Positions 1 through 32,614 of a stretch of 32,614 bases of DNA are shown here, piece after piece. Origin of the DNA: Planctomycetaceae bacterium (GTDB lineage Bacteria; Planctomycetota; Planctomycetia; Pirellulales; UBA1268); NCBI GenBank assembly GCA_005791575.1, contig SXWA01000002.1, positions 1 through 32,614 of the forward strand. Reading direction: 5' to 3'. A program made the position numbers and the translations under genes. Numbering within the stretch: position 1 is the first letter of the stretch; each line of letters begins with the position of its first letter. The notes beneath the pieces were generated by a model. The model ran no database searches and had not been told where the DNA came from. It saw nothing but the letters and a program-made list of their open reading frames with translations.

Positions 1-73
1 CTGCGCTTTTCACGGGAGCTGCGCTCCCGGCACCTCATCCATGAGGTGCAGCAGGCTGTGTGTCCACAGCCTG
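1..73 (+). repeat. Multi-hairpin repeat, copy 1 (5' truncated by window edge)
   Basis: Adjacent perfect stem-loops CGGGAGC-tgc-GCTCCCG (13-29), GCACCTCAT-cc-ATGAGGTGC (30-49), CAGGCTGTG-tgtc-CACAGCCTG (52-73); near identical to copies 2-4. Confidence 0.93.
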
Positions 74-79
74 CCAGCA

Positions 80-196
80 GCCCGTGGCCAAAGTCCATCC
101 CTGGCCTTTGGCCACTCGAAAACCTGCGCTTTTCACGGGAGCTGCGCTCCCGGCACCTCTTCCATGAGGTGCCGCAGGCTGTTTGTCCACCGCCTG
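80..196 (+). repeat. Multi-hairpin repeat, copy 2 (full length)
   Basis: GTGGCCAAAG..CTTTGGCCAC (84-115), GAAAA..TTTTC (118-134), CGGGAGC..GCTCCCG (136-152), GCACCTC..GAGGTGC (153-172), CAGGC..GCCTG (175-196). Confidence 0.93.
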
Positions 197-399
197 TTGG
201 CCAGTTCACGGGATCAAATCGGCCAGTTGGTGCGCGCCGGTGCCGTTTCGTCGCTCACGCGAGTGCAGCCCGACGCGGGTGGCCACCGGCCCGCGGCCGA
301 CTGCTCCGAACCGAGTCATTGCGTCGGTGGGTGGAAACTGGCATAAACAGACATTTTATGACCATCCAACCTGGTGTGGAGCGGTCAGAGGCTTCACCT

Positions 400-520
400 A
401 GCAGCCCGTGGCCAAAGTCCATCCCTGGCCTTTGGCCACACGAAAACCTGCGGTTTTCACGGGAGTTGCGCTCCCGGCACCTCATCCATGAGGTGCATCC
501 GGCTGTTTGTCCACAGCCTG
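400..520 (+). repeat. Multi-hairpin repeat, copy 3 (full length)
   Basis: GTGGCCAAAG..CTTTGGCCAC (408-439), GAAAACC-tgc-GGTTTTC (442-458), CGGGAG..CTCCCG (460-476), GCACCTCAT-cc-ATGAGGTGC (477-496), GGCTGT..ACAGCC (501-518). Confidence 0.93.
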
Positions 521-809
521 CCAGTGAATGGTGAGGATCACACGATCATGGTGCAGCCGGTGAAGAACAGACTGAGTCCCTACGAAGCCGGGTGGCTGTC
601 GATGCTGGTGGTCAATGGCCTGGCGACCAGGGAATCGATCCGCCGATCGCAGTGCCGCGATGGCGTTCGCCGTCCGACCATCTCCGACCTCCACGAACAG
701 CGTGTCCGCCGCCTGCAGCAGCGGGACCAGGACCGGCGGCGGAGCGGCTGATGGCACGGGATCCCCGGCCGTGATGGGATTCCCGGACCGTCGTCTGTGA
801 CGGGTTGCG

Positions 810-1451
810 ATGACGGCTTCCGACGACGGGCCGCGGTGCCCCCCTTCCGCGGAAACGCCCGTTTCGCTCCACACGTTTTTCTCGGCAGCGTTGGGCCATC
901 CGCGCGTCGTCGGTGCCATCGCGCCCTCGTCCTCATGGCTGGCGGCGGAGATGATCCGCCGCGCGGATCCGCAGCCGGGCCAGCTCGTCGTCGAACTGGG
1001 AAGCGGCACCGGGCCGATGACCCGGGCGCTGGTCACAGCCGGCCCCGGGCTTCCCCGCTTCGCCGTGGAACCTGTCGCCACGCTCGCGGCCGCGACGCGG
1101 CGTGCCGCCCCCGGCGTGGAGGTGGTCGAGGGGAGTGCCGAACACCTCCCCGCCATGCTCGCCGACCGCGGACTCGGCCCGATCGACCGGATCGTCAGCA
1201 GCCTCCCCTTCGCAGCCTGGCCGGCGGACCTGCAGGATAGGGTGCTCGCCGGCATCACGGCGGCCCTCGCACCACGGGGCCGGATGGTGACGTTCACCTA
1301 CGCCGTCAGCCCTCTGCTCCCGGCCGGCCGCCGCTTCCGCCAACGGCTCACCGAGTCGTTCGCGCATGTCACCGCGACCCCGATCGTCTGGGCGAATCTC
1401 CCTCCGGCCTTCGTCTACGTCTGCGAGGGCGTTGCCCTGCCTCAGCCGTGA
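810..1451 (+). CDS. Class I SAM-dependent methyltransferase, phospholipid N-methyltransferase (PmtA)-like
   Basis: 213 aa; 'HPRVVGAIAPSSSWLA' and SAM motif 'VVELGSGTGPMT'; 'VSSLPFAAWP'. Confidence 0.8.
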   Translation: MTASDDGPRCPPSAETPVSLHTFFSAALGHPRVVGAIAPSSSWLAAEMIRRADPQPGQLVVELGSGTGPMTRALVTAGPGLPRFAVEPVATLAAATRRAAPGVEVVEGSAEHLPAMLADRGLGPIDRIVSSLPFAAWPADLQDRVLAGITAALAPRGRMVTFTYAVSPLLPAGRRFRQRLTESFAHVTATPIVWANLPPAFVYVCEGVALPQP

Positions 1452-1563
1452 GCGGCCGCGGCCCGCGTCTCGAGCGCACCGTTGGCCGATTCCGCCGCGC
1501 TCGGCACGGCGCTCCCCTCCTCGCCGCGCGACCGCCGGGCGAACGCCGCCGCCCGGCAGACGG

Positions 1564-2295
1564 TCAATAGCCGGTGGTGGCGCCCGGCGCCCCGCCGGCG
1601 AGCCCGACCGCGGGCCGCCCGAGCCGGCGGTTGAGCTCGTCGAGGATCTCGCGCGTCCGGCTCGAACCGCAGCGCGTGCACCCCAGTTCGCGCATCCGCA
1701 GCAGGCCGTCGATGTCGCGGATCCCCCCGGCCGCCTTCACCTGCACCTGGGGAGCCGCATGCCGGCGCATGAGGATCACGTCCGCCTCGGTGGCCCCGCC
1801 GCTGCCGAACCCGGTCGATGTCTTCACCCAGTCGCACCCGAGGTCGCTCGCGATCGCGCAGAGGTGGATCTTCTGCGCGTCGTCGAGGAAGCAGTTCTCG
1901 AAGATCACCTTCACCTTCTTCCCGGCCGCGTGGACCTCGTCGGTCACCGCCCGGATGTCGGACCGGACATGATCCCAGTGGCCGCTCACGACGCGCGAGA
2001 TGGTGACCACCATGTCGAGCTCCTCACCTCCGTCGGCGAGGGCCTGCCGCGTCTCGGCCACCTTGGCCGCGGTCGTCTGGGCGCCGTGGGGGAAGCCGAT
2101 CGTGGTGCTCGCCCTGACCGTCGAGCCGGCGAGCAATTCCGCGCAGCGCGCAAGCGCGTGGGGCATGATGCACACGCTGGCCACGTCGTAGGCCAGCGCC
2201 AGGCGGCAGCCCGCCTCCAGTTCGTCCCACGTGAGGGTGGGCACGAGCAGCGCGTGGTCGATCATCTTGGCCAAGTCGGTGTAGCCGGCATGCAC
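1564..2295 (-). CDS. deoC: Deoxyribose-phosphate aldolase
   Basis: 'IDHALLVPTLTWDELEAGCRLA', 'TTIGFPHGAQTTAAKVAET', 'KVIFENCFLDD', 'WVKTSTGFGSGGATEADV', 'VKAAGGIRD'. ORF extends to 2499, but DeoC homology begins near a GTG at 2295. Confidence 0.88.
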   Translation of the reverse strand: MHAGYTDLAKMIDHALLVPTLTWDELEAGCRLALAYDVASVCIMPHALARCAELLAGSTVRASTTIGFPHGAQTTAAKVAETRQALADGGEELDMVVTISRVVSGHWDHVRSDIRAVTDEVHAAGKKVKVIFENCFLDDAQKIHLCAIASDLGCDWVKTSTGFGSGGATEADVILMRRHAAPQVQVKAAGGIRDIDGLLRMRELGCTRCGSSRTREILDELNRRLGRPAVGLAGGAPGATTGY

Positions 2296-2336
2296 GGCAG
2301 CGACTCCGGAAACGGGGAACGGGTGCGGCTGACCGG

Positions 2337-4073
2337 TCAACGACGGTCGTCGAGCGGCGCATCGCCGGCAGCCTGGCGGGTGACGATCGGCACGTGGCCG
2401 ACCTCCAGCCCGGGCGGGGGCTCGACGATCAGCGCGGGATCGAGATCGGCCAGGCTGCCGATCGCGGGGGGAGGGAGGTACTCCCCGTCGCGGCGCCACT
2501 GACGATGCAACTTCTCGACCCGCGCCTGGAGCGCCTCCCGTTCGGCGGCCGTGAGATCGGCGTTGAGGAGGGCGGGCTGGTCGGCGAACCGGTACCAGTG
2601 GTAGGTGACGACGCTCGAGTCACCGAGCCTCACGGTGAACGGGCCCGCCACCGGCCCAGGCTGCTTCCAGCAGCTGCCAGTGTCGTCCGGGGTGGTGTAG
2701 GGCTCCGGGGTGGCGGCGCGCGGACGGGTGAAGCGGTGACCGGTCAGGCCGGTCTCCGCCGGCACGTCGGCCGCGGGCACCACCACCCACTCCGGTTTTC
2801 CCTCCGCCGGGGTGTCCAGACGGTAATACTCCGGCAGCGTGACCCGCGGTCCGGGGCCGTCGTCGGTGTCGCTGACGAGAGGGCGGGTCCAGCGGTAGCC
2901 GTAGGTGTGGGGATCGAGCGCCTCGGCGGTGGCGAACGACGACCAGGCGAGCCCCACCTTCTTCTCGCGCGGCGTGCCGGGGGGATAGATCCGCCAGGTC
3001 GATCCACCGCCCCCGGTGAAGGTGTGGACGGCCGCGGCCTCCGGATCGATACGGCCGCTGGCGACCGGACCGCCGGCGAACCAGCGCTCCACGGCATCCC
3101 ACAGGGCGGCGCGCTCGTAGGCCGTCACCCGGTGGACCACCGCCGAGCGACCGTCGGGTCCGCGCGGAAACGACGTCGGCGCCACGCGGGCGAACGTCCT
3201 TCCCCCGGCATCCACCGCCTGCACGGCGGGGACATACTGGGTCTCCATCTGCAGCGCGCGATTGGGATGCGACGGCCGGCTGTCGAGGAACATGCCCGCC
3301 AGCGCCGGATCGGCGAGCGACGCCCGCGACCAGTAGAACGGCGTGAAGAAGGCCACCGGCCCTTTGAAGTTGCCGGTGTTGAGGAACAGCGTCCAACAAT
3401 TGCCGCCGGTGGGCACCGGCTGGCCGGCCGTCGTCGCCTTGGCGGCGACCAGTGGCAGCGGCAGGTAGCCGTAGCCCACCAACTGCCCGCACGTCCCCTG
3501 CCGGAGGTTGAGCCCGTCCGGCGGCCAGAGCACCCACGGGCTCAGCTGCGCGACGCCGTACATCCCCAGCGGCTTGTCCCAGTCACGGCTCTTGCCGGCA
3601 CCGGGCCCGTTGGCCCATTCGCTGAAGTTGCGTGCCACCCCCCCCATGATGAACTTCGGTGTCTCGGTGGCGAAGCGCGTGTCACGCCACCACCCGAGGC
3701 CCCCCTCGATGTCGGAGTAGAGGTCGGCCGGTTTCGGCCCGTCGTACTGCGCGAACATCCAGGTGCCGAACAGGCCGGTCTGGAACCGGTTGCCGGGATA
3801 GCGCCCGAGCAGCGGCCAAGCGGCGACGTACAGCGAGAATCCGGCGTTGTAGCGGTCGGGCACCTGCTCGTGCGGCACGAGCAGGTAGCCCGCCATCTCC
3901 ACCTCGGCAGGCGGTGCCGCGCCCGGCCCGTCGGCAGCGAAGCACGTGGTGGCGGTCGTGGCGCAGGCGATCGCCAGCCCGGCGACTGCCGTGAGACGCG
4001 ACCAAGCCCCGCAGGAACCACCGCGGGCGCCGACGGCACGCCCGGAAACCCCGCACGGAAGGAATGCCAGCAT
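2337..4073 (-). CDS. Conserved-looking secreted protein of unknown function
   Basis: 578 aa with N-terminal signal-like segment (LTAVAGLAIACATTATTCFAADG); same strand, 18 bp downstream of the DUF1501 gene. Confidence 0.65.
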   Translation of the reverse strand: MLAFLPCGVSGRAVGARGGSCGAWSRLTAVAGLAIACATTATTCFAADGPGAAPPAEVEMAGYLLVPHEQVPDRYNAGFSLYVAAWPLLGRYPGNRFQTGLFGTWMFAQYDGPKPADLYSDIEGGLGWWRDTRFATETPKFIMGGVARNFSEWANGPGAGKSRDWDKPLGMYGVAQLSPWVLWPPDGLNLRQGTCGQLVGYGYLPLPLVAAKATTAGQPVPTGGNCWTLFLNTGNFKGPVAFFTPFYWSRASLADPALAGMFLDSRPSHPNRALQMETQYVPAVQAVDAGGRTFARVAPTSFPRGPDGRSAVVHRVTAYERAALWDAVERWFAGGPVASGRIDPEAAAVHTFTGGGGSTWRIYPPGTPREKKVGLAWSSFATAEALDPHTYGYRWTRPLVSDTDDGPGPRVTLPEYYRLDTPAEGKPEWVVVPAADVPAETGLTGHRFTRPRAATPEPYTTPDDTGSCWKQPGPVAGPFTVRLGDSSVVTYHWYRFADQPALLNADLTAAEREALQARVEKLHRQWRRDGEYLPPPAIGSLADLDPALIVEPPPGLEVGHVPIVTRQAAGDAPLDDRR

Positions 4074-4091
4074 GCGTGTCTCCGCCGGTCG

Positions 4092-5516
4092 TCAACCGAA
4101 CAACGCCGTGATCGCACGCCCGGGGCGGACGAACTGCGGCCGGCCTGCCAGGTCGGGCAGGATCTGCCCCTCGGGCACACCGAGGGCATGGTACAGCGTG
4201 GCGACGAGGTCCCGGGGGGCGACCGGATCGGCGGCAGGGAACGCGGCATGGCGGTCGCTCGCCCCGTGGACATGGCCACGACGGAACGGCCCGCCGGCGA
4301 GCACGGTGCTGAAGCAGCCGGGCCAGTGGTCGCGGCCGTCGGCGCCGGCGCCGGCGTCGCTGTTGACCTGCCCGACGCGCGGCGTGCGGCCGAACTCACC
4401 GGTCCAGACCACGATCGTCTCGTCGAGGAGCCCCCGCTCCTCGAGGTCGTCGAGCAGCGCCGCGAAGGCGATGTCGGCCACCGGCATCAGCCGCTCGCGG
4501 TGGTCGATGAAGTTCCGCGAGTGGGTGTCCCAGTAGACGCTGACGTTCTTGATGCCGTCGTTGGGCCAGAAGACCGTCACCAACGGCACGCCGCGCTCCA
4601 CCAACCGGCGCGCCTGGAGCACCGACTGACCGTGCGGGTTGCGGCCGTAGCGGTCGCGGACCGCATCCGGCTCCTGGCCGAGATCGAAGGCGCCGCGCCC
4701 GCTGGCGGTGCTCGTGAGCAGATCGAACGCGCGCCGCCGGAATTCGTCCTGCAGTGCCGCCGCATCCCCCTTGGCGGCGATCTGCCGGTCGAGCCTGGCG
4801 AGGAGGCGCATCCGGTCGTCGAGACGGTCGATCGAGAGCTGGTCGGAAAGCTCCATGTCGGGCACGCGGTAGCCGGGCAGCGCCGGATCGTCGTCGATGG
4901 TGAGCGGGTCGTGGACGCCCCCCAACCAGCCGGCGAACTGGCCCTGACTCTCCTCGACGAACCGGGGCACGTCGCCCGGCACCGTGGGGCGCATCTGCAC
5001 CACCGGCGGCAGGGCGCCGGTGCCGCGGCCGAGGGCCGCCAGCGCCGAGCCGATGTTGGGCCACTGGGCGCGGCGGTCGGTGCTCGTGACCGGAGGCTCG
5101 CCGGTGAGGAGGAAGCTCGTCGACTTGGTGTGGTCGGCATTGTCGTGGGTCATCGACCGCACGATGCACAAGCGGTCGGTGCGTTGGGCCAACCGGGGAA
5201 AGTGCTCGCTGATGCGGATCCCCGGCACCGCCGTGGCGATCGGCCGGAACTCACCCCGCACCTCCACCGGCGCGTCGGGCTTGGGATCCCACGTCTCGAG
5301 CTGCGACGGACCACCCCACATGAAGAGGAAGATGCAGCGTGTCGCGCGGCCGAACGAGGCGCCGTTCGTCACGGCCTTCGCCGCAGCCGTCTCCGCAGCC
5401 CGCGCCGCGAGCAGTTCGGGCAGGCCGAGCCCGAGCATGCCGAGGCCGCCGAGCCGGAGGATCTCCCGACGCTGGCAGGCGGTGCGGCGAAACTCAGGAC
5501 AGACCGGCCAGTGCAT
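4092..5516 (-). CDS. DUF1501 domain protein (sulfatase-like, twin-Arg-type N-terminus)
   Basis: 'RREILRLGGLGMLGLGLPELL', 'CIFLFMWGGPSQLETWDPKPDAP', 'VVWTGEFGRTPRVG', 'GRDHWPGCFSTVLAGGPFRRGHVHGASD'. ORF extends to 5552; M at 5516 preferred. Confidence 0.9.
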   Translation of the reverse strand: MHWPVCPEFRRTACQRREILRLGGLGMLGLGLPELLAARAAETAAAKAVTNGASFGRATRCIFLFMWGGPSQLETWDPKPDAPVEVRGEFRPIATAVPGIRISEHFPRLAQRTDRLCIVRSMTHDNADHTKSTSFLLTGEPPVTSTDRRAQWPNIGSALAALGRGTGALPPVVQMRPTVPGDVPRFVEESQGQFAGWLGGVHDPLTIDDDPALPGYRVPDMELSDQLSIDRLDDRMRLLARLDRQIAAKGDAAALQDEFRRRAFDLLTSTASGRGAFDLGQEPDAVRDRYGRNPHGQSVLQARRLVERGVPLVTVFWPNDGIKNVSVYWDTHSRNFIDHRERLMPVADIAFAALLDDLEERGLLDETIVVWTGEFGRTPRVGQVNSDAGAGADGRDHWPGCFSTVLAGGPFRRGHVHGASDRHAAFPAADPVAPRDLVATLYHALGVPEGQILPDLAGRPQFVRPGRAITALFG

Positions 5517-5687
5517 CACTCTCTCCCGCGGTCGACGCGACGAGTGTACCAAGCGTGCGGCCGCCGGCTCGCGGCAGCGCGGGGGGGCGGCGTCTGGGGC
5601 GCGGCTGCGGGAAACAGTCCGGCGCTTCCTCGGGACGCTGGCCGTGGATCGATCGGAGCCGCGGCCCGCAGAGGGCGGCGCGGGTGA

Positions 5688-6449
5688 TCAGTTTGCCGGA
5701 GCAGCCTCGGCGGCCTCACCGAGCCGCAGCCCCTCCTCGGCCATCAGCGGCAGGAGCCGTTCGCGGAGCGGCTTGAGCTCGCGCGCGAGGAAGCCACGCA
5801 CGTCTCCGGTGCGCCGGATCGCATACTGCTCGGCCACTACCCGGCCGTCATCCATCCGCGAGTATTTGAAGATGTTGAACTCGACCATCGATCCGTCGGC
5901 CGGCCCGACCACGAAGTCGACGATGCTCGCCCCGGTCGCGGCGTGCTCCATGAGCGCGCAGGGGGCCTGCGGATAGACCATCTTCACCTGCTTCACCAAC
6001 CCGCCGGCGAGCGCCTTGGGATCCTGCGACTTGTCGTACACCCGCACGGAGGCGAGCCTGGTCCAGCGGTCGAGTTTCTCCCCCTTGGGGATGAACTCCA
6101 GCACCTGCTCGTTGTCGTTGGCACCCTGGGAGGCGAGGACGAGCGTCTGGCCGTCGAAGCTCACCACGTCGCCACCGTCCGGCCCGTCGGCACCGGCCTG
6201 ATTCGCCTGCCCGGCTGCCTGCCCGGCGCACAGTCCCACGCACACGATCAGCAGTCCGTGGACCACCCTTCTGCGGCAGCGCGCCACCGCACTGCAGAGG
6301 GAACAACTGCTGCCGAGGGCCCCGGGGCCGGGCCGACCCCGTATCGCCACCCGCACGACATTCACCGACGGATGGATTCCCCACTCGGCCAGCGGAAGGG
6401 GCGCGGCGGCTCGCATGGCATTCCTCGCGGCGTCTCGAAGGTGGATCAA
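5688..6449 (-). CDS. Hypothetical secreted protein
   Basis: 253-aa ORF with hydrophobic segment (VVHGLLIVCVGLCAGQAAGQA) then a soluble domain; start uncertain. Confidence 0.6.
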   Translation of the reverse strand: MIHLRDAARNAMRAAAPLPLAEWGIHPSVNVVRVAIRGRPGPGALGSSCSLCSAVARCRRRVVHGLLIVCVGLCAGQAAGQANQAGADGPDGGDVVSFDGQTLVLASQGANDNEQVLEFIPKGEKLDRWTRLASVRVYDKSQDPKALAGGLVKQVKMVYPQAPCALMEHAATGASIVDFVVGPADGSMVEFNIFKYSRMDDGRVVAEQYAIRRTGDVRGFLARELKPLRERLLPLMAEEGLRLGEAAEAAPAN

Positions 6450-6604
6450 CCGGGGAGCCTACGGCCGAGCGCGGAAAACACACAAGCCCGCGCAGCGCAT
6501 CCTCACTCGCGGCGCTCCGCTTTCATCTTTCATCGCCCGATGCCGTGCAGCAGACTGGGGCCGAAACGCCACCCCCGCATCCCCCGCCCCCCCGACTCCG
6601 CCCC

Positions 6605-7282
6605 ATGAAGCCCACCATCCTCCGTGCCCAGGTCACCACACCGGACGGCCGGCTCATGACACTGCACGAACACGACGGGGCGTTCACGATCCGTGTCGCC
6701 GGGGTCGAGCTGATGACCACCCGGCAGCATCACTCGGAGGAGCGGCTGGCGCTCCTCGCCTGCGAACCGCTCCGCCGCGTGCGCGGAGCGCGGGTGCTGA
6801 TCGGCGGCCTCGGCTTCGGCTTCACCCTGCGGACAGCGCTCGGCATCCTCGGCGCCGATGCCGCCGTCGTCGTCGCGGAGCTGATCCCGGAGGTGGTCGC
6901 CTGGAACCGCGACCCGGCGTATGGCCTGGCTGGCCCCACGCTCGAAGATCCCCGCGTCACGGTCGTCGTCGGCGACGTCGGCGACGTGCTCCGCAGGGAC
7001 AAAGCCGCCTTCGACGCCGTGATCCTCGATGTCGACAACGGCGCCGCCGGCCTGACGACAGTCGACAACGGGCGGCTCTACACGGCGAACGGACTGACGC
7101 GGGCCCGGGCGGCCCTCCGGCCGCGTGGCTGCCTGGCCGTGTGGTCGGCCGACGGCGACCCAGCCTTCGCGGAACGGATGCGGCGCAGCGGGTTCGCCGT
7201 GACCACCGAACGGGCACGGGTGCATGCCGGGGGGGGGAGCTGGAACCACCTGTTCATCGGCCGCGTCCCCGCCACACGCTGA
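6605..7282 (+). CDS. Spermidine synthase-family / spermine synthase-like protein
   Basis: 'RVLIGGLGFGFTLRTAL', 'VVVAELIPEVVAWNRD', 'DAVILDVDNGAAGLTTVDNGRLYTANGLTRARAALRPRGCLAVWS'. M at 6605 preferred over the ORF start at 6545. Confidence 0.75.
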   Translation: MKPTILRAQVTTPDGRLMTLHEHDGAFTIRVAGVELMTTRQHHSEERLALLACEPLRRVRGARVLIGGLGFGFTLRTALGILGADAAVVVAELIPEVVAWNRDPAYGLAGPTLEDPRVTVVVGDVGDVLRRDKAAFDAVILDVDNGAAGLTTVDNGRLYTANGLTRARAALRPRGCLAVWSADGDPAFAERMRRSGFAVTTERARVHAGGGSWNHLFIGRVPATR

Positions 7283-7365
7283 CGGCGGCGGTTTCCGGGA
7301 GTCCACCGGCGTGCGATGATCGCCGCACCGATACCAATCCTCACACTGCCGCCACGGGACCGCCG

Positions 7366-7941
7366 ATGGATGCCCCCCTCACCCCACCGTCCACGCATGC
7401 CCGACGACCTCCGCGCCAACTGGTGCGGCAGATGGTGGAAGTGGCCGTGATCGCCGGGCTGGCGGCAGCCCTCCATGCCCTGCGCACGGCCGGCTGGGTC
7501 GATGGCGAACCGCTCTGCTGGATCGTGGTGGGGCTGGCGCTGGCGAAGACCGGCTATTTCCTCGTCGAGAACCTCCAGCACATCCTCCTCGCGACCGCCC
7601 ACGAAATCGCCTACCACCGGTTCCTCGGGCTGATGGGGGTGAACATGATGCAGATCACCCTCTCGTTCGCCCTCGACTGCTGGCTGCTCGAATCGGCGGT
7701 GCCGCGCAGTTTCAGCGGCTTCGACCCGGCGACGATGACTCCGGCGGGGGTGTTTTTCGACTGCTTCTTCTACAGCGTGCTCAATTTCTCCTTCTTCGGG
7801 TTCGGTGAGATCCTCCCGCAGACGATCCCCGCCAAGATCGTCACCCTCCTCGAGGTGATCCTCGCCTTCTTCACCGTGATCTTCCTCCTCTCCGACTTCA
7901 TCAGCCTCAAGGATTCGCTCCGCGGCGGCCGGTCGGGGTAG
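7366..7941 (+). CDS. Membrane protein resembling a two-TM-type (Ion_trans_2) potassium channel pore domain
   Basis: 191 aa from ATG 7366 in frame of ORF 6415..7941; several TM segments; pore-like 'FFYSVLNFSFFGFGEILPQTIPAKIVTLLEVILAFFTVIFLLSDFISL'. Confidence 0.6.
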   Translation: MDAPLTPPSTHARRPPRQLVRQMVEVAVIAGLAAALHALRTAGWVDGEPLCWIVVGLALAKTGYFLVENLQHILLATAHEIAYHRFLGLMGVNMMQITLSFALDCWLLESAVPRSFSGFDPATMTPAGVFFDCFFYSVLNFSFFGFGEILPQTIPAKIVTLLEVILAFFTVIFLLSDFISLKDSLRGGRSG

Positions 7942-7968
7942 CAGCCCGTGGCCAAAGCCCATCCCCGC
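7940..7968 (+). repeat. 5' fragment of the multi-hairpin repeat
   Basis: AGCAGCCCGTGGCCAAAGcCCATCCCcG matches the first ~28 nt of copies 2 and 3 with two differences; the remainder of the unit is not recognisable. Confidence 0.65.
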
Positions 7969-8016
7969 CCCACGTCCCGCAAGCGCGCCTTGTGCGCCGA
8001 CAGGGTGTCGGTGACG

Positions 8017-8964
8017 ATGGTCCGCTTGTCCACACCCGCCCCACCCACCGACCGCCTCACCACCGCCCACGCCTGCGCCGTCGTGGCGTTTGTCATGTGG
8101 GGCCTGCTGCCGATCTACTGGAAGCAACTCGAGGAGGTGCCGAGCCTCCAGCTGGTGGCCCACCGCGTCGTCTGGTCGGGGCTCACGCTCCTGCCGGTGA
8201 TCTGGTGGTCGCGGGGCTGGGAAGCCATCCGCCTCGCGGCGACGCGGCCGCGGGTGATGCTCCGGCAGGCGGTGGCCGCGGTCCTCGTGGCGGCCAACTG
8301 GCTGGGCTTCGTCTGGGCGGTGACCCACGGCCGGATGATCGAGAGCAGCCTCGGCTACTTCCTCACGCCGCTGTGCAGCGTGCTCCTCGGCGTGGCGCTG
8401 CTCGGCGAGCGGCTCCGCCCCCTCCAGTGGGTGGCGGTGGCGGTCGCCGCGGTGGGGGTCGGTTGGATCGCCGCCGGCTCGCACCACGTGCCTTGGATCG
8501 CCCTCTTCCTCGCCGGCACGTTCAGCACCTACTCGCTGGTGAAGAAGACCACCGCGCTTTCGGCAGTGCCGTCGCTCACGCTCGAGACCCTGCTGCTCCT
8601 CCTGCCGGCACTCGCCTTCCTCGCCGTCGAGCACGCCGCCGGCCGGGGCAGGTTCGGTCACATCGGCAGCCGCGCGGATCTGCTCCTCGCCGCCTCCGGC
8701 CTGGCGACCGCGACCCCGCTGCTCTGCTTCGCGACGGCGGCGCGCAGCATCCCCCTCTCGACCCTCGGGATCCTCCAGTACCTTGGGCCCACGCTCCAAT
8801 TCATCCTCGGCCTGGCGCTGTACCGTGAACCCTTCGACCGCACCCGCTTCATCGGCTTCGCGATCGTCTGGGTGGCCCTCGCCCTGTTCGCCATCGACGG
8901 CCTGCGGCGCCGGCTGTTCCGCCCGGCCGCTCCCGACCGGGAGGAGCGCGGCGCGGCAGGCTGA
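8017..8964 (+). CDS. rarD: EamA/RarD-family transporter
   Basis: 'FVMWGLLPIYWKQLEEVPSLQLVAHRVVWS', multiple TM helices, 'GRMIESSLGYFLTPLCSVLLGV', 'ILQYLGPTLQFILGLALYREPF'. ORF opens at 7948 but the first ~23 codons lie in repeat-like sequence. Confidence 0.85.
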   Translation: MVRLSTPAPPTDRLTTAHACAVVAFVMWGLLPIYWKQLEEVPSLQLVAHRVVWSGLTLLPVIWWSRGWEAIRLAATRPRVMLRQAVAAVLVAANWLGFVWAVTHGRMIESSLGYFLTPLCSVLLGVALLGERLRPLQWVAVAVAAVGVGWIAAGSHHVPWIALFLAGTFSTYSLVKKTTALSAVPSLTLETLLLLLPALAFLAVEHAAGRGRFGHIGSRADLLLAASGLATATPLLCFATAARSIPLSTLGILQYLGPTLQFILGLALYREPFDRTRFIGFAIVWVALALFAIDGLRRRLFRPAAPDREERGAAG

Positions 8965-9030
8965 CAGGCACCCGCTCCTCAGGCATGCTGTGGGGAGTCC
9001 TCCCACCGTCCGTAAACCGAGGGACGCCCG

Positions 9031-12000
9031 ATGCGAAGCCACGAACCGGCAGGAGTGAATCGGCATGCCGCGCGCGCCCGCATCGGCGGCTTCCTGCTCG
9101 TGATCGCGCTGACGAGCTCGACCGTCAGCATCGCGGCGGACGGGGCCGCGGCAGACGGGCCGCCCGCCCCCGGTGCATCCACCGGCCCGGCCGCCATCAA
9201 CCTTGCCGCGCGGCTGGCCGCCGAGGACCGGGCGGGGCTCGCCGCAGACGCCGCGCGCCTCGGCAACCCGGCTCGCGGAGCCACGCTGTTCCACTCCCGA
9301 CAGTTCGCCTGCGTGCAGTGCCACGCCGCCGAGGCCGGGAGCGGCCCGATCGGCCCCGGCCTGGCGGCGCTGCCCGCCGGCGTGCCGCGCGAACGCCTCG
9401 TTCCCCATCTCGTCGAGTCGCTCCTCGATCCCTCGGCGGTGATCCGCCCCGAGTACCGCGCGGTGACGGTCGTCACCGACGAGGGGCGCGGCATCACCGG
9501 CATCGTCGCACGTGAGACGGCCACCGACCTCGTGCTCCGCGCCGCCGCCGCCGGGGGCCGCGAACTCGTCGTGCCGAAAGCCACGATCGTGGAGCGGGCG
9601 GCGGCCACGGCATCGCTGATGCCCGCGGGGCTGGCCTCCCTCCTCGCCGACCGGGCCCAATTCCTCGACCTGGTGAAGTACCTCGCCGAGATCGCCACCG
9701 GAGGCCCCCGGCGCGCGGCGCAGCTCGCCCCCGATCCGGCCCTCCTCGCCGCCGCCGGCGCGCCCGAGACCGACATCGATCATGCCGGCTTCATCGCCGA
9801 CTGGGACGATCCGCTGAAGCACCGCGCGGCGCTCGAGCGCGGGGGGGCGATCTACGCCCGGGTCTGCGCCAACTGCCACGGCACGCTCGACGCACCCGGT
9901 TCGCTCCCCACGGCGCCGCGGTTCGCCACCACCTCCTTCAAGGCGGGCAGCGATCCCTTCTCCCTCTACCGCACGCTGACCCACGGCAACGGCCTGATGG
10001 TCGCCCAGGGGTGGATGGTGCCGGCCCAGAAGTACGACGTCATCCACTTCCTGCGCGAGACGTTCCTCCGCGACCACAACCCCGCCTGGTACACGGCCGT
10101 CACGCCCGAGTACCGGGCCGCGCTCCCGGCGGGGACGAGCCGTGGCCCCGCCCCCTCGACCGTCGAACCGTGGCGGATCCACGACTACGGGCCGTTCATC
10201 GCCGCGACGATCGAGGCCGGTGACGACGGCACTGCCATCGCGCGGAAGGGACTCGCCGTCCGCCTCGACACGGGCCCCGGCGGCGTCGAGCGTGGCCACG
10301 CCTGGGTCCTCTGGGAACTCGACACGCTGCAGATGAGCGCGTTCTGGACCGGCGAGCAGTTCATCGACTGGAGCGGGATCAACTTCGACGGCCGCCACGG
10401 TGTCCATCCGCGCGTGGTCGGCGACCTGCAGGCGACCCTGGCCACCATGCCCGGCTGGGCCGACCCCGACAGCGGATCATTCTCCGATCCGCGGCCGCGC
10501 GGGCGTGACGAGCGCCCCTACGGCCCGCTGCCGCGCGGGCACGCCCGCTTCCGGGCGCTCCATCATGTGGCCCTCGACGGTGGCCCCGGGGCGGAGCCAC
10601 GCTCGGGGGTGATCCTCGAATCGCTCGTCGGTACGACCCCGGTGTTGGAGAGCGCGGCGCTGGCGCGACCGCTGGCCGGAGACGGCACGCAGGTGCCGGT
10701 GATGGTGAGATCCTTCTCGACAGGCCCACGGGCCCGTCCCCTCGCGATCCGCCTCGCGGCGGCCCCGGCCAGCGCGGCGCTCGTCGGCCCGCCGCCGTCC
10801 ACCCCTGACTCCGGCCCGCGCGTCGTCATCCGCGACGGCCATGTCGATCTCCTCGTTCCGGGCGGCGACGAACCACTCGATGTCGCCGTCGCCGTCGCCA
10901 GGGCGGCGCCGGGGGATTTGGCCCGCCACGCCGCGGGGCTCGCTCCCCCTCCGCCACCCCGCTCACTCGTCGGCCGGCCGGCGCCGGCGCTCTGGCCCAC
11001 GTCGGTGGCGACCACCGTGCGAACCGGCGACGGCAACGGCCCTTTCGCCGTCGACGTGCTCACTCCCCCCGACGCCAACCCGTGGAACGCCCAGTGCCGC
11101 CTCTCCGGCATCGACTTCACCGGCCCCGACGCCGCCGTCGTCTGCACCTGGGACGGTGACGTCTGGAGCGTGCGCGGCCTCGCCGCGGCCGACGGCCGGC
11201 TCTTCTGGCGGCGGATCGCCACCGGGCTCTTCCAGCCGCTGGGGATCAAGGTGATCGACGGAGTGGTCCACGTCTCCTGCCGCGACCGGATCGCGATCCT
11301 CGTCGATCTCGACGGCGACGGGCTCACCGACCGCTACGACACCTTCAACGACGACCACCAGGTCACCGAGCACTTCCACGAATTCGCGATGGGGCTCGAG
11401 ACCGACGCCACGGGCAACGTCTACTACGCCAAGAGCGCCCGCCACGCCCTCACCGCCGTCGTGCCACACCACGGCACGCTCCTCTGCGTCTCCCCCGACG
11501 GCGCGACGACCCGGATCGTGGCCAACGGTTTCCGCGCCGCCAACGGTGTCTGCGTCGAGCCCGACGGCACCTTCTGGGTGACCGACCAGGAAGGGCACTG
11601 GAACCCGAAGAACCGGATCAACCACGTCGTCCCCGGTGGCTTCTACGGCAACATGTTCGGCTACCACGACGTCACCGATCCGAGCGACGCCGCGATGGCC
11701 CCCCCCGCGTTCTGGATCACCAACGCTTTCGACCGCTCACCGGCCGAATTGGTCCGGGTGCACAGCGCGCGCTGGGCACCGCTCGACGGCGCCCTGCTCG
11801 AACTCTCCTATGGCGAGGGGCGCGTCCACCTCGTGCTCACCGAACCGCTCCCTGCGCGCCCCGGCGTCGTCCAGGGGGGCATGGTGGCTCTGCCGATCGC
11901 CGACCTGCCGACGGGGGTGATGCGTGGCCGGTTCCATGACGATGGCCACCTCTACGCCTGCGGGCTCTTCGCCTGGGCCGGCAACCGCACGCAACCGGGG

Positions 12001-12354
12001 GGCTGCTACCGGATCCGCCGCACCGCCGCACCGCTCCACCTCCCCACCGCCCTGCACGCCGCCCCTGGAGAGCTGCGCCTCACTTTCCCCGAGCCGCTCG
12101 ACCGCGCCGCCGCCATGTCATCCAACGCGTGGGCACTGCGCACCTGGGGACTGAAGCGCACGAAGAACTACGGATCCCCGCACATCGACGAGACCGACCG
12201 CGCGGTGGCCGCCGTCGAACTCTCCACGGACGGGCGCATCGTCACCCTCCGTGCCCCCGACTTCGCCGCCACCTGGTGCTACGCGCTCGAATGGGACGTG
12301 GCGGCCGCCGACGGATCGCCCGTGCGCGGCGCGCTCCACGGCACGCTCCACTGA
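9031..12354 (+). CDS. Large secreted di-c-type-heme protein with C-terminal beta-propeller-like region (possibly DUF6797-type)
   Basis: 1107 aa; signal peptide; CVQCH (9310-9324) and CANCH (9864-9878); C-terminal 'GLETDATGNVYYAKSARH', 'GFRAANGVCVEPDGTFWVTDQEGHWNPKNRINHV' resembles sugar-dehydrogenase/NHL propellers. Confidence 0.8.
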   Translation: MRSHEPAGVNRHAARARIGGFLLVIALTSSTVSIAADGAAADGPPAPGASTGPAAINLAARLAAEDRAGLAADAARLGNPARGATLFHSRQFACVQCHAAEAGSGPIGPGLAALPAGVPRERLVPHLVESLLDPSAVIRPEYRAVTVVTDEGRGITGIVARETATDLVLRAAAAGGRELVVPKATIVERAAATASLMPAGLASLLADRAQFLDLVKYLAEIATGGPRRAAQLAPDPALLAAAGAPETDIDHAGFIADWDDPLKHRAALERGGAIYARVCANCHGTLDAPGSLPTAPRFATTSFKAGSDPFSLYRTLTHGNGLMVAQGWMVPAQKYDVIHFLRETFLRDHNPAWYTAVTPEYRAALPAGTSRGPAPSTVEPWRIHDYGPFIAATIEAGDDGTAIARKGLAVRLDTGPGGVERGHAWVLWELDTLQMSAFWTGEQFIDWSGINFDGRHGVHPRVVGDLQATLATMPGWADPDSGSFSDPRPRGRDERPYGPLPRGHARFRALHHVALDGGPGAEPRSGVILESLVGTTPVLESAALARPLAGDGTQVPVMVRSFSTGPRARPLAIRLAAAPASAALVGPPPSTPDSGPRVVIRDGHVDLLVPGGDEPLDVAVAVARAAPGDLARHAAGLAPPPPPRSLVGRPAPALWPTSVATTVRTGDGNGPFAVDVLTPPDANPWNAQCRLSGIDFTGPDAAVVCTWDGDVWSVRGLAAADGRLFWRRIATGLFQPLGIKVIDGVVHVSCRDRIAILVDLDGDGLTDRYDTFNDDHQVTEHFHEFAMGLETDATGNVYYAKSARHALTAVVPHHGTLLCVSPDGATTRIVANGFRAANGVCVEPDGTFWVTDQEGHWNPKNRINHVVPGGFYGNMFGYHDVTDPSDAAMAPPAFWITNAFDRSPAELVRVHSARWAPLDGALLELSYGEGRVHLVLTEPLPARPGVVQGGMVALPIADLPTGVMRGRFHDDGHLYACGLFAWAGNRTQPGGCYRIRRTAAPLHLPTALHAAPGELRLTFPEPLDRAAAMSSNAWALRTWGLKRTKNYGSPHIDETDRAVAAVELSTDGRIVTLRAPDFAATWCYALEWDVAAADGSPVRGALHGTLH

Positions 12355-12366
12355 CGGAGCCGCCCC

Positions 12367-14046
12367 TCACGGAGCCGCGGCGGCCGCGGATGGCGTGGCG
12401 CCTGGCGTGGCGATCGCGGGGAGCGCCTGCCAGCGCACCGGGCCCGGATCGCCGGAGAGCGTGATCAGCCCGATGGTGCCATCGAGCGTGCCGGCGGCGA
12501 GATGGCCCCCGTCGCGCGACACGGCCAGCGCCGTCAGCGGCGACTGCGCGATGGCGAACGACCCGAGCTTCTTGCCGTCGGCCAGGGAGTGGAGCCGGAC
12601 CGTGCCGGTGCGATCGCCGGCGGCGATGCGCTCGTCACCGACCACCGCGAGCACGTCCACGGAGCCGGCGAACCCGCCGATCCGCCGCGTCTCCTTGCCC
12701 CCCTCGGCCTCCCAGATGCGCACCGCGCCGTCGGCGCCACCGGTGGCGACGAGGGTTCCTCCGGGCAGCCAGGCGGCGGCCTGCACCGGCGCCTGGTGGG
12801 CGGGGAACGTCGTCACCAGCCGACCGTCGGCCGTATCGACCACCTTGGCGGTCTTGTCGCGGCTCGCCGTCACGATTCGGCGGCCGTCGGCCGAGAACGC
12901 GATCCCCTGCACCCAGTCGGCGTGATCGGTGTGCTCGCCGACCGGACTGAACGGGCCGGAGGTGAAGAGGCGGAGGGAGGGGTCGGCACCGGCGGCGGCG
13001 ATCCGGCCGCCGTCGGGAGTGAAGGCGACCGCGAGCATCGCGTCGTCGGCCGCGCCGAGGTCGGCGAGGAGCGCGCCGGTGTCGGCGTCGAAGACCTTGA
13101 CCTCGCCGAGCGTGCCCGGGGTGCCGGCCGCGACGGCGAGGCGCCGGCCGTCCGGGTGGAAAGCGAGGGACAGGACGCGCTCGGCGACGTTGGTGATGCG
13201 CCCGAGCAGGCGCCCCTCGGGCACACTCCAGACGAGCACCTCGTGGTAGCCGGCGCTCGCCAGACGCGTGCCGTCGGGATGGAAGGCCAGGGCCGACACC
13301 GGCACGGCCACGGGATAGACGGCCGGCGGATCGGGCTGCCGCTGCCGCGGCATGATCCGCACCAGCGCCGCCTCCGGATCGGCACCGGCATCGAGCCGGG
13401 CACCGCGAGCGACCCAGCGGCGGATCAGATCGACCTCGGCTGCCGCGAGCGGCGTGCCGTCCTTCGGCATCGACCCGTCGGCCACCACGCGCACCAGCGC
13501 CGAATCCGGATCGCCGGGCACGACCGCCGCCCCGGCACCGGAATCGGCGAGCAGGGCCGCGTGGTGCGTCATCACGTGGCCGCCCCCCGGCTCCCGCGCC
13601 GTGTGGCAGGCCACGCAGCGGGCCCGGAGGATGGGGGCGATGTCGTGGGTGAAGCTCACCCACTGCCCACCGGCACGGAGCACGTGCTCGATCTCGGCAT
13701 CGCGTTCGGCGAGGCCCGTCCCGAGTGCCCGCACCGCCAACTCCGCCTCACGCTCCCGGGCGGCGAGCGCGGCCCCCTCGGCCTCGAGCGCCCGCAGCGC
13801 CTCCTGCCGGCGCCGCTCGAACCCGCTCACCTCACGCCTTACGTCGGCGGCCCGCGCCTCGGCGGCGACCGTGTCGCGGCGGATCTGCCCGCGCTCGGCA
13901 TCGAGCCGCTCGACCGTCGGCGGCAGCGGCGCGGTCGCCATCTCGTCGGCCAGCGAGACCGCGCCGGCCACCTCGATGGCGCCTGCCAGCGCCGCCGCCA
14001 CCGCGATCCCCGCCCCGCGGCGATCGTGCCGTCCGAATCGAATCAC
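12367..14046 (-). CDS. c-type cytochrome (PSCyt1-like) + WD40 repeat protein
   Basis: 'FTHDIAPILRARCVACHTAREPGGGHVMTHHAALL' followed by WD-type repeats ('VSALAFHPDGTRLASAGYHEVLVWSV', 'VQGIAFSADGRRIVTASRDKTAKVVD', 'GATLVATGGADGAVRIWEA'-like). GTG start overlaps the upstream DUF1501 stop (GTGA). Confidence 0.85.
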   Translation of the reverse strand: MIRFGRHDRRGAGIAVAAALAGAIEVAGAVSLADEMATAPLPPTVERLDAERGQIRRDTVAAEARAADVRREVSGFERRRQEALRALEAEGAALAAREREAELAVRALGTGLAERDAEIEHVLRAGGQWVSFTHDIAPILRARCVACHTAREPGGGHVMTHHAALLADSGAGAAVVPGDPDSALVRVVADGSMPKDGTPLAAAEVDLIRRWVARGARLDAGADPEAALVRIMPRQRQPDPPAVYPVAVPVSALAFHPDGTRLASAGYHEVLVWSVPEGRLLGRITNVAERVLSLAFHPDGRRLAVAAGTPGTLGEVKVFDADTGALLADLGAADDAMLAVAFTPDGGRIAAAGADPSLRLFTSGPFSPVGEHTDHADWVQGIAFSADGRRIVTASRDKTAKVVDTADGRLVTTFPAHQAPVQAAAWLPGGTLVATGGADGAVRIWEAEGGKETRRIGGFAGSVDVLAVVGDERIAAGDRTGTVRLHSLADGKKLGSFAIAQSPLTALAVSRDGGHLAAGTLDGTIGLITLSGDPGPVRWQALPAIATPGATPSAAAAAP

Positions 14047-15431
14047 GCGATCACCTCCGTCACCGGCCGGCCGGCGATCGCCAACGGACGGCCGGCGAGA
14101 TCGTGGATCTCGGCGGCCGGATCGATGCCCATCAGCATGTAGAGCGTGGCGGCGAGGTCCTCCGGGCGCACCGGGTGGCGGGCGGGAAACATCCCCTGCG
14201 CGTCGCTGGCGCCGTGGACGTAGCCCCGTTTCACGCCACCGCCGGCCAGCAGCGCCGTGTAGCACTGCGGCCAGTGGTCGCGGCTCGCCTGGTCGTTGAT
14301 CTTCGGGGTCCGGCCGAACTCTCCCATCCAGAGCACGAGCGTGTCGTCGAGCATGCCGCGCTCCTCGAGATCGTCGAGCAGGGCCGCGAGCGTGCGGTCG
14401 GCGATCGGATGCTGGTACTTGTCGACGATCTCGTACATCCGCGTGTTGTCGAAGCCGTGGGTGTCCCAGCCGCCGTCGTTGACGCGCTTCCCGCCGATCG
14501 ACTTGGCAAACGTCACCGTGACGAACGTCACGCCGGCCTCGACCAGCCGCCGCGCCAGCAGGCACCCCTGGCCGTAGGTGGTGCGGCCGTAGCGGTCGCG
14601 GAGCTGCTCCGGCTCCTCCTCGAGGTCGAACGCCGCCTTCACCCGCGGGCTGGTGAGCATCGTGATCGCCTTGTCGTAGGCGGCGTCGAATCCGGCCACC
14701 TCGGCCGAGCGTTCGAGGAGCCCGGCGTCACGGTCGATGAGCCGCTGCAACTCCCGGCGCCGCTCCATGCGCGACAGTGCCAGATCGGCGGGGAGGGAGA
14801 GCTGCGGCAGCCGGAAGACCGGCGCCGCGGGATCGTCGTTGAAGAAGAACGGATCGTGCCGTTTGCCGAGGAAGCTGGCGTGCTGCCCGGGGGTCACCGA
14901 CCCGTCGGCGAGCGTGTGCGGATAGGAGACGAAGGTCGGCATCTCGTCGCGGCGCGGCAGGAGGGCGTCGACCACCGAGCCATAGGCGGGCCAGAGGTCG
15001 AGCGAGTCGCGGAGCCGTTGGTCGTCGCTGGGTGGGGCATGACCGGTGAGGGCGTAATAGCCGGCGGAATTGTGGTTCTTCATCGTGTGGGTCATGCTGC
15101 GGATGAGCGTGACCCGGTCCATCCGCTTCGCCATCTCCGGGAAGTGCTCGCAGACCGGCAGCCCCGGCACGACGCTCGGGATCGGCGCCAGCGGCCCGCG
15201 GATCTCGCGCGGCGCGTCGGGCTTCATGTCGAATGTGTCGAGATGGCTCGGGCCGCCCCACTGGAAGAGGAAGATCACGCGCCGCGCCCGCACCGGCAGC
15301 GCCGACGGCGCCGCCGACAGGACGCGCGGCAGCGTCAGCCCGAGCAGCCCCGCCCCGCCGGCGGTCAGCAGGTGGCGGCGCGGCACGGGGAGCGTGCGGA
15401 ACCCGCGGCAACCGTGGAGGGGGGCTGGCAT
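14043..15431 (-). CDS. DUF1501 domain protein
   Basis: 'VPRRHLLTAGGAGLLGLTLPRVL', 'VIFLFQWGGPSHLDTFDMKPDAP', 'VLWMGEFGRTPKINDQASRDHWPQCYTALLAGGGVKRGYVHGASD'. Confidence 0.92.
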   Translation of the reverse strand: MPAPLHGCRGFRTLPVPRRHLLTAGGAGLLGLTLPRVLSAAPSALPVRARRVIFLFQWGGPSHLDTFDMKPDAPREIRGPLAPIPSVVPGLPVCEHFPEMAKRMDRVTLIRSMTHTMKNHNSAGYYALTGHAPPSDDQRLRDSLDLWPAYGSVVDALLPRRDEMPTFVSYPHTLADGSVTPGQHASFLGKRHDPFFFNDDPAAPVFRLPQLSLPADLALSRMERRRELQRLIDRDAGLLERSAEVAGFDAAYDKAITMLTSPRVKAAFDLEEEPEQLRDRYGRTTYGQGCLLARRLVEAGVTFVTVTFAKSIGGKRVNDGGWDTHGFDNTRMYEIVDKYQHPIADRTLAALLDDLEERGMLDDTLVLWMGEFGRTPKINDQASRDHWPQCYTALLAGGGVKRGYVHGASDAQGMFPARHPVRPEDLAATLYMLMGIDPAAEIHDLAGRPLAIAGRPVTEVIA

Positions 15432-15461
15432 CGGAGCGCTCCGGAGCGGCCGCGGGGGGGG

Positions 15462-17822
15462 TCAATTGCGGAACAGGAGTTCCTTGGCGTTGAGCAGCGC
15501 CCAGGCGAGATCCTCGGCGGCGGTCCGCGCGTCGGCCGCGGTGGCGAAGGTCGCCACGGCGGCATCGCGCTCGGCCGGCGTGGGGGGCCGGACGAGCGCC
15601 GTCCAGAACAGTTCGTCGACGATCTCCCCGGGGCTGCGGTCGGCGCTGATCAACCGGGCGATCCGGTTGTCGCCGTCGGCGAGGCGGCCGTGGAGGCCGC
15701 TGCCCCCCACCAGATCGAGCGCTTGGGAGAGGGTCGGTTCGTTGCTCCGCTCGCACTCGCAGGCCAGCAGCCGCTCGGGCCGGCCGAAGAGGCGCAGGAA
15801 CCGGTCCCCGTCTGCCACCTGCCGGCGGACCCTTTCGACCCCCGCGACCTCGCCGGCCCGCGTGCCCGCCGGATAGCCCTCGAACCGGGCGGCGGCACCG
15901 AGAATCCGCGCCTGGGAATCGAGGATCCGTTCGGCGGAGCGGCGCCGGACGATCGCCCGGGCATAGAGCGATTCATCGGCCGCGATCCCCCCGCTGTCGG
16001 CCCCCTGGGCCGCCGGCACGTCGGCCCCCTGGGCCGCCGGCAGATCGGCTGCCCGCGCCGCCAGGCCATACACCCGCGACGCGCAGAGAAGGCGGACCAG
16101 CGCCCGGACATCGTGGCCCGAGGCGATGAAGGCGTCGGTGAGCCGCTCGAGGAGCGCGGGGTGCGAGGCGGGATTGGTGTCGCGGAGATCGTCCACCGGC
16201 TCCACGAGCCCGCGCCCCATGACATGGAACCAGATCCGGTTGACCTGCGCCCGGGCGAAGCGCCGGCTGCCCGGGGCGGTCATCCAGTGCGCGAGGCCCC
16301 CGAGTCGGTCGTCGGCGGGGGCCGGATTCTCGCCGAGCCAGCGCGGCCGCGCTGGCGACTTGGTGCGCGGGTTCTTCAGTTCCTCCGGCTCCTTCACCAG
16401 CACCTTCTGCTCGCCGACGAACTCGTGGCTGTCGAGCTTGTCCTGCCGATCGTTGGCCACCACCTCGTAGTCGATGCCGGTGAACACCGCCGACCAGTCG
16501 TGGTATTCGTCCTGGAGCCAGTGGTCGAAGGGATGGTTGTGGCATTTGGCGCATTGGAGGCGGACGCCGAGGAACACCTGCGCGACCGTCTCGGCGCGGA
16601 GCTGCGGCTCGCGGTGGGCGCGCCAGAAGTTGGCCGGTGGAACCTCGTAGGTGCTGCCCCGCGCGGCGACGATCTCGCGGACGAACCGATCGAGCGGCAT
16701 GTTGTCGGCGAACGCCTTCCGCATCCACTCGTGGAACACCGTCACCCCCTTGGCGTCGAGGGTCTTCTCCTCGGTGCGGAGGAGGTCGCCCCAGATCGCG
16801 GCCCACTGGAGCGCCCATTCGGGGCGTGCGAGGAGCGCGTCGACGAGCCGCTCCCGCTTGTCGGGGGCACTGTCGGCGGCAAACGCCCGGGCCTCGTCCG
16901 GCGTGGGGAGCACGCCGAGGAGATCGAGATGGATGCGCCGCACGAAGACGAGATCCGCGGCCGGCGGCGCGGGGTTCACGCCGAGTTGTCGGAGGCGGGC
17001 GAACACCTCCTCATCGACCAGATTCACCGGATCGGGTCCGGTCCATTGGAATGCCGTTCGCGCTGGCACCAGCGCCACACGTGCCACGGTCTGAGCGGTG
17101 AGATAGCGGACGGCGACCGAGACGAGCGTCGGCCGCGGCAGGGAGACGACTCCGTCTGCCGACACCGTGACGAGCGGGTCGGACGGCTCGTAGACCGCCA
17201 TCCGCGTCACGTCGGCCGATCGGCCGTCGGCGAACGTGGCGGTGACCCGCAGTGGCACCGCCCCCGCTGCCCCTATGACACAGTCGATCACCGCGTCGGC
17301 GGGCTCGACTTTCAGCCCTGTCACCTCGGCACCTTCGGGCGGCGGCCCCGCGGCCCCTCCCGCGATCCACTGCCGGAGAATGGCAAACTCGGGATCGTCG
17401 CTGCCGAACCGGCGGCCGCCCCCATGGGGCACGGCGGCGGTCGCCTTGAGGAGGAGCAGGCTCCGTTCGGGCTCGACACGGTTGATCCGCCGCCCGGCCG
17501 CCGACTCGACGAGCGCCTGCCAATCGGCCGCCGGATCCTGGCCGCGGAGGGAGAGGAACAGCCCCCCTTTGCCGTTGAGATTGCCGTGGCAGGTGCCGGC
17601 GTTGCAGCCCCCCTTGGCGAGGACCGCCATCACGTCGGTCGCGAACGCCACGCTGGCACCGACGGGTGCCGCTTCGAGCGCGCGGGGAGCGGCCGCCCCG
17701 GCAGGTGCGTCGCCGGCCAACGCCGGCAGCGTGGCGAGTGCCCCCGCGACGAGCCACCCGGCAACGCCCAGCGTTTTGGCCGGGCCAGAGCAGAGCTGGT
17801 GCGGGGCAGACGGAATTCGCAT
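15462..17822 (-). CDS. DUF1549/DUF1553 (PSCyt2/PSD1) protein
   Basis: 'DEEVFARLRQLGVNPAPPAADLVFVRRIHLDLLGVLPTPDEARAF', 'LGVRLQCAKCHNHPFDHWLQDEYHDWSAVFTGIDYE', 'RFARAQVNRIWFHVMGRGLVEPVDDLRDTNPASHPALLERLTDAF'. ORF extends to 17852. Confidence 0.92.
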   Translation of the reverse strand: MRIPSAPHQLCSGPAKTLGVAGWLVAGALATLPALAGDAPAGAAAPRALEAAPVGASVAFATDVMAVLAKGGCNAGTCHGNLNGKGGLFLSLRGQDPAADWQALVESAAGRRINRVEPERSLLLLKATAAVPHGGGRRFGSDDPEFAILRQWIAGGAAGPPPEGAEVTGLKVEPADAVIDCVIGAAGAVPLRVTATFADGRSADVTRMAVYEPSDPLVTVSADGVVSLPRPTLVSVAVRYLTAQTVARVALVPARTAFQWTGPDPVNLVDEEVFARLRQLGVNPAPPAADLVFVRRIHLDLLGVLPTPDEARAFAADSAPDKRERLVDALLARPEWALQWAAIWGDLLRTEEKTLDAKGVTVFHEWMRKAFADNMPLDRFVREIVAARGSTYEVPPANFWRAHREPQLRAETVAQVFLGVRLQCAKCHNHPFDHWLQDEYHDWSAVFTGIDYEVVANDRQDKLDSHEFVGEQKVLVKEPEELKNPRTKSPARPRWLGENPAPADDRLGGLAHWMTAPGSRRFARAQVNRIWFHVMGRGLVEPVDDLRDTNPASHPALLERLTDAFIASGHDVRALVRLLCASRVYGLAARAADLPAAQGADVPAAQGADSGGIAADESLYARAIVRRRSAERILDSQARILGAAARFEGYPAGTRAGEVAGVERVRRQVADGDRFLRLFGRPERLLACECERSNEPTLSQALDLVGGSGLHGRLADGDNRIARLISADRSPGEIVDELFWTALVRPPTPAERDAAVATFATAADARTAAEDLAWALLNAKELLFRN

Positions 17823-17931
17823 CGGAGGACCGCCATGGTCCGTGGCATCCACCCACGGTCCGACAAGTCTACCAACGACCGCCTCGCCCGGTCGCCAGCG
17901 GTCTTCCGGCCCAGCACACCGTGCCTCCGCC

Positions 17932-18396
17932 CTACTCCTTCTTCAGCCGCGCGACGTGCGGCTTCGTCTGGCCGAACCAGGCGCCGATCGTACCGGCGAC
18001 GTCCTTGCTCGTCTCCATCGTCGCCGGGCTCCCATCCTCGCCGGGAATGAAGGTCGCCGTCACTTTGAGCGAACCCTCCTTCCACGTCAGCGTGGTGTCG
18101 TCGACGACCGTGATGTCTTTGAGCGAAAACCACATGCGGATGTTGAAGACGCCGTTGGGAACCGCGGGGTCGGAGAAGCGTGCCGCGAGCTTTCCGTCCT
18201 TCTCGCTGATCTCGATGATCCTCCGCGTACCGACCAGCGCGTAGGGCTCCTTCCAGGTTCCAACCCACTTGCGGAGCGACGGATCGCCCCCCTCCTGGCC
18301 CAGCGCGCCACGGATGGGCGAGCCAACGGCGAGCGCCGTCACCAGCGCCACCGCCACCGGCATCGCCCGGCACCCACGCTTCGCTGCTCCCCGCAT
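17932..18396 (-). CDS. Small secreted protein, lipocalin-like/unknown
   Basis: 154 aa with signal peptide (AMPVAVALVTALAVGSPIRGALGQ); beta-rich 'GTWKEPYALVGTRRIIEISEKDGKLAARF'. Confidence 0.65.
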   Translation of the reverse strand: MRGAAKRGCRAMPVAVALVTALAVGSPIRGALGQEGGDPSLRKWVGTWKEPYALVGTRRIIEISEKDGKLAARFSDPAVPNGVFNIRMWFSLKDITVVDDTTLTWKEGSLKVTATFIPGEDGSPATMETSKDVAGTIGAWFGQTKPHVARLKKE

Positions 18397-18506
18397 GGCA
18401 CCCTCACACGTGAAACGTCACAACCACCCGCGGGGGGTACGCTACACCGGCCGCGGATGCCTGACAATGCTGCGGGACCGCGTCGCGCTGCCGGCACGCG
18501 GGTGGG

Positions 18507-19904
18507 TCAGCGGGGCACGGCATTGCTCGGCGGCGACTCGAGCCCGACCGTGTTCACGGCGATCACACGGTAGCGATGCTCCACGCCCGGCACCGGCTCC
18601 GGGAGCGGGAAGCGCAGCGGCACCAGCGGCTGCGACGGGGTGTCGCTGTAGAGCAGGTTCTGGAACACCGGCCGGCCGAAGGAGTTCTTCGGGTTCTCCG
18701 GGAACGTGGCGATCCGCACGCCGTCGCGCTCGATGACGAACCCCGCCAATCCGCTCTCCAGGTCGGCGACTGCCTCCCAGACGAGGTCGGTGCCCTCGAT
18801 GCGCACGCCGATCGGCGCCGTGGGCGGGCTGGCATCGGCGACCAGCGTGTCCTTCACGTATTCCATCCAGGCGCGGGCGATCGACCCGTTCGGCAACCAA
18901 CCGACGGAGAGGGGATCGCCGCTGAATCGATCCGCCGCCACCGCCTCCCCACCGGTGATCGGCGCCAGCCACGCGCCGGCGCCGGAGAGGGCGCGCAGCG
19001 ACTCCCCCGGCTTCTCCGGCAGCCGCGCCGTGAGGCAGGCGTCGAGCCACGGGATCGCGAGGTAGCGCTGATTCCCGCAGTCGTGGCTGCTGAGCGGGTC
19101 GATCGCCACCGCCACCAGGCCACCACGGCTCCGCAGCGCATGGAAAAACACCTGATTGGCAGGCCAAACCCCCTTGAAGCGCTCGTCCCCCTCGATCACT
19201 CCTTCCTTCACCCCGAGGTTGCAGACCAGCGGCACCGTCAGCACGGCATCATCGAGCCGATGGTGCCGGATACCGGGCCGGGCCGGATCCGCCTCGAGCA
19301 GCGGCACGCCCGACCGCAACCACGCCGCGGCGACGCGCTCCGGGTGGAGGAGCACCATGCCGCCGGCCCAGTGGCCGCCGCCGCTGTGGCCCCACAGCGC
19401 CCAGGGCACGCTGGCCAGTTCCGGGTGGCCGGAGAGCATCCCCAGTTCAGCGAGTGCCCGTTGGAACACCGCGTCCGAACCGTTCCGCGGATCGCACCAG
19501 CGTTGGCAGTCGGCTTTGTCGGGTTGCTCATACGCCGGTGCGAGCAGGGCGCAGCCATGCCGGGCCGCGAGCGCCTGCCAGTGGAGGTCGTGGGCGCCCG
19601 TGAGCCCCGACGAGCAGGAGCCCTCGCCGCAGCCATGCTGATGGACGATCACACCCCGGAGCGTGGCCGTGCCGGCAGGGATCCACAGGGTGTGGGTGAC
19701 CGGGTAGGCCAGTCCCGCCGCTTCGGTGGCGGCCTCGTAACGCACCCGGTGGTAGGGCGGTTCCACCGGCGGCCGCTTGTCGTAGGGCGGCTCCTGGCCG
19801 AAGCCGGCGCCCGCCGCAGCCCACACCACACAGGCCCCCCACCGGAGCGTGCCTCCCGTTCGCTGCAGCGCTCGCCCCGTGGGGGTCGTGATCTGTCTGG
19901 TCAT
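18507..19904 (-). CDS. Secreted alpha/beta hydrolase-like protein
   Basis: 465 aa; signal sequence; nucleophile elbow '[31 protein letters not shown]'; fibronectin-like C-terminus ('[20 protein letters not shown]'). Confidence 0.75.
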
Positions 19905-20031
19905 GGCCGTTTGGCTCCGGGCGGTATCGCGCTGGACAGGCTACCAGCCGGGCAACCGAAGCGCGCGCCACGGGTATGCTGTCCATCGCGCGCCGCCGCC
20001 GTGTGAAGCGGCGTTCCCCCTTGAGTCCGCG

Positions 20032-20273
20032 ATGCCCGCTTGCCGTGCCATCACCGTCTGCCTGGCGGTCGCGCTCTTTGCCCTGGGTGGGGCGTGGAGC
20101 CGGGCCCCGGCGCCCTCGACGACGGCTTCGTGCTCGACAAGCACCCCGGCCAACCCAACCGGCTGACGACCATTCCCGGTTCGATCCCCGCCCGGCGCCG
20201 ACCTCCGAAGCCGGCCGCCGATCCGGCTGCCACCCCGGCTGCAGCTCCGGCCGCCGGCAGTCGAGCGAAGTAA
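20032..20273 (+). pseudogene. Candidate frameshifted small secreted protein/lipoprotein
   Basis: Frame 1 from ATG 20032 gives a signal peptide (MPACRAITVCLAVALFALGG); frame 3 continues with 'VEPGPGALDDGFVLDKHPGQPNRLTTIPGSIPARRRPPKPAADPAATPAAAPAAGSRAK'. A one-base change joins them. Confidence 0.35.
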
Positions 20274-20295
20274 GCATCGGCATCGCTGCCGCCGA

Positions 20296-20523
20296 TCAGC
20301 CGCCGACTTCGAGCGCCGCGAAGCGGGGCACGTGGCTGCCGCCGACGACCACGGCCTCGAGGAACATCGCCGCGGGGCGCACCCAGAGGGCGCGGTCGCC
20401 GTATTCCTGCCGGTAGACCACCAGCTCCTCGAGCGTCTCGCTGTGGCGCGCGCAGCCGATGACCGTGTATTCGCGTCCCTTGTAGTGCCGGTAGCGGCCC
20501 GGTCGAACGGTCTCCATCCGCAT
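20296..20523 (-). CDS. DUF1653 domain protein
   Basis: 'GRYRHYKGREYTVIGCARHSETLEELVVYRQEYGDRALWVRPAAMFLEAVVVGGSHVPRFAAL' matches the DUF1653 pattern. Confidence 0.88.
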   Translation of the reverse strand: MRMETVRPGRYRHYKGREYTVIGCARHSETLEELVVYRQEYGDRALWVRPAAMFLEAVVVGGSHVPRFAALEVGG

Positions 20524-20753
20524 CTCCTCCCCGTGTCTTTTGCGATCGGGCCCCGCACACCGCCTCGCTGGGTCGGCAGTCTACGCCGCCGGCGCGCGTG
20601 CCTCCCGGCGCCGTCGCCTCCGGCATTCCGGCGCCCCTCCACGGCCCATCGACCGGGCCCTGCCCCCGACGGGGCTCCGCCGTCGGGCTCCCTTGAAGGG
20701 GCCGGAGCGCCGGGGATAGTCTCGAACCGCCCACCGCCACCTTCCGGTCAGCC

Positions 20754-21248
20754 ATGGAAACGATCCGCTTCCGGCACGCGCACTTCTCGGCCCGGTTCCC
20801 GGTGGACTACCGCTATTCCCCTTCCCACTTCTGGATGGCACCGGTGGAGGATGGATCACGGCCTGTCTGGCGGGTGGGGTTCACGAAGTTCGCCACGCGG
20901 ATGCTCGGGGAATTGGTGGAGATGGTCGTCGAGCCGCCGCTCGGCGCCGCCGTGCAGGCGGGGAGCCGCCTCGGCACCGTCGAGGGTTTCAAGGCGGTGA
21001 GTGATCTCTACTGCGTCGTCGATGGCACGCTGACCGACGTCAACCGGGCGCTGACGGCCGAAGCATGCCTCACCCACGCCGATCCCTACGGCGCCGGCTG
21101 GCTGTATGCCGTCGCGGGGGAACCGGAGGCCGGCCACCTCGACGTGCATGGCTATGTCGCCCTCCTCTCGGCGACGATCGATCGATTGCAGGCCTCACGC
21201 TATAGTGGGGGCGGGTCCGTAGGCAGCCACGGGGAGGAGCGTCCATGA
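20754..21248 (+). CDS. GcvH-like lipoyl-carrier protein (divergent)
   Basis: 'VGFTKFATRMLGELVEMVVEPPLGAAVQAGSRLGTVEGFKAVSDLYCVVDGTLTDVNRAL' with the lipoyl-Lys context of GcvH (E-x-x-KAVSD-x-Y), 'DPYGAGWLYAV'. Confidence 0.85.
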   Translation: METIRFRHAHFSARFPVDYRYSPSHFWMAPVEDGSRPVWRVGFTKFATRMLGELVEMVVEPPLGAAVQAGSRLGTVEGFKAVSDLYCVVDGTLTDVNRALTAEACLTHADPYGAGWLYAVAGEPEAGHLDVHGYVALLSATIDRLQASRYSGGGSVGSHGEERP

Positions 21249-22360
21249 GCCAGCCGACCGCCCGCTACGTGATGGTCGGCGGCTTCCTCGGTGCCGGCAA
21301 GACGACGTCGATCCTCCGCTTCGCCCATTGGCTCACGGCCCGCGGCCTGCGGGTGGGGCTGGTCACCAACGATCAGGGTGGCGGACTGGTCGACACGGCG
21401 CTCGCCGGCGCCCACGGCATGCCGGTCGAGGAGATCGTCGGCGGCTGCTTCTGCTGCCGGTTCACGTCGCTCGTCGAGGCGGCGGAGACCCTCGTCCGCG
21501 ATACCGCCCCCGACGTCCTCATCGCCGAACCGGTGGGGAGCTGCACCGACCTCGTGGCCACGGTGAGCCTGCCGCTGGAGCGGCTCTACGGCGACCGCTT
21601 CACCGTTGCCCCGATGAGCGTGGTGGTCGATCCACTGCGGGCCGAGCGCGTGCTCGGCCTCGCCGCCGCCCGCCTCTCGGAGCACGTCAGCTACATCTAC
21701 CGCAAGCAGCTCGAGGAGGCGGAGATCGTCGTCGTCAACAAGTGCGATCTGGTCGACCGGTCGCGGCTCGACAGGCTCCGCGCGGCGCTGGCGGAGGTGG
21801 CACCGCGGGCGACGGTCTTCGAGTGCTCGGCACGCGAGGGCAACGGTCTGGAGGGGTGGTTCGAGGCCCTGCTTGCCGGCCGCTCACAGGCGACGCCGAT
21901 CGCGGCAATCGACTACGATCGCTACGCACTCGGCGAATCGCTCCTCGGGTGGCTCAACGCCGAGGTCCGCATCGGCAACGGCGCGGGACCCGAGTTCGAC
22001 GGGAACCAACTCCTGCTGACGATCCTCGGGGCCGTGCGCGCGGCCCTCGAGCGCTCCGGCCACGAGATCGCCCACCTCAAGGGCACGCTCGCCGTCGATG
22101 GCGACCCGTACGAGCTCGCCGCCGCGAATCTCGTCCGCACGGCCGACCCCCCCGCCCTCTCGCACCGGCTCTCCGACCCGCTCGATATCGGCCGCCTGCT
22201 CCTCAATCTCCGCGCCGAGGCCGATCCGGACCTCCTCGAGCGCTCCGTCCGTGAAGCGCTCGCTGCGGCCTGCGGCGACCTCCCGCACGAGACCCTCCAT
22301 GTGGAACATTTCCGCCCCGGCCGCCCCGTGCCCACCCACCGGCTTCCCGCCCGCGTCTGA
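21245..22360 (+). CDS. CobW/G3E-family GTPase (metallochaperone-like)
   Basis: Walker A 'GGFLGAGKTT', CxCC motif 'GGCFCC', 'NKCD'; ATGA overlap with the gcvH-like stop. Confidence 0.87.
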   Translation: MSQPTARYVMVGGFLGAGKTTSILRFAHWLTARGLRVGLVTNDQGGGLVDTALAGAHGMPVEEIVGGCFCCRFTSLVEAAETLVRDTAPDVLIAEPVGSCTDLVATVSLPLERLYGDRFTVAPMSVVVDPLRAERVLGLAAARLSEHVSYIYRKQLEEAEIVVVNKCDLVDRSRLDRLRAALAEVAPRATVFECSAREGNGLEGWFEALLAGRSQATPIAAIDYDRYALGESLLGWLNAEVRIGNGAGPEFDGNQLLLTILGAVRAALERSGHEIAHLKGTLAVDGDPYELAAANLVRTADPPALSHRLSDPLDIGRLLLNLRAEADPDLLERSVREALAAACGDLPHETLHVEHFRPGRPVPTHRLPARV

Positions 22361-22383
22361 AGCCCCGAGTCTGAAGCAGTGCC

Positions 22384-23634
22384 ATGATCCTCCCGCAGCT
22401 CACCTCCAGGATCGTCTCGACCGTGGCCCCCAACTGCCTGTGGAAGGCGGGGTGGAACTTCGGTGCGAAGGGGATGCTGTCGGTCGAGCGGTTCCGTGGT
22501 CGGAAGCAGCGTGGCACCGTCTTCCCGCCGTTCCTCCACCTCTCGATCATCAACAGTTGCAACCTCGCCTGCCAGGGCTGCTGGGTCGACGTGGCGGCGC
22601 CGCGGACGATGCTCTCCACCGCACAGCTCGATGCGATCGTCGGCGACGCCAAGGCCCACGGCAATTCGTTCTTCGGGATTCTCGGCGGCGAGCCGTTCCT
22701 CCATCCGGGGCTCTTTGACCTCCTCGAGCGGCACCGCGACTGCTACTTCCAGATCTTCACCAACGGCCAGCTCGTCACCCCCGACGTCGCCCGCCGCCTC
22801 CAGCGCCTCGGCAATGCCACGCCGCTGGTGAGCATCGAGGGGGATGCCGCTGCCAGCGACATCCGCCGCGGCAACCGCCAGGTGCTGTCGCGCACGCTGC
22901 GCGGGCTCGAGGCCTGCCTCGAGGCACGGCTCCTCACCGGCGTGGCCTCGAGCCTCTGCCAGTCGAACATCGACACCCTCCTCACCGAGAAGTGGCTCGA
23001 CCACCTCATCGAACTGGGGGTCCATTACACGTGGTTCCACGGCTACCGCCCCGTGGGCCCCGAATCGTCGCCGGAACTGGCCCTCACCCCGGAGCAGCTC
23101 GTGCGCGTGCGCCGCTTCGTGGTGGAACAGCGCGCCCGCAAGCCGATCGCGATCGTCGACGCCTACTACGACGGCGAGGGCGCGGCCCTCTGCCCGATGG
23201 CGGCGGGGATCACCCACCATGTCGGTCCGTCGGGCTACATCGAGCCCTGCCCGATCATCCAGTTGGCGGTCGACCATGTCGACGACGGTCCGTTCTTCGA
23301 GACGCTGACGAAGTCGGCCTACCTGGCCGACGTCCGCGCCGCGGCTGCCCGCCACAGCCGCGGCTGCATCGTCCTCGAGAACCCCCGGCTGCTCCTCGAG
23401 ATCGCCGACCGGCACGGTGCGAAAGACACCACGCAGCGCGGCACCGCCCGCGCGGAACTGGAGGCGATGACGCCGCGGTCGAGCCAGGACCTCCCCGGCC
23501 GCGAGATCCCCGAGCGGCACTGGATGTATCGCCTTGCCAAGGGGCGCTGGTTCAACGACTTCGGGGCCTATGCCAAGGCGAAGCGCCCCGCCGCGCTGCC
23601 GGCGGCCGGGAGCGCCCGGAGCGACACCCCATGA
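22384..23634 (+). CDS. Radical SAM protein
   Basis: 'INSCNLACQGCWVDV' (CxxxCxxC at 22558-22581), 'GILGGEPFLHPGLFDLL', 'QIFTNGQLV', C-terminal cysteines 'GYIEPCPIIQ'. Confidence 0.9.
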   Translation: MILPQLTSRIVSTVAPNCLWKAGWNFGAKGMLSVERFRGRKQRGTVFPPFLHLSIINSCNLACQGCWVDVAAPRTMLSTAQLDAIVGDAKAHGNSFFGILGGEPFLHPGLFDLLERHRDCYFQIFTNGQLVTPDVARRLQRLGNATPLVSIEGDAAASDIRRGNRQVLSRTLRGLEACLEARLLTGVASSLCQSNIDTLLTEKWLDHLIELGVHYTWFHGYRPVGPESSPELALTPEQLVRVRRFVVEQRARKPIAIVDAYYDGEGAALCPMAAGITHHVGPSGYIEPCPIIQLAVDHVDDGPFFETLTKSAYLADVRAAAARHSRGCIVLENPRLLLEIADRHGAKDTTQRGTARAELEAMTPRSSQDLPGREIPERHWMYRLAKGRWFNDFGAYAKAKRPAALPAAGSARSDTP

Positions 23635-23996
23635 GCCAGCCCCAGCCCGCACCACGGATCCTCTATTGCCGGTGTGCCTACGCGCAGGTGGTGCCCGCCG
23701 AGGTGAAGGATGCCGTGCTCGACGGGCTCGCCCGCGCGGAGGTGGCCTTCGAGATGGTGCCCGACCTGTGCGAGATGGCGGCCCGCCGCGATCCCCATCT
23801 GGCCGAGCTCGCCCGCGGCGACGGCCCGTTGACGATCGCCGCCTGCTGGCCGCGGGCCGTCGAGGGGCTGTTCAGCCTCGCCGACGCACCGCTGCCGCGC
23901 GCCGGGGTGCGGATCGTCAACATGCGCACCGATGCCGCCCCGGCGATCCTCGACGAGCTGCTCGGTGCCGACCGTCCGACCGGAGATGCGTCATGA
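23631..23996 (+). CDS. Small Cys-containing protein with HdrA-like segment
   Basis: 121 aa: 'ILYCRCAYAQVVPAEVKDAVLDGL...DLCEMAARRDPHLAELARGDGPLTIAACWPRAVEGLF'; ATGA overlaps on both sides. Confidence 0.72.
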   Translation: MSQPQPAPRILYCRCAYAQVVPAEVKDAVLDGLARAEVAFEMVPDLCEMAARRDPHLAELARGDGPLTIAACWPRAVEGLFSLADAPLPRAGVRIVNMRTDAAPAILDELLGADRPTGDAS

Positions 23997-24889
23997 TCGC
24001 CAGCCCGCCGCTGCCGCCACGGGTGGTCGTCTACGAAGGACGCGGCAGCACGCCGTTCGATCCCGGCGAACGCAGCCGCCTCCTCGCCGGTCTCCTCGAT
24101 CGCGGCTATTCGGTCGTCCGCGCGGGTGCCGGGCGGGCGGAGGCGGGCGCGGCCACGGCATTCATCGTTCTCGGCTGCTTCGGCGGCGCGCCGCCCGAGG
24201 TGGGCGACGCCGCGGGGCGCGACGTCGCCGTCTGCGACATCACGGGCCGCTCGGCCGACGAGGCGATCGCCCTCGTCGAGCAGCGCCGCGACGGTCGGCC
24301 GATGAACCGCCCCGACGCCGCCGGCCCCGGCCAGTGGAAGCCCTGGTTCCCGGTGATCGATCTGGCCCGCTGCACCAACTGCATGCAGTGCCTGAGCTTC
24401 TGCCTGTTCGACGTCTACGGTGTCGCCGCCGACCACACGCTGCGGGTCGAGAACCCGGCCAACTGCAAGGTGAACTGCCCCGCCTGCTCCCGGGTCTGCC
24501 CCGAAGTGGCGATCATGTTCCCCAAGTACCACGCCGGACCGATCGACGGCGGGCCGGTTTCGGAGTCGGACGTCCAGCGCGAGAAGATGAAGGTCGACAT
24601 CTCCGCCCTCCTCGGTGGCGACATTTACTCGCGGCTCCGCGAGCGCTCCGCCGAGGCGAAGCAGCGGTTCTCGCGCGAACGGAGCGCCGACCAGGCTCTC
24701 GCGGAGCGGCGCCGCTGCCTGACGAAGCTCGCCGATGCCGCGGCGATCCCCCGCGAGGTGCTCGACGCCCTCCCCAGTCCGGAGGAGATCCAGCGCCGCA
24801 CCGAGGAGGCGGCGCGACGGGCCGAGGCGGCGCGGGTGGCCCAGGGGGCCCGTGCCGCCCAGGGCAGCACACCGGCCGGAACGACCTGA
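23993..24889 (+). CDS. 4Fe-4S ferredoxin-type protein (two clusters) with N-terminal extension
   Basis: 'CTNCMQCLSFC' and 'CKVNCPACSRVCPEVAIMF'; ATGA overlap with previous gene. Confidence 0.87.
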   Translation: MIASPPLPPRVVVYEGRGSTPFDPGERSRLLAGLLDRGYSVVRAGAGRAEAGAATAFIVLGCFGGAPPEVGDAAGRDVAVCDITGRSADEAIALVEQRRDGRPMNRPDAAGPGQWKPWFPVIDLARCTNCMQCLSFCLFDVYGVAADHTLRVENPANCKVNCPACSRVCPEVAIMFPKYHAGPIDGGPVSESDVQREKMKVDISALLGGDIYSRLRERSAEAKQRFSRERSADQALAERRRCLTKLADAAAIPREVLDALPSPEEIQRRTEEAARRAEAARVAQGARAAQGSTPAGTT

Positions 24890-24908
24890 CGATCGACGAC
24901 GGTGGACG

Positions 24909-24943
24909 AAAGGGGAGGGTTTCCAGCGGAAACCCCCCCTTTT
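24909..24943 (+). terminator. Rho-independent-type terminator
   Basis: AAAGGGGAGGGTTTCC-AGC-GGAAACCCCCCCTTTT: 16-nt arms, one A:C mismatch and one G:T, 3-nt loop, T-run at 3' end; starts 20 bp after the ferredoxin stop. Confidence 0.75.
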
Positions 24944-24957
24944 CGCAGAGCCGGTCT

Positions 24958-25020
24958 CACGGGAGCGACGCTCCCGGCACCTCTTCCATGAGGTGCGGCA
25001 GGCTGTTTATCCACAGCCTG
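24958..25020 (+). repeat. Multi-hairpin repeat, copy 4 (3' half)
   Basis: CGGGAGC-gac-GCTCCCG (24960-24976), GCACCTC..GAGGTGC (24977-24996), CAGGCTGT..ACAGCCTG (24999-25020). Confidence 0.92.
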
Positions 25021-25056
25021 ATAGCGCATGATGGTGCCTCCCTGCAGGTGAAAGCC

Positions 25057-26808
25057 ATGTCCACAGCCGACCGTTCCCCGATCGCGCTTGCCATCCTGCC
25101 GCCTCCGGTGCCGCCGGCAGTCGTTCGCGCGCGGCCACCACAGGCCTCGATCCCCCAGACGAAGGTCGAGCGCGACGCGCTTCTCAATGCGATCCGCCGG
25201 GGCATGCTCCACGAGAAGGCCGTCCCTCCCCTCGGCATGGAGGAACTGCGGCGCCGGGCCGCGGCGGCCCTGACCGAGGCCGGCCTCGCCGAGAGCTACC
25301 TCGACTACGCCGTCGTGATCGCCAACAACGAATCGTGGCGCGACGCCCTCGCCGCCGTCCCCTTCGACCGCCGGCTGCTCCTGATGCCGAAGTGCCTGCG
25401 GGTGGAGAGCCGCTGCCCGGCCCCGTTCGACGAGTTCGGCCTCCTCTGCAAGCAGTGCGGCCTGTGCTCGATCCAGGACTTCCAGGTCGAGGCGGAGCGC
25501 CTCGGCTACGCCGTGCTCGTTGCCGAGGGTTCGGCGCTGGTGATGGCGATGGTCCAGACCGGCAAGATCGAGGCGATCGTCGGCGTGAGCTGCATGCCGG
25601 TGCTCGAGAAGACCTTCCCCCACGTGCAATCCGCCGCCATCCCGGCAGTGGCGGTGCCGCTCCTCCAGGACGACTGCATCGACACCACGGTCGACATCGA
25701 CTGGGTGTGGGACTACATCCATCTCGAGGCGGCCGACCGCTCCCGGCGCCTCGATCTCGGCGGCCTCCACGACGCCGTGAAGGCGTGGTTCGAGCCCGCA
25801 ACCCTCGACGAGGTGATGGGGCCCCCGGTCGGGCATGCCGAGGAAGTGGCGCGGCAATGGCTGGCCGTCGGCGGGCGCCGCTGGCGGCCGTTCCTCGCCG
25901 CGGCGGTCTTCGAGGCGCTGCGGCCCGACGCGTCGCCTGACGGCGGCAGCGGAGAGGCGATCCGCCGCGCCGCGGTGGCGGTCGAGTGCTTCCACAAGGC
26001 GTCGCTGGTGCACGACGACATCGAAGACGGCGACCTCGAGCGCTACGGCGAACCCACGCTCTGCGGGGCACAGGGGGTGCCCGTGGCGCTCAACGTCGGC
26101 GACCTGCTGATCGGCGAGGGGTACCGCCTGCTCGCCGACTCCGGGCTCGACGCCGCGCGGGTGCAGGCGGCGGTCCGCGAGGCGGCCGCCTCGCAGCGGC
26201 TCCTCTGCCAGGGGCAGGGTGCGGAGCTCTCCTGGAGCCGCTCCCCCGTGCAGCTCGCCAGCCGCCAGGTGCTGGAGATCTTCCGGCTCAAGACCGCGCC
26301 CGCCTTCGATGTCGCCCTCCAACTCGGCGCGATCTGCGCCGGCCGGGGGCCGGAGGTCGCCGACGTGCTCCGCGCCTACAGCGAGGCGGTGGGGATCGCC
26401 TACCAGATCAAGGACGACGTCGAGGACCTGCAGGACGACGCGGGCCTCGCGCGGCAGGCCGAGGCCCGGCCGAGCGTGGTGCTGGCGCTGGCGGCCGAAA
26501 AGGCACGCGGCGACGACCGTGAGATGCTCGCGGCGATCGCCGGCGGGCGCCGCCATGAAGCCGCCACGCCGGCCCGCCTCCGCGAGGCGATCCGGGCGAC
26601 GAAGGCCGACGAACGGGCGGCCCTCCTCCTCGAGGGCTACAAGGAACAGGCGGTCCGCGCTCTCGAGGGCCTCACCGACCCCACGCTCAAGGGCCTCCTC
26701 CGCCGCGTCGTGTCGCGGATCTTCAACGATCTCCAATTCGAGGGCTATTGCCGCGAACAGGAGGCCGTGGCCAGGCAGCGCGACGACACCGCGACAGCGA
26801 CGGCCTGA
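25057..26808 (+). CDS. DUF116-polyprenyl (isoprenyl diphosphate) synthetase fusion protein
   Basis: N-terminal DUF116-like Cys-rich domain 'LLMPKCLRVESRCPAPFDEFGLLCKQCGLCSIQDFQVEAERLGYAVLVAEGSALV...IVGVSCMPVLEK...DDCIDT'; C-terminal prenyl synthase with 'GGRRWRPFLA', DDIED (26014-26028) and DDVED (26413-26427). Confidence 0.85.
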   Translation: MSTADRSPIALAILPPPVPPAVVRARPPQASIPQTKVERDALLNAIRRGMLHEKAVPPLGMEELRRRAAAALTEAGLAESYLDYAVVIANNESWRDALAAVPFDRRLLLMPKCLRVESRCPAPFDEFGLLCKQCGLCSIQDFQVEAERLGYAVLVAEGSALVMAMVQTGKIEAIVGVSCMPVLEKTFPHVQSAAIPAVAVPLLQDDCIDTTVDIDWVWDYIHLEAADRSRRLDLGGLHDAVKAWFEPATLDEVMGPPVGHAEEVARQWLAVGGRRWRPFLAAAVFEALRPDASPDGGSGEAIRRAAVAVECFHKASLVHDDIEDGDLERYGEPTLCGAQGVPVALNVGDLLIGEGYRLLADSGLDAARVQAAVREAAASQRLLCQGQGAELSWSRSPVQLASRQVLEIFRLKTAPAFDVALQLGAICAGRGPEVADVLRAYSEAVGIAYQIKDDVEDLQDDAGLARQAEARPSVVLALAAEKARGDDREMLAAIAGGRRHEAATPARLREAIRATKADERAALLLEGYKEQAVRALEGLTDPTLKGLLRRVVSRIFNDLQFEGYCREQEAVARQRDDTATATA

Positions 26809-26812
26809 CGCG

Positions 26813-27709
26813 ATGAGCCTGCGAGTCCAGATGCTGCAGGTGGCCAGGCTGGCACGCCGGTCGCTCGGCGATGCGGCCGATCTCGTGGTGTCGTTCATCC
26901 ACTCCACGGCCGATCCGAGCGGCGGCTACTGCAACCGCGACGCCCGTCGCGACCTCTACTACACCGCCTTCGCCCTCGACGCGCTCGTCGGGCTCGACGC
27001 CTTCGACCCGCTGACCCCCGCCGCCGACCGCACCCGGCAGTGGCTCGACACGCTCGCCGACGGCGCCGACCTCGACCTCGTCCACCGCGCCTGCCTGGCC
27101 CGCGCGTGGGCGGCCCAGCCGACCGCCGCGGTGCCGGCGGGCAGGCGTGAGGCGATCGCCGCCCGGCTCGCCCCCCAACGCACCGCCGACGGGGGATTTG
27201 CATCCCGTGGCGGTGCCCCGCGCGGCACGGCCTACGGCTGTTTCCTCGCCGTCAACGCCCACGCCGACCTCGGCCAGCCGCTCCCCGATCCCGATGGGGT
27301 GGTGCGCTGCCTCGCGTCGCTCCGCAGTGCCGACGGCGGTTGGTCGAACGAGCCGGAACAACCCCTCGGATCGACCACCGCCACCGCCGCGGCGATCGCC
27401 ACCCTCCGGCAGCTCGATCGACCGGTGCCGGCGCATGCCGCCGAGTGGCTGCTCGACCGGCGTCATCCCGCCGGGGGGTTCGTCGCCGCCCCCGATGCCC
27501 CGATCCCCGACCTCCTCTCGACGGCGGTCGCGCTCCACGCCCTCGACGCCCTCGATGCTCCATGGCGTGACTCGCGCGAGCAGGTGCTCGATTTCCTCGA
27601 CTCCCTCTGGACAGCCGCCGGCGCCTTCCACGGGTCGTGGGCCGACGACATCCCCGACTCCGAGTACACGTTCTACGGTCTCGTGGCCCTCGGGCATGCG
27701 AGCGTATGA
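26813..27709 (+). CDS. Prenyltransferase/squalene-cyclase-type alpha/alpha-barrel protein (short)
   Basis: 298 aa; repeated 'QRTADGGF', 'LRSADGGWSNEP', 'HPAGGFVAAPDAPIPDLLSTAVALHAL', 'SEYTFYGLVALGHAS'. Confidence 0.75.
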   Translation: MSLRVQMLQVARLARRSLGDAADLVVSFIHSTADPSGGYCNRDARRDLYYTAFALDALVGLDAFDPLTPAADRTRQWLDTLADGADLDLVHRACLARAWAAQPTAAVPAGRREAIAARLAPQRTADGGFASRGGAPRGTAYGCFLAVNAHADLGQPLPDPDGVVRCLASLRSADGGWSNEPEQPLGSTTATAAAIATLRQLDRPVPAHAAEWLLDRRHPAGGFVAAPDAPIPDLLSTAVALHALDALDAPWRDSREQVLDFLDSLWTAAGAFHGSWADDIPDSEYTFYGLVALGHASV

Positions 27710-29544
27710 CCTGGGCCACCCCCTCGATCATCGGCTCGGCTGCCTTCGATCGGACCCACCGGGCGGCCGTCGAGCGCTTGCTCGCGGCTCGGAACGACGC
27801 CGGCCACTGGACCGGCCGGCTCTCCTCCAGCGCCCTCTCCACCGCCACGGCGCTCAACGCCCTGCGGCTGGTTTCCGCCGCCGACCATGCCGACCGCATC
27901 GCCGCCGGTGCCGACTGGCTCGTGGCGACGCAGCGCCCGGACGGGAGTTGGGGCGACACCGTCGACAGCGTCGGTAACCTCTCCACCACGCTCCTCTGCT
28001 GGGCCGTGCTCGCCGCACTCGACGAGGGCGCGGTCGGCACCTCCCCCGGCGGCGCCCGCGCCGCCGCCATCGACCGGGCGGCCGGCTGGATCCGCCACCA
28101 CACCGGCAGCCTCGATGGCGCCGCGATCGCCAGCACGCTGGCGACGATCTATGGCCGCGACCGCACCTTCAGCGTGCCGATCCTCACCCACGTGATCCTC
28201 TGCGGCCGCTGCGGCGATCCGCGCGCGGCCACGACCTGGCGGATCGTGCCGCAGCTCCCCTTCGAGTTCGCTGCCCTGCCCGCCTCGTGGTTCCGGCTCG
28301 TCGACATGCAGGTGGTGAGCTACGCGCTGCCCGCCCTGATCGCCATCGGCCAGGTGCGGCACGCCCACCGTCCGTCGTGGGCCCTGCCCCGCTGGCTGCG
28401 GCAGCAGGCCACCGGCCCGACGCTCGCCCGGCTCGCCGCGATCCAGCCCGACAACGGCGGCTACCTCGAGGCCACGCCACTGACGTCGTTCGTGACGATG
28501 AGCCTGGCGGGCATGGGCCACGCCCGGCACGAGGTCGCCCGTCGTGGTGAGGGATTCCTCGTGAAGTCGCAGCGGCCCGACGGGTCGTGGCCAATCGACA
28601 CGAATCTCGCCACCTGGTGCACCACCCTGGCGGTGACGGCTCTGGCGGCCGCGGGGCGCCTCGCCGACCACCTCGACGCGCGGGGGCGCGCGGCGGTGCG
28701 CGGGTGGCTGCTCGGCCAGCAGTGGCGGCGGATCCATCCCTCCACCTCCGCCGCGGCGGGCGGCTGGGCCTGGACCGACCTCCCCGGCGGCGTGCCCGAT
28801 GCCGACGACACGAGCGGCGCGGTGACGGCGCTGGCGGCACTGGCGGCCGCTGAGTCGGGCACCGAGTCGAGTACCGAGTCGAGCGCCGTCGAGCCCGCCG
28901 TCCGCCGCGCGGCCCACGAGGGGCTCGGGTGGCTGGCGGGACTCGCCAACCGCGACGGTGGGATCCCGACGTTCTGCCGCGGCTGGGGGCGATTGCCGTT
29001 CGACACGTCGTGTCCCGACATCACGGCTCATTTCCTCCGTGCCGCCGAGGCCTGGCAGTCTGCCGGTGCCGCGACGCGGGCGGGCCACCGCTACCTCGCG
29101 CGCACGCAACGGGCCGACGGCTCGTGGGAGCCGCTCTGGTTCGGGAACCAGCACCATCCCACCCAGGCCAACCCCGCCTACGGCACGGCGCGGGTGGTGC
29201 TCGCCACGCTCGACCCCCGCGGCGCGGCCTGGCTGATCGACGCCGTGCAACCCGATGGCGGGGTCGGCCCCGCTGCCGGAATCCCCGCTTCGGTCGAGGA
29301 GACGGCCGTGGCTGTCGAGGCACTCGCCCGCGTGGCGGCCGAATCACCGATGGCGGACCTGCGCGACCGGGCCCGCGCCGCGGTCGCCGCAGGTGTCGGC
29401 TGGCTGCTCGACCGCAGCGCCGAGGGCACGCGCTTCCCCGCGGCGCCGATCGGCCTCTACTTCGCCAAGCTCTGGTATGACGAGGCGCTCTATCCGCTCG
29501 TCTTTACGGTCGCGGCCCTCGAGCGGGCGACGCGGCTCCGCTGA
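27706..29544 (+). CDS. Squalene-hopene/class II terpene cyclase-like protein
   Basis: 612 aa; QW-like 'QRPDGSWGDT', 'SQRPDGSWPID', 'TQRADGSWEPLWFGNQ'; catalytic-type 'DADDTSG' (28798-28812) matching DxDDT; ATGA overlap with previous gene. Confidence 0.82.
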   Translation: MTWATPSIIGSAAFDRTHRAAVERLLAARNDAGHWTGRLSSSALSTATALNALRLVSAADHADRIAAGADWLVATQRPDGSWGDTVDSVGNLSTTLLCWAVLAALDEGAVGTSPGGARAAAIDRAAGWIRHHTGSLDGAAIASTLATIYGRDRTFSVPILTHVILCGRCGDPRAATTWRIVPQLPFEFAALPASWFRLVDMQVVSYALPALIAIGQVRHAHRPSWALPRWLRQQATGPTLARLAAIQPDNGGYLEATPLTSFVTMSLAGMGHARHEVARRGEGFLVKSQRPDGSWPIDTNLATWCTTLAVTALAAAGRLADHLDARGRAAVRGWLLGQQWRRIHPSTSAAAGGWAWTDLPGGVPDADDTSGAVTALAALAAAESGTESSTESSAVEPAVRRAAHEGLGWLAGLANRDGGIPTFCRGWGRLPFDTSCPDITAHFLRAAEAWQSAGAATRAGHRYLARTQRADGSWEPLWFGNQHHPTQANPAYGTARVVLATLDPRGAAWLIDAVQPDGGVGPAAGIPASVEETAVAVEALARVAAESPMADLRDRARAAVAAGVGWLLDRSAEGTRFPAAPIGLYFAKLWYDEALYPLVFTVAALERATRLR

Positions 29545-30661
29545 CGGCCGCCACGACGGCGTCGATGACCTGCTGCCACTCGGCGGCGGTCGTCTCCCAG
29601 CCGGCGGAGAGCCGCACCATCCCCCCGGCCGCCCTGCCGGCACGATCCGGGCCTCCGCCCGCGGCCGCGAGCACCCGCGGCACGGAATCGGCGCCGGCAC
29701 TGCAGGCCGAGCCTGTCGAGGCGGCCACGCCGGCGCGGCCCAACCACGCGACCACCTTCTTCCCGGTCACGCCGGGGATCACGACGGCCAACGTGTTCCA
29801 GAGCCGCGGTGACCCGGCGCCGACGATCCACGCGCCCGGGACCTCCGCAAGCAGCCGCCGGCCGGCGGCATCGCGCGCCTCCGCCCGGGCCCGCCGCGTG
29901 GTCTCCCCTTCCGGGTCGCGTGCCTCGAGCGCCGCGACCATGGCGGCGATACCGGCGACGTTCTCCGTGCCCGCCCACCGGCCCCGTTCCTGCGGACCGC
30001 CGCGGTCGCCGTGGAAGCCCCGCTCCGCCTCGGGAACGACGAGGAAGCCCACCCCCCGTGGTCCGCCGAACTTGTGGCCGCTGCCCGTCACCCAGTCGCA
30101 GCGGCCGAGCCCTGCCGCCGGCAGTTTCCCGCACCACTGCGCGGCGTCGGTGTGGAAGGCGACGCCGCGCGCGTGGCAGAGGGTGGCGATTTCGTCCCAG
30201 GGCTGGAGCACGCCACTCTCGTTGCTCGCCGCCATCACCGAGACACAGGCGACATCCCGCTGCTCGAGGAGCCGCGCCAGCGCTCCGGTGTTTACGACGC
30301 CGTCGCGATCCACCGGCAGCTCGACGGTCCGGCCGGGGAGGCACTCCTGCAGGGCTTCGCGCACGCAGGGGTGCTCGATCGCCGACAGCGCCACGCCCCG
30401 CCCGGCGGGCACGGTCCGGGCGAGATGGCGCGCGAGGGCGTTGGTGGCCGCCGTCACTCCCCCGGTGAACACGATCCGCTCAGGCGCGCAGCCGACGATG
30501 TCGGCGAGCCGCTCGCGGGCAGCGGCGAGGATCTCGCGGGCGACGGTCGCCTCGGCATAGAGGCCCGACGGGTTGTGCCAGGCCCGCGTGGCGACATCAA
30601 GCCACTCGTCGCGGGCCCGCGGATGCAACGGCGCGGTGGCGTTGAAGTCGAAGTAGGGCAC
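29504..30661 (-). CDS. Cysteine desulfurase (NifS/IscS-like)
   Basis: 'YFDFNATAPLHP', 'AASNESGVLQPWDEI', 'FHTDAAQWCGKLP', PLP-Lys 'GSGHKFGGPRGVGFL', active Cys 'STGSACSAG'. Probable GTG start 30661; ORF opens at 30733. Confidence 0.9.
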   Translation of the reverse strand: MPYFDFNATAPLHPRARDEWLDVATRAWHNPSGLYAEATVAREILAAARERLADIVGCAPERIVFTGGVTAATNALARHLARTVPAGRGVALSAIEHPCVREALQECLPGRTVELPVDRDGVVNTGALARLLEQRDVACVSVMAASNESGVLQPWDEIATLCHARGVAFHTDAAQWCGKLPAAGLGRCDWVTGSGHKFGGPRGVGFLVVPEAERGFHGDRGGPQERGRWAGTENVAGIAAMVAALEARDPEGETTRRARAEARDAAGRRLLAEVPGAWIVGAGSPRLWNTLAVVIPGVTGKKVVAWLGRAGVAASTGSACSAGADSVPRVLAAAGGGPDRAGRAAGGMVRLSAGWETTAAEWQQVIDAVVAAVSGAASPARGPRP

Positions 30662-30748
30662 CGCTGCGAGCCTCTGCCGCCGGCCGTCGAATGGCAACCC
30701 GTTGTAGTCTCCGCGGGGGAAAAGGCGATGCAAGGAGCGCTGCGCCCC

Positions 30749-32614
30749 TCACGGCTCTCCCGCGCGCTCCACCACCACGCGGCCGTCGGCGTGGGCGGTG
30801 ATGGTGAGCAGCTCGTCGTGGAAGCGGATCCCGGTGATCGAGAGGCTCGGCCAATCACGCGGGAGGCGCGGACGGATCTCGTAGCCGGTCGCCGTCGCCC
30901 GGAAGCCGAGGAAACCCTGGAGCATCACCTGCGGCACGAGCACGCTCTCGAGAAACTCGTGGTCGAGACCGAGACCGCCGGCGGTGCCGCCCCCCTGGAG
31001 CGTGCCACGGCCCGGCATCGCGTAGAAGGCCCGGTAGCCCCCCTCCGCCCGGACGTCGCGGAACCAGCCGATGATCGCGCGGAGCCTGTTCCACGCGTCG
31101 TCGGGACCGTGGGTCGCCAGTCGGGCCATCAGGTCCTGGTGGCTGAAGCCGAGCACGGCCCCGCCATCCTGCACCTGGCCCCCCCAGGGGATGCTCTCGG
31201 GATGGAACCAGGGCCAGACGTAGGTCGTCTCGTTGCGCAGTGTCGTCGAACGCGGCCCGAAGCGCCAGTGGTAGATGTCGGCTCCGCGCGACGTGTCCCC
31301 CGCCACCTCGCGGCGCCCGTCGAGCCAGTCGAGGATCCCCGCCGCCTGACCGGGAGTCGCCATCCCGGCGGCCACCGCCTCCAGATTCACGAACGTGAAA
31401 CCGAAGTCGCAGGGGCGGCCGTCAGCGTCGATCCAGCCGACGAAGCGGCCGGTGTCGTCGCTCCAGAACCGTGTCTGGAAGTCGGCACGGATCGCCGCCG
31501 CGAGCGCGTCGAGCGCGGCGGGATCGAAAGGGGCGGAGTCGGCCGGCACCTCCCACTCCGGGTGCGCGGCGATGCGTCGTTCGAGGTCCGCCAGGGCCCG
31601 GACCGCATCGTGGATGTGGAGTGTGGCGAGGGCGTCGTGGGCGCCGAAGGGGAGCAGATCCCAGTAGTTGTTGCCCACCCCATGGCCGACGCGCATCGAC
31701 TTGCGACCATCGGGACCGAAGCCGATGCCGGAGCGGCCGTCGTGCCCCACCCAGGAAACGAGCGCGTGCCGCTCCTCGCGGACGCGGAACTCGGTCAGGG
31801 CGAACTCCAGCGCCCGCCGCATCCGGCCGATGCTCCGCCGGAGGAAGTCGATGTCGCCCGTCCAGGCGACGAAGTCAGAGCACGCGCGGACGAAAAACGG
31901 ATTGGTGACCGGATGCCGCGTGTCGATCGCCGTGATCACCGATGCGAGGTCGATCTCCGCCCCTGCCGCATGATCGACATGGAGGCGGTAGCGGGTGAGG
32001 ATCCCCGCATGCCCCAAATGGCGGTAGAGGGGCACGTTGTCGGAGCGCGGCTCACCGGGGGCGGCGATCTCCACGACACGACCGGCGGGCCACTCCCCCT
32101 CCCCCTCGAGCAGCCACTCGATCCCCGCCCGCGCCTCCGCGCCGAGCCCGCGTGCGCCCCACTCGATCCGGGCGAACGGGGCCACGATCGTGCCGCAACG
32201 GAACGGTGGCGTCGTGATCGTCACGCGGTCGGCGGTGGCGACCAGGCGCAGCCCCGCCTCCGCATCGATGCCGCGCACCTCGGCACCGGTGATCTCCCAG
32301 CCCTCTGTGCTCGTCAGCGCCTGCAAGCGGAACATCTGCCTGGCCCAGACGTCGTCCGCGACCGCGAAGTGGAACCCCGCCCCGCCGCTCTGCTGCCACG
32401 CCGGAAACGGCCAGCCCTCGGAGTGGGCCATCCCGCGGTGCTGCTGCATCGAGACATAGCCCTCGGCATCGATGCGCCGGCCGAGGAGGGCCCGCCGATA
32501 CTGTTCCCGCTTCGTCGCCGACGCCCAGAGCGTGGCCTGCGGCAGCCAGACGTCCCAGAGCGTGCAGTCGGAGAAGGCGGCGTCGTGGTGGAGCGCGTGG
32601 AGCTCGTCGAGGGC
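30749..32614 (-). CDS. Six-hairpin (alpha/alpha)6-barrel glycosidase-like protein, partial (5' end beyond window)
   Basis: 566+ aa, frame remains open to the window edge ('...LWDVWLPQATLWASATKREQYRRALLGRRIDAEGYVSMQQHRGMAHSEGWP'); 'NETTYVWPWFHPESIPWGGQVQDGGAVLGFSHQDL'. Confidence 0.6.
   Translation of the reverse strand, partial: ALDELHALHHDAAFSDCTLWDVWLPQATLWASATKREQYRRALLGRRIDAEGYVSMQQHRGMAHSEGWPFPAWQQSGGAGFHFAVADDVWARQMFRLQALTSTEGWEITGAEVRGIDAEAGLRLVATADRVTITTPPFRCGTIVAPFARIEWGARGLGAEARAGIEWLLEGEGEWPAGRVVEIAAPGEPRSDNVPLYRHLGHAGILTRYRLHVDHAAGAEIDLASVITAIDTRHPVTNPFFVRACSDFVAWTGDIDFLRRSIGRMRRALEFALTEFRVREERHALVSWVGHDGRSGIGFGPDGRKSMRVGHGVGNNYWDLLPFGAHDALATLHIHDAVRALADLERRIAAHPEWEVPADSAPFDPAALDALAAAIRADFQTRFWSDDTGRFVGWIDADGRPCDFGFTFVNLEAVAAGMATPGQAAGILDWLDGRREVAGDTSRGADIYHWRFGPRSTTLRNETTYVWPWFHPESIPWGGQVQDGGAVLGFSHQDLMARLATHGPDDAWNRLRAIIGWFRDVRAEGGYRAFYAMPGRGTLQGGGTAGGLGLDHEFLESVLVPQVMLQGFLGFRATATGYEIRPRLPRDWPSLSITGIRFHDELLTITAHADGRVVVERAGEP

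Follow-up and report, generated by a model that had tools for sequence, protein, structure and literature searches.

The window analysed here, the entire contig SXWA01000002.1 of a Planctomycetaceae bacterium (G000:C212, 32,614 bases), opens inside a copy of a repeat made of neighbouring hairpins. This locus raises the questions of what kind of element the repeat is, how it spreads, and why its hairpins have been kept. A preliminary description made from the sequence alone had reported a clustered unit of ~120 bp with up to five hairpins, and had offered a non-autonomous mobile element (MITE- or REPIN-like), a structured RNA, and a substrate for single-stranded DNA recombination as possible readings. 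As a whole, the explanation we find highly probable is that of a MITE mobilised by an IS1182-like element, with hairpins probably kept by selection on folding.

The repeat in the window

The copies in the window, and the parts of copy 3, which was the query for the genome-wide search, are as follows.

1..73, + strand: copy 1, the 3' 73 nt of the 119-bp element; 71/73 bases as in the consensus; the contig starts within the copy
78..196, + strand: copy 2, full 119-bp element; 114/119 bases as in the consensus
402..520, + strand: copy 3, full 119-bp element; 112/119 bases as in the consensus; 127.6 bits against the covariance model
7942..7967, + strand: left-end remnant, 26 bp, directly 3' of GTAG and the stop codon of an ORF ending at 7941
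~24958..25020, + strand: copy 4, 3' part, with hairpins 3-5 and the right end; 57/63 bases as in the consensus
402..420, + strand: left terminal inverted repeat of copy 3, CAGCCCGTGGCCAAAGTCC; same type as the 3' end of the IS1182-like element
408..439, + strand: hairpin 1, GTGGCCAAAG / CTTTGGCCAC; 96% of cells paired, 2 pairs changed on both sides; covaries across genera
442..458, + strand: hairpin 2, GAAAACC / GGTTTTC; 100% of cells paired, 2 pairs changed on both sides
460..476, + strand: hairpin 3, CGGGAGT / GCTCCCG; 97% of cells paired, 2 pairs changed on both sides
477..496, + strand: hairpin 4, GCACCTCA / TGAGGTGC; 90% of cells paired, 5 pairs changed on both sides
499..520, + strand: right terminal repeat (CAGGCTGTGGACAAA inwards) and lineage-specific fifth hairpin; repeat conserved, hairpin with 79% of cells paired and a variable 5' arm

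The clustered, hairpin-rich repeat that had been reported is confirmed by these data, and the region of copy 3 folds at -65.6 kcal/mol (z = -6.7 relative to dinucleotide shuffles, with 0 of 200 shuffles as stable). Copies 1 and 2, described earlier as nearly head-to-tail, form a tandem with a spacing of exactly 4 bp, the junction being CCAG (74-77), and copy 3 does follow after ~200 bp. The flanks of copy 2 are CCAG (74-77) on the left and TTGG (197-200) on the right, and those of copy 3 are CTAG (398-401) and CCAG (521-524). The partial copy noted 24 kb away is also genuine: ATAG follows its right end, its 5' half either is unrelated or has diverged strongly, and it has a stop codon at 24889 on one side and, on the other, a start codon at ~25057. 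The left-end remnant at 7942-7967 was absent from the earlier list of copies.

Copy number, boundaries and genomic placement

The genome-wide search proposed in the preliminary description recovered numerous further copies in the host assembly (3.84 Mb, 74.5% complete). A 37-bp core pattern yielded 83 + 69 = 152 matches and a left-end pattern yielded 93 + 94 = 187, with 0 matches for the reversed control of either pattern. Sampling of ~60 stretches of this genome provided 100 distinct full copies with their flanks, 95 of which were exactly 119 bp in length, and the median identity of copies to the consensus was 95%. The element extends from CAGCCCG to CAGCCTG and is accompanied by a 4-bp target duplication; the earlier unit was right in its approximate size and slightly off at its boundary. 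The terminal inverted repeats are imperfect and ~16 bp long (CAGCCCGTGGCCAAAG / CAGGCTGTGGACAAA), and the left end CAGCCCGTGGCCAAA and right end CAGGCTGTGGACAAA likewise form an imperfect inverted repeat of ~16 bp. At least 27 contig ends of the host genome, as counted from coordinates, lie within ~260 bp of a copy, so the true copy number is probably higher than that counted, and the repeat probably helps to break these assemblies.

Insertions avoid genes and are mostly intergenic: 30 of 81 were located in called coding sequence compared with 274 of 300 random sites, a contrast that is valid only relative to the random sites, as the simple gene-finding model over-calls coding sequence. The orientation of neighbouring genes follows no clear rule (20 '>>', 9 '<<', 12 '<>' and 9 '><'), and a terminator or insulator role was rejected for this reason. 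Tandem copies (8 full pairs tested) have one 4-bp junction in common, and tandem neighbours average 98% identity versus 90% over all pairs, which suggests that tandems result from local duplication more than from independent insertion. We also encountered minimal elements of 43-44 bp, consisting of one palindrome and both ends, at G000:C170:7979-8021 and at loci L123, L135 and L137 of genome G008, those of G000 adjoining 119-bp copies. In the congener G002, left ends recur every 105 bp at a contig end (C1:211151-211393).

Target duplication and empty sites

Among solo copies, which are those without a tandem neighbour, the left 4 bp were exactly identical to the right 4 bp in 38 of 72 cases, whereas 5000 shuffles of the right flanks gave a mean of 4.6 matches and a maximum of 15. 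The target consensus is YYRR (C/T-T/C-A/G-G/A), with CTAG as the best site. Palindromic targets, as in IS1272, were rejected, since the flanks have no symmetry beyond YYRR. The remaining 34 of the 72 solo copies carry imperfect duplications, reflecting either age or recombination between copies. One copy (G000:C37:24614-24732) is inserted at a CTGA that includes the upstream gene's stop codon. This site is empty in all three congeners, where the same gene pair is found with a single CTGA (or, within that stop codon, TGA). At a second locus (G000:C247 versus G002), a gap-free alignment with 93% identity is obtained after removing the element plus 4 bp; because its two flanks differ, this locus backs the length of the insertion and not the duplication. 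The repeat is almost certainly a transposable element, non-autonomous and of the MITE type, and the mobile-element option of the preliminary description is thus upheld by the duplication, the empty site and ends matched by an insertion sequence.

An IS1182-like element with the same ends

In the congener G003 (RFRL01000267.1, 'Planctomycetia bacterium isolate WB4_3_0930'), a DDE transposase is bordered by CTAG directly followed by CAGCCCGTGGCCCAAGT, the same sequence that forms the left end of the 119-bp repeat. Related transposases of 351-455 aa are encoded in 13 of the 72 family genomes, both in a congener and in other genera, and their best NCBIfam match is IS1182 (131-182 bits); as the best score of 182 bits falls below the curated cut-off of 270, we refer to these elements as IS1182-like. 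Their 3' ends, CTAG followed by CAGCCCGTGGCCCAAGT, are of the MITE left-end type and their 5' ends (CAGGCTGTGGAAAAAGTCGTC, CAGGCTGTGGATAAAGTCGTC) are of the MITE right-end type, with CTAG followed by CAGGCTGTGGAAAAAGTCGTC at the border. The end scan at 2-3 mismatches produced many chance matches, and only transposase borders with YYRR-type flanks were kept. An intact copy at locus L165 (64-1554, 1491 bp, with a 453-aa transposase) is flanked on both sides by CTAG (60-63 and 1555-1558) and, like ISPse1, has two traits of the IS1182 type, ends of ~16 bp and a duplication of 4 bp. Furthermore, in G031 the end of the IS (CGGCCCGTGGACAAAGTC) is identical to that of the MITE (CTGCCCGTGGACAAAGTC) at 17 of 18 bases.

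Judging from these sequence comparisons, IS1182-like elements very probably mobilise the 119-bp repeat. An autonomous element that shares both ends would supply the DDE transposase in trans, and this would mobilise the 119-bp element and insert it at YYRR sites, best at CTAG, with duplication of the tetranucleotide. Copies would thereby build up mostly between genes, with a single common 4-bp junction wherever they lie in tandem. An IS1182-like transposase was not found in the host assembly, which is 74.5% complete and broken at repeats, and a PF01609 search of that assembly gave no match; with an assembly this incomplete, absence of the transposase from the host genome is not proven. The repeat had no match in phage, plasmid and viral collections. 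Beside an IS1182-like end at locus L142 (G043:C318) lies an element of the IS701 family (~820-2260), which has TTCGACTTTTGCAGTTT ends and is flanked by CTAG; both elements use CTAG.

Conservation of the hairpins across the family

The five-hairpin structure was placed on a covariation alignment of ten sequences from six genera. Of its cells, 92% were paired, a value biased upwards because the structure was taken from the host genome consensus, and 12 pairs exhibited double changes, which this bias does not explain. None of 500 shuffles paired as well, and slid partners were 33-47% paired. Hairpins 1-4 hold 11 of the 12 double-changed pairs, and compensatory changes have preserved them in at least six genera, whereas hairpin 5 is not conserved. 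An independent consensus fold omits hairpin 5, which arises in the genus of the window, where neighbouring sequence can by chance pair with the right terminal repeat. The earlier count of up to five hairpins therefore stands for four of them across genera, while the fifth is only lineage-specific. The interior of ~80 bp is a row of short hairpins, not IS sequence.

A covariance model, another check proposed at the outset, found matches to the element in all 12 genera of the bacterial family (63 of 72 genomes) and in three weakly matching genomes outside the family (order-wide sample of 118). Bacterial MITE families are usually regarded as restricted to a single species or a few; here, in contrast, a single architecture spans that breadth of a planctomycete family. 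Among the low-scoring covariance matches there may be elements of a second architecture, with common ends and different hairpins. Elements of a second MITE architecture, 117-133 bp in length and with the same ends and target type, are present at L120-L134 (G008) and L221:10586 (G003). Their interior consists of hairpin 1, a long hairpin around AAAGCCGAGGTTTT, and a hairpin of the GCATC..GATGC type, and the stem sequences differ between the G008 and G003 genera with the layout kept. Locus L056 has a further, different interior.

Level of selection and alternative explanations

Private mutations were scored in 91 distinct full copies from one genome, yielding ~108 private changes, a sample in which weak selection would be missed. 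They amounted to 1.00 per stem site versus 0.72 per unpaired site, G.T and A.C mismatches numbered 14 and 12, respectively, and a Watson-Crick pair survived in only 4 of the 80 private changes in stems. Given that stems mutate at the rate of loops and that G.T is about as common as A.C, resident copies have neither protected stems nor the preference that tolerance of RNA pairing would leave. As the stems are nevertheless kept between genera, selection on the structure seems to act among lineages that spread and not in resident copies. This suggests that single copies decay freely and that folding aids spread rather than the host, the simplest reading being that copies that fold go on to multiply. 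Such copies, as extruded or single-stranded DNA, would be better mobilised or tolerated, probably without any per-copy job for the host. We regard the proposition that the hairpins are selected for mobility as evenly balanced. More tentatively, and with less confidence, it could be the folded DNA shape, rather than the sequence, that is the trait selected for mobility, with the row of hairpins carried family-wide by compensatory evolution. The transposase or the replication machinery would then presumably act on extruded or single-stranded hairpins, in line, by analogy, with the stem-loop preference reported for IS1272. A role of single-stranded DNA in mobility, as had been proposed, is possible. 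Within one data set, selection acting on mobility is here told apart from selection exerted by the host, and the role of folded DNA in IS1182-type transposition becomes testable.

Several other explanations must be weighed against an IS1182-like-mobilised MITE. The hairpins beside a conserved tetranucleotide, the high copy number and the clusters are all reminiscent of REP/REPIN-type repeats, and YTAG is similar to the GTAG tag of REPs (PMC3733652). On that reading, the single-stranded hairpins would be the substrate of a RAYT or some other transposase of the IS200/IS605 type (Y1, HUH), which would move the repeat. However, the ends of the 119-bp repeat are inverted repeats that match a DDE element, and no Y1 transposase (PF01797) was detected in the host genome (74.5% complete) or in 8 of 11 genomes searched, which also answers in the negative the earlier proposal to look for a RAYT or IS200/IS605 gene in the host. 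The genuine 4-bp duplication with its empty-site control largely refutes such an origin, as we know of no target duplication among HUH elements, and we consider it extremely improbable.

The strong fold with its compensatory changes, the mostly intergenic placement and the occurrence in all 12 genera could also be features of a structured RNA, or of a repeat serving the host as a terminator, mRNA stabiliser or insulator, with mobility being secondary. Such a function should leave traces in the individual copies, but private mutations are as common in stems as at unpaired sites and G.T roughly equals A.C, and selection for RNA pairing in single copies was rejected on these grounds. In addition, there is no T-run 3' of the hairpins, the copies have no clear preferred orientation with respect to the genes next to them, and the Rfam comparison gave nothing credible at either gathering or relaxed thresholds, making the RNA option of the preliminary description quite improbable. 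It is also conceivable that the repeat is an IS1182-type MITE whose hairpins are kept by mutation bias alone, through quasi-palindrome correction (template switching) in which one arm would be rewritten from the other without selection. This would account for double changes without many one-sided intermediates and for the near identity of tandem neighbours (mean 98%). Yet correction should leave many private stem changes that keep a Watson-Crick pair, and the 4 of 80 observed render this explanation unlikely.

Relation to known elements

The repeat is of a known kind, an IS1182-type MITE, and is new as a family-wide, hairpin-built variant. The preliminary description had held that a match to a known IS terminus or an Rfam family would speak against it; the ends do match an IS in kind, namely the IS1182-like element, and no Rfam family is matched. 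RUP, Correia/NEMIS and Nezha MITEs are short, high-copy, intergenic and mobilised in trans by IS, and the 119-bp repeat resembles them in size, abundance, placement and proposed mobilisation in trans. To our knowledge, these MITEs have other IS partners and targets and do not consist of four to five side-by-side hairpins. All three are named in PMC3733652. Like REP/REPIN sequences with their RAYT, the repeat has palindromes, high copy number and a tetranucleotide at the foot; unlike them, it has a target duplication and a DDE partner, and no RAYT was detected in its genome.

Within the IS1182 family, ISPse1 is 1653 bp in length with 16/16 bp ends and a 4-bp duplication (PMC3281130). The proposed partner is similar in having a DDE transposase closest to the IS1182 model, a length of 1.49 kb, ~16-bp ends and a 4-bp CTAG duplication, whereas its transposase scores below the cut-off (182 versus 270 bits) and the studied repeat is without a gene. 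IS1272, another member, transposes by stem-loop replacement, targeting stem-loops without duplication (PMC5678879). It belongs to the same broad IS family, and its transposase group is linked to stem-loop DNA. Unlike IS1272, which replaces inverted-repeat targets and makes no duplication, the 119-bp repeat duplicates 4 bp; its targets are plain YYRR sites, and the target-replacing mode is consequently inapplicable here. By analogy, the stem-loop targeting of IS1272 may still offer a lead as to how folding helps.

IS1182-derived MITEs have also been described in Methanosarcina acetivorans, with ISMac2 as partner. As described in PMC3852290, they are 160-169 bp long with 25-26 bp inverted repeats common with the IS1182-family element, one of their two sets has 4-bp direct repeats, and there are 7-14 copies in one archaeon. 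The 119-bp repeat is likewise non-autonomous with IS1182-type ends, a likeness of description and not of sequence, whereas it has >150 pattern matches compared with the 7-14 copies given there, in a passage that says nothing of conserved hairpins in a row.

Other features of the window

The right repeat of copy 4 has TTATCCACA at 25002-25015, where copies 1-3 have TGTCCACA. The former, which we take to be a textbook DnaA-box sequence, is also found within right terminal repeats of genera g5, g6 and g8 (e.g. L036, L041, L043), and its presence there is possibly a chance match. Two DUF1501 paralogues, at 4092-5552 (- strand) and 14043-15431 (- strand), explain long direct repeats ~9.9 kb apart. 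One of them adjoins a PSCyt2/PSD1 protein at 15462-17852 (- strand), a pairing that is common in planctomycetes.

Follow-up and report, generated by a model that had tools for sequence, protein, structure and literature searches.

The window, i.e., the whole stretch of 32,614 nucleotides that we analysed, carries a cassette of eight genes in the order g1 (GcvH-like), g2 (CobW), g3 (radical SAM), g4, g5 (ferredoxin-like), g6, g7, and g8 (Table 1). Within g6, a DUF116 domain is joined to a trans-isoprenyl diphosphate synthase (IPPS), and g7 and g8 resemble enzymes of terpene cyclisation.

Table 1 Features of the cassette locus, with positions in the window; residues are those of g6
Feature	Position	Strand	Description
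g1	20754..21248	+	GcvH-like single lipoyl-domain protein, 164 aa; PF01597, 5e-20
g2	21245..22360	+	CobW/G3E-family GTPase, 371 aa; PF02492, 4.9e-25
g3	22384..23634	+	Radical SAM protein, 416 aa; PF04055, 3.8e-13
g4	23631..23996	+	Small Cys protein, 121 aa, CxC...C...AACxPR; alignment
g5	23993..24889	+	Ferredoxin-like, 298 aa; Cys clusters CTNCMQC...C and C...CPAC...C
Hairpin between g5 and g6	24905..24946	+	Strong hairpin, -27.8 kcal/mol, z -3.94
g6	25057..26808	+	DUF116-IPPS fusion, 583 aa
DUF116 domain of g6	25279..25716	+	Residues 75-220, seven invariant Cys; PF01976, 7.3e-35
trans-IPPS domain of g6	25840..26559	+	Residues 262-501; PF00348, 3.2e-37
FARM of g6	26014-26028	+	DDIED, D320-D-I-E-D324
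SARM of g6	26413-26427	+	DDVED, D453-D-V-E-D457
g7	26813..27709	+	Single alpha-alpha toroid protein, 298 aa, prenyltransferase/cyclase-like; PF00432, 9.1e-10, alignment
g8	27706..29544	+	SHC-like class II cyclase, 612 aa; PF13243, 5.9e-25; PF13249, 3.4e-15
g9	29504..30733	-	NifS/IscS-type cysteine desulfurase, convergent; PF00266, 1.2e-43

The translation of g6 is a single uninterrupted frame with no internal stop. A sequence-only reading of the window had proposed that DUF116 and an isoprenyl diphosphate synthase are fused here, and the Pfam search bears this out. The DUF116 model reaches 120.2 bits (cut-off 25) and the polyprenyl synthetase model 128.5 bits (cut-off 27), i.e., both lie nearly five times above their cut-offs, and the missing DUF116 match that this reading had named as counter-evidence did not occur. 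Both aspartate-rich motifs it had pointed out are found in g6. Its cysteine pattern was right for the C-x2-C-x2-C, C, C part and had to be corrected at the first spacing, which is x6 and not x7. The DUF116 cysteines are C113, C120, C131, C134, C137, C179, and C207, with the spacing x6, then x10, then C-x2-C-x2-C, C, C. The open frame of g6 begins at about 23833, and ATG 25057 is not its first start; many homologues align from residue 1 of the protein that starts at this ATG. The GC-rich hairpin of Table 1 lies inside the 167-base gap between g5 and g6. It is possibly a terminator or attenuator, and a transcript of its own is conceivable for g6.

AlphaFold2 (AF2) models g6 with a mean pLDDT of 79 for the whole protein and 73 for the DUF116 domain. 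The latter is predicted as an alpha/beta domain in which the cysteine loop has low confidence. Searched alone, DUF116 gave no significant match among solved structures or in fold searches. The IPPS half matches the fold of the GGPP synthase 1wy0 (E 1.4e-12, TM 0.82 by target).

In g1, the lipoyl-type lysine K80 (in EGFKA) is invariant among 13 homologues. An assignment of g1 as GcvH was rejected at 72.9 bits, below the equivalog cut-off of 115.85, and fusion carriers possess a canonical GcvH besides g1. An assignment as LbpA was rejected as well: the alignment has no invariant cysteine, and the two extra cysteines of most LbpAs are absent. g3 has the CxxxCxxC motif together with the invariant C-terminal cysteines C270, C289, and C328. 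Pfam and NCBIfam gave no match for g4, and the PDB gave none that is meaningful; a weak likeness to the N-terminal domain of HdrA was seen with hhalign (probability 58%, P 1e-4, 37 columns). The Fer4 models score just under cut-off on g5, and its ferredoxin-like cysteine set is invariant in the alignment. We also considered a relatedness of g4 and g5; the two proteins are not related. The cysteine desulfurase g9 matches TIGR03402 with 1.4e-68, which is under the cut-off of that model, and accompanies the cassette in some of the loci. Beside it on the minus strand (30749-32449), a 566-aa protein has a marginal match to the glycosyl hydrolase 65 C-terminal domain (22.5 bits, cut-off 22). Farther away, positions 9031-12354 encode a protein of 1107 aa that combines DUF6797 with a cytochrome c domain and is apparently unrelated to the cassette.

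The planctomycete loci L002-L024 show the cassette order again, up to the limits of their contigs. In the distant planctomycete locus L129, the order is kept and g3 has moved next to g6. A scan of GTDB genomes with g6 gave 577 relatives, which we name at phylum level only as several records bear doubtful species names. The best 80 of the 577 belong to Planctomycetota and Verrucomicrobiota and are mostly full length with 55-88% identity. The search for the same fusion elsewhere, suggested along with the sequence-only reading, thus yielded single-frame homologues in two phyla. In an alignment of 54 sequences, the mean pairwise identity is 82% for DUF116 compared with 60% for the IPPS half. Hence, DUF116 is the more constrained half of g6.

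All seven DUF116 cysteines are invariant in 15 other fused and six standalone DUF116 proteins, including distant ones; row L116, which represents a wrong frame, is left out of this comparison. In a quick tree of the DUF116 domain, all fused copies fall into one group, which is compatible with one fusion event. A row of this group filed as "alone" (L110) is a 669-aa frame with homology to the cassette, and a 232-aa row of genome G007, close to a contig end, branches beside the group. In our searches, we found no description of the DUF116-IPPS fusion or of the cassette in the literature covered, which left most subscription journals outside, and the combined searches on the cassette genes returned generic terpene-cluster surveys only. 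It is quite possible that databases contain entries of this domain architecture.

Only one DUF116 domain scores above cut-off in the window's own genome. This genome encodes a second DUF116-IPPS-like protein (L155/L164; contig C71 of G000, IPPS match at 9204-9878), which is about 32% identical to g6. Its N-terminal half has lost several of the seven cysteines, with the result that a search at E 0.001 does not find DUF116 in it any more. That this paralogue keeps the IPPS part, and that AF2 cannot place the cysteine loop of g6, fits a different role of the cysteines: they could be zinc ligands or have a purely structural or docking function, which would make g6 an ordinary IPPS with a scaffold domain. 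We regard this as rather unlikely, as both the many redox genes of the cassette and the C-x2-C-x2-C cluster speak for an iron-sulfur centre. Some of the seven invariant cysteines in the DUF116 half of g6 are probably ligands of an Fe-S cluster.

DUF116 is not confined to the fusion and occurs in archaea and Clostridia too. We found standalone DUF116 genes in seven loci (L112, L113, L114, L117, L120, L121, and L132). By names that we assigned to the sequences by eye, the gene order in the planctomycete L112 is def, fmt, DUF116, and rsmB, and that in the clostridial L132 (Acetoanaerobium) is def, fmt, DUF116, a zinc-peptidase-like gene, and rsmB. As the standalone form lies among translation genes, an isoprenoid role of the domain is not obligatory. 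One DUF116 relative was found among plasmid records. On the 2.63-Mb record NZ_CP154629.1, labelled as an Acetoanaerobium noterae plasmid, there are priA, def, fmt, rsmB, and rlmN-like genes, and this record looks chromosomal. Titles and abstracts of the literature describe no function for DUF116.

Of 18 carriers of the fusion, 17 have two further IPPS, which makes three in total, and the window's own genome has four. The fused FARM has Ala at position -5 and no insertion, like one IPPS type of the same genomes; Tyr at -5 and a DDxxxxD motif mark the other type. Ala at -5 of a FARM with no insertion goes with longer chains. The product of g6 is thus likely C25 or longer.

Two positions of the fused IPPS deviate from the usual pattern. 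Where IPPS usually have an RR pair after the FARM, g6 and 10 of the 11 fused proteins compared with it read RY, with Tyr for the second Arg; the eleventh (L127) reads RD. Of 11 IPPS taken for comparison, 10 have RR and one, L155, has RY. In E. coli IspA, the position of the second Arg contacts the diphosphate of IPP. In addition, Asn replaces the first Asp of the SARM in fusions of distant planctomycetes; the paralogue L155/L164 shares both changes (RY/ND). Hence, the acceptor may not be plain IPP, and the reaction of the IPPS half may be altered. Taken further, these substitutions would suit an IPPS-fold half that transfers its prenyl group to another acceptor and is not a chain elongator at all. 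However, the FARM is intact throughout, the window's lineage has an intact SARM as well, and GKxxRP, H, and KT are retained, so we give this possibility a minor weight only.

The cyclase g8 has the acid motif DADDT at residues 365-369. D365, D367, and D368 are invariant in 19 sequences, as is H442, which stands in place of the partner His of squalene-hopene cyclase (SHC). The best PDB match of g8 is the squalene-hopene cyclase 1gsz (1.3e-21). Squalene or phytoene synthases (PF00494) were found in 47 of 57 planctomycete carriers of the fusion and in all 25 further carriers tested. No PF00494 match was obtained in ten planctomycetes with both the fusion and g8, eight of which have g3 too; the strongest cases are G238 (closed, 100% complete), G053, and G154 (both 99%). 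In these carriers, g8 probably uses a substrate other than squalene, for which the g6 product suggests itself. As all 25 further carriers have PF00494, squalene may be the substrate there, and the argument holds for planctomycetes only.

SHC-type cyclases take hydrocarbons, yet no enzyme to supply squalene or phytoene was detected in the eight carriers that have the fusion, g8, and g3. This could be reconciled if a [4Fe-4S] cluster of DUF116 reduced the allylic diphosphate by an IspH-like reductive elimination, which would leave a diphosphate-free polyprene for g8 in place of squalene. The strong constraint on DUF116 with its seven invariant cysteines would suit such a catalytic role. We found neither a sequence nor a fold relation of DUF116 to IspH, however, and the standalone domain sits in a translation-gene context, so we consider this reaction unlikely. 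The same low probability applies to the wider scheme in which the Fe-S domain transforms the nascent allylic diphosphate (e.g., by reductive removal of the diphosphate) for an SHC-type cyclase that works without squalene synthase, followed by tailoring with the radical SAM protein and the lipoyl carrier.

Next to its gene order, we examined the inheritance of the cassette in 246 planctomycete genomes, all at least 85% complete except the window's own genome (74.5%). A gene was called fused when an open frame of at least 366 aa surrounded the DUF116 match; a check at the level of the motifs covers the 15 other fused proteins mentioned above. Both the fusion and g8 are present in 55 genomes, the fusion alone in two, g8 alone in three, and neither in 186. 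For g3, counted only at E 1e-140 or better, the corresponding numbers are 53 with both, four with the fusion only, one with g3 only, and 188 with neither. All three are present in 52 of the 246 genomes. The Fisher values for these co-occurrences are around 1e-48; they ignore shared ancestry and are not to be taken at face value. Among the three genomes with g8 only, g8 is cut at a contig end in G009 and G164, and a DUF116 piece lies beside g8 in G072.

We also covered 26 further carriers, nearly all Verrucomicrobiota, in which g8 is found in 24 and g3 in 25, mostly away from the fusion and as a rule on a different contig. They were reached through their fusion loci, so the association is tested from one side only, and one of them (G267) is apparently identical to G192 of the first sample. 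In the closed genome G238, the radical SAM gene lies about 3 Mb from the fusion. As the co-occurrence persists without physical linkage, it argues for a shared function.

Below the threshold for g3, there is a second tier of radical SAM proteins with E about 1e-60 to 1e-68 (G007, G083, G102, G112, G116, G124, G165, G173, and G176), which we kept separate. Most genomes that encode them lack the fusion or g8, and these proteins are probably a sister family.

The redox and terpene genes might also be unrelated neighbours, with the fusion merely lying between them. Their dispersal in several lineages and the squalene/phytoene synthases of most carriers would agree with this. The near-perfect co-occurrence of the fusion with g8 and g3, unlinked cases included, makes it highly unlikely. 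The sequence-only reading had seen g6 as a bridge between the redox genes upstream and the terpene genes downstream, and the kept gene order together with the unlinked co-occurrence strengthens this view.

In our preferred reading, g6 is a specialised additional trans-IPPS whose product, probably of C25 or longer, feeds g8, and its DUF116 domain, probably with an Fe-S cluster, ties it to the redox set. We assign this reading a probability of roughly 55%. It is built on the fusion, its conservation, the co-inheritance with the cyclase and the radical SAM protein, the aspartate motifs that are intact in this lineage, and the intact class II acid motif. If the genes form one shared pathway, the steps could follow in this order. 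The IPPS half of g6 would make an isoprenyl diphosphate, probably C25 or longer. This product would be passed to g8, perhaps with the help of g7, and converted into a cyclised terpenoid, possibly a membrane lipid. The DUF116 half, probably as an Fe-S protein, would link prenyl synthesis to g3, g4, and g5 as well as to g1 and g2.

With these results, DUF116 gains a concrete metabolic context and partners that can be tested. The gene set co-inherited in Planctomycetota and Verrucomicrobiota probably makes an undescribed cyclised terpenoid, and a fusion cassette of PVC bacteria has a bearing on the membrane biology of this group. For work with lipid biomarkers, there may be a risk of mistaking SHC-like genes for hopanoid genes when the genome has no squalene/phytoene synthase.

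Parts of the cassette resemble known systems. The standalone DUF116 proteins (PF01976, about 155 aa) have the same domain and the same seven cysteines as g6. In contrast to g6, they have no IPPS half, lie among translation genes, and are about 25-32% identical to the fused domain. In the sHdr sulfur-oxidation system, the gene of the GcvH-like lipoyl carrier LbpA occurs together with genes for an HdrA-like Cys protein and a radical SAM protein (PMC6067878). Here, g1 is accompanied by the radical SAM protein g3 and by g4 with its weak likeness to HdrA. Most LbpAs have two conserved extra cysteines, which some archaeal LbpAs lack (PMC6067878). In comparison, g1 has no such pair, and the full Hdr-like gene set was not seen in the cassette. 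In adenosylhopane formation, the radical SAM enzyme HpnH is linked to a triterpene-type cyclase, as is g3; g3 reaches only 31.9 bits with the HpnH model (cut-off 225) and is nearer to SPASM-type families. With long-chain trans-isoprenyl diphosphate synthases (PF00348), g6 shares the fold, FARM, SARM, and Ala at -5. It differs from them in its N-terminal DUF116 and in Tyr for the second Arg after the FARM, and all scores with NCBIfam equivalogs are far under their cut-offs. Squalene-hopene cyclase has the two-domain toroid and the class II acid motif in common with g8, which scores 64.6 bits with the respective equivalog, far under the cut-off of 431. Unlike squalene-hopene cyclase, g8 is co-inherited with g6, including in planctomycetes without a detectable PF00494 enzyme.
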